Below, piece by piece: positions 1-39,225 of a DNA stretch of 39,225 bases. Location of the stretch: the NCBI GenBank assembly GCA_944325245.1, contig CALUZM010000015.1:1-39225 (forward strand), written 5' to 3'. The translations under genes and the position numbers were made by a program. A model generated the notes under the pieces. That model ran no database searches, was not told the DNA's origin, and worked only from the letters and a program-made list of their open reading frames with translations. Source of the stretch: an uncultured Massilimicrobiota sp. (GTDB lineage Bacteria; Bacillota_I; Bacilli_A; Erysipelotrichales; Coprobacillaceae). Every line of letters begins with the position of its first letter. The stretch's first letter is position 1.

Positions 1-788
1 TCTTTTTCGGCATTTAAGATAACCTCCTTTGTAAAAGCGTTATATGCTTTGGTTGCTGAACCTTTTGGGTCATACAAAAATATGCTTTGTCCTGTCCCTG
101 TCGATTCAGCTGCTCTTGTACATCGTGGAATTGTCATATCAAATATATTTATATGACTTCCAAAATTCCTCCTCACATCATTTGTAATTTTTTTGGAAAG
201 ATTTGTTCTTTCGTTTGTCATGGTAATTAATACCCCTTCAATTTTTAAATAATGATTGAGGTTATTTTTAACCATATTAATTGATTTTAATAAATCTGCC
301 ATTCCTTCTACTCCATAAGGTTCAGCCTGAACAGTAATAATGACCTTATCTGAAGCAGTTAATGCATTGATAGGTAAATTGTCCAATGATGGATTAGTAT
401 CAATAACAATAAAATCATAATCTTCTCTGACAGTATCAATAAATCTTTTCACAACAGTTTCTCGACACATAGCACTCTCTAATGTTGCATTAATACTTGC
501 TAGTGATATATTCGATGGAACAATATCTACATTTTCATCACTATGTAAAATAAGTTGTTCCTTATCAATGGGAATATCTTGAATAACAGATAAAATCACA
601 TCCCTCATAGATAAAGGATATTGACTACTATCATAATATCCAAATGCTTTTGTTGAATGACCTTGTGGATCTAAATCTACAAGTAATACTTTTTTATCAT
701 GTAGTGCTAGACATGCACTTAAACTTACAGATGTCATTGTTTTACCAACGCCACCCTTTTGATTGGCAATTGCAATAACTTCAGCCAT
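1..788 (-). CDS. ParA/Soj-type partition ATPase, partial (3' end outside window)
   Basis: The 262 visible codons encode a ParA-family ATPase, which moves or positions DNA together with a ParB-like partner. The deviant Walker A KGGVGKT is at residues 11-17 with the signature Lys11. Further on come VDLDPQG (Walker A') and the Walker B stretch FIVIDTNPSL. The family is usually 250-290 residues, so only the last residues should be missing beyond base 1. ATG at 788 is preceded by TTGAGGTG. That site lies inside a 12-codon ORF (781-819) overlapping the start, so translation may be coupled. The gene sits next to a DprA-like and a methyltransferase-like gene beside a disrupted ftsW, which points to a maintenance function of an integrated element rather than the chromosomal parA. 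No ParB is visible. Confidence 0.93.
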   Translation of the reverse strand, partial: MAEVIAIANQKGGVGKTMTSVSLSACLALHDKKVLLVDLDPQGHSTKAFGYYDSSQYPLSMRDVILSVIQDIPIDKEQLILHSDENVDIVPSNISLASINATLESAMCRETVVKRFIDTVREDYDFIVIDTNPSLDNLPINALTASDKVIITVQAEPYGVEGMADLLKSINMVKNNLNHYLKIEGVLITMTNERTNLSKKITNDVRRNFGSHINIFDMTIPRCTRAAESTGTGQSIFLYDPKGSATKAYNAFTKEVILNAEK

Positions 789-819
789 GTTTATTCACCT
801 CAATCCATTTATATAACAT
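781..819 (-). CDS. 12-codon leader ORF overlapping the parA start
   Basis: The peptide is MLYKWIEVNKHG. It begins 6 nt after a near-perfect AAGGAGG and ends at a TGA inside the first codons of parA, in another frame. It also contains parA's own weaker GAGGTG site. The layout suggests translational coupling or leader control of parA. Function of the peptide itself is unknown. Confidence 0.45.
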   Translation of the reverse strand: MLYKWIEVNKHG

Positions 820-863
820 TTTTAATCCTCCTTCCACTTTGCCAGAATAAACTCCGGCTATGT

Positions 864-895
864 AAAAAAGTCATCTCATATAATCAAGATGACTT
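864..895 (-). terminator. Rho-independent terminator between the DprA-like gene and parA
   Basis: On the minus strand AAGTCATCT and AGATGACTT form a 9-bp stem followed by a run of T. It lies just downstream of the 147-aa gene and upstream of parA, separating the two transcripts. Confidence 0.8.
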
Positions 896-920
896 ATCAA
901 TAAAATATGTTTGTAAATGT

Positions 921-1364
921 TTATCTTTCCATTTGCTTTTTCTTAGGTTTGTCATAATTCTTCATAGGGAGTCCTTTACTTTTCAAGTGTTCTAGCATCT
1001 TTTCCAAATCTTCTTGACTTTCAGCACCAACAACATAATCAAATATAAACTTTCCATTCTGTTCTATTGGAATGACTGTACTAATAAACCTTTTACCATT
1101 TTCAAGTGTAGAGTATTCCTTTGGTAAATCTTTATCAATAAGTTCAAGATTTCCTTTATAAAACAATACTATAGGTGGACAGTTCTTTGATTTAAAGTAT
1201 TCAGGATAGTTATGATTCATGACAGTCACATACTTATGTTTAATCTGTTTTTTATACTCTCTAAGTATTTCGTTATCAATAGACTCTTTTGTTGTAATAG
1301 CAACATACATCTTTCTAAAATCTCCTTCATATTTCATAGCAAAATATAATAAAAAATCATCCAT
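921..1364 (-). CDS. Short DprA/Smf-like protein of a mobile element
   Basis: The 147-aa protein starts at an ATG preceded by GAGGAGGAAATGAT. Its central part (about residues 48-75, with NHNYPEYF and PPIVLFYKGNLEL) resembles the start of the DprA Rossmann domain, where 'YP..L......PPxVLfykG' is typical. The remaining ~70 residues are too few for a whole DprA domain (full DprA is about 280-370 aa), and the nucleotide-binding 'GSR' motif is not seen. The C-terminus is Lys-rich. It may be a stand-alone DprA-like accessory protein of an integrative element. The family call is tentative and activity cannot be inferred. Confidence 0.6.
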   Translation of the reverse strand: MDDFLLYFAMKYEGDFRKMYVAITTKESIDNEILREYKKQIKHKYVTVMNHNYPEYFKSKNCPPIVLFYKGNLELIDKDLPKEYSTLENGKRFISTVIPIEQNGKFIFDYVVGAESQEDLEKMLEHLKSKGLPMKNYDKPKKKQMER

Positions 1365-1380
1365 ATCATTTCCTCCTCAA

Positions 1381-1410
1381 AAATAAAAGGCCATCAAAAT
1401 GACCTTTTAA
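1381..1410 (-). terminator. Terminator overlapping the stop codon of the methyltransferase-like gene
   Basis: On the minus strand AAAGGTCA and TGGCCTTT form an imperfect stem followed by TATTTTT. The TAA stop of the 239-aa gene lies at the base of the stem. Confidence 0.65.
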
Positions 1411-2126
1411 AAATATGTATTTCCTATTTTAATATGAAAATGATATTTATAATTTCTCATATCATTTCTTATTATATGTTTTTTCCTTTTTGCATGAATA
1501 TATCCAATGCGATGCAAATGTGGATTTGTATGTCCAATATGACCGTAATCAATTCTTAATTTATTCCTTTCTTGATAATGAATAATATCCCATTCATTAA
1601 GATTGAAATAAGAAATCATTTCACTTGTTCGTAAATATTGATTTTTTGGATATGTATAATCATCCTCATCATTTACAGCCAGATGGTAGTATATGTATAT
1701 TTCACCATGATCATCGACTGCTTCTTGTAATTTTTTTATTTTATGCTGCATTGTCATATCGCCATGACAATTTCTGTGCAAAGATTTATATACATGTACC
1801 AAATCATATGTATCCACACTTTTTTGTCTAAAAAAATCTTTATGAAAATATTTCACTTTCTTTTTAGCATTATAAACATGTATACGTTTCTTCAATCCAT
1901 CTACATTCGTGCTTTTATTTCCTTCAACAATCTCACCTCCATCAATAAAAATAGATTGTGGTTCATAAGTTTCTACAGTATGACCAGCTCTCACAAAAGG
2001 AAAAACATGCCATCCATCAAATCCATCTACGATAAGCACTTTTGAACCCTTTTTTAACGATTTTGCTAATTCATATGAAACTTTGCTTGGTTCCTTAAAA
2101 ATACTCGCCATTCTTCTCTTTTTCAT
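1407..2126 (-). CDS. Class I SAM-methyltransferase-like protein, degenerate motif I
   Basis: This 239-aa protein follows the Rossmann methyltransferase order. A strand-loop-helix with KVLIVDGFDGWHVFPFVRAGH at about residues 28-48 takes the place of the glycine-rich SAM loop. An acidic end of strand 2 ('VETYEPQ') and a middle segment 'TYDLVHVYKSLHR' follow. The classical E/DxGxGxG is replaced by VDGFDGW, so SAM binding is uncertain. The His/Lys/Tyr-rich tail has no recognised domain. The start ATG follows AGGATGGTC. It is the innermost gene of the left mobile segment, lying 73 bp from the truncated end of ftsW. Substrate unknown. Confidence 0.6.
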   Translation of the reverse strand: MKKRRMASIFKEPSKVSYELAKSLKKGSKVLIVDGFDGWHVFPFVRAGHTVETYEPQSIFIDGGEIVEGNKSTNVDGLKKRIHVYNAKKKVKYFHKDFFRQKSVDTYDLVHVYKSLHRNCHGDMTMQHKIKKLQEAVDDHGEIYIYYHLAVNDEDDYTYPKNQYLRTSEMISYFNLNEWDIIHYQERNKLRIDYGHIGHTNPHLHRIGYIHAKRKKHIIRNDMRNYKYHFHIKIGNTYF

Positions 2127-2194
2127 TTTATGACCATCCTATCAATGTTTTTTAGATGATGTAACGTTTATTTTTAAGCAGTGGATATTCTTCT

Positions 2195-2215
2195 CGTAAT
2201 TACAATGTTTCACCT
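2195..2215. other. Probable junction (att site) of the left mobile element with ftsW
   Basis: ftsW similarity ends around codon VTG-E-TL (about bases 2203-2215) and a stop follows at 2200-2202. Beyond it lie only element-type genes. The other end of the element is outside the window, so the duplicated core cannot be defined. Confidence 0.6.
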
Positions 2216-3192
2216 GTGACTGGAAACAACCCTACAACAACACCTAAATTAATCAGCGTTTGAATTCCAATCATAGAAATAATACCAACCATTAAAAAAC
2301 CTCCAAATAAATCAGGAGCATTCTGACTGACTTTTAAAACAGTTTTAAAGAGAGTGACATATAAGAGGATTAACAAAACTCCGCCAATAAAGCCAAATTC
2401 TTCTGCCACAATCGCAAAAATAAAATCTGTTTGAGGTTCCGGTAAATAAAAATGTTTTTGAATACTTTGATCAAAACCAACCCCTAATAAGCCTCCCGGT
2501 CCAATCGCATACAAAGCCTGAATAGCCTGAAATCCACTTCCTAAGGGATCTTGAAACGGATTTAAAAAAGACAAAATACGTTCCATACGATATGGTGCAG
2601 ATAAAATCATAATAACAATGCCAAAAATTCCTATAATACCTAAGCCCACAAAATAAATAAAAGGAAAAGGAGAAACAATAATCATGACAATGATACTACA
2701 TGCCATGACTACACCACTGCCAAAATCGGGTTGCAGCATAATTAATAGAAAACCTAGTCCCATAATTCCCAAAACAGGAAAACTGTATTTTAATTTCTTC
2801 ATCTGATAATAATGCTTTTCAATATAGACAGCAGTATAAATAATGATACCAATTTTAAATAATTCACTAGGCTGCAAGGCAAAGACACCAAAATGAAACC
2901 AGCTACGACTTCCACCTCTCACCACACCTAATCCAGGAATCAACACGAGAATAAGCAAAAGGAAACAAATCACGAGAATCAATTTATAATATTTTTTATA
3001 GAGATGATAATCAATACGTGATGTCACAAACATAGCCAATATTCCCAAACACGCAAAAAGAGTCTGACGTTTGATATAATAGAGAGAATCGTCATATTTA
3101 TAGAGTGCCCAGATATGTGAAGAACTATAAACACTTATTAGACCAAATATCACAATGATCAACGTCAGGCAAACAATTTTTTTCGTTTTCAT
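2200..3192 (-). pseudogene. ftsW: FtsW/SpoVE-type peptidoglycan polymerase, 3'-truncated by an inserted element
   Basis: FtsW is the SEDS glycosyltransferase that polymerises lipid II at the septum. The 330 residues have about nine membrane segments and SEDS hallmarks: 'GVVRGGSRSWFHFG', 'LQPSELFKIG', 'LQPDFGSG', 'QAIQALYAIGPGGLLGVGF', and 'LPEPQTDFIFAIVAEEFGFIGG'. The protein stops at LFPVTGETL. FtsW proteins normally continue 'TLPFISYGGSS' into the last helix, so about 40 residues are missing exactly where mobile-type genes begin. The ATG at 3192 has a GGGGGTG ribosome site. An in-frame start further upstream (3291) would add 33 residues but crosses the terminator of the MATE gene. The usual neighbours murG and others are absent downstream, as expected for an insertion. 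Function in the integrated state is doubtful. Confidence 0.85.
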
Positions 3193-3230
3193 AGTGACAC
3201 CCCCATTATTTTTAATATATGACGAAAACG

Positions 3231-3263
3231 AAAAAAAAGAAGATATATTCAAATATCTTCTCA
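3231..3263 (-). terminator. Terminator of the MATE gene
   Basis: On the minus strand GAAGATAT and ATATCTTC form a stem followed by eight T. It separates the MATE gene from ftsW, so ftsW needs read-through or its own promoter. Confidence 0.85.
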
Positions 3264-3287
3264 AAACACATAGAAGTTCCTTTTTTA

Positions 3288-4613
3288 TCAATGACTATAC
3301 AACTCTTGCGTATATGTCTTCATATTGAATCCAGCATAAACAGCTACAAAAACTTCTGTTAATGGCATAGCAAGCCATAAGAAATTCGGAGATATAAGTG
3401 GTAACAGGAATATCAATAGGCCACTGAGAATCAACACTCTTGAAATGGAAACAATAAAAGAAATTTTAGGTTGTAACAAAGCTTGGAAATAATATGTTGA
3501 AAATATATTAAATGGTAACAGTAAGAATGACAAACCATAACAGCTGATAATTTGTGGAGCAATAGCAGTGATTTCTGGTGTAGGTGCCATAAAAATACGA
3601 ACAAATGTCATTGGTGTAAACAGGGATAAACCAGTCCATACAAGACTAAAAAATGCCACACTGATTAAAGCATATTTTAAAATCTCCTGAATACGACGAG
3701 GTTGATTGGCTCCATAATTGACAGAAATGATCGGCTGTGATGCCTGTCCAACACTATATGCACAACATTGTACAAAGGTTGAAATATTCACAATAATTCC
3801 ATATACAGACAAAGCATTGGTTCCGAGATATTTCATAATCTGTCGGTTAAACAAAATTGTCAAAATTCCCATAGCCACATCAATAAAAAATGTAGAGAAT
3901 CCAGTGATAGATATCTTCGTTATTTTTTCTACAAAATGGGTAGGCTTTTTCAGTTTTAAAGTATTTGTCTTTTTCACAAAATGAAGCATTAATATCACAA
4001 AAGATATAACAGCTCCCATAGCAGTTGCTAAACCCGCTCCATAAATACCCATATCCATCACAAAGACAAAAAAATAATCTCCAAAGATATTAAAAATTCC
4101 ACCTGCCAGCACACCAATTGTAGCAAGAGTCGGATCATTATCATTTCGCAAATAAGCAGATAACATCTGATTCAATAAAAAGAACGGAACGACATATTGG
4201 ATAGGCTGAAGATAACTTAATCCTAAAGGCAACAATTTTTCTTCAGCTCCAAAAAGCATTAATAATTGTTCATCAAAAACAACAACTACAAACCACGCTA
4301 ACAAAGCCAGAACAATCGCTCCAATAACTGATGTTGTAAAAATTTCATGAGCTTCCTGATCCTTACGACCCTCTTGTCCTTTCAAAGTACTAAAGATAAC
4401 AGAACCACCAATACCCATCAATAATCCTAAACTATAGACAATATTCCATATTGGTGCCACAACAGCTAATGCAGCTGTTCCATCTGGTCCCTGATACTGA
4501 CCAACCATAGCCATATCAACAATAGAATAAATTGATGTTATTACGGCACTCCCAAATGCCGCTGCAAGATACTTAAAAAATATCGGCCTTATTCTTCCAT
4601 TTAAAAAATCCAT
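3288..4613 (-). CDS. mepA: MATE-family multidrug exporter, MepA type
   Basis: The 441-aa polytopic protein has the two-fold MATE architecture (12 predicted helices): an N-half with 'YSIVDMAMVGQ' near residue 25, 'GGIFNIFGDYFFVFVMDMGIYGAGLATAMG' in the middle and 'SVNYGANQPRRIQEILKYA' in the second half. MepA-type MATE proteins export cationic compounds using an ion gradient. The ATG follows GGGAGGAAG. The gene is a self-contained unit with its own promoter (4730-4757), a guanidine-IV-like leader and terminator (4638-4724), and its own 3' terminator (3231-3263). It splits the usual murD-ftsW adjacency. Riboswitch and MepA type together suggest guanidinium-responsive efflux. The substrate is inferred. 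Confidence 0.92.
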   Translation of the reverse strand: MDFLNGRIRPIFFKYLAAAFGSAVITSIYSIVDMAMVGQYQGPDGTAALAVVAPIWNIVYSLGLLMGIGGSVIFSTLKGQEGRKDQEAHEIFTTSVIGAIVLALLAWFVVVVFDEQLLMLFGAEEKLLPLGLSYLQPIQYVVPFFLLNQMLSAYLRNDNDPTLATIGVLAGGIFNIFGDYFFVFVMDMGIYGAGLATAMGAVISFVILMLHFVKKTNTLKLKKPTHFVEKITKISITGFSTFFIDVAMGILTILFNRQIMKYLGTNALSVYGIIVNISTFVQCCAYSVGQASQPIISVNYGANQPRRIQEILKYALISVAFFSLVWTGLSLFTPMTFVRIFMAPTPEITAIAPQIISCYGLSFLLLPFNIFSTYYFQALLQPKISFIVSISRVLILSGLLIFLLPLISPNFLWLAMPLTEVFVAVYAGFNMKTYTQELYSH

Positions 4614-4637
4614 TTTTTTCTTCCTCCCTCAACAAAT

Positions 4638-4685
4638 AAAAAAGCTGGACAAGAACAGATATCTCAATCTGTAGCCTTATCCAGC
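4638..4685 (-). terminator. Regulatory (expression-platform) terminator before the MATE gene
   Basis: On the minus strand GCTGGATAAG pairs with CTTGTCCAGC (10 bp with one G-U), enclosing an inner TACAGAT/ATCTGT hairpin and followed by a T-rich tract. It lies 24 bp upstream of the start codon, where only premature termination would make sense. Confidence 0.8.
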
Positions 4686-4724
4686 TCACCATTTCTTATG
4701 AATGGCTCACCCTCCGAGCAAGCA
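4644..4724 (-). promoter_or_regulatory. Candidate guanidine-IV (mepA-motif) riboswitch
   Basis: The transcript from the -10 box at 4730 begins near ATGCTTGCTCGGAGGGTGAG, contains a CCATTC/GAAATGG hairpin between two GTGAGC copies, then runs into a terminator. A GGAGGGTGAGC segment plus a terminator in front of a MepA-type MATE gene fits what is known of guanidine-IV RNAs, which act as transcriptional ON switches. I recognise the context and general shape. I could not align it to a covariance model, so another class remains possible. Confidence 0.6.
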
Positions 4725-4729
4725 TAAAT

Positions 4730-4757
4730 ATTCTATTACTTTTTTATCAATAGTCAA
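4730..4757 (-). promoter_or_regulatory. Promoter of the riboswitch-MATE unit
   Basis: On the minus strand TTGACT (4752-4757), a 16-bp spacer and TAGAAT (4730-4735) lie directly after murD. Transcription would begin about 4723, at the 5' edge of the riboswitch. Confidence 0.75.
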
Positions 4758-4779
4758 GATAGATTCATTTCTCTTTCAC

Positions 4780-6123
4780 TTATTCAAATGCGTTAACAAT
4801 CTGCTTAAAGACACGTCCACGTTCCTCATAACCACTAAATTCATCATAAGAACTTGTTGATGGGGATAACAAAACAACATCTCCTTTTTGAGCAATGTCT
4901 TTTGCTTTTAAAATAGCATCTTTCATATGTGGAACCACAATCGTTGATGGACAATGCATGTCTTTGGCAAAACGCTCTCTTGCTTCACCAAAACAAATCA
5001 ATGTTGAAATATGTGAATGATAGGAAACCATCTCTGTTAAATCCAAGCCTTTTTCATGTCCACCCATTAATAAAATAACAGGTTGTTCAAAGGCCTTTAG
5101 TGCTATGATAGCAGCATCTGTATTCGTCGCTTTAGAATCATTATAATAGCGAACACCTTGATATTCTCTAACAAATTCAATACGATGCTCAACTCCCTGA
5201 AAAGCTGCCAAAGCATCATGAATCACTTGAAGACACACACCACTCAGTGCACAAGCCACAATAGCAATCATCATGTTTTGAACATTATGTTTGCCAACAA
5301 TTTTGATTTCCTGAAGCTCTATGACTTTTTGTCCCTGATAATATATAGCCTGATCTTTAATCATACAGTCAGCTTCTTTTTCCAATGAAAAAGTTATTCT
5401 TTGGGCATGAACAGGATATTTTTTCAAATATTCCTGCAATACCTCATCATCTAAATTTTCAATGAAATAATCATCTTGATTTTGATTCATATAAATACGT
5501 GTCTTAGATGCATAGTATTCATCTAATGAATCCATGTAATCCAGATGATCTGGAGTCAAATTAATAATCGTAGAAATATGAGGATGGAATTGATCAATAT
5601 CTAACAATTGAAAATTAGACATTTCTAAAACAACATCATAATGATCCTGATGAAGCAAATCATTTTTCAATACCAAAGAAGAATAAGGTGTTCCCACATT
5701 CCCTGCTAGACAAACCTGATGTTGTGCCTGTCTTAAGATATTATCAATCAAAGTGACTGTTGTTGTTTTTCCATTTGTCCCTGTAACAGCAATATAATTT
5801 TGCATTTTGGCAACCTGATAAGCCAATTCAATTTCTGTATAAACAGGAATACCTCTTTCTTTTAACCTTAAAACAAAAGGTTTATGATAATTAATACCAG
5901 GATTTTTCACAACAAAATCAAAATCTCTTTCAAATAATTCCTGAGGATGACCACCTGTAATCATCTCAATACCACGACTGACATATTCATCATAACAGTC
6001 TATTTTTTCCTGTCTCGCAAATTCATTCACTGTAATGGTTGCATGTAGTGCTGACAAAAGTTCTACAGCAGCTTTTCCACTTTTTGCTAGACCTAAAACT
6101 AAAACTTTTTTTCCTTTTAACAT
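4780..6123 (-). CDS. murD: UDP-N-acetylmuramoyl-L-alanine--D-glutamate ligase
   Basis: MurD adds D-glutamate to UDP-MurNAc-L-Ala with ATP in the cytoplasm. The 447-aa length is normal. A Rossmann start 'KVLVLGLAKSGKAAVELL' binds the UDP substrate. The Mur ATPase loop GTNGKTT is at residues 115-121. Next come 'GNVGTPYS', 'NLTPDHLDYM', 'HNVQNMMIA', 'EHRIEFV', 'YYNDSKATN' with the metal/ATP-binding Asn-Asp-Ser-Lys, and a C-terminal 'LLMGGHEKGLDL'. The start lies one base after the mraY stop and uses AGGGGTT at the end of mraY as ribosome site, so the two genes form one operon and translation is probably coupled. Confidence 0.97.
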   Translation of the reverse strand: MLKGKKVLVLGLAKSGKAAVELLSALHATITVNEFARQEKIDCYDEYVSRGIEMITGGHPQELFERDFDFVVKNPGINYHKPFVLRLKERGIPVYTEIELAYQVAKMQNYIAVTGTNGKTTTVTLIDNILRQAQHQVCLAGNVGTPYSSLVLKNDLLHQDHYDVVLEMSNFQLLDIDQFHPHISTIINLTPDHLDYMDSLDEYYASKTRIYMNQNQDDYFIENLDDEVLQEYLKKYPVHAQRITFSLEKEADCMIKDQAIYYQGQKVIELQEIKIVGKHNVQNMMIAIVACALSGVCLQVIHDALAAFQGVEHRIEFVREYQGVRYYNDSKATNTDAAIIALKAFEQPVILLMGGHEKGLDLTEMVSYHSHISTLICFGEARERFAKDMHCPSTIVVPHMKDAILKAKDIAQKGDVVLLSPSTSSYDEFSGYEERGRVFKQIVNAFE

Positions 6124-6124
6124 A

Positions 6125-7108
6125 TTACATAACCCCTAATACAATACCAACGATTCCGCAAATAAATCCTAAAAACCAAAATGAGATGACAACCTGCTGC
6201 TCACTCCATCCCAACATTTCAAAATGATGATGAATAGGTGCCATTTTAAATACTCTTTTTCCTCTTGTTTTAAATGAAACAACCTGAATAATAACAGATA
6301 ATGTTTCTACCAGGAATACTCCACCAATCAGAATCAATAATAATTCCTGACGTGTTAAAACTGCTAATGCTGCAAGAAGGCCACCTAAGGCAAGTGAGCC
6401 TGTATCTCCCATAAAAATACGTGCAGGGTGATAATTGAAAAACATAAATCCTAATAAAGCCCCAATAACAGCCATCGCATAAATAGCAATTTCATAATCC
6501 TTATTCATAATAGCAAAAATAACAAAAACAGAAATTGCAATCATAGAAAGTCCTGTTGCTAATCCATCAAGACCGTCTGTCAAATTCACAGCATTGCTGC
6601 CAGCTGTAAACATGAAATAAACAAGAATTGGATAAAACCATCCAATATCAACTTCAATATGTAATAATGGAATAGAAATAGCTGTATCAAAACCTGGAAT
6701 AAAATATCTTGCTAAAAAGTAAAAAGCTATAGCAACCACTGACTGTAAAGCATATTTATATAAAGGCTTTAAACCTTCATTTGTTTTTCTTACAACAATC
6801 AAATAATCATCAATAAATCCAACCAATCCAAATCCAACAAAAGCAAATGTCAATAAATGAATATAAGGATTATTTAATGAAGAAAAATTAAGAATATAAA
6901 CAATCAAAACAGCACCTAAAATAAAAACAATACCACCCATAGTTGGTGTTCCACCTTTGGCTTTATGTGATTGTAAACCTTCTTCTCTTTCTACCTGACC
7001 AAACTTTAATTTCTTTAAATACTGAATAGCTTTTGGCATCACTGCCAAAACCAAGACAAATGCCAATAAAAAATTCAAAACAATTCTCAAAAAGACCATA
7101 TTAAACAT
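6125..7108 (-). CDS. mraY: Phospho-N-acetylmuramoyl-pentapeptide-transferase
   Basis: MraY moves phospho-MurNAc-pentapeptide to undecaprenyl phosphate, making lipid I at the membrane. The 327 residues hold about ten helices. Family motifs include 'KGGTPTMGGIVFI' near residue 51, 'FIDDYLIV' with the catalytic DD, 'NAVNLTDGLDGLA' with the NxxxxDG signature, 'NYHPARIFMGDTGSL', and the 'MAPIHHHFE' loop. The ATG follows AAAGGAGTC. It heads the operon here, with its own promoter (7143-7171). The usual upstream cluster genes (mraW, ftsL, pbpB) are replaced by a divergent DUF1846 gene, so the division/cell-wall cluster is broken up. Confidence 0.97.
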   Translation of the reverse strand: MFNMVFLRIVLNFLLAFVLVLAVMPKAIQYLKKLKFGQVEREEGLQSHKAKGGTPTMGGIVFILGAVLIVYILNFSSLNNPYIHLLTFAFVGFGLVGFIDDYLIVVRKTNEGLKPLYKYALQSVVAIAFYFLARYFIPGFDTAISIPLLHIEVDIGWFYPILVYFMFTAGSNAVNLTDGLDGLATGLSMIAISVFVIFAIMNKDYEIAIYAMAVIGALLGFMFFNYHPARIFMGDTGSLALGGLLAALAVLTRQELLLILIGGVFLVETLSVIIQVVSFKTRGKRVFKMAPIHHHFEMLGWSEQQVVISFWFLGFICGIVGIVLGVM

Positions 7109-7142
7109 AATAAGACTCCTTTACCTCTTTTTATCTTTTTAC

Positions 7143-7171
7143 AATATATCATATTTTTTCTTCAATAACAA
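7143..7171 (-). promoter_or_regulatory. Promoter of mraY-murD
   Basis: On the minus strand TTGTTA (7166-7171), a 17-bp spacer ending in TGA (extended -10) and TATATT (7143-7148) lie 35 bp upstream of the mraY start. Confidence 0.6.
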
Positions 7172-7241
7172 CCTATCAAAAAATGTCATCTTCATTCATA
7201 ATTATCAATGTTTATCGACATAATATTTTTTTATTATTTTC

Positions 7242-7269
7242 TTTAACTTCACTTCATTTTCTATATAAT
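7242..7269 (+). promoter_or_regulatory. Promoter of the DUF1846 gene
   Basis: TATAAT at 7264-7269 with a weak TTTAAC at 7242-7247 (16-bp spacer). The start site would fall near 7276, giving a very short leader that begins next to the AGGAG. This favours ATG 7290 over GTG 7281. Confidence 0.55.
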
Positions 7270-7289
7270 GTTGACTAGGAGTGAGAAAA

Positions 7290-8756
7290 ATGAAGAAAGC
7301 ATTTAGTAATGAATTATATGTTGAACTACAATCTAAGCATATACAAGAAAGAATTGACCAGTTTGACAATAAGTTGTACTTGGAATTTGGTGGTAAACTT
7401 TTCGATGATACTCATGCTTCAAGAGTATTACCAGGATTTGAACCAGATAGTAAATTAAAAATGTTACTGACACTTAAAGATAAGGTGGAAGTGATTATTG
7501 CTGTATGCGCCAAAGATTTAGAAAGACACAAGATGAGAAGAGATTTAGGTATTACTTATGATGATGAAGTCATTAGACTTATTGATGAATATACGCGTGT
7601 TGGTTTATATGTCGGTAGTGTCACAATTACACAATACCAGCATCAAAATTCAGCCGATACTTTTAAAACAAAATTAGAAAAACGTGGCATTCAGGTCTTT
7701 ATGCAATATCCTATTGAGGGTTATCCACATAATGTTGATCATATTATTTCTGAAGATGGCTTTGGTAAAAACGACTACATTATGACAACAAAACCATTAG
7801 TCGTTGTGACAGCCCCAGGACCTGGTTCTGGAAAAATGGCAACATGTCTTTCACAGCTTTATCATGAACATAAACATGGCGTTCGTGCTGGATACGCTAA
7901 ATTTGAGACATTCCCAATCTGGAATTTACCATTAAAGCATCCTGTTAACTTAGCCTATGAAGCTGCAACAATTGATTTAAATGATGTCAATATGATTGAC
8001 CCATTCCATCTTGAAAAATATGGTGAAACAACAGTCAACTATAATCGTGATATTGAAATTTTCCCAGTATTGAATACAATGTTTGAAAAAATCTTTGGGG
8101 AATCTCCTTATGCTTCACCTACAGATATGGGTGTCAATATGGCGGGATATGCCATAATAGATAATGAGGCCGCAAAAGATGCCAGCTGTCGTGAAATTGT
8201 GCGTCGCTACTACCATGCACAGGTTGACTATCTCATGGGCAAAATCAATGATCAGTCACTTGAAAAAATGCAAATGTTATTATCACAGGCTGGTGTAGAT
8301 GCCAAAAATCGTAAATGTGCTATTGTTGCAAGAGACATTGCACAAACACGTCAAGGACCTGTATGTGCTATCGAATTAAATGATGGCAAGTTAATCAGTG
8401 GAAAAACATCATCATTATTGCGTGCCTCAAGTGCCGCAATGCTTAATGCTTTAAAATATTTAGCAGGCATTGAACAGGATATCGAATTAATTTCACCGAC
8501 TATGCTTCATGCGATTCTATCTTTAAAAAATGATTATTTAAATATGAAAACACCATTATTAGATATCGACGAAGTTCTTTTAACCTTAACAATTGCTTCA
8601 TCGCAAGATCAAAATGCTAAAAAATGCCTTGAAGCTCTACCATTATTAAAAGATAGCGAAATTCATTCAACTGTTATTCTCAGCAATAAAGATACAGCAA
8701 CATTAAGACAATTAAAAATGAATCTGACTTGTGATCCTAAGCATACGCATGCTTAG
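7290..8756 (+). CDS. DUF1846 (UPF0371) family protein
   Basis: The 488-aa protein matches the DUF1846 family throughout, for example 'LYLEFGGKLFDDTHASRVLPGFEPDSKLKML' near the start, 'HIISEDGFGKNDYI', 'VVTAPGPGSGKMATCLSQLYHE' (a nucleotide-loop-like segment about residue 173), 'AKFETFPIWNLPLKHPVNLAYEAATIDL' and 'GVNMAGYAI'. The GSGK loop suggests nucleotide binding. The family is conserved in Firmicutes and its biochemical role is not settled. ATG 7290 has AGGAG at 7277-7281 with good spacing. GTG 7281 overlaps that site and is less likely. Its terminator overlaps the last codons. Divergent from mraY. Confidence 0.9.
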   Translation: MKKAFSNELYVELQSKHIQERIDQFDNKLYLEFGGKLFDDTHASRVLPGFEPDSKLKMLLTLKDKVEVIIAVCAKDLERHKMRRDLGITYDDEVIRLIDEYTRVGLYVGSVTITQYQHQNSADTFKTKLEKRGIQVFMQYPIEGYPHNVDHIISEDGFGKNDYIMTTKPLVVVTAPGPGSGKMATCLSQLYHEHKHGVRAGYAKFETFPIWNLPLKHPVNLAYEAATIDLNDVNMIDPFHLEKYGETTVNYNRDIEIFPVLNTMFEKIFGESPYASPTDMGVNMAGYAIIDNEAAKDASCREIVRRYYHAQVDYLMGKINDQSLEKMQMLLSQAGVDAKNRKCAIVARDIAQTRQGPVCAIELNDGKLISGKTSSLLRASSAAMLNALKYLAGIEQDIELISPTMLHAILSLKNDYLNMKTPLLDIDEVLLTLTIASSQDQNAKKCLEALPLLKDSEIHSTVILSNKDTATLRQLKMNLTCDPKHTHA

Positions 8757-8766
8757 GATTTTTTAT
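8734..8766 (+). terminator. Terminator embedded in the 3' end of the DUF1846 gene
   Basis: ATCCTAAGCAT (8734-8744) and ATGCTTAGGAT (8749-8759) form a perfect 11-bp stem with loop ACGC, then T5. The hairpin encodes the last codons and contains the TAG stop at 8754-8756. Confidence 0.9.
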
Positions 8767-8770
8767 AAAG

Positions 8771-8810
8771 AAAAGACTGAAACATTTCAACGCCTTAGTT
8801 TCAGTCTTTC
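8771..8810 (-). terminator. Terminator at the end of the DUF3783 gene
   Basis: On the minus strand AAGACTGAAAC and GTTTCAGTCTT form an 11-bp stem followed by TTCTTT. The stem overlaps the final codons and stop of the gene. Confidence 0.75.
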
Positions 8811-9181
8811 ATATTCATAAACTGCTGATATTCATTAGCGACACTTTGATAAAGCTGTACAAATGTATAATCAGCATTGTATTTTGTGAGAATAGCTTTA
8901 TAAGGAATATGAGGGATTCCTTTCATTCTAAAAAGCTGTAATAGCATATCCAGCTGTTCATCATGATTTAATGCAAAGAAAACAAATGTCTGTTCCATTG
9001 GTGCCAACAACAGATTTTTCTCCTGTGCATCATATCCTTCAAGTTGGAGCAGATACCCCATCTTTTGATGAATCTGATCATCTGGAATTTCTCTTATCAC
9101 AATATCTAAATCTTTCGCAATATCTTCAATTTTAGCTCTGATATCATCTGCTAGATGATATATTAAAATGGTATCTTTCAT
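8801..9181 (-). CDS. DUF3783 domain protein
   Basis: A small cytoplasmic protein of 126 residues. The second half 'TFVFFALNHDEQLDMLLQLFRMKGIPHIPYKAILTKYN' matches the DUF3783 pattern, and the first half looks like a ferredoxin-like alpha/beta fold. Function is unknown for the family. The ATG lies only 13 bases after the LCP stop, with AAAGGATAG as ribosome site, so it is the second gene of a two-gene operon with the LCP ligase. There are no membrane segments or cysteine motifs. Confidence 0.7.
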   Translation of the reverse strand: MKDTILIYHLADDIRAKIEDIAKDLDIVIREIPDDQIHQKMGYLLQLEGYDAQEKNLLLAPMEQTFVFFALNHDEQLDMLLQLFRMKGIPHIPYKAILTKYNADYTFVQLYQSVANEYQQFMNMKD

Positions 9182-9194
9182 AACTATCCTTTCT

Positions 9195-10652
9195 TTATTG
9201 TTCTAAATCTCCCGTTTCGGTAGAAATCTTTTCATTATTCATCATCTGATCAATATAATCACAAGCCTGCTGAATAGACAATTCATATGGAATGACCACA
9301 GAAGCGTTCATACCAACAGAATAGCAAGGCATAGAAGCACTGTCACCAATAATCTGATATGATTGAATATCCCACTGAGGCATATCAGATAATTGCATTT
9401 GAACCAAGGCATTCATTTCTTCACTGGTCATATTCGTTTCAATACTTTGACTGACTGTATCCAGCACCTGCGAAAAAGAAGTTAAAATGGCTGGTGAACA
9501 AACTTTTTTCACAATGGCAGAAATCATTCTCTGCTGATTTCTTCCTCTTGCAAAATCTCCATCAATAAAGGATTTTCTTTCACGCACAAAAGCTAATGCC
9601 TGCTGTGCATTCAACTGATTGTTTCCTTCTTGAATCTGATAATTTCCAATCTTTGTTGTAAAGGATACTGGTGAATAAACAGTAATTCCTCCTAAAGCAT
9701 CAACAATATCAATAAAAGACGTAAAATTCATACGGACATAATAATTGATATCCTGATCAACCATATCCGATAATGTATCAATGCTTTCCTGTAAACCATA
9801 CATTCCTGTATGCGTAAATTTATCATATTCACCATTGCGATGCAGTGGATAATAAGTATCACGTGGAATACTGATCAACAATATCTGTTTTGTGGTAGGA
9901 TTGACACACACCAGCATATTCACGTCACTACGAGAAATCGTCGTTAAATCTCCATATTCATCATTTCCACTAATATAAACCAAAAATGGTTTTTCAGTCA
10001 CATCCACACTTTTAGCATTGACAGCATCTTCATTTTGTTTCACCTGAAAAATGACACGGGTATCGTCACTAAAATTCTCTTCTTCCTGTTCAACAAGACT
10101 TCTAAATGCTTCATCTAAAATAATGGCATCCACATCTTCATTATAAAGCTTCTCTACAAGATTATGGAAATCTGAAGAATCCTCTAAAGAAATCTTGCCC
10201 ACTTCTTTTTCTATCTGCGAAACAGTATAATCCATTGTTTCCTCATCAACATAAGAAACATGTGAAACCAGATGTTGAGGTAATTGATGTTCATTTCTAA
10301 TTTCAGAATCCTTCAATACAATAACAGAAACCGCTCTTGTCTGAAATGTTTCATCCGCTAATAAATCAACAACCTGATCGGTTCTATAAATATAAAAAGA
10401 GCCGACTGCCATAACCGAGCTTAATAAAAGGCTCAATAACTGCGTCAATAAAGAACGCTTACTTCCTTTCTTTTTATAAAAAATCAAGAAATATTCACCA
10501 ATCATTAAGGCAACCAAAATAACAGCAGTGATTATTATATATTTCATCGGAACAAAACTAATAAAATACATTGTTGACAAAATAACAATCGACATTAGAA
10601 ATTGGATACTATAAACAATACGTCGTATATATTTATTGTCTAATTTTTTCAT
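9195..10652 (-). CDS. LytR-CpsA-Psr (LCP) family wall-polymer ligase
   Basis: LCP proteins transfer undecaprenyl-linked polymers such as teichoic acid or capsule to peptidoglycan outside the membrane. The 485-aa protein has three N-terminal helices (about residues 8-30, 37-55 and 65-85). An accessory domain follows, then the LCP domain: 'NMLVCVNPTTKQILLISIPRDTYYPL', 'YDKFTHTGMYG', 'VRMNFTSFIDIVDALGGITVYSP', and the Arg-rich 'ALAFVRERKSFIDGDFARGRNQQRMI' that binds the pyrophosphate lipid. ATG 10652 is preferred. An upstream in-frame ATG (10664) directly abuts AAAGGA and leaves no spacing. The three-helix plus accessory-domain form is like the larger streptococcal CpsA type. Wall-polymer genes occur at the other end of the window. 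Confidence 0.93.
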   Translation of the reverse strand: MKKLDNKYIRRIVYSIQFLMSIVILSTMYFISFVPMKYIIITAVILVALMIGEYFLIFYKKKGSKRSLLTQLLSLLLSSVMAVGSFYIYRTDQVVDLLADETFQTRAVSVIVLKDSEIRNEHQLPQHLVSHVSYVDEETMDYTVSQIEKEVGKISLEDSSDFHNLVEKLYNEDVDAIILDEAFRSLVEQEEENFSDDTRVIFQVKQNEDAVNAKSVDVTEKPFLVYISGNDEYGDLTTISRSDVNMLVCVNPTTKQILLISIPRDTYYPLHRNGEYDKFTHTGMYGLQESIDTLSDMVDQDINYYVRMNFTSFIDIVDALGGITVYSPVSFTTKIGNYQIQEGNNQLNAQQALAFVRERKSFIDGDFARGRNQQRMISAIVKKVCSPAILTSFSQVLDTVSQSIETNMTSEEMNALVQMQLSDMPQWDIQSYQIIGDSASMPCYSVGMNASVVIPYELSIQQACDYIDQMMNNEKISTETGDLEQ

Positions 10653-10723
10653 ATCGTGACACATCCTTTTTTGTTAGGTTATCATATTTCGACAATTTTA
10701 GCAATCAAATATCAAGTCATGAT

Positions 10724-10752
10724 TTGCATTTTTAAGAAAAATCATGTAAAAT
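10724..10752 (+). promoter_or_regulatory. Promoter of the DUF2974 hydrolase gene
   Basis: TTGCAT (10724-10729), a 17-bp spacer and TAAAAT (10747-10752), about 34 bp ahead of the start codon. Confidence 0.65.
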
Positions 10753-10785
10753 GTGTCCCAATATAAGAAATAAGGAGGCGATTTG

Positions 10786-11967
10786 ATGACTTACAATACA
10801 ATCCATCATTATGTTCAATTACGTGGTGACCTTTTGGCTAAACAATTTCCTTATAATGAAATTGATGCACTCATATTTAGTGAACTGGCCTATGTCTATT
10901 TTGATGAAATCATTGATGAACCTATCACTTTAAAGGAGGCTTATCAAAAATATCAACAAAGAAATGCCAATCTTTCTGAAAAACAACTGCAAACGATTAT
11001 GGTTCCAAGTCATGCTTTATTTGAAGAAATAGCAAAATCACCACGTTATCAAAATATTCAAATTATCGCCTACGTTAATGATATCAATAAGGAATTTATC
11101 AAACAGTTTTCTGCTTTAGCACTTCTATTAGAAGATGGTCGTATTGTTATTGCTTATCGTGGCACGGATGATTCCTTAATTGGATGGCATGAAGATTTTT
11201 TAATGTTATGTGAAAAAGTTGTTCCAGCGCAAGAATCATCTGTCCATTTTCTAGAAAATATAGCCAGTACAACTATTCATACAACCTTATGGGAAGATTT
11301 AAACAATCCATTTTTAGATACATCCTTATGGCGTCGTTTTCAAAAACATTTTCAATACCAAAAAAATCGTCCTTTATGGCTTGTTGGTCATTCTAAAGGA
11401 GGCAATCTTGCTATGTATGCAGGATGTTTTTGTCAAAAAGACGTTCAACAAAGAATTATCCAGATTGACAATTTTGATGGTCCAGGTTTTCAGGACGAAA
11501 TCATTCATTCAAGCAATTATCAAAAAATGTTACCTCGTATTCATAGCTACATTCCTCATTATTCCTTTTTTGGTATTGTCTTAGGTCATGAAGAAGATTA
11601 TACTGTGGTGAAAAGTCAGGAGATAGGAATGATGCAACACAATGCCTTTTCATGGCATGTCAATGCTAATCATTTTGAAAAAGATGAATTATCATATGAA
11701 AGTGTAGAGTTTGCTGTAAAAGTTATTCTTTTTTTAGAGAAATTAAACTATGAAGAAAAACATCAATTTGTAAAGGCAATGTTTGATCTTTTTGATAAAT
11801 TATCCATCTATACTTTTTCTGATTTATCACATATTTCTTATAAACATATTATTAATGCCATTAAAGAATTAACTTTATTAGACACCAAAACACGTAATAT
11901 GTTGTTAGAGGTTCTTCATATGTTATGGCTTGAAGCCAGAAAAATCAAAAAAGGTACTGCTCAATAA
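10786..11967 (+). CDS. DUF2974 (Mbeg1-like) alpha/beta hydrolase
   Basis: The 393-aa protein has the serine-hydrolase nucleophile elbow GHSKGG ('LWLVGHSKGGNLAMYAG', about residue 205) and an upstream lipase-type 'IVIAYRGTDDSLIGWHEDF' segment that would form the oxyanion region. A candidate acid is in 'DNFDGPGF' and a candidate His in 'WHVNANHF'. No signal peptide or transmembrane helix is visible, so it is probably cytoplasmic. The substrate (lipid ester or other) is unknown. ATG 10786 has AAGGAGGCG 6 nt upstream. An in-frame TTG three bases earlier is less likely. It is a single-gene unit with its own promoter, convergent with nrdB. Confidence 0.85.
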   Translation: MTYNTIHHYVQLRGDLLAKQFPYNEIDALIFSELAYVYFDEIIDEPITLKEAYQKYQQRNANLSEKQLQTIMVPSHALFEEIAKSPRYQNIQIIAYVNDINKEFIKQFSALALLLEDGRIVIAYRGTDDSLIGWHEDFLMLCEKVVPAQESSVHFLENIASTTIHTTLWEDLNNPFLDTSLWRRFQKHFQYQKNRPLWLVGHSKGGNLAMYAGCFCQKDVQQRIIQIDNFDGPGFQDEIIHSSNYQKMLPRIHSYIPHYSFFGIVLGHEEDYTVVKSQEIGMMQHNAFSWHVNANHFEKDELSYESVEFAVKVILFLEKLNYEEKHQFVKAMFDLFDKLSIYTFSDLSHISYKHIINAIKELTLLDTKTRNMLLEVLHMLWLEARKIKKGTAQ

Positions 11968-11972
11968 TAGTT

Positions 11973-13013
11973 TTATAAATCATCTTCAATAGCCCCTGAT
12001 TTAGCATATGCTGTTGACTTAGCTTCAAAAAAATCTGTTTTGATCTGATTGGCCTGACTATATAAAGAGACCCAATGCATCGATTCCGGTTCATCTTCAT
12101 ATCCTTCAAAAAGTGGCTTAAATCCTAATGATGTTGCTCTTAAGTTACCCAAATAATGAATATAGTCACTGACCATATCTATTGTCAATCCTTCAATACG
12201 ATTACCTAGAACGTATTCAGCCCAAGCTATCTCTTCTTGAACACCACGTCGCATCATTTCGCGATAGACTTCAATATTTTCTTGAGTAAACAGTTCTGGT
12301 TCTTCTTTTTGAAGTTCTAATATCATATTTCTAAATAACCATAAATGTGTATTTTCATCACGATTAATATAACGAATCTCCTGGGCTGAACCCGGCATCT
12401 TTCCCATTCTTCCTAAATTATAGAAAAACATAAAACCACTATAAAAATAAATACCTTCCAATATATAGTTAGCCATAATGGTCTTCATCAAATGAAAAGA
12501 ATCACGATGCTCTAAAAAAGCATTATACTGTTCTCCAATAAATTGATTGCGCTTTAATAAATGTTCATCATATTTCCACTGATATAAAATTTCATCACGC
12601 TTAGCTGGAGAACAGATAGTATCTAGCATATAACTATAGCTTTGTGAATGAACGGCTTCCTGAAATGCCTGAATAGTTAAGCAGAGATTGATTTCATTAG
12701 CTGTAATATATTCACCAATATGGGGTAAATTGGCTGTCTGCAGTGAATCTAAAAAAACTAAAAATGAGAGAATCTTATCATATGCCTGTCTTTCTGCATC
12801 CTTTAATAGGCGATAATCCTTAATATCTTGTGCCAAATTGATTTCTTCAGGAATCCAGAAATTATTCATAGCTTGACGATACCAGTCATGAACCCATTGA
12901 TATTTCATATGATTAAAATCATTCAAATTCGTTGTATTTCCATTGATCATACGACGTTTTCTAACATCAGTATCTCCTTGTGCATTAAATAATGCCTTTG
13001 TCTTTAATTCCAT
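11973..13013 (-). CDS. nrdB: Class Ia-like ribonucleotide reductase beta subunit
   Basis: NrdB makes the tyrosyl radical that starts ribonucleotide reduction in NrdA. All cofactor residues are present in the 346-aa protein: Asp89, Glu119, His122, Glu186, Glu220 and His223 as di-metal ligands, and Tyr126 ('HSQSYSYM') in the radical position. ATG 13013 has AAAGGAGGACAT directly upstream. A longer in-frame ORF start (13052) lies inside nrdA. The start is 10 bases after the nrdA stop, so the two genes are one operon. No nrdI or nrdH gene accompanies them, which argues against a class Ib system. Confidence 0.95.
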   Translation of the reverse strand: MELKTKALFNAQGDTDVRKRRMINGNTTNLNDFNHMKYQWVHDWYRQAMNNFWIPEEINLAQDIKDYRLLKDAERQAYDKILSFLVFLDSLQTANLPHIGEYITANEINLCLTIQAFQEAVHSQSYSYMLDTICSPAKRDEILYQWKYDEHLLKRNQFIGEQYNAFLEHRDSFHLMKTIMANYILEGIYFYSGFMFFYNLGRMGKMPGSAQEIRYINRDENTHLWLFRNMILELQKEEPELFTQENIEVYREMMRRGVQEEIAWAEYVLGNRIEGLTIDMVSDYIHYLGNLRATSLGFKPLFEGYEDEPESMHWVSLYSQANQIKTDFFEAKSTAYAKSGAIEDDL

Positions 13014-13023
13014 ATGTCCTCCT

Positions 13024-15279
13024 TTATGCACTACAAGATTCACATTCTTCAACTTCTAAAGATTGACTCCTGACATAATACAGTGTTTTCACACCTAATT
13101 CATAAGCCAGAATATACAAATTCAAAAGCTTTCTGAAGGTAAATTCCTGTGTAATATAAATATTCACTGATTGTGACTGATCAATATGACGTTGACGTAT
13201 TCCAGCAGCTTTGATAATCCAATTTTGATCGATATAATGTGCATTTTTATAAAGCCAAAATGTTTTGAGACTCAAATCTGGAGCCACACGACGCATCAGA
13301 CTTCCCTTTTTTTCTTCAATAAAAAACTTTTTCATAATAGGATCAACAGCAGCTGTTGTTCCTGCAATAATAGATGTTGAAGATGTTGGTGCAATAGCCA
13401 TTAAATAACCATTTCGTAAGCCATAGTGATGAATCATCTCTTGAAGCTGTTGCCATTTTGGAGAGTGATAATTTCTTTTTTGAAAATAAGCACCTGTTTC
13501 ATAATCACTTCCCTGAAAATAAGCATAGTGACCCTTTTCTTTCGCCAATAGACAAGAGGCTTCTAAAGCATAGTAGTTGATTTTCTCATATAACTGATCC
13601 ATGAATTTTAAATGTTCATCACTTTCAAATGGAATGCCTTTTTGACATAACAAATGATGATATCCACTTGTTCCTAAACCAACGGAACGATATTTTTGAT
13701 TCGTGATTTGGGCAAAAGGAATTGGATAATAATTGAGATCAATGACATTATCTAACGCCCTCATCACAACATGAATTGTTTGCTGGAGTTCCTTCTCATC
13801 ATCTACATTTAAACGCCCTAAAGTTAAAGAAGCCAAATTACAAACAACAAAATCTCCTGGCTTTGTTTTTTCTACGACAATCGTTTCCCCATGAAGATTA
13901 ACAGTCTCAGTATCTAAAATCTCCATAGCACTCATATTCTGTGCAATCTCACTACATAGATTACTACAATAAATCATTCCTTGGTGATGATTAGGGTTCA
14001 TTTCATTGACATGGTCACGATTAAAAGCAAATGGTGTTCCCGTTTCTACTAAAGATCTGATGATCAGACGAACAATTTCTTTAACTGTCATCACTCTTTT
14101 AGAAAGACGATCATCTGCAACACAATCATAATAACGTTGTTCCCACTCTTGACCAAAATAATCCTCTAAATGATATCCCTTAATTTCATAAATTTCATGA
14201 GGACACATCATATACCATGGAGCATCTAAATTCGTTTTAGCAAGTTCCCAGAAAAGATTTGGGTAGCAGACTCCAGGAAAGATATCATGTGCTTTCATGC
14301 GATCATCTCCATTATTGGTACGAATCTGCAAAAATTCAGGCAAATCTTTATGCCAAACATCCAAATAAACAGCTGCTGCCCCCTGTCGCACACCAAGTTG
14401 ATCAACTGCAATGGCTGTATCATTAACCAGCTTCAGCCAACGAATGACACCGCCAGCTGCACCTTTATAGCCACGAATCGAACTCCCGTTAGCGCGCACT
14501 TTTCCAAAGTACAGTCCCATTCCTCCACCATGTTTGGATACCTGAGAGAAATTATCTAAACTTTTATAAATGCTATCTAATGAATCTCCCACTACATCCG
14601 CAAAACAAGAACTCATCTGATGGAATGGTTTTCTGGCATTAGACATGGTAGGTGTTGCCATGGTCACTTTTAAAGTACTGAAAACATCGTAAAACTGTTT
14701 AGCCCAATGCACACGCTCTTTTTCCTGCATCGCTAAATGCATAGCTATTCCCATGAACATTTCCTGTGGTGTTTCTAAGACATGATGTTCATAATCATGA
14801 ATCAGATAACGTCTATAAAGAAGTTCTAAACCACTATAATTAAACAAATCATTGCGTTCATCTTTCAAATATGCTGATAATTCTTCAATTTCCTGGGGAG
14901 AATAATGTTCTAAAAGATAAGCACCATAATATCCCTCACGAACAAAATATTGTACTTTCTCAACAAAAGTAGACAATTGAAGCTGCTGCATACGTTGCTT
15001 CACTTGACACATGATATCATATCCTAAAAATCGTGCTGCAATCATTTCCCACTCTGGTTCTTCAACACTAATCAATTCTTCACTCGCCTTCGTCAACATT
15101 TCAAAAGCCTCTTGGTGACTCATTCCCTCTTTATAAAAAGAAAGCCATTTGTTATAAAGAGATTGTAAATGATCTTTATTTTGGCAGAAATCTTGTTGAA
15201 TCCTTTCAAAAACAGAAAGTAAATCCTGATTTCCCATTTTTTGTAAAAAAGTCGTTATGATTTTTTCATTTGTCTTCAT
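13024..15279 (-). CDS. nrdA: Class I ribonucleotide reductase alpha subunit
   Basis: NrdA reduces ribonucleoside diphosphates. The 751-aa protein has the active-site cysteines in 'QMSSCFADV', 'SNLCSEI' and 'FVVCNLASL', the fingerprint 'YRSVGLGTSGYHHLL' and 'TSSTSIIAGTTAAVDP', two adjacent Tyr ('LYYVRSQ') for radical transfer, and the C-terminal redox pair ECESC. The first ~95 residues replace the usual ATP-cone and lack its VxKRDG signature, so the dATP-inhibition site may be absent or altered. ATG 15279 follows AAGGATGTGAG. An in-frame upstream start (15330) has no good site. The extended -10 TGGTAGAAT about 25 bp upstream is the likely promoter. Confidence 0.95.
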   Translation of the reverse strand: MKTNEKIITTFLQKMGNQDLLSVFERIQQDFCQNKDHLQSLYNKWLSFYKEGMSHQEAFEMLTKASEELISVEEPEWEMIAARFLGYDIMCQVKQRMQQLQLSTFVEKVQYFVREGYYGAYLLEHYSPQEIEELSAYLKDERNDLFNYSGLELLYRRYLIHDYEHHVLETPQEMFMGIAMHLAMQEKERVHWAKQFYDVFSTLKVTMATPTMSNARKPFHQMSSCFADVVGDSLDSIYKSLDNFSQVSKHGGGMGLYFGKVRANGSSIRGYKGAAGGVIRWLKLVNDTAIAVDQLGVRQGAAAVYLDVWHKDLPEFLQIRTNNGDDRMKAHDIFPGVCYPNLFWELAKTNLDAPWYMMCPHEIYEIKGYHLEDYFGQEWEQRYYDCVADDRLSKRVMTVKEIVRLIIRSLVETGTPFAFNRDHVNEMNPNHHQGMIYCSNLCSEIAQNMSAMEILDTETVNLHGETIVVEKTKPGDFVVCNLASLTLGRLNVDDEKELQQTIHVVMRALDNVIDLNYYPIPFAQITNQKYRSVGLGTSGYHHLLCQKGIPFESDEHLKFMDQLYEKINYYALEASCLLAKEKGHYAYFQGSDYETGAYFQKRNYHSPKWQQLQEMIHHYGLRNGYLMAIAPTSSTSIIAGTTAAVDPIMKKFFIEEKKGSLMRRVAPDLSLKTFWLYKNAHYIDQNWIIKAAGIRQRHIDQSQSVNIYITQEFTFRKLLNLYILAYELGVKTLYYVRSQSLEVEECESCSA

Positions 15280-15415
15280 TTTCTCACATCCTTGTCGGCA
15301 TTCTACCATACCATAAAATACTTTGACCACTCATATGCCCAACAAATATTTTTATAGCATTTCATTAGCATTTTTTTCATCGTTGTGATATGATTAATCA
15401 CTATCGGAGGTGTAT

Positions 15416-16258
15416 ATGTTACATATTTTAGAACACTCATTACAAGATTTAATCCCTATGCTGCCATTTTTATTTCTCACTTATTTATTAATGGAGTATA
15501 TTGAACATAAAGGGACACAAAAATTTCAGACATTTTTAACAAACGCACAAAAATTAGGACCTATCATTGGAAGCTTTTTAGGTATTATTCCTCAATGTGG
15601 TTTTTCTGTGATTGCCAGTGGACTTTATCTGAATCAAAGTATAAGTCTAGGAACTTTATTATCCGTCTTTATTGCAACAAGCGATGAAGCCATTCCAATC
15701 TTAATAGCGCAACCAGAACAGAGTCAGATTATTCCTCTTATTATTATTTTAAAAATTGTTGTGGCTATTGCGGTCGGATATATTGTAGATGCCTTGGTTC
15801 AATCCCATCATCTTCAAAGCAATCATTCATTACATGATATTCACGAACATTGTGATGAAGAAGAACATGGTCATGGTATAGTCTATCTTGCTTTTATTCA
15901 TACTATCAAAATTTTCATCTTTGTCTTTGTAGTCAATTTTGCCTTGACATGGATTATTGAAGAAGTTGGTGAAGATACATTAAGCTATATTCTTATTAAT
16001 GGTTCTCTTTTCCAGCCAGTGCTTGCTGCTATCACTGGTTTCATTCCTAACTGTGCCGCAAGCGTTCTCTTATCACAGCTATATATTGATCAAGTTCTCA
16101 GCTTTGGCGCATTATTTGCCGGTCTGATGACAAGTGCAGGTTTGGGATTACTTGTTTTATTACGCATGTATGACAATAAAAAAGATATTTTCAGAATTGC
16201 TGGTATCTTATTGATCAGTGCCAGCATCACAGGAATTCTTTTACAATTTCTATTTTAA
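15416..16258 (+). CDS. ArsP_2-type heavy-metal (putative manganese) permease
   Basis: The 280-aa polytopic protein has two related halves. The first contains 'GSFLGIIPQCGFSVIASGLY' (about residues 53-72) and the second 'TGFIPNCAASVLLSQLY'. Between them is a cytoplasmic loop rich in His, Asp and Glu ('HSLHDIHEHCDEEEHGHG') that would bind divalent metal. The repeated IPxC motif and the loop match the ArsP_2/putative manganese transporter family. ATG 15416 has GGAGG at 15406-15410. A GTG six bases earlier overlaps that site. A GTGAT-N7-ATCAC dyad at 15385-15401 sits at the promoter and could be a metal-regulator operator. It is divergent from nrdA, whose partner NrdB needs Fe or Mn. The metal is inferred from the family. 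Confidence 0.8.
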   Translation: MLHILEHSLQDLIPMLPFLFLTYLLMEYIEHKGTQKFQTFLTNAQKLGPIIGSFLGIIPQCGFSVIASGLYLNQSISLGTLLSVFIATSDEAIPILIAQPEQSQIIPLIIILKIVVAIAVGYIVDALVQSHHLQSNHSLHDIHEHCDEEEHGHGIVYLAFIHTIKIFIFVFVVNFALTWIIEEVGEDTLSYILINGSLFQPVLAAITGFIPNCAASVLLSQLYIDQVLSFGALFAGLMTSAGLGLLVLLRMYDNKKDIFRIAGILLISASITGILLQFLF

Positions 16259-16289
16259 AAGCAAATGCTTATCAGCACTTGCTTTTTTT
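16259..16289 (+). terminator. Terminator of the metal permease gene
   Basis: AAGCAAATGC (16259-16268) and GCACTTGCTT (16275-16284) form a stem with one mismatch, then seven T. It lies between convergent genes and may act in both directions. Confidence 0.8.
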
Positions 16290-16290
16290 A

Positions 16291-18840
16291 TTACTTATAT
16301 TTTTTAACATCATCTAGTAAAAACTCATGATTTTGTGGTTGCTTTCTTTGAAATTCTTCAAAATGATGTGTGCTCACTGCTTCTACTTCCAAAGCCAATT
16401 CACGAGATGACATACGTCTCGCTCCTCTACCAATGACAATCGTCTGTTCTAAAGCATCTGAAGTTGCGACAATCACACGATAATCACTCGCCAGCTGGTG
16501 AGTTACTCTTTCAATATACATATCAGCTGTTTGAGCTTCTTTGGTATAAACAACATAGACATTATGATGTTTTTCTTGTGTACCCAAATTTTGTTTTACT
16601 TTATAGGCATCAAAAACAATAATCATCAAACATTGTTTATATCCCTGGTAATTACTTAAAATATCAATCAGTCGATCACGAGCTGCACCTAAATTCACCA
16701 TCGCCAAATCTTTAAGTTCTGACCATGAATGAATCACATTATAACCATCCACCAATAAACATTCTGGTTTGACAGTGACACTCATTGACTCTTCAAACTG
16801 TTGATTTTTGCGATAATAATCATCCGCTAAACGACGTTTGACTGGGCCATATGTTCTTTGAAAGATAGCATCCAACTCTTCATCTTCACTGTCATAAACC
16901 GGCAAAGTAGAGTCTGCTTGTTTTTGAGATGAAGACTGATAATGATAAGGTATATGCATATAATTTTCTACTTCATTCCATGGAACATAAAAGCCTGCTC
17001 CCTGACGGCAAAAAATAGAACCTGTCGGATTCAAAGTATCAGTTTCACTATCATATCGAATACGATCTATGACTTCCTGTGAATTATGACAAGGATAATA
17101 TCCTTTCATTGTACAAATCATCTGCCCTCTTCCTTTTGTTGCAGAAATGATATTTTGCTGATAATCCTGCAAACAGGCAGCTGGTCCAGAGCCATAGATA
17201 TCAACTTGAGCAGAATGATTTTCTATACTCACCTGAGCATGTCTTTTTTCTAAATCATATAAAACACGACTTAAAAATTCTTCAGGTATTTGAATATGAA
17301 TGTCATAATAAGGTTCCAGTAACTGTGATTCTCCTTTTTTAAGACCCTGACGAATGGCACGATAAGTCGCTTCACGGAAATCTCCACCTTCGGTATGTTT
17401 CTGATGAGCCTTTCCACTCAGGAGTATAATCTTCATATCTGTAATCGGTGATCCTGTCAAAACACCTAAATGTTCTTTTTCCTGAAAATGGGTCATAATT
17501 AAATTCTGATAATGCAAAGCCAGTTCATCATGAGAACACTGACTTTCAAAAACCAACCCACTTCCTGCAGGCATTGGTTCTAACAAGACATGAACTTCTG
17601 CATAATGGCGCAATGGTTCAAAGTGTCCAACACCTTCAACTGGTTTTGTAATCGTTTCTTTATAAAGTATTTCACCATGATCAAATGTCACATCTTCATG
17701 GAATCTATCATGAATGAGATTTTGCAGAATCTCAATTTGAATCGTTCCCATTAATTGAACATATATATCTTGTGTTTTAGCCACATAAGAGATATGTAAA
17801 GTAGGATCTTCCTGTGCCAGTAGCTGAAGATTTTTCAACATCTGATGACAATCTGTATGAGGAGACAAGACAACACGATAATTCATATAAGGAGTCATCA
17901 TAGGTTGAGAAACACTCTGATCTTTCAATGTGCTACCTGGCAAATAATTCTTTAATCCTTTTAATGCAACGACATCACCTGCGTTGGCTTGAGATAATAG
18001 TGTATATTTCTGTCCATCATATAAACGAATCTGATCAACTTTTTCGTCTTTCAAAACATCTTTAACATGCAATGTTCCACCCGTCAGTTTCACAAATGTC
18101 AATCGATTTCCCTGCTGATCATGATTGACCTTATAAACCAGACCATCAAGCTCCTGCTGGTAAGAAGGTTCTTGCACATATGTATCCAACATATCTAAAA
18201 AGGTACTCACCCCATCATTTTTTAAAGCTGAGCCAAAAAAGACAGGAAAGATTTTTCTTTGGAGAATACCTTTTTGAATATGCTCTATAGAAATACTTTG
18301 ATTTTCCATATATTCATCAAGCCATAAATCATCAACTAATGCTAGGTTTTCATAGAGCTGTGGCATTGGAATGGTAAAATCCAAACAAAATTCATGACAT
18401 TTTTGTGTCAATTCTTTAAGCAAATCTTCTTTGATATAATGTGTCTGATCCATCTTATTCATAAAAACAAATGTAGGAATATGATAATGTTCCAACAAAC
18501 GCCATATCGTTTCAGTATGGGACTGAACTCCATCCATCCCATTAACAACAATAATCGCATAATCCAAAATACGAAGTGTACGTTCCATCTCGGCAGAGAA
18601 GTCGGCATGACCTGGTGTATCAATCAATGTCAATTGTGTATTTTTCCAGTGAAAAAGAGCCTGTTTTGAAAAAATCGTAATACCACGATGACGTTCCTGC
18701 TTATCATAATCTAAAAAGGTATCTTGATGGTCCACTCTTCCTAATCGACGAATTTCTCCAGAAAGATAAAGCATACTTTCAGATAATGTTGTTTTTCCAG
18801 CATCAACATGTGCCAATATTCCAATAACGATTTTTTTCAT
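16291..18840 (-). CDS. EF-G/TetM-like translational GTPase fused to a Rae1-type NYN endoribonuclease domain
   Basis: The 849-aa protein has two parts. Residues 1-~620 form a complete ribosome-protection/EF-G-like GTPase: G1 AHVDAGKT (10-17), G2 RGITI (52-56), G3 DTPGH (74-78), G4 NKMD (128-131), then domains II-V ending with TetM-like 'EFLSRVLYDLEKRHAQ' and 'TKGRGQMICTMKGYYP'. After a ~70-residue polar linker, residues 695-849 are a YacP/Rae1 NYN domain: LLVDGYNVIHSW (Asp698), 'VFDAYKVK', 'TKEAQTADMYIE', 'VATSDALEQ', 'GARRMSSREL'. Rae1 cuts mRNA in the ribosomal A site, and TetM/EF-G proteins bind that site. A factor that recognises stalled ribosomes and cleaves their mRNA is the natural inference. 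A tetracycline-resistance role is not shown. ATG 18840 follows AAGGAGG. Confidence 0.9.
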   Translation of the reverse strand: MKKIVIGILAHVDAGKTTLSESMLYLSGEIRRLGRVDHQDTFLDYDKQERHRGITIFSKQALFHWKNTQLTLIDTPGHADFSAEMERTLRILDYAIIVVNGMDGVQSHTETIWRLLEHYHIPTFVFMNKMDQTHYIKEDLLKELTQKCHEFCLDFTIPMPQLYENLALVDDLWLDEYMENQSISIEHIQKGILQRKIFPVFFGSALKNDGVSTFLDMLDTYVQEPSYQQELDGLVYKVNHDQQGNRLTFVKLTGGTLHVKDVLKDEKVDQIRLYDGQKYTLLSQANAGDVVALKGLKNYLPGSTLKDQSVSQPMMTPYMNYRVVLSPHTDCHQMLKNLQLLAQEDPTLHISYVAKTQDIYVQLMGTIQIEILQNLIHDRFHEDVTFDHGEILYKETITKPVEGVGHFEPLRHYAEVHVLLEPMPAGSGLVFESQCSHDELALHYQNLIMTHFQEKEHLGVLTGSPITDMKIILLSGKAHQKHTEGGDFREATYRAIRQGLKKGESQLLEPYYDIHIQIPEEFLSRVLYDLEKRHAQVSIENHSAQVDIYGSGPAACLQDYQQNIISATKGRGQMICTMKGYYPCHNSQEVIDRIRYDSETDTLNPTGSIFCRQGAGFYVPWNEVENYMHIPYHYQSSSQKQADSTLPVYDSEDEELDAIFQRTYGPVKRRLADDYYRKNQQFEESMSVTVKPECLLVDGYNVIHSWSELKDLAMVNLGAARDRLIDILSNYQGYKQCLMIIVFDAYKVKQNLGTQEKHHNVYVVYTKEAQTADMYIERVTHQLASDYRVIVATSDALEQTIVIGRGARRMSSRELALEVEAVSTHHFEEFQRKQPQNHEFLLDDVKKYK

Positions 18841-18975
18841 TTCAAAGCCTCCTTCTCCTTTAAAGTTCTTGAAAAATTATTATACACTATTTTCATCATA
18901 ATATCATCTTTTTCATCTCAGTCTCTTCTTTTTTATCAAAATATGTTACAATAGAAAAGAAAGTGAGGACTGTTT

Positions 18976-19278
18976 ATGTTTGTAAGACTTCATGTCATTA
19001 TTTCAAGTGAAAATGAACAAGATGAAAAAACAATTAAAGATTTGCTGTATCAAATCAAACCAGAATTTTCTATTTCACCGGCTCGTGAATATGCCGGTTT
19101 AAAAGATCATAGTGAATTCTATGCCACTTGTGATATTGAGCCAAGTGAAGTTCAACCTTTGTTAGATTATCTCAATAATGATTGGGATGGTCCACAGGAT
19201 GACTGTATCTGTTATGGTTTTAATACAAAAATGTTTCATGAACTTGTTTATTACCTTGGATTTACTTTATTCGAGTAA
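18976..19278 (+). CDS. Conserved-looking small protein of unknown function
   Basis: This 100-aa acidic protein begins with 'MFVRLHVIISSENEQDEKTIKDLL' and ends with 'MFHELVYYLGFTLFE'. A beta-alpha-beta pattern is suggested, with no membrane segment or catalytic motif that I recognise. Expression signals are good: an extended -10 TGTTACAAT at 18944-18952, GTGAGGA before the ATG, and a strong terminator after the stop. It is a single-gene unit divergent from the GTPase-Rae1 fusion. I do not recognise the family. Confidence 0.75.
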   Translation: MFVRLHVIISSENEQDEKTIKDLLYQIKPEFSISPAREYAGLKDHSEFYATCDIEPSEVQPLLDYLNNDWDGPQDDCICYGFNTKMFHELVYYLGFTLFE

Positions 19279-19326
19279 AAAAGTTTTAGGATATTGTCTG
19301 ATGTGACACCTAAAACTTTTTTTAGT
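19279..19326. terminator. Bidirectional terminator
   Basis: AAAGTTTTAGG and CCTAAAACTTT form a long stem flanked by A-run and T-run, so it can serve both the 100-aa gene and the convergent glucosidase gene. Confidence 0.85.
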
Positions 19327-20814
<1,488 letters not shown>

Positions 20815-20915
20815 CTACCTCCGTATATATCATTTTACTCCTTTTTTTAATTTCTCATGGAAAATTTCAAAAAAAGAAAAGAAACATCAGGACATGAATC
20901 AGTTATAAAAATCAA

Positions 20916-20944
20916 TTTACTTACATCCGCAATTCTTTTATAAT
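20916..20944 (+). promoter_or_regulatory. Promoter of the small gene at 20967
   Basis: TTTACT (20916-20921), a 17-bp spacer and consensus TATAAT (20939-20944). Transcription would begin near 20951, which rules out an ATG at 20949 as the start codon. Confidence 0.7.
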
Positions 20945-20966
20945 ATAAATGTTGGGAGATGAAATG

Positions 20967-21254
20967 ATGGATAGAGAACTTTTCGCAAGAAATATCATCA
21001 ATATCATTGATGTCAAACATTGTACTGAATATGGTATATTCATGAACGATGATTTATTTGATCAACTCTTAAAATATTTAAAAAAGATGGCTCCTGATGC
21101 CCTTAAAGATATTGATGTATTTATGGCAGGACATGAACAAACTATAAAAAAAGTGATCGCCAACAAACAGATTGATATATATGAATATAATCAGTTTATG
21201 AACGATCTTAAAAAATTCAAAAAGAAAAATATAATGAAATCAAAACACCCCTAA
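20967..21254 (+). CDS. Small protein of unknown function
   Basis: The protein has 95 residues from ATG 20967. An adjacent ATG at 20964 is nearly as good. The ribosome site is GGGAG at 20954-20958. It begins 'MDRELFARNIINIIDVKHC', is largely helical by composition and ends in a Lys-rich tail. No known motif is recognised. It is a monocistron with its own promoter and a terminator that overlaps the stop codon. Confidence 0.7.
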   Translation: MDRELFARNIINIIDVKHCTEYGIFMNDDLFDQLLKYLKKMAPDALKDIDVFMAGHEQTIKKVIANKQIDIYEYNQFMNDLKKFKKKNIMKSKHP

Positions 21255-21270
21255 TCAGAGGTGTTTTTTT
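21244..21270 (+). terminator. Terminator overlapping the stop of the 95-aa gene
   Basis: AACACC and GGTGTT arms plus flanking pairs, then T7. The TAA stop (21252-21254) lies in the loop. Confidence 0.8.
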
Positions 21271-21274
21271 GATA

Positions 21275-22144
21275 CTACATTGAAATGATTTCAACACCTG
21301 TATCAGTAATCAAAAGCGTGTGTTCCCACTGTGCTGACAATGATCCATCATCGGTATACACTGTCCATCCATTAGGAGCAATATGTATAAAACGCTCTCC
21401 CACATTAATCATAGGTTCAATCGTAATCACCATACCAGGTACCAGAAGTGTCGTTGGATAATGTGGGTCGAAATGTAAAACATAAGGATCTTCATGCATT
21501 GATAAACCAACCCCATGCCCACAAAACTCTCTCACAACACTATACCCATTTTGATGAGCATGTGTTTCAATGGCTCTTCCAATATCGCTGATTGTACTTT
21601 TGAATGGACGAATCGTCTCAATCGCTTTATAAAGACACTCACGCGTCACTTCCACAAGTCTTTTGGCTTCATCACTGACTTCACCAATCATGAACATACG
21701 CGATGCATCAGCATAATAACCCTGATAACATGATGTTGCATCAACATTAATAATATCTCCATCTTTTAAAACAACCTGAGGACTTGGAATACCATGACAA
21801 ACTTCATCATTAACTGATGTACAAATACTTTTTGGATAACCTTCATAATGCAAATCAGCCGAAGTCGCATCATGAGCTTTTAAATATTCTACTGTCATCT
21901 GATCAATTTGTTCTGTTGTCATTCCCGCACAGATATTGTCTTCTATATAATCTAGCAATCCATTATTGATAACAGCTGCCTGTCTAATCCCCTCAATTTG
22001 TTTCTCATTTTTTATCATGGAACGTTTTGGAATGACGTATCCCTGTTTTTTTAAATAACGCAATCTCTCATCAAACTTTTCATGACATTTTTTATATTTC
22101 TTATGACTTCCACACCAACATTCATCATTACCTAATATTTTCAT
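21275..22144 (-). CDS. map: Methionine aminopeptidase type I with N-terminal SEC-C zinc motif
   Basis: It removes the initiator methionine from new proteins. In the 289-aa protein the metal ligands Asp135, Asp146, His210, Glu243 and Glu274 and the substrate His117 are all present ('NVDATSCYQGYYADASRMF', 'CGHGVG', 'ITIEPM', 'QWEHTLL'). Residues 5-22 form a SEC-C motif (Cys9, Cys11, Cys20, His21), a zinc ribbon seen in a subset of MetAPs and thought to aid ribosome association. The ATG follows AAAGAGGGATTTT. It is the first chromosomal gene left of the tRNA-Lys element. Confidence 0.96.
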   Translation of the reverse strand: MKILGNDECWCGSHKKYKKCHEKFDERLRYLKKQGYVIPKRSMIKNEKQIEGIRQAAVINNGLLDYIEDNICAGMTTEQIDQMTVEYLKAHDATSADLHYEGYPKSICTSVNDEVCHGIPSPQVVLKDGDIINVDATSCYQGYYADASRMFMIGEVSDEAKRLVEVTRECLYKAIETIRPFKSTISDIGRAIETHAHQNGYSVVREFCGHGVGLSMHEDPYVLHFDPHYPTTLLVPGMVITIEPMINVGERFIHIAPNGWTVYTDDGSLSAQWEHTLLITDTGVEIISM

Positions 22145-22223
22145 AAAATCCCTCTTTCTTAAAGTTAAATATCGCTAACTATTAGTTTAAACCTCTTTTG
22201 ATATCTTGTAAACAAGATAAAAT

Positions 22224-22251
22224 AAAAAATCAGAAAAATATCTGATTTCTT
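22224..22251 (-). terminator. Minus-strand terminator upstream of map
   Basis: On the minus strand AAATCAG and CTGATTT form a stem followed by a T-rich tract (TTTTATTTT). Confidence 0.6.
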
Positions 22252-22540
22252 ATTCGTTGTCTTGTGTGTTAAGAGATCGGTTTTTGACAACATGAGATAG
22301 TGAGAATTTGTTTGAAATAAGGTATACCTTGATTTCAGCTATTGTGTATAAGTAAAGAACTGACACAAGATTCACAATAGCTATTAACAGTTTAACAAAA
22401 TTACTCATTTGTTATATCAATCTTCATTAAAGTTTCAGTTAATTTTATGTTAAATCACTTTTGACAACCACAAGTTGTAAGAAGCATATCTTCCATTCAT
22501 CTGTCTTCACAGATTTCATTTCTTTTATTATAAAAGCATA

Positions 22541-22564
22541 AAAAAAATCGAAAAATATCGATTC
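22541..22564 (-). terminator. Original tRNA-Lys terminator, now separated from the tRNA
   Basis: On the minus strand AATCGA and TCGATT form a short stem followed by seven or more T. It lies 24 bp beyond attL, where it would have ended the tRNA-Lys transcript before the element inserted. Confidence 0.6.
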
Positions 22565-22587
22565 AATCAATACTTTTCGATAACTTA

Positions 22588-22608
22588 TCAAATGGTCTCC
22601 CCGCACGG
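22588..22608. repeat. attL: 21-bp direct repeat of the tRNA-Lys 3' end
   Basis: Contains AATGGTCTCCCCGCACGG, identical over 21 bp to 29570-29590, where it forms the last 16 bases of tRNA-Lys and 5 bases of flank. Only this fragment of the tRNA is present here. Confidence 0.92.
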
Positions 22609-22724
22609 ATTGGCCACAAAAATTTATATACTTTTATACATGCTATTTTATGTTGCTATATAAAGAAATTTAAGACATGTGCAAATTGTATACTTGCATA
22701 TGTCTTTTTATTTATTCTATAAAA

Positions 22725-22741
22725 TGTGGTGAAAATGTGGT
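22725..22741 (+). repeat. Left arm-type repeat (integrase/excisionase site)
   Basis: TGTGGTGAAAATGTGGT, a 17-bp sequence identical and in the same orientation to 29469-29485 near the other end. Each copy is itself a tandem TGTGGTGAAAA-TGTGGT. It lies 117 bp inside attL, a typical position for integrase arm sites. Confidence 0.65.
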
Positions 22742-22756
22742 TATTTTAAGATACTA

Positions 22757-23212
22757 TTAATCAACTTTTATTTCCTGATCATAATCAATATATTTTGACA
22801 GTTCAATACATATATTAGGAATTAATCTTGTATATGTTTTTTCACAATATTTATATTGTTCATCAAGTTTTTGGATCATTTCTGTATAACTCGTAGTATT
22901 AACAAAGGTCCTTATTACATTTCTTTCTTTCAATTTCAAGAATAATGTCATAATCCAGAAATTATCAAGAATTTCATTTATTTTCATAATTCTTTGTAAT
23001 ATATTTTCTCGATATTTTATCATATACATAAATTGTTGATCATTAAATAATTTTTGATTTTGTGCCTCTATATCAGTTTGGACAGCTTTTGGTTTGGGAA
23101 TTTCATTATATTCTAATTCAAGTATCTTTTTTTCATGATTCAATTCTCTAATTCTTTTAAAATATTCTTTCCCATTACTTATAATTTCTTTTTCTTCATC
23201 ACTATATTTCAT
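22757..23212 (-). CDS. Element protein of unknown function, coiled-coil
   Basis: The 151-aa charged helical protein starts 'MKYSDEEKEIISNGKEYFKRIREL'. Heptad-like charged helices span about residues 10-45 and 60-90. General shape recalls small phage transcription regulators (ArpU/DUF1492-like), but no HTH can be pointed out. ATG 23212 has GAGTGAG 8 nt upstream. An in-frame GTG at 23221 is less suitable. It is the last gene before attL, a position that in satellites often holds cargo or interference genes. Function unknown. Confidence 0.65.
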   Translation of the reverse strand: MKYSDEEKEIISNGKEYFKRIRELNHEKKILELEYNEIPKPKAVQTDIEAQNQKLFNDQQFMYMIKYRENILQRIMKINEILDNFWIMTLFLKLKERNVIRTFVNTTSYTEMIQKLDEQYKYCEKTYTRLIPNICIELSKYIDYDQEIKVD

Positions 23213-23291
23213 AATATGCACTCACTCTTGATGATTATAAAAGATACTTGTTAATGATGTTAATTATAAAGTGTTTTAAATTAATGTTATT

Positions 23292-23939
23292 TTATTCTTC
23301 TTCCTCTTCAAAAATATCAATATCATAATTAATCATGTTTTTTTGAGTGTTTTGTTCAGGATCAATAAATTTAAAATCATCATCAAAATTTTTATTAATT
23401 TCATCAATACAATATTTTATTGCACCCTTCATTGTTCCCTTAGAAAATCGTGTTATATAATGTGTAATTGTTCTTTTAAGAGAATTAATAATAAATTCAA
23501 CTTTACTTAAAGGTGGTAACTTCAATGGCTTAATGTCAGAGTTTAACGGAATACTATCGTTTATAAGCTTTATTGCAAAATAATCATCAGATACAGTTTG
23601 CTCTATCATCTGCATTTCTCTTTCTGTGACTTTACCATTCTTAATCAAAGATATTGCATTATTTATAAATGATTGATGTCCTGGATCACTAGCATATTTT
23701 TTTGCTTTATCGATTGTTTCTTGATTGTGTTCTTCTAAAACCATATCTAATTGGTTTGATAAATTTATTCCTGTTTTATTTGAAAAATTTTTAAATTCAT
23801 TTGTTAATTCAAATGACATTCTTTTTCTACTTTCAAATTTTAAATCATAATTTGTTTCGATTTCTCTTTTTTGATTAATATAACTATCATATTTTTCAGC
23901 ATACTTTTCTAAATCTTTAATAAATTTCTGTTTTTTCAT
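23292..23939 (-). CDS. Element protein of unknown function downstream of a structured leader
   Basis: A 215-aa protein with a basic, coiled-coil-prone N-terminus ('KFIKDLEKYAEKYDSYINQKREIE'), a helical middle and an acidic tail ending in five Glu. No enzymatic or membrane motif is recognised. The ATG follows GTGAGGAAAAA. A promoter, a possible 9-codon peptide and a terminator hairpin (23973-24110) lie directly upstream, so expression may be attenuated. It is followed by the 151-aa gene after 79 bp. Confidence 0.7.
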   Translation of the reverse strand: MKKQKFIKDLEKYAEKYDSYINQKREIETNYDLKFESRKRMSFELTNEFKNFSNKTGINLSNQLDMVLEEHNQETIDKAKKYASDPGHQSFINNAISLIKNGKVTEREMQMIEQTVSDDYFAIKLINDSIPLNSDIKPLKLPPLSKVEFIINSLKRTITHYITRFSKGTMKGAIKYCIDEINKNFDDDFKFIDPEQNTQKNMINYDIDIFEEEEE

Positions 23940-23972
23940 TTTTTCCTCACTTTCTTTCCTCTTTTATAATTG

Positions 23973-24076
23973 CGACAAATAAAAACGTGGGAAATGATTT
24001 TAAATCAAATTCCCACGTCATTTTTCAAGACTTTCAGGCAGAGGAATAACCTGAGGTACTCATTCTTTATTTGTCG
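23973..24076 (-). ncRNA. Structured leader or small RNA with attenuator-like terminator
   Basis: Transcription from the promoter at 24082-24110 would begin near 24075. The first 11 bases CGACAAATAAA pair perfectly with 23973-23983, closing a ~104-nt RNA. Inside are a CAGG/CCTG hairpin and a long ACGTGGGAA/TTCCCACGT hairpin followed by TTTTTATTT. It is either a stand-alone RNA or an attenuator for the 215-aa gene, which starts 34 bp further on. Confidence 0.6.
24034..24063 (-). CDS. Possible 9-codon leader peptide
   Basis: ATG-AGT-ACC-TCA-GGT-TAT-TCC-TCT-GCC-TGA (MSTSGYSSA) begins about 12 nt into the leader and overlaps its first internal hairpin, before the terminator. The layout resembles ribosome-stalling leaders. 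The ribosome site is weak (AAAGA close to the ATG), so translation is uncertain. Confidence 0.3.
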   Translation of the reverse strand: MSTSGYSSA

Positions 24077-24081
24077 ATTAA

Positions 24082-24110
24082 ATTTTATCATATTAATCAA
24101 TGTAATTCAA
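24082..24110 (-). promoter_or_regulatory. Strong promoter of the structured leader
   Basis: On the minus strand TTGAAT (24105-24110), a 17-bp spacer ending in TGA (extended -10) and TAAAAT (24082-24087). Confidence 0.8.
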
Positions 24111-24128
24111 ACTCTTCATTCCAATTTA

Positions 24129-24335
24129 TCATTTTTTGTTTTTTGCTTCTAACTCTTTTTTATACTTTTCAAATAGACTTTCTCTATTTGCAGTGACATC
24201 AATTTCTTCATCATCATTCTCATATAAATCATCACCATCATACTCTATAAATGCATATGGATGTTTTCTTTTTATTTTAATATACTCATCAAAATTTTTT
24301 TTAGCCATATCCACATTCTCCAAATCTATAAGCAT
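24129..24335 (-). CDS. Small acidic element protein of unknown function
   Basis: The 68-aa protein runs from the ATG at 24335; an in-frame GTG at 24347 would give 72. It has an Asp/Glu-rich centre ('IEYDGDDLYENDDEEIDVT') and a Lys-rich C-terminal helix ('FEKYKKELEAKNKK'). The ribosome site is modest (GAG 5 nt before ATG 24335, AAGGTG further up). Three GGGTGCA repeats lie just upstream (24358-24397). No family recognised; an acidic DNA-mimic or small regulator is possible but unproven. Confidence 0.5.
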   Translation of the reverse strand: MLIDLENVDMAKKNFDEYIKIKRKHPYAFIEYDGDDLYENDDEEIDVTANRESLFEKYKKELEAKNKK

Positions 24336-24357
24336 TTCATCTCGCACACCTTATTTT

Positions 24358-24397
24358 GGGGTGCAATTTAGGATTTTTGGGTGCATTTTAGGGTGCA
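24358..24397. repeat. Three GGGTGCA repeats (iteron/operator-like)
   Basis: GGGTGCA begins at 24359, 24379 and 24391 on the plus strand, embedded in T-rich spacers. The cluster is between a small-RNA terminator and the 68-aa gene. It could be a replication origin (iterons) or operator array. A related GGTTGCA triplet occurs at 27279-27318. Confidence 0.55.
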
Positions 24398-24441
24398 CTT
24401 ATAAAATCATAATAAGATCAATAACCTTTTAATCATTTAAT

Positions 24442-24558
24442 GAAAACGCCACTGAAAAGTGACGTTCCATAAGAATTCTGGCAAGCGTGCCAACCTTGCA
24501 TTTCTTTTGACCTTACGGTGTGTAGCAGCACTTTCTCTACTTCAGAATATCTCTACAC
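24442..24558 (-). ncRNA. Stand-alone structured small RNA
   Basis: A consensus promoter (24561-24589) and a terminator (ACGTCACT-TTTC-AGTGGCGT then TTTTC, 24442-24465) bracket about 115 nt without an ORF. TGTGTAG pairs with CTACACA, enclosing about 26 nt, and TTGGCA/TGCCAG form a second hairpin. Class unknown to me. It is on the same strand as the replication genes of the element. Confidence 0.7.
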
Positions 24559-24560
24559 AC

Positions 24561-24589
24561 ATTATATGAAATTTACTTCTTCTTGTAAA
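24561..24589 (-). promoter_or_regulatory. Promoter of the small RNA
   Basis: On the minus strand TTTACA (24584-24589), a 17-bp spacer and consensus TATAAT (24561-24566). No ribosome site or ORF follows. Confidence 0.8.
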
Positions 24590-24607
24590 TTAAAATAACA
24601 AAAGAAG

Positions 24608-24633
24608 AACACTTCATTTCAAGTGTTCTTTTA
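24608..24633 (-). terminator. Terminator overlapping the stop of the 50-aa gene
   Basis: On the minus strand AAGAACACTT and AAGTGTTCTT form a 10-bp perfect stem, followed by CTTTTG. The TGA stop lies in the loop. Confidence 0.7.
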
Positions 24634-24766
24634 TAATTACATATGCTTTTTTGTATTTTCCTTTCGAATTATGCATTATTTTAATCTTTTTAATTTTACA
24701 ATAAATCAAATTCAAAAACTCATTCAATTCTTTTTCATTCTCATAAGAAACTTTAATTTTTATCAT
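24614..24766 (-). CDS. 50-aa element protein
   Basis: The product is MIKIKVSYENEKELNEFL... ending in 'AYVIIKEHLK'. It is basic, with an alternating beta-alpha-beta look. GAGGT lies 9 nt before the ATG. Its start overlaps the stop of the preceding small ORF (ATGA), so the two are translationally coupled. Lys-rich and AT-rich like the rest of the element. Function unknown. The large opposite-strand ORF here is a shadow. Confidence 0.65.
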   Translation of the reverse strand: MIKIKVSYENEKELNEFLNLIYCKIKKIKIMHNSKGKYKKAYVIIKEHLK

Positions 24767-24918
24767 ATCTTATTTACCTCTTTACTTAAAAACTTAACTT
24801 TTCTTAATATATTATTTTTAACACATATAGCTAAGTGTTTATTGGTCTTATCATATATTGCAAACCTAAACAACCCTGTTGTTATTGTTAGATGCTTTGT
24901 ATTTAAAATAATCTTCAT
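24763..24918 (-). CDS. 51-aa element protein, coupled to the next small gene
   Basis: The product starts MKIILNTKHLTITTGLFRFAIYD and ends 'KFLSKEVNKI'. The stop TGA overlaps the next ATG by four bases. The ribosome site is weak (GGGTAGAC). It is basic with no recognised motif. The pair lies between two small-RNA loci in the left arm of the element. Confidence 0.5.
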   Translation of the reverse strand: MKIILNTKHLTITTGLFRFAIYDKTNKHLAICVKNNILRKVKFLSKEVNKI

Positions 24919-24991
24919 ATTTGTCTACCCAATTCTTTTTACCCTTTCTTTTTATTCTTTTCGTTCTCTTTCTAATTTTTATTAAAAATGC

Positions 24992-25096
24992 TATAATTGG
25001 CTTGTATTGAAATTTTTTATAAATTAGGTAATCTTATATAGTTTCAATACAAAATAGCTCTTAGGCTTAGAATTTCGCACATTCTAAGCCTTTTTT
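24992..25096 (+). ncRNA. Plus-strand small RNA antisense to the left operon
   Basis: An extended -10 TGCTATAAT (24989-24997) would start a transcript near 25004. TTGTATTGAAA (25002-25012) pairs with TTTCAATACAA (25042-25052). A 10-bp terminator stem (GGCTTAGAAT/ATTCTAAGCC, 25064-25090) with T6 follows, giving about 93 nt. The U-tract is only on the plus strand, whereas all surrounding genes are on the minus strand. It would be antisense to the leader of the small-ORF pair and the end of the 66-aa gene. Confidence 0.6.
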
Positions 25097-25284
25097 GTGC
25101 TTAACCATGGTGCAATATCCTTTAAATTTTCTTTTCCATTGTTTTGCATATCCTGTTTAAGAATATGATTTATATAATCTTTAATTTCGACATAATCTTT
25201 TGGTTTTCTTTTAAAAGTTTTAATAAAAGTCCTAGTGTTTTCCTTTATGCAACTTTCGTTCCATTTTTTATCAGTAATATTCAT
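25084..25284 (-). CDS. 66-aa element protein downstream of the DnaC-like gene
   Basis: The basic protein begins 'MNITDKKWNESCIKENTRTFIKTF' and ends 'IAPWLSTKKA'. The ribosome site GAGGTGG lies in the last codons of the DnaC-like gene, and its ATG precedes that gene's end by one base spacing, indicating coupling. Its stop codon is within the arm of the plus-strand sRNA terminator. No family recognised. Probably a replication accessory by context. Confidence 0.65.
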   Translation of the reverse strand: MNITDKKWNESCIKENTRTFIKTFKRKPKDYVEIKDYINHILKQDMQNNGKENLKDIAPWLSTKKA

Positions 25285-25285
25285 C

Positions 25286-26044
25286 TCATTCCACCTCTAT
25301 TCTATGATCAGGGCTTAATATTGTTAATTGAATTGTGGATCCTACTATTCTAGAATAAATTCTTCCAAAATCGTCATATTTCATCTTTATATCATCGATT
25401 TTTAAATTTGAAGTATAAATGATTGGTTTTTTATTTTCATATCTTGAATTAATTATTTCAAACATTTGTGCCTTATCAAAATCAGTTGGTTTTTCTGTGC
25501 CTATATCATCAATAACAAGAAGATCTACCTCAAGACATTTTCTAAATGTATCGTCATTATAAACTTTCATTTCATTTTTAATATCTTTCATAAGCTTAGT
25601 GACACTTGTTATATATGCACTAAATCCATGATTCAAAACAATAGCCATAACTTTTTTAGAAAGAAAACTCTTTCCAACTCCCGGTGATCCAAATAAATAA
25701 AAACCGATTGATGTATTTTCATTAAAAGCATTAGCGTAATCAATCAACTTGTTATAGGGATCGATATTGCCTTTATTTAAAATAATTTTTGTCTGCGTGT
25801 CCTCAAAATCTCTTTTACTGAAACCACATTGTTCTTTATTTTTTTGGATTATCAGTTTTTTGTTGTTGGCCATTTTATTGATTTCATCAAGCTCTCTTTG
25901 TCTTTCAATACATCTGCATTCAGTTATGAATGTATCTCCATTTGAAAGATATACTTTTTCAATATCTTCACCACATGTTGGACATTTTTTTATAAATTTT
26001 CTTTTTGTTTCAGTAGAAAGAACTTTACTACTCTTTCTTTTCAT
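25286..26044 (-). CDS. DnaC/IstB-type helicase loader ATPase
   Basis: The 252-aa protein would load the host replicative helicase on the element origin. It has an N-terminal zinc-binding region (CPTCGEDI ... ECRC), Walker A GSPGVGKS (residues 119-126), Walker B 'LLVIDDIG', sensor 'IIYTSNL' and the arginine-finger region 'GRIYSRIVGS'. ATG 26044 has GGGAGGT 8 nt upstream. Longer in-frame starts lie within the upstream gene, which it overlaps by 17 bases. It follows the DUF6291-type replication protein, the normal order in phage replication modules. Confidence 0.88.
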   Translation of the reverse strand: MKRKSSKVLSTETKRKFIKKCPTCGEDIEKVYLSNGDTFITECRCIERQRELDEINKMANNKKLIIQKNKEQCGFSKRDFEDTQTKIILNKGNIDPYNKLIDYANAFNENTSIGFYLFGSPGVGKSFLSKKVMAIVLNHGFSAYITSVTKLMKDIKNEMKVYNDDTFRKCLEVDLLVIDDIGTEKPTDFDKAQMFEIINSRYENKKPIIYTSNLKIDDIKMKYDDFGRIYSRIVGSTIQLTILSPDHRIEVE

Positions 26045-26798
26045 TGTCATTACCTCCCATTTCAAACGTATGTATACCGTCTGCTTCTCCAATAGTTGGA
26101 TATTCTTCTAACAATTTCCTTTGCTTCTCTTTGTAATCGTCATCAGAAATATCTTTTTCTTTCGAGTTTGAATTAATATATCTATCTTCCAAAACCTTAG
26201 TCATATTTTGCTGATTCATTAACCAATCAAAATTAGCTTTCCAATCAGATTTATTACCACATAAGAAATCACTATCATTTGCCTTATTAAAAAGTGTTTC
26301 AAATATTTTAATGTTTTCATCATACTCCTTAAATCTTGCATTAATAGATTTCTTTCTGCTTTCTGTTAATTTCATAACTTTAGGAAGATTTGTACAAATT
26401 TCATTATAAAGATTAATGATTTTTTGATATGGTGTTTTTGTATATATATCATTACTCATTACACATTTCTCATTACTCATTATACATTCCTCATTACTCA
26501 TTAGCTTGTTTTTGGTTGTTTGTTGGTTGTTTTTCGGTTGTTTTTGAGCGTTCTTATTTCCTTTTGGTGCACCGCCTTTTCGCCCATTTATAAACTTTTG
26601 ATTGTTGGCTTCTATCTGTGGTTTTATTAACTTAAATATGGTTTTATTGATTCCTTTCAATTCAACCTCAACACCATTTAAAGCCAACTCACAAACTGCA
26701 CAAAATAAGATTGCTTGATCTGTTGGATCCAAATCCTTGATAGCCTCAAAAAAACTTCTATAAAATACAAATGTGTCTCTTTTAATTTCTGTGGCCAT
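26028..26798 (-). CDS. DUF6291-type phage/element replication protein
   Basis: Residues 1-75 ('FYRSFFEAIKDLDPTDQAILFCAVCELALNG') match the DUF6291 pattern found in phage replication initiators. Next comes a basic Asn/Gln/Lys linker, then three imperfect 7-residue repeats (MSNEECI, MSNEKCV, MSNDIYT). A C-terminal helical region 'ARFKEYDENIKIFETLFNKAND' with 'KANFDWLMNQQNM' resembles the DnaD-like tails of phage initiators. It is 256 aa long. GAGGTAATAC precedes the ATG, which overlaps the preceding gene by 17 bases. It probably binds the element origin and recruits the DnaC-like loader. Confidence 0.8.
   Translation of the reverse strand: MATEIKRDTFVFYRSFFEAIKDLDPTDQAILFCAVCELALNGVEVELKGINKTIFKLIKPQIEANNQKFINGRKGGAPKGNKNAQKQPKNNQQTTKNKLMSNEECIMSNEKCVMSNDIYTKTPYQKIINLYNEICTNLPKVMKLTESRKKSINARFKEYDENIKIFETLFNKANDSDFLCGNKSDWKANFDWLMNQQNMTKVLEDRYINSNSKEKDISDDDYKEKQRKLLEEYPTIGEADGIHTFEMGGNDNEKKE
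26440..26506. repeat. Tandem ~21-bp repeats inside the replication gene
   Basis: CATTACTCATTA-type units recur three times with a 21-bp period and encode the MSNExC heptapeptides. The unit length keeps frame, so copy changes would alter the linker only. Confidence 0.7.
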
Positions 26799-27219
26799 GT
26801 ATTACCTCATAAGCTTCAATTGCTTTCTCACGATTAGAAACATCAAAACCTCTATAATCACGCTGAAATCTTTTAATTTCTTCCTGAGTGAACATATAGC
26901 ATTTTCCTAGTTTAATAGCCTTAATAATTCCAACTTCCCTTAACATAGCTATATTATTTCTATGAACATGTAACAAATCAGCTAATTCATCTTGAGAAAT
27001 CATATCCAATTTTGATTTTTCTTTTTGTGTTTGTTCATGATATTCTTCCCAAGTATGCTCAATAGCTCTTAACTCCTCAATTTCCTGTTGGATTTTTTCC
27101 ATTCTTTTAGATATGTTTTCCCATACTTCAGGACTTAAAGAATGATCACTATTTGAAAGCCTAGTATACTCTTTAGCCAACTCGACATGTCTAAGAATAA
27201 TCTTTTCTTTCTCAGTCAT
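26782..27219 (-). CDS. Excisionase-like helix-turn-helix protein
   Basis: The 145-aa protein has an N-terminal coiled coil (residues 1-65) and a C-terminal MerR/excisionase-type winged HTH: 'MISQDELADLLHVHRNNIAMLREVG' followed by 'IKLGKCYMFTQEEIKRFQRD'. Excisionase-type proteins bend att DNA and often regulate. The gene heads the replication operon. Ribosome site AAAGGGGTT. Three GGTTGYA repeats just upstream are possible binding sites. It could be Xis or an operon activator. Confidence 0.78.
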   Translation of the reverse strand: MTEKEKIILRHVELAKEYTRLSNSDHSLSPEVWENISKRMEKIQQEIEELRAIEHTWEEYHEQTQKEKSKLDMISQDELADLLHVHRNNIAMLREVGIIKAIKLGKCYMFTQEEIKRFQRDYRGFDVSNREKAIEAYEVIHGHRN

Positions 27220-27278
27220 TTTAATAACCCCTTTCTTTTTAAAATTGCAAATTGCTCTTTAAATATTTTTAAATAAAA

Positions 27279-27318
27279 GGTTGTAAGAAGTGGTTGCAAA
27301 AAATACAAAAAGGTTGCA
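27279..27318. repeat. Three GGTTGCA-like repeats upstream of the replication operon
   Basis: GGTTGTA (27279), GGTTGCA (27292) and GGTTGCA (27312) have 13- and 20-bp spacing. They lie in the promoter region of the leftward operon and resemble the GGGTGCA triplet at 24358-24397. Confidence 0.5.
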
Positions 27319-27328
27319 TTTTTTAATT

Positions 27329-27523
27329 CTACTTTTCCAATAAATCTTCTATTTTTATATCAAGAGCTGTTGCTATTTTTTCAGCAATTTCATTTCTACA
27401 TGATTTACCACATTTGATATTACTTAACGTTACTCGGTTAACCCCTGACTTTTTTGCTAATTCAACAAGTGTTATATCTTGTTTAGCAAGCTCTGTGATA
27501 AATTTAATTCTATCAATTCTCAT
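27329..27523 (-). CDS. Cro/CI-type HTH regulator
   Basis: The 64-aa protein starts from ATG 27523 with AAAGGTGGTG as ribosome site; the longer in-frame start 27553 begins inside operator O1. It is a single HTH_XRE/HTH_26 domain: 'DITLVELAKKSGVNRVTLSNIKCG' then 'EIAEKIATALDIKIEDLLEK'. It is divergent from the CI-like repressor across a three-operator region, the lambda-like arrangement, so a Cro-like role in switching the element on is likely. Confidence 0.85.
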   Translation of the reverse strand: MRIDRIKFITELAKQDITLVELAKKSGVNRVTLSNIKCGKSCRNEIAEKIATALDIKIEDLLEK

Positions 27524-27545
27524 TTTTTCACCACCTTTACTATTT

Positions 27546-27628
27546 ACAAACATTTTTATGTTCGTTATAATTATAATAGCAAATACTTTTATGTTTGTAA
27601 ATAAATTTTCAAATATTTTTGTGTTTGT
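27546..27628. promoter_or_regulatory. Three-operator divergent switch
   Basis: Three 20-bp imperfect palindromes of the form ACAAAYATTTTTRTGTTYGT lie at 27546-27565, 27579-27598 and 27609-27628. The leftward promoter TTTACA (27596-27601)/TATTAT (27573-27578) has the middle operator filling its spacer. The rightward extended -10 TGCTATACT (27642-27650) has the third operator at its -35 position. This predicts repression of the leftward operon and autoregulation of the repressor. Confidence 0.8.
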
Positions 27629-27668
27629 TAAAACATGAATGTGCTATACTATTTTTGAGGTGATATGC

Positions 27669-28259
27669 ATGAATGTAGGAGAAAAAATAGTTAAAATAAG
27701 GAAAGAAAAAGGCTTTTCTCAAATTGAATTAGCAAAAAAATGTAATATACTATACCAAACATTGGGAAAATATGAACGTGGATTACTTAATCCAAAATTA
27801 GAAACAATCAAAAAGATTGCTAAAGCTCTAGAAATACCGTATACACAATTAATTGATGATGAATCTAGTAATGAAGCATATAGTTTTTCTCATTCACAAA
27901 AGTTAATCGATCTTTATACGAACGGAGTAGAAGCATGGATCAATAATGAACATTTATCTATTGAGCAATCAAGGGTGTTACATGAACATTATGCTGATTT
28001 GTTAGTGAGATATAAGCTATTAATTAATCACACTGTTGATACAATATTTATGTCTAATGATGATAAAAAGAAAAAAATAGATAGATACATGTTAGATAAT
28101 CCACATCTTACAGAAGATGAAGCGTATATATTATTCTATTCTAATTATCTCAAAGACGATTTAAAAGATATTATAGGCTGGATAAATGCTTTACCTATGA
28201 AATTTCACTATGCTACTAAAGAAGATAGTAAACAAAAAAAGAATGAGGAAAACAAATAA
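27669..28259 (+). CDS. CI-like XRE-family repressor of the element
   Basis: The 196-aa protein has an N-terminal HTH_XRE ('IVKIRKEKGFSQIELAKKCNILYQTLGKYERG', residues 6-37) and a ~130-residue helical C-terminal domain. No Ser/Lys LexA-type autoprotease is recognised, so release from repression probably depends on a partner protein, as in PICI Stl repressors, rather than RecA cleavage. ATG 27669 has GAGGTG 6 nt upstream. The longer in-frame start at 27639 lies upstream of the -10 box and cannot be used. Confidence 0.85.
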   Translation: MNVGEKIVKIRKEKGFSQIELAKKCNILYQTLGKYERGLLNPKLETIKKIAKALEIPYTQLIDDESSNEAYSFSHSQKLIDLYTNGVEAWINNEHLSIEQSRVLHEHYADLLVRYKLLINHTVDTIFMSNDDKKKKIDRYMLDNPHLTEDEAYILFYSNYLKDDLKDIIGWINALPMKFHYATKEDSKQKKNEENK

Positions 28260-28310
28260 ATGTTTCTTCATTCTTGATTTCTTATAATGTCATTAAGCCT
28301 CAAACCTTTT

Positions 28311-28332
28311 TATAGCACGTAAATAGCATGTA
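28311..28332. repeat. Two tandem 11-bp repeats before the integrase
   Basis: TATAGCACGTA followed by AATAGCATGTA, one helical turn apart and about 30 bp upstream of the integrase start. Possible regulator site for int. Confidence 0.4.
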
Positions 28333-28364
28333 TAACAAAGATTTTAGTAAAGGAGTATATTTTT

Positions 28365-29498
28365 ATGGGTGTTATAAAAAGAAAGAAAAAGAAAGCCAAA
28401 AACGGCTATGTATATGAAGTAAATTTTACATATAAAGTTAATGGAATAAGTCAAAGATATTGGAAAAGTGGATTTGAAACAAAAAAAGAAGCTCTAGATC
28501 ATGAAGCTATAAAAAAAGCTGAACTTCAGGAATATGGAAATATTACTAAAAATTGCAAAAAAACATTAAATGAAGTTTATAAAGAATTTCTTGAAAATGG
28601 TACAAGTCAATATCAAAGCAATACAATCTACAATACTTCTAGAGATTATAATCATGCAAAAGATTCTTTAGGACCAATGATCATAACTCATATTGACTAT
28701 ACTACATTACAAAACTACTTTAACAAGCGTAAAGATCAGGGAATAGAAACCAACAAGAATATAAAAAAAGCTCTTAATAGAATTTTAAATTATGCTATTA
28801 AAGTAGGATATATAAAAACCAATCCTATATCTTTAGTTACTGTTTCAGGCATTCAAAACAAAAGAGAGTATGAAAACATACTCCCTTATGAGGATTTTTC
28901 AAGTCTTGTTTACATTTTAAAAAACAACAATGATTTTAATCAAAAAGCTTTTGGAATTGCTATTGAAATAGGCTACTACACCGGTTTACGAATCAGTGAA
29001 GTATTAGCTCTTAATAAAAATGATATTGATTTCGAGAACGATATGATAAATGTAAATAAGAAACTACAATATAAAGGTCTTAAAAAACATCAATTTTATG
29101 TTACTGAGCAAATGAAGTCAAAAACATCACAGAGCAAAATTCCTTTAGCCACCATTTTAAAACAATCTTTATTAGAATGGTTTAATGAGAATCCCTATGA
29201 TGTAATTATATGCGATAGTAAAGGATATTATGTCAACCCTAATGTTTTATCTTCAAAAGTAAAACAAGTTGCAAAAAATATTGGTGTATCATTTCATTTT
29301 CATATGTTAAGACATACCTTTGCTACAAATATTGTATCTAGTAATGTTGACTTAAAAACCGCTCAGGAATTAATGCGACATGCAAATATAAATACCACAT
29401 TATCAATATATACACATGTACAAGACGATCATAAAAAACAAGTTATAAATGATATATTTAATATCACTTGTGGTGAAAATGTGGTGAAAACAAATTAA
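28365..29498 (+). CDS. int: Tyrosine-recombinase integrase
   Basis: It catalyses site-specific integration at the tRNA-Lys 3' end. The 377-aa protein has an N-terminal arm-binding domain ('GYVYEVNFTYKVNGISQRYWKSGFETKKEA'), a core-binding SAM-like domain (about 65-160) and a catalytic domain with Arg209 (TGLRISE), His313-x-x-Arg316 (HMLRHTF), His339 and nucleophile Tyr349 (SIYTHV). The ATG follows AAAGGAGT. The gene ends 71 bp before attR, the standard position. One copy of the 17-bp arm-type repeat lies within its last codons. Confidence 0.96.
   Translation: MGVIKRKKKKAKNGYVYEVNFTYKVNGISQRYWKSGFETKKEALDHEAIKKAELQEYGNITKNCKKTLNEVYKEFLENGTSQYQSNTIYNTSRDYNHAKDSLGPMIITHIDYTTLQNYFNKRKDQGIETNKNIKKALNRILNYAIKVGYIKTNPISLVTVSGIQNKREYENILPYEDFSSLVYILKNNNDFNQKAFGIAIEIGYYTGLRISEVLALNKNDIDFENDMINVNKKLQYKGLKKHQFYVTEQMKSKTSQSKIPLATILKQSLLEWFNENPYDVIICDSKGYYVNPNVLSSKVKQVAKNIGVSFHFHMLRHTFATNIVSSNVDLKTAQELMRHANINTTLSIYTHVQDDHKKQVINDIFNITCGENVVKTN
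29469..29485 (+). repeat. Right arm-type repeat
   Basis: 17-bp TGTGGTGAAAATGTGGT identical to 22725-22741, 85 bp inside attR and overlapping the 3' end of int. Confidence 0.65.
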
Positions 29499-29499
29499 A

Positions 29500-29543
29500 C
29501 AAAAATAAAAACCTAAAGAAATCCGCACTTTCTCTAGGTTTTC
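29500..29543 (-). terminator. Element-borne terminator for tRNA-Lys
   Basis: On the minus strand AAAACCTAGAGAAA and TTTCTTTAGGTTTT form an imperfect 14-bp stem followed by TATTTTTGTTT. The T-run is on the tRNA strand, so it replaces the terminator left behind at 22541-22564. It may also limit int read-through. Confidence 0.65.
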
Positions 29544-29569
29544 TAAGATGTTGCTTTAACATCTAGTAT

Positions 29570-29590
29570 TCAAATGGTCTCCCCGCACGG
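29570..29590. repeat. attR: 21-bp direct repeat within tRNA-Lys
   Basis: Identical to 22588-22608. The element restores the tRNA 3' end including encoded CCA. Confidence 0.92.
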
Positions 29591-29650
29591 GATCGAACCG
29601 TGGACCCTCTGATTAAGAGTCAGATGCTCTGCCAGCTGAGCTACGGAGAG
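29575..29650 (-). tRNA. tRNA-Lys (anticodon CUU)
   Basis: The 76 nt fold as a full cloverleaf: acceptor CTCTCCG/CGGGGAG, D arm AGCTCAGCTGGCAGAGC, anticodon stem TCTGA/TCAGA with loop CTCTTAA, T arm GGTTCGATCC, discriminator A and encoded CCA. It is the integration target of the element to its left. Confidence 0.97.
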
Positions 29651-29665
29651 GTGATTAACGAATAT

Positions 29666-29694
29666 ATAATACACTAAACTCTCAAAAAAATCAA
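29666..29694 (-). promoter_or_regulatory. Promoter of tRNA-Lys
   Basis: On the minus strand TTGATT (29689-29694), a 17-bp spacer and TATTAT (29666-29671), ending 15 bp before the tRNA. Confidence 0.75.
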
Positions 29695-29757
29695 GATATT
29701 TAAATGGAATATTTATATAATATTTGATATAATGTTACACATAAGGTGGTGGTCAAT

Positions 29758-31272
29758 ATGTCTAATCAATCTCTTCAAGATATTCAATTAGCTATTATTC
29801 CTCTTGACGGAACTATTTTTGACCTCAATAGATACAGATATAATTATACACATCATTATTGTGAAAGCCACAAACTTAATTATTCATTAGATGATTTTTA
29901 TCAGCATCTCTCTAATATGTATGATATGTATAAAGACACTCCTATCCAAAAAATAATGAGTGAAGGTCTTTTTAATGCTAAAGTAGAAAGAGAAATGATG
30001 CAGTATTTAACTTATAAAGGTCTAAAACCTAAAGAAGGCTTTTTAGAACTTCTAGAATGTCTGCATCAAAAAAATATACCTGTTGCTGTTTTATCTACAC
30101 ATCGTCAAAAAGATGCACAACAATATTTATCTATGTGTCATTTGACTAAAAAAGTACAATATATCATTGGAAGTGACACTGTCAGTATGTCCTTACCTTC
30201 TACGGAAATACTTGAAAAGATTCTCAATCATTTTCAAGTCAAAGCCCAAAATACATTAGTGATTTCATCCTTTGCGTCATTGAATCAAGCCAGTTATCAA
30301 TTAGGTATGAATATTATCTTTTGTGAAGATTTAAAGGCTGCTGGTACATTTGAAAAAGAAACGTCTTATAAAGTCTGTCATAATTCATTTGAAGTTCTGA
30401 ATACTCTTCTATTTGATCGTTATAATGAAGTTGATATGTATTCTTCTGTTTTAGGTATGCATGAACATATGTCTAAAGAAGAATTAAATCAGGTCAAGGA
30501 AAAATGGGAACATGATTATCCTGATGATTCTCAATTAGGTCAAATTGTCAATCAGACATATGCCTATCATATATCACAATTAAATGAACCATTTATGAAA
30601 GATGGCAGCGTTTATCTAAATCAATCATCACCTAAAAAGCAATTTCATTTTGAAGATGAAGAACAATCACAAGAAACAATCAAATCCACTGAAACCAAAA
30701 CCGAATCATTGGCAAATGATAGCCATCAAAAAAAATCATCCATAAAACTACAGCCACAGGAAGAAGATGAATTAGCCTCACTTTTAAAACAAATCAACTT
30801 TAAAAATAAAGATATGCCTTCACAAGATAAAGAAACCTCAGCTGATACAGATTTAGATGAAGAAGATGATGACAGAGAGAATGAAGACAAACAGTTCTCT
30901 TTTATAGATATCCTCTTTAATTTCATTTATATTGTTGCGACATCATTCCTTATTATCTTTATTGGTATTGTGATTTATATTGCATTTATTCCTCAATTTG
31001 AAAGTCAGAGTGGTTTCTTCCATATTCTCAGTCTGATTTTTCAGGGATACTATGCCATTATTGAAGCATGCTTTAGAGTTTTCTTTGACAGCTTACATAC
31101 TTTAATTCCTTTCATTCCTTCTTATCAGGATTATTTATCTCATAATCAAATGTTTTCCTTAGATGGTGTTCAACTTTTTAATATCTTCATCTTCCAAATT
31201 ATTTTATTAGCTCTAATCAAGATGATTATCTATATTTTAAGGAGAGATTCAAATAATGAAAACGATTCTTAA
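29758..31272 (+). CDS. Membrane-anchored HAD-fold pseudo-phosphatase
   Basis: Residues 1-~215 of the 504-aa protein follow a HAD phosphatase fold, but the catalytic positions are lost. Motif I DxDGT is IPLDGT (nucleophile Asp replaced by Pro15, Asp17 kept). Motif II keeps Ser/Thr (VAVLSTH). The motif III Lys is not seen, and motif IV GDSxxD is 'ISSFASLNQASYQLG' with no acid. A Ser/Glu/Asp-rich linker (about 285-380) leads to two C-terminal helices. A scaffolding or sensing role is inferred. ATG 29758 has AAGGTGG upstream, with an extended -10 TATAAT at 29728-29733. It overlaps the PAP2 gene by 17 bases, so the two act as one operon. Confidence 0.75.
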   Translation: MSNQSLQDIQLAIIPLDGTIFDLNRYRYNYTHHYCESHKLNYSLDDFYQHLSNMYDMYKDTPIQKIMSEGLFNAKVEREMMQYLTYKGLKPKEGFLELLECLHQKNIPVAVLSTHRQKDAQQYLSMCHLTKKVQYIIGSDTVSMSLPSTEILEKILNHFQVKAQNTLVISSFASLNQASYQLGMNIIFCEDLKAAGTFEKETSYKVCHNSFEVLNTLLFDRYNEVDMYSSVLGMHEHMSKEELNQVKEKWEHDYPDDSQLGQIVNQTYAYHISQLNEPFMKDGSVYLNQSSPKKQFHFEDEEQSQETIKSTETKTESLANDSHQKKSSIKLQPQEEDELASLLKQINFKNKDMPSQDKETSADTDLDEEDDDRENEDKQFSFIDILFNFIYIVATSFLIIFIGIVIYIAFIPQFESQSGFFHILSLIFQGYYAIIEACFRVFFDSLHTLIPFIPSYQDYLSHNQMFSLDGVQLFNIFIFQIILLALIKMIIYILRRDSNNENDS

Positions 31273-31777
31273 GACCATTCAGCATTATGATAAACGTGTA
31301 TCATTCTATATGTTGCGCTTCTATCATCACCATCGGTTAAACCAATTAATGAAATTTATTAGCTCATGTGGAGATTTTGGGATTGCATGGCTCATTGTTA
31401 TTCTTATTACGAATGTAATTATGCCAACACGTTCAATGTCCATCCACATGTTAGCAGCTCTGATTGCAACTGCACTCATTGGACAAATTACAATCAAAAC
31501 ACTAGTCAAAAGAAAAAGACCCTGTCATCTTTATCCACAGGTTCATTTACTTGTTCCTACACCTAATGATTCTTCATTTCCTTCCAGTCATACGGCATCA
31601 TCATTTGCCTGTAGTACCGTCCTGTTTATCTTTTTTCCTTTGATTGGTATTTTTGGATATATTTTTGCTTTTCTCACAGGTGTTTCGAGAATCTATTTAT
31701 TTGTTCATTTTTTAAGTGATGTCATCTGTGGTATGATTTTAGGGATTTCTATTGGTTATATCATTTGTCTTATATAA
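31256..31777 (+). CDS. PAP2-family membrane phosphatase
   Basis: The 173-aa protein has about five helices and the full PAP2 signature: KTLVKRKRP (motif 1), PSSHTAS (motif 2) and SRIYLFVHFLSDV (motif 3, catalytic His). Such enzymes dephosphorylate lipid phosphates, including undecaprenyl pyrophosphate recycling (BcrC/PgpB type). The start lies inside the end of the HAD-fold gene with AAGGAGAG upstream. The pairing with a membrane HAD-fold protein suggests a shared lipid-linked role, but the substrate is not determined. Confidence 0.9.
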   Translation: MKTILKTIQHYDKRVSFYMLRFYHHHRLNQLMKFISSCGDFGIAWLIVILITNVIMPTRSMSIHMLAALIATALIGQITIKTLVKRKRPCHLYPQVHLLVPTPNDSSFPSSHTASSFACSTVLFIFFPLIGIFGYIFAFLTGVSRIYLFVHFLSDVICGMILGISIGYIICLI

Positions 31778-31782
31778 TTATA

Positions 31783-31835
31783 AAAAAGAGGCTAATATAC
31801 ATGAATCAAAATGTATATCAGTCTCTTTCTTTTTA
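31783..31835. terminator. Terminator between convergent PAP2 and CPBP genes
   Basis: AAAGAGGCTAATATACAT and ATGTATATCAGTCTCTTT form a long imperfect stem with T-rich flank on the plus strand and A-run on the other side. Confidence 0.7.
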
Positions 31836-32558
31836 TAATAGAACTAAACACATAGAAATCATATTATTCATCATATGTGACAAAATAGGAACATAAATAT
31901 TGTTTTGTTTTTCATATAAATAACTCAATACAAATCCCATCAGAAAATATGGAAAGATTTGTACCCATTCTGAAATATTACCATTCATAACAGCTGACAT
32001 AATATGAATAAAACCAAAGATAAAAGCAGAAATCAAATGAGCCATCTTCGGATTCCATTCATATAACCAGCCAAAGACAATTCCTCTAAATAACATTTCT
32101 TCAACAATAGGTGCTAAAACACAAGACACAAAAATCATAATCACCGGATATGATGTAGAGATAGATTCTATAAACTGTTGATTCTCACTGCTTTGATTAC
32201 CTCCTAAAGCTAAAGTCAGCAATCCTCCAACAATCTGGCAGGCATAAATTAGTAAAACACCAACAACACATCCATAAAACATATGATTCTTTATATTCTT
32301 CTTAAAATCCTTAAATTGTTCAATCATGCTATCTTTTAATAGCCATCCTGCTAAAAGCAATAAAATCAAATCAAAAACCAAATTTAAATAAGCATTTAAT
32401 TGTGTATAATCTGCCTGAAGATGAAAATGCAAGATTAAAAACTTAAATAAAGCACTCAATATTATTGATCCACAATACATATAAAGTGGCAATATCACAA
32501 AAATAAACATCCATTTGGCTTGTGTTGGGACTCTTCTAGAAAAACTTGTATTAAACAT
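31833..32558 (-). CDS. CPBP-family intramembrane metalloprotease
   Basis: The 241-aa protein has 6-8 helices and the Abi/CPBP motifs 'APIVEEMLFRGIVFGWL' (Glu-Glu plus Arg), 'FGFIHI' (His) and a C-terminal 'SHMMNN' (His, Asn). These bind a catalytic metal in the membrane. The family includes CAAX-like proteases and bacteriocin self-immunity proteins, so the substrate cannot be assigned. ATG 32558 has GGAGATGA, overlaps the upstream gene by 8 bases and is preferred to longer starts within that gene. Confidence 0.88.
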   Translation of the reverse strand: MFNTSFSRRVPTQAKWMFIFVILPLYMYCGSIILSALFKFLILHFHLQADYTQLNAYLNLVFDLILLLLAGWLLKDSMIEQFKDFKKNIKNHMFYGCVVGVLLIYACQIVGGLLTLALGGNQSSENQQFIESISTSYPVIMIFVSCVLAPIVEEMLFRGIVFGWLYEWNPKMAHLISAFIFGFIHIMSAVMNGNISEWVQIFPYFLMGFVLSYLYEKQNNIYVPILSHMMNNMISMCLVLL

Positions 32559-33414
32559 AAGATTCATCTCCAAAATCATTTTTATACTCATAACGATGAT
32601 ATGCTAATTCTTCAAAGAAAATAGTTCTTGATAAATAATATCTTGGTACATAAGTATAAATGCCAATAAGTCCTGCCACAATAGCCGCCACTAAAGATCC
32701 AAAAATAGGTAAAAAGATTAACGCTTCTTCAATTAATAACTGCAACACTAAAATACCAATCATCCAACCTAAAAAAGAAAGATTTAATTTGATAAAATCC
32801 CAGATATGTCCTTTCATTAAACGATAAGATTCTTTAATAGCCTGTAAATTTTTCATATGATATTGTTCTAATAAATATGGTACAGCAAACATGTAAGCTG
32901 AAATCACAAAAACGAGAACAAGTAAAACAAGATAACAAAGCATCATCACAGCAATAAGTGATGGAGCTTTCTGAAATAACTGAATAATGGTCTGAGTATA
33001 TTGACCACTTGAAATAAGAATGTTAGACATGATTTCAGGATCCAATTCAGAAACAAAAAGACCTAAAATCATAAAAATAATAAATATAGAAACAAAAAGA
33101 ATGAGAACCATGATGATGTTGTTCAATAAATATGTAGAAAACAATTCTTTTATTCTTTTGAATCCTACAAATGCATCATCATCTGATAACAAATGTGCCT
33201 GATTTCTCACCATTTTTAATGAACTAACAACATAACCATGAGATAATGTTAAAAAAACAAGACTGATAATTGCATAAAGTAAACTACTCTGACCAGTATT
33301 AAATAATCCAGGTATTAGCCCAAGTAAAATCAGAATAATTAAAATACGTATATATTGTGCTTTATTCATTTCAAGCACTTGATTTGCTCTTTCTTTGATT
33401 TTTTGGATATTCAT
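32551..33414 (-). CDS. DUF975-family membrane protein
   Basis: This 287-aa protein has about six helices. The general DUF975 pattern shows 'LSHGYVVSSLKMVRNQ', a large central membrane part, and 'AIKESYRLMKGHIWDFIKLNLSFLGWMI' followed by a C-terminal 'YVPRYYLSRTIFFEELAYHRY'. Function of the family is unknown. The ATG follows AAGGAGTGATG. It is coupled by overlap to the CPBP protease gene, suggesting a membrane pair. Confidence 0.75.
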   Translation of the reverse strand: MNIQKIKERANQVLEMNKAQYIRILIILILLGLIPGLFNTGQSSLLYAIISLVFLTLSHGYVVSSLKMVRNQAHLLSDDDAFVGFKRIKELFSTYLLNNIIMVLILFVSIFIIFMILGLFVSELDPEIMSNILISSGQYTQTIIQLFQKAPSLIAVMMLCYLVLLVLVFVISAYMFAVPYLLEQYHMKNLQAIKESYRLMKGHIWDFIKLNLSFLGWMIGILVLQLLIEEALIFLPIFGSLVAAIVAGLIGIYTYVPRYYLSRTIFFEELAYHRYEYKNDFGDESYV

Positions 33415-33457
33415 TCACATCACTCCTTAATGTATTGCCAACATTATATCATATCTC

Positions 33458-33790
33458 CTATTTAATGTCTAAACTTGTTTTGATAGCCTGATCAACCTTT
33501 TCCATTAAGGAATCTGATAAAGTCCCTAATCGTTCATCAATTCTTTTTTTATCAATTGTACGTATTTGTTCAAGTAAAATAACTGACTTCTTATCAAGAA
33601 ACTGTGTTTCAATAATGACATGTGTAGGTAAATCATTTTTTGTCATTTTTGATGAAATGGGCGCTATAATAACAGTAGTTGAATATTTATTGCCCTTGTT
33701 ATTTTGTAAAATCAAAACAGGTCTATATCCTCCCTGTTCACTGCCTACAACTGGTGATAAATCTGCATAATATATTTCTCCCCTGTTCAT
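33458..33790 (-). CDS. mazF: MazF/PemK-type mRNA interferase
   Basis: The 110-aa protein is a close match to EndoA/MazF: '[31 protein letters not shown]' with the catalytic Arg, 'VIIAPISSK' with Ser/Thr and '[13 protein letters not shown]'. Such toxins cut single-stranded mRNA at short motifs. The ATG follows AGGAGGATATT. An antitoxin gene normally sits just upstream. None is seen in the 285 bp before the start, so it is an orphan locally. It is followed after 43 bp by the DUF975 gene. Confidence 0.93.
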
Positions 33791-33949
33791 AATATCCTCC
33801 TATCATACCCTTAATATATGAAGGAAAATGAAAAAAAGAACCTCATCGTCAAAAGTGAAAAGCAAAAACATCAAAAACAATTCTTTTTCATAATAACAAT
33901 ATACTTTCATCATGACGAAAAATGGAAATAGATAAAAATTTTTAATTTT

Positions 33950-33976
33950 TTAGCACTCTCGACTTGACTCTGCTAA
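33950..33976 (+). promoter_or_regulatory. CIRCE-like (HrcA) operator of hsp20
   Basis: TTAGCACTC, nine bases, then CTCTGCTAA. The left arm is perfect CIRCE; the right arm differs from GAGTGCTAA at three positions. It covers the -35 box of the hsp20 promoter, where a repressor would block it. Confidence 0.55.
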
Positions 33977-33991
33977 AATTAGTGCTATAAT
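33964..33991 (+). promoter_or_regulatory. Promoter of hsp20
   Basis: TTGACT (33964-33969), a 16-bp spacer and consensus TATAAT (33986-33991). The 5' UTR begins with a perfect GTTAAGG-AAAGGA-CCTTAAC hairpin (about 34000-34020) that may stabilise the mRNA. Confidence 0.85.
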
Positions 33992-34075
33992 ATAGTTGTA
34001 GTTAAGGAAAGGACCTTAACCCAAGGAAAGAATTTTATATCCAATAAAGAATTTGAAAGAAAGAGGCGATGTATT

Positions 34076-34483
34076 ATGAAATTCCTACCAACTATTAATG
34101 ATATGTTTAATGATTTATTTTATGATCCTTTTATGAATCGTTCTTCTATTGATACAATGCGTACTGATATCGTTGAAAAAGACAATGAATACGAATTAAG
34201 TATGGAATTACCTGGTTATCAGAAATCTGATATCAAGATGGAATTAAAAGATGGTTATCTTAAAGTCGAAGCCAGCAGAAATTCTCAAAATGATACCAAA
34301 GATAATGATGGTCATATTATCAGACGTGAAAGATATAGTGGAAACTGCTATCGTAGTTTCTATGTTGGAGACGTTTCAGAAAATGATATTAAAGCTTCAT
34401 TTGATAATGGTGAATTAAAGATTTCTATACCAAAGAATAATGTCAAACAAGTAGAAGATAAGAAATATATTACGATTGAATAA
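34076..34483 (+). CDS. hsp20: Small heat-shock protein Hsp20
   Basis: The 135-aa alpha-crystallin-domain chaperone holds unfolding proteins in the cytoplasm. The N-terminus is short ('FLPTINDMFNDLFYDPF'). The alpha-crystallin domain runs from about residue 30 ('DIVEKDNEYELSMELPGYQKSDIKMEL') to 'ASFDNGELKISIPK', with the conserved 'A.(F)DNG.L.I..PK' signature. The ATG has AAAGAGGCGATG upstream. Heat or stress control through HrcA is suggested by the CIRCE-like site. Confidence 0.96.
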   Translation: MKFLPTINDMFNDLFYDPFMNRSSIDTMRTDIVEKDNEYELSMELPGYQKSDIKMELKDGYLKVEASRNSQNDTKDNDGHIIRRERYSGNCYRSFYVGDVSENDIKASFDNGELKISIPKNNVKQVEDKKYITIE

Positions 34484-34513
34484 AAAGAACCTTCGCAAAA
34501 CGCGAAGGCTTTT
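34484..34513. terminator. Bidirectional terminator of hsp20 and the wall-polymer cluster
   Basis: CCTTCGC (34490-34496) and GCGAAGG (34502-34508) with loop, A-run before and T-run after. Confidence 0.85.
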
Positions 34514-35633
34514 ATATTTTCTGCTGTAATATAAAATCAACAATATCACGTGTATAGCTTTTTTGTGGTGGAGCAACCATTTTTCTAGAAAACGCTTGAA
34601 TATCATAATTTGACTTATCGTGTAAATTTTCTAAAAGTGTCTGTGGTTGTGTATAAATCTCACCTGGTAAATCATGTTGGTAATCAATATACATATTCCT
34701 TTTTGACATATATTCTTCATAATCAAATGCATAAAAATAAATAGGTTTATTTAATAAAGATGCTTCAAAAATAACTGCTGAATAATCTGTAATAATATAA
34801 TCAGCAACATGAAAAAACTCTAAAGATGTATATTGATGGTCTTCAATAATTCTTGGATCATCAATATGAAACTCCGTTAATGGATGAAGTTTTAAAACAA
34901 AATGATATTTTTCAAAATCAACATATTCAATGAACTCTTTGACTGCTTCCTTAAAATGAGAATCATCTTTTCTAAATGTAGGTGCATAAACAATAACTTT
35001 TTTACTTTGATCTAATAATTGAGGATAACTTTGTTGAATACGTGCAACAATAGCTTGTTTATGTGATGAATCAATTAACAAATCAGTCTTAGGTAATGGA
35101 AACACTTTAACCTGTGATAAATTGACATGAAATGCTTCAGCAAAAAAAGGTCTTGTATATTCACTGCTTGAAAAAACATATGTATAGTTCTTATGCATTC
35201 TCATCAAATGTGCAACCTTTGAACTTGAACCTTCAGGGCAATCTAAAATACTGTATCCAAATTTCTTGAAAGCACCTAAAGCATGCCAGATTTGGATCAC
35301 AATAAGTTCTGGTCGCTGTTTAAGAATACTGACAGGAATACAGTAGGTATCTAAAATAACAACTTGTGATGTTGCAATATGGTACATTTGTTTTAACATA
35401 TGAAAACAATAGAAAAGATGATTCTTCATACCACTTTTTAACATTTTTGCTAAGACAACATGTTGAATATCAGGTCTCACCTGTTTCATTTCATCAATCA
35501 GCATTTGGAAATCTAAAGGTGTCGTATCCATCTGACGAGAAATATAAGTAATTTTCTTTTGCACAGGCAAACATTTCATCAAAGCAAAAAGAATATTAAG
35601 AAAAAAGATTCCAACATTAACAACAATACCCAT
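34512..35633 (-). CDS. CDP-glycerol glycerophosphotransferase family protein (TagB/TagF-like)
   Basis: The 373-aa protein has the Glyphos_transf fold: an N-terminal hydrophobic segment (about 4-20) for membrane association, 'IQIWHALGAFKKFGYS' with the conserved His in the central motif, 'KVIVYAPTFRKDD', 'YHFVLKLHPL' and 'DYIITDYSAVIFEASLLNKPIYFYAFD'. It transfers glycerol- or ribitol-phosphate from a CDP donor onto a teichoic-acid-type or capsular polymer. Its start touches the stop of the next upstream transferase, so the genes are coupled. Acceptor unknown. Confidence 0.92.
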   Translation of the reverse strand: MGIVVNVGIFFLNILFALMKCLPVQKKITYISRQMDTTPLDFQMLIDEMKQVRPDIQHVVLAKMLKSGMKNHLFYCFHMLKQMYHIATSQVVILDTYCIPVSILKQRPELIVIQIWHALGAFKKFGYSILDCPEGSSSKVAHLMRMHKNYTYVFSSSEYTRPFFAEAFHVNLSQVKVFPLPKTDLLIDSSHKQAIVARIQQSYPQLLDQSKKVIVYAPTFRKDDSHFKEAVKEFIEYVDFEKYHFVLKLHPLTEFHIDDPRIIEDHQYTSLEFFHVADYIITDYSAVIFEASLLNKPIYFYAFDYEEYMSKRNMYIDYQHDLPGEIYTQPQTLLENLHDKSNYDIQAFSRKMVAPPQKSYTRDIVDFILQQKI

Positions 35634-36763
35634 TATTCTTCCTCCCTTAAAAGCAGATTGACAAATCGTTGACTACTCTTTCCGTCACAAGCTTCCATAA
35701 ACTGTTTTTGAAACTCCTTTTTTTTGTCAGAAAAATCTTGAGCTGACAAAATAGCATTCACTAATTCTTTCTGATTTTTCACTACAGGTCCGTAAGTATA
35801 ATTTTCATATGGATAGAAAAAATCTCTTTGTTGAATATATTCTTCTAAGTCATAAGCAAAAAAGATTGTTTGTATGTCCAATAATGATGCCTCAAAAATA
35901 ACTGATGAGTAATCTGTAATTAATATATCTGTCACAAATAACAAATCATTAATTTCTCTAAGAGAAGTCAAATTCATAAAAAAATGTTCATCTAAAATTT
36001 CCTGACATTTATTCTTTATATAAGGATGCAATTTTAAAATCAATACATATTCATCTCCCAATGCTTTTTGAAGAGATGAAAAATGAATATGCTGAAAATC
36101 ATAAAATCCCTGATGAATATCATTTCCTCTAAATGTTGGAGCAAATAAAATCACTTTCTTATTTTTTAATAATGGATATTTCTGATAAAGATCTTCTCTG
36201 ATTTTCATTTTATATGTTGAATCAAAAAATATATCTGTTCTTGGTATTCCATAACTATGAACATTTTGAATATCCATACGAAATGCTTTCGCATAATCCT
36301 TACGTATACTTTCACTGCTGACAATGGCATCAGTATAATTTCTATGTGTCATTGAGAAACGATCGTGATTTTGTTTTCTGGCAAATCCTACAGTTTTAAA
36401 TGCACCAACAGCATGCCATACCTGAATCAGTTTCGTCTGCTTTCTTAAAGGAATAGGATAAATCAAAGGATAAAAATCATCAACAAGTATATATTTTGAC
36501 ATAGCTATGTCTTTACAAATGGCTTTTTTATCATGTTTGACAGAAGAGGATACATATAAATGCTTTTTCACAATATATGTATTATCTAAAGCATTTTCTA
36601 TAAATGCAAAATTTCCACTCATATCTCCTCTAGAATCTGATAAAAATGTTATCTGCTTTTTATTCAAACGAAACCTCATGCAATAAAAAATATATAAAAC
36701 AATGTAGTCTAAACGACGTATCACCTGTAAAATCATTTTTATGAAGCTCAACACAATTATCAC
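35633..36763 (-). CDS. Second CDP-glycerol glycerophosphotransferase family protein
   Basis: This 376-aa paralogue of its neighbour has the same motif order: 'LIQVWHAVGAFKTVGFARK', 'KVILFAPTFRGNDIHQ', 'YVLILKLHPYIK' and 'DILITDYSSVIFEASLLDIQTIFFAYD'. The N-terminal ~28 residues are hydrophobic. The start is uncertain: GTG at 36763 is the longest form, and an ATG at 36736 is possible. Two non-identical copies suggest a polymerase/primase pair, or two substituents, in a glycerol- or ribitol-phosphate polymer. Confidence 0.9.
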   Translation of the reverse strand: MIIVLSFIKMILQVIRRLDYIVLYIFYCMRFRLNKKQITFLSDSRGDMSGNFAFIENALDNTYIVKKHLYVSSSVKHDKKAICKDIAMSKYILVDDFYPLIYPIPLRKQTKLIQVWHAVGAFKTVGFARKQNHDRFSMTHRNYTDAIVSSESIRKDYAKAFRMDIQNVHSYGIPRTDIFFDSTYKMKIREDLYQKYPLLKNKKVILFAPTFRGNDIHQGFYDFQHIHFSSLQKALGDEYVLILKLHPYIKNKCQEILDEHFFMNLTSLREINDLLFVTDILITDYSSVIFEASLLDIQTIFFAYDLEEYIQQRDFFYPYENYTYGPVVKNQKELVNAILSAQDFSDKKKEFQKQFMEACDGKSSQRFVNLLLREEE

Positions 36764-36831
36764 CCACTTTCAAGCATTATATCATAACTTTACTAAAAAA
36801 CAAAAAAATTATAAGTCAATATCCTATCTCC

Positions 36832-37947
36832 TTATAATTTCTTTATTTTCTCCTTTATTTTTGAACATACCTTCCATATCTTTGAATAATAAAGCGTATA
36901 ATATATGCGATAAGGAATTTTACGTCCACGTGTATAAATATCCTGATTCACTGATTGATATTGAGATAATAAAAATTGATTAGGTGTCAATGTCATGACA
37001 TCTTTAAAATCATGATAATCTTTTGGTACATAAAAGTAACTTTGATCAAGTTGACTTGGAATTTGAAAATCTCGAATCAAATCCTGTTGTAATTTTGCAT
37101 AAATGTTCATAAAAGACTGAATCAATGTCTGTGTTTTTAAAGAATATAACATCCCATTAATTAAGCGATTATCAAAAGATTGCTTCACTTCTTTACAAAA
37201 ATCTGGTTCGTCTTTTAATGATTTATAGACTTGATAGTATGCCTGATAACTGCAAAAGACTGTCTCTGAAGCTTTTCCTGTTAAACTTTGTTGGTTATTA
37301 ATACGATAATTAATTAAAGGTTTATCAACAATTGTTATACGTTCTGCCAGAAAATAAGACATCATTGAAAAATATGTATCATTCGCTTGTTTTAAATTTT
37401 GAAATCTTAAATGATATTTTTCAATAAACGACCTTTTCCACATTTTGTTCCAAGGAACATTCGTTGAAAAATTAAAAATGTAACGTGGATGTGTTTTCCT
37501 TGAAAAAGGAATATGTTCTGGTAATTTTTCTTTCTTTAAATATGTCCCAGTTTTAATCACTGTTTGTGTTAACGTATCATATCTATTTGCTGCACAGACA
37601 CATAAATCCGCTTGATCTTTCTCACATTTTTTATACATGGACTCCAATGCATTTTTTTCAAAAATATCATCAGCATCCCAAAACACAACATATTTTCCAT
37701 GAGCTATATCAAGAGCATGGTTACGTGCAACACCTGCATACATATTCTTTTGTTGAAGAACAATAATACGTGAATCCTGATTTTCATACTGCTTTAAAAT
37801 AGTCAAAGAATCATCTGTAGAACCATCATCAACACAAATGATTTCAATGGATTTTAAAGATTGATGAATAATACTTTCCATTGTTTCCACAAGATATTTT
37901 TCTGCATTATAAATAGGGACAACCACACTCACTTTGATATTGTTCAT
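36832..37947 (-). CDS. Family 2 glycosyltransferase
   Basis: The 371-aa protein has a GT-A domain at residues 1-~220: 'VSVVVPIYNAEKYLVETMESIIHQ', DDGSTDDS for the nucleotide sugar, and 'VFWDADD' as the DxD metal motif. The C-terminal half is helical with a basic end. The ATG follows GAGGAGG. It shares the operon with the CDP-glycerol transferases and acts in wall or capsular polysaccharide synthesis. Sugar unknown. Confidence 0.93.
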   Translation of the reverse strand: MNNIKVSVVVPIYNAEKYLVETMESIIHQSLKSIEIICVDDGSTDDSLTILKQYENQDSRIIVLQQKNMYAGVARNHALDIAHGKYVVFWDADDIFEKNALESMYKKCEKDQADLCVCAANRYDTLTQTVIKTGTYLKKEKLPEHIPFSRKTHPRYIFNFSTNVPWNKMWKRSFIEKYHLRFQNLKQANDTYFSMMSYFLAERITIVDKPLINYRINNQQSLTGKASETVFCSYQAYYQVYKSLKDEPDFCKEVKQSFDNRLINGMLYSLKTQTLIQSFMNIYAKLQQDLIRDFQIPSQLDQSYFYVPKDYHDFKDVMTLTPNQFLLSQYQSVNQDIYTRGRKIPYRIYYTLYYSKIWKVCSKIKEKIKKL

Positions 37948-37965
37948 GATTGTGAAAACCTCCTC

Positions 37966-39012
37966 TTATTGACGTAAAACTTTTTTAACATTTCTGATTC
38001 GACGTTTGATAAAATTCTTTGTTTTACGAATACGCGCACTTGTATTCATCCACTTATAGGCAGCTTTTGGATCATCAATAATGCGTGTAATTTTTTGCCA
38101 CTCTAATTTTGTAAAATCTGACTCTCTGAATTCATGAAGTTTCATAGCTTCTTTAAATTCTTCTGACAGACGATATAAATATTCCAACCTAAATTCTTTC
38201 GCAATACGTCCATAATTCCAAAAATAATTTCTGACACGTTTAATAGAATATTCATAAATAAAATATTCCTTTAATTGTGGATTTGAATCTAAAAAATCAT
38301 GAATAAATTGATATTCATCATTCATGCAATAGACTTTTGCTTTACTATTAACAGATGAATTGGGATTATCACGACGATTCATATAATAAGGTCTATTGAC
38401 AAAATACATTCTTTCAGCCCAGCAAAAAGTCTGAAACCAAAAACCATTATCCTGAAAAGATGCTCCAGGTGTTGTATTATGACGAATATGATGTTTTTCT
38501 AACATTTCTCTTTTATAAATTCCACTCCATGTATTTAATATATATTTAAAAACTTCTGGGTGTTCTTTTGGATTCACAACTTCATTATAACCAGTGCCAT
38601 CTTTTGATAATTGATTGTATGTTGCCACTAAAGTATTATTTTTATACACAAATCGATAAAAATCTGCTTTGATAACATCTAAATCTTTCTCATGAGCAAT
38701 CTGATATAAATCTTCATACATATGTAAATCCACATAATCATCTGGTTCAACAATACCTACATATTCTCCTGTAGCTCTATCCAAACCATCATTCATGCCT
38801 TTTCCATATCCTTCATTTTGCTTATCAATAATAACGATACGGTCATCCTTTTGCGCATAGTCTTGAATAATCTGAAGTGATCCATCAGTAGATCCATCAT
38901 TGACACAAATAATTTCTATATCTTTCAATGTTTGATGAACAATACTTTCCATACATTCTACTAAATATTGCTCTACATTATAAATTGGTACAATAATTGA
39001 TACTTTTGCCAT
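37966..39012 (-). CDS. Family 2 glycosyltransferase
   Basis: The 348-aa protein is similar in its first ~100 residues to the next downstream enzyme: 'VSIIVPIYNVEQYLVECMESIVHQ', NDGSTDGS and 'GIVEPDDYV'. The C-terminal part (with 'PGASFQDNGFWFQTF' and a basic tail) is of the kind seen in capsule-locus glycosyltransferases. The ATG follows AAAAAGGAGAAATC. It is 18 bp from the following GT2 gene. Sugar and linkage unknown. Confidence 0.93.
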   Translation of the reverse strand: MAKVSIIVPIYNVEQYLVECMESIVHQTLKDIEIICVNDGSTDGSLQIIQDYAQKDDRIVIIDKQNEGYGKGMNDGLDRATGEYVGIVEPDDYVDLHMYEDLYQIAHEKDLDVIKADFYRFVYKNNTLVATYNQLSKDGTGYNEVVNPKEHPEVFKYILNTWSGIYKREMLEKHHIRHNTTPGASFQDNGFWFQTFCWAERMYFVNRPYYMNRRDNPNSSVNSKAKVYCMNDEYQFIHDFLDSNPQLKEYFIYEYSIKRVRNYFWNYGRIAKEFRLEYLYRLSEEFKEAMKLHEFRESDFTKLEWQKITRIIDDPKAAYKWMNTSARIRKTKNFIKRRIRNVKKVLRQ

Positions 39013-39013
39013 T

Positions 39014-39225
39014 TTAATGATTTCTCCTTTTTAACATTTTTTTGATTTGGTGAGGAATATACAAAACCATTTTTCCTACTTTATAAGTTGTTGAATTTTT
39101 GACTCTTTGAGCACCATCATCATTTTTCTGTTTTGATTTTTTTCTAAGTAGAAAAAATTGCTGATAAACATATGTATTACAATCTTTTTGTAAAACTTCA
39201 TTGACTCTATTGGCATAAGACTCCA
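39014..39225 (-). CDS. C-terminal end of a further polymer-cluster protein, partial
   Basis: The last ~70 codons of a gene that begins beyond the right edge. The visible end runs from 'ESYANRVNEVLQKDCNTYVYQ' to 'YKVGKMVLYIPHQIKKMLKRRNH'. The basic 'YKVGKMVLYIPHQIKK' tail is of the kind found at the end of bacterial polysaccharide-cluster transferases. It ends two bases before the next GT2 start, so it belongs to the same operon. Enzyme class cannot be determined. Confidence 0.65.
   Translation of the reverse strand, partial: ESYANRVNEVLQKDCNTYVYQQFFLLRKKSKQKNDDGAQRVKNSTTYKVGKMVLYIPHQIKKMLKRRNH

Follow-up and report, generated by a model that had tools for sequence, protein, structure and literature searches.

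The window, i.e., the whole 39,225-nucleotide stretch of DNA that was analysed, carries on its reverse strand (16291..18840) a complete open reading frame of 849 amino acids that starts with ATG and continues as a single unbroken frame with zero internal stops, encoding a translational GTPase fused to a Rae1-type nuclease (ORF, Pfam, PDB match and alignment). The genome in which it resides is 2.47 Mb in size. A candidate promoter (ATGATA-17-TATAAT, 18879..18907, same strand), recognized by consensus match only, lies ca. 39 bases upstream of the start codon. The sequence-only reading had placed an EF-G/TetM-like GTPase and a Rae1/YacP NYN domain in one polypeptide, and the continuous frame, with Pfam families matched in both halves, bears this out. 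In the GTPase half these are GTP_EFTU (residues 4-223, 1.5e-54), EF-G_D2 (231-305), EFG_III (317-386), EFG_IV (390-503, 6e-21) and EFG_C (506-587), i.e., a five-domain EF-G-like plan, all on the reverse strand: domain I or G domain (aa 1-230, 18151..18840), domains II and III (aa 231-388, 17677..18150; Pfam and AlphaFold), domain IV with its tip loops GHFEPLRHYAEVH and GKAHQKHTEGGDFR (aa 389-503, 17332..17676; alignment) and domain V (aa 504-590, 17071..17331; Pfam and AlphaFold). All five G motifs, described earlier as intact, could be located (AHVDAGKT 10-17, RGIT 52-55, DTPGH 74-78 with its catalytic-type histidine, NKMD 128-131 and GSA 203-205), and their residues are conserved in essentially all of the 70 fusions described below. 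Among PDB sequences, this half is matched best by TetM and TetO (residues 1-585) and by EF-G, and a fold search with the full AlphaFold model gave EF-G/EF-2-type structures in the 50 matches listed.

The C-terminal part (aa 695-843, 16312..16758, reverse strand) is a NYN_YacP, i.e., Rae1-type, nuclease domain. Homology to Rae1, on which the earlier reading hinged, proved strong: PF05991 is matched at 695-843 with E=1.3e-48 and 165.6 bits against a curated cut-off of 24.6, and Bacillus subtilis Rae1/YacP (PDB 5mq8/5mq9) aligns over residues 694-825 of the fusion (132 residues), pairing its D7, D53, D81 and D104 with D698, D744, D773 and D795. The aspartate 698 and the TKExxTAD and VATSD motifs named from the letters are each present as described (TKEAQTAD at 766-773, VATSD at 791-795), and the coordinates given in that reading are correct. 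The acidic residues are kept in all fusions and in 23 of 23 stand-alone Rae1 sequences, with D795 present in 69 of 70 fusions (one gap), and thus, judging from conserved residues in the two halves, both enzymes look active. The original proposal for NYN domains saw rRNA or tRNA as their targets (Anantharaman and Aravind 2006, as cited in PMC4342817), and a fusion that processes such RNAs rather than mRNA, with its GTPase serving ribosome assembly or recycling, could be imagined. We consider this quite improbable, given that the characterised member of the family, Rae1, cuts mRNA on ribosomes (PMC12320835) and that the fused domain has the same conserved acidic residues.

The two halves are joined by a region for which a linker of about 70 residues had been suggested. 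A linker indeed exists, but it is not the whole of this region: when 70 fusions are aligned with 10 unfused relatives, nine Tet proteins and two EF-G, domain V ends near residue 590 and is followed by a conserved C-terminal extension of the GTPase family (aa 591-629, 16954..17070, reverse strand, GSIFCRQGAGFYVPWNEVENYMH; alignment and AlphaFold) with the consensus S-[IV]-F-C...G-x-G-x-x-V-x-W-x-E-V...M-H. Owing to the presence of this extension also in the close unfused proteins, which terminate just past it, the true linker is confined to ca. residues 630-692 (16765..16953, reverse strand). PHROG 6880 spans residues 1-629 of the fusion protein. AlphaFold predicts an ordered extension and a linker that is disordered for the most part (pLDDT <50), except for a low-confidence helix at 651-664; with a pTM of 0.59 for the full model, the relative placement of the domains is not fixed. 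Measured between the MH pair and residue 695, linkers of the fusion family have 62-120 aa. The linker contains a conserved motif (EDEELDAIFQRTYGPVKRR, aa 652-670, 16831..16887, reverse strand) of the form [ED][LIV]xx[IV][FYWIM]xx[TSE] plus a next residue from a set, which coincides with the predicted helix and is found in 57 of the 70 fusions, as opposed to 0.17 expected in shuffled linkers, a contrast inflated by sequence relatedness.

The term "ribosome-protection-type" used in the sequence-only reading holds as a label for the nearest relatives and goes no further, as the protein stays below the curated Tet cut-off and is devoid of the Tet-specific tip loop. The closest named family to the GTPase half is tet_protect (NCBI profile NF012153), which scores 402.3 bits, far under its curated cut-off of 775. 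In the alignment columns where Tet proteins have the domain-IV loop YYSPVSTP, the present protein has AHQKHTEGG and the fusions have AHxKHTEGG-type sequence; Tet loop residues occur in none of the 70 fusions and in all nine Tet rows, and both tip loops of domain IV are unlike those of Tet(M) throughout the fusions. In one column the fusion loop has a histidine where EF-G likewise has one. Domain IV is also the best-conserved domain among the fusions (mean identity 0.64; G domain 0.49, NYN 0.47). On the GTPase tree, fused and close unfused proteins make up a clade apart from known Tet proteins (SH-aLRT 98), and the few unfused rows that sit among the fused ones fit a secondary loss of the fusion. 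By these sequence measures, the GTPase half is a subfamily distinct from the drug-protection Tet proteins.

These observations bear directly on the possibility that the fusion is an antibiotic-resistance factor whose GTPase removes tetracycline or another A-site drug while the nuclease assists. Such a role would agree with tet_protect being the nearest named family, with the public annotation of one fused homologue as a TetM/W/O/S protein and with a passing suggestion in Atkinson 2015 (PMC4342817). We find it improbable, however, as besides the low score, the replaced YSPVSTP loop and the separate clade, four fused relatives carry a separate true Tet homologue (644-652 aa) as well, the locus shows genus-wide synteny and no mobile island, and an attenuator of the Tet(M) type would hardly fit into the short leader. 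Present evidence does not support the tetracycline-resistance label on the public fusion record. That record (NZ_CP143948.1) places a fused gene on an Agathobacter rectalis plasmid under the name TetM/W/O/S tetracycline resistance protein, which is probably misleading. On a Ligilactobacillus salivarius megaplasmid, an unfused GTPase of the same family adjoins rpsN and the gene of a putative metal homeostasis protein; insertion sequences lie nearby.

A phylogenetic survey, proposed along with the original reading, showed that the fusion recurs: among the loci retrieved there are 70 distinct fused proteins from Erysipelotrichales and Clostridia, the nearest named relatives being Massilimicrobiota (75-76% identity). 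Near full-length matches also occur in two unannotated human-gut records filed as phages (MT835563.1 and MT835514.1), which may be bacterial contigs. The only PF05991 match in the genome under study is the fused NYN domain itself. Within its own family, exactly one NYN_YacP match was present in 38 of 43 genomes, nearly all of them in fusion-length ORFs, and a short NYN ORF of 211 aa (G029) reaches the edge of its contig stretch. The samples from the class and the phylum gave no convincing case of a stand-alone Rae1, except the split gene of G334 (see below), and a further 24 genomes with fused proteins were without a second NYN_YacP copy. The Clostridia phylum was sampled evenly with 249 genomes, of which 15 had the fusion, 120 had Rae1 in shorter ORFs and none had both (Fisher p=4.5e-5, without correction for phylogeny). 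The unfused relative was found in four genomes of this sample (three close, one distant), and all four have a separate Rae1. Clostridium brassicae has an unfused GTPase and a stand-alone Rae1 of 171 aa. Two genomes (G063 and G082) have an unfused GTPase and no NYN_YacP among the matches listed. As far as gene content tells, the fusion thus takes the place of stand-alone rae1 in the cell. In a tree with 23 stand-alone Rae1 taken from the best-scoring Clostridia hits, all fused NYN domains group in a single clade (bootstrap 100, SH-aLRT 99), and the phylogeny suggests that they probably go back to a single fusion event.

Natural variants show which parts of the protein can be dispensed with. The full-length fusion is present in most members of one genus of the same order, in which two sister species (G093, 615 aa, and G645, 603 aa; proteins 63% identical) have proteins without domains IV, V and the extension, in which domains I-III of the GTPase are retained together with the linker motif and an intact NYN domain. 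Five other members of this genus (L157-L161) encode the NYN domain and linker motif alone as a free protein of ca. 201-205 aa; two of these five genomes are at least 94% complete. They have no Tet-like member of the GTPase family, only proteins with lengths and scores of the EF-G, EF-G2-like, LepA, TypA and EF-Tu types. The NYN-only genes adjoin what we take, from its sequence, to be a uracil-DNA glycosylase (ung) gene. Read from these sequences, the nuclease is the constant part in this genus and the GTPase the removable one, the form lacking domain IV shows that GTPase platform and nuclease stay joined even without the part of EF-G/Tet that enters the A site, and the NYN-only species suggest a nuclease that does not always need the GTPase. 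As to a stop or frameshift between the domains in relatives, which had been raised as a possibility, the fusions are otherwise continuous, but in G334 the halves lie in two frames, with the TGA stop of the GTPase ORF overlapping the GTG start of the NYN ORF (GTGA), through either a genuine split or perhaps an error of sequencing; another assembly (L053) has a frameshift inside the GTPase itself, near unresolved bases. In one MAG (L061) the NYN part is lost.

Close pairs have dN/dS values of ca. 0.03-0.2 for the NYN domain, domain IV and the G-III block; linkers go up to 0.35 and domain V to 0.29. Synonymous sites are nearly saturated in several of these pairs. Both halves are, by their dN/dS, under purifying selection, and the sequence comparisons support an old joining of GTPase and Rae1 that selection has preserved. 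The split gene of G334 and the MAG without the NYN part are what one would expect of a chance or decaying fusion, or of an assembly artefact, without function; set against 70 distinct intact fusions of probably single, old origin, with dN/dS well below 1 and catalytic residues kept, such an explanation has a negligible probability, and an assembly artefact or chance fusion was rejected on the number of distinct fusions.

The gene order around the fusion is the same in Massilimicrobiota, with synteny kept across the genus, and a mobile resistance cassette was rejected on this ground. The fusion gene stands by itself between one divergent and one convergent neighbour that are conserved within the genus only, and a conserved operon partner was likewise rejected. 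A divergent gene of 100 aa (18976-19278, forward strand) is 86-88% conserved in two Massilimicrobiota and has no Pfam match. An Rfam scan gave no regulatory leader match near the fusion gene, and a leader of this kind was discarded; elsewhere in the window (24473-24550, reverse strand) a skipping-rope RNA (RF02924) is matched with 51.8 bits, above the gathering score of 36.7. PADLOC returned no match for the fusion and defence genes were absent among the neighbours checked, and with this a phage-defence or toxin role was set aside.

We consider the fusion to be the Rae1 of this cell, mounted on a translational GTPase and acting at paused ribosomes by a GTP-coupled handover, a reading to which we give a probability of about one half. 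In B. subtilis, mRNA in the ribosomal A site is open to attack by Rae1 (PMC12320835), and the tips of domain IV of Tet/EF-G contact tetracycline or peptidyl-tRNA on the ribosome (PMC4342817). By analogy, the EF-G/Tet-like half would bind a stalled or paused ribosome, the presumed trigger, bringing the polypeptide to the factor-binding site while the A site is vacant or blocked. Domain IV would enter the A site and GTP would be hydrolysed; once domain IV leaves, the nuclease, tethered by its linker of ca. 65 residues with the conserved motif, would enter and, as in Rae1 of B. subtilis, cut the mRNA, and the ribosome would then be handed to tmRNA rescue. Since domain IV and the Rae1-like domain probably cannot share the A site at once, their action would have to be sequential. 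This handover builds on a single polypeptide with intact motifs of both enzymes, on the replacement of stand-alone rae1, on the probable single origin of the fusion, on purifying selection in both halves and on the presence of tmRNA in the genome. In favour of a GTPase-targeted Rae1 we also count the two sister species that kept G-II-III, linker and NYN despite the loss of domains IV and V. Against it count the competition for the A site that is to be expected between the nuclease and domain IV, the NYN-only species and the predicted structure with its loose domain placement. B. subtilis Rae1 works without a fused GTPase, which also speaks against the handover.

The main rival to sequential action is that the halves act independently, i.e., that two functions share one polypeptide and that the fusion merely sets their ratio or co-localises them. 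Separate genes in Clostridium brassicae and other genomes, the overlapping split frames of G334, the persistence of NYN-only genes in sister species and a long, variable and mainly disordered linker would all suit such an arrangement. We hold it to be rather unlikely, although the strongest of the alternatives, as the linker motif is retained in most fusions and also in the domain-IV-less and NYN-only forms and as fusion and stand-alone rae1 were not seen together in any genome. Beyond the handover itself, we tentatively propose that the fusion is a GTP-driven, self-delivering A-site mRNA endonuclease whose nuclease, in the natural variants, steps into the position that domains IV and V otherwise hold on this GTPase platform; this goes beyond what we would call likely. 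If true, a new class of factors for ribosome rescue or mRNA quality control would have to be recognised. Provided that the coupling is real, these gut bacteria would place an A-site mRNA nuclease via a dedicated GTPase and not by free diffusion, and this would give a handle on how Rae1 chooses the paused ribosomes that it cuts.

The fusion architecture has been in print since 2015: Atkinson 2015 (PMC4342817) describes, in two sentences, Tet proteins of ten Clostridiales species that acquired a YacP-like NYN RNase domain, with a guess at a resistance role. These Tet-YacP proteins resemble the present one in having a Tet/EF-G-like GTPase followed by a C-terminal YacP NYN domain in one ORF, whereas the present member comes from Massilimicrobiota, on the Erysipelotrichales side. 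An experimental study of the fusion was not found in the searchable literature; compared with the passages of the 2015 account on these proteins, what appears to be newly observed is the replacement of rae1, the single clade, the anatomy of extension and linker, the truncated variants and the divergence of the tip loops from Tet.

With Tet(M)/Tet(O) the fusion shares the five-domain EF-G-like plan, ca. 30-33% identity over residues 1-584 and all G motifs, but it is without the Tet domain-IV loop, has a C-terminal extension, falls in a separate clade and scores below the NCBI cut-off. Unfused members of the "translation factor GTPase family" (Ligilactobacillus salivarius, Clostridium brassicae, Paenibacillus) have ca. 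40-45% identity, similar tip loops and the same extension, yet they are 644-669 aa long, stop right past the extension and have no nuclease. RelE-type endonucleases have a fold unrelated to the NYN fusion, and no toxin-antitoxin context or PADLOC match was seen at the fusion locus; the likeness is that the fusion, too, would cut mRNA in the A site (PMC12320835 and established knowledge). Rae1/YacP of B. subtilis (5mq8, 5mq9) has the same NYN domain, all the conserved acidic residues and a single copy per genome; there it is a free protein of ca. 170-180 aa, whereas here it forms the C-terminal domain of an 849-aa GTPase.
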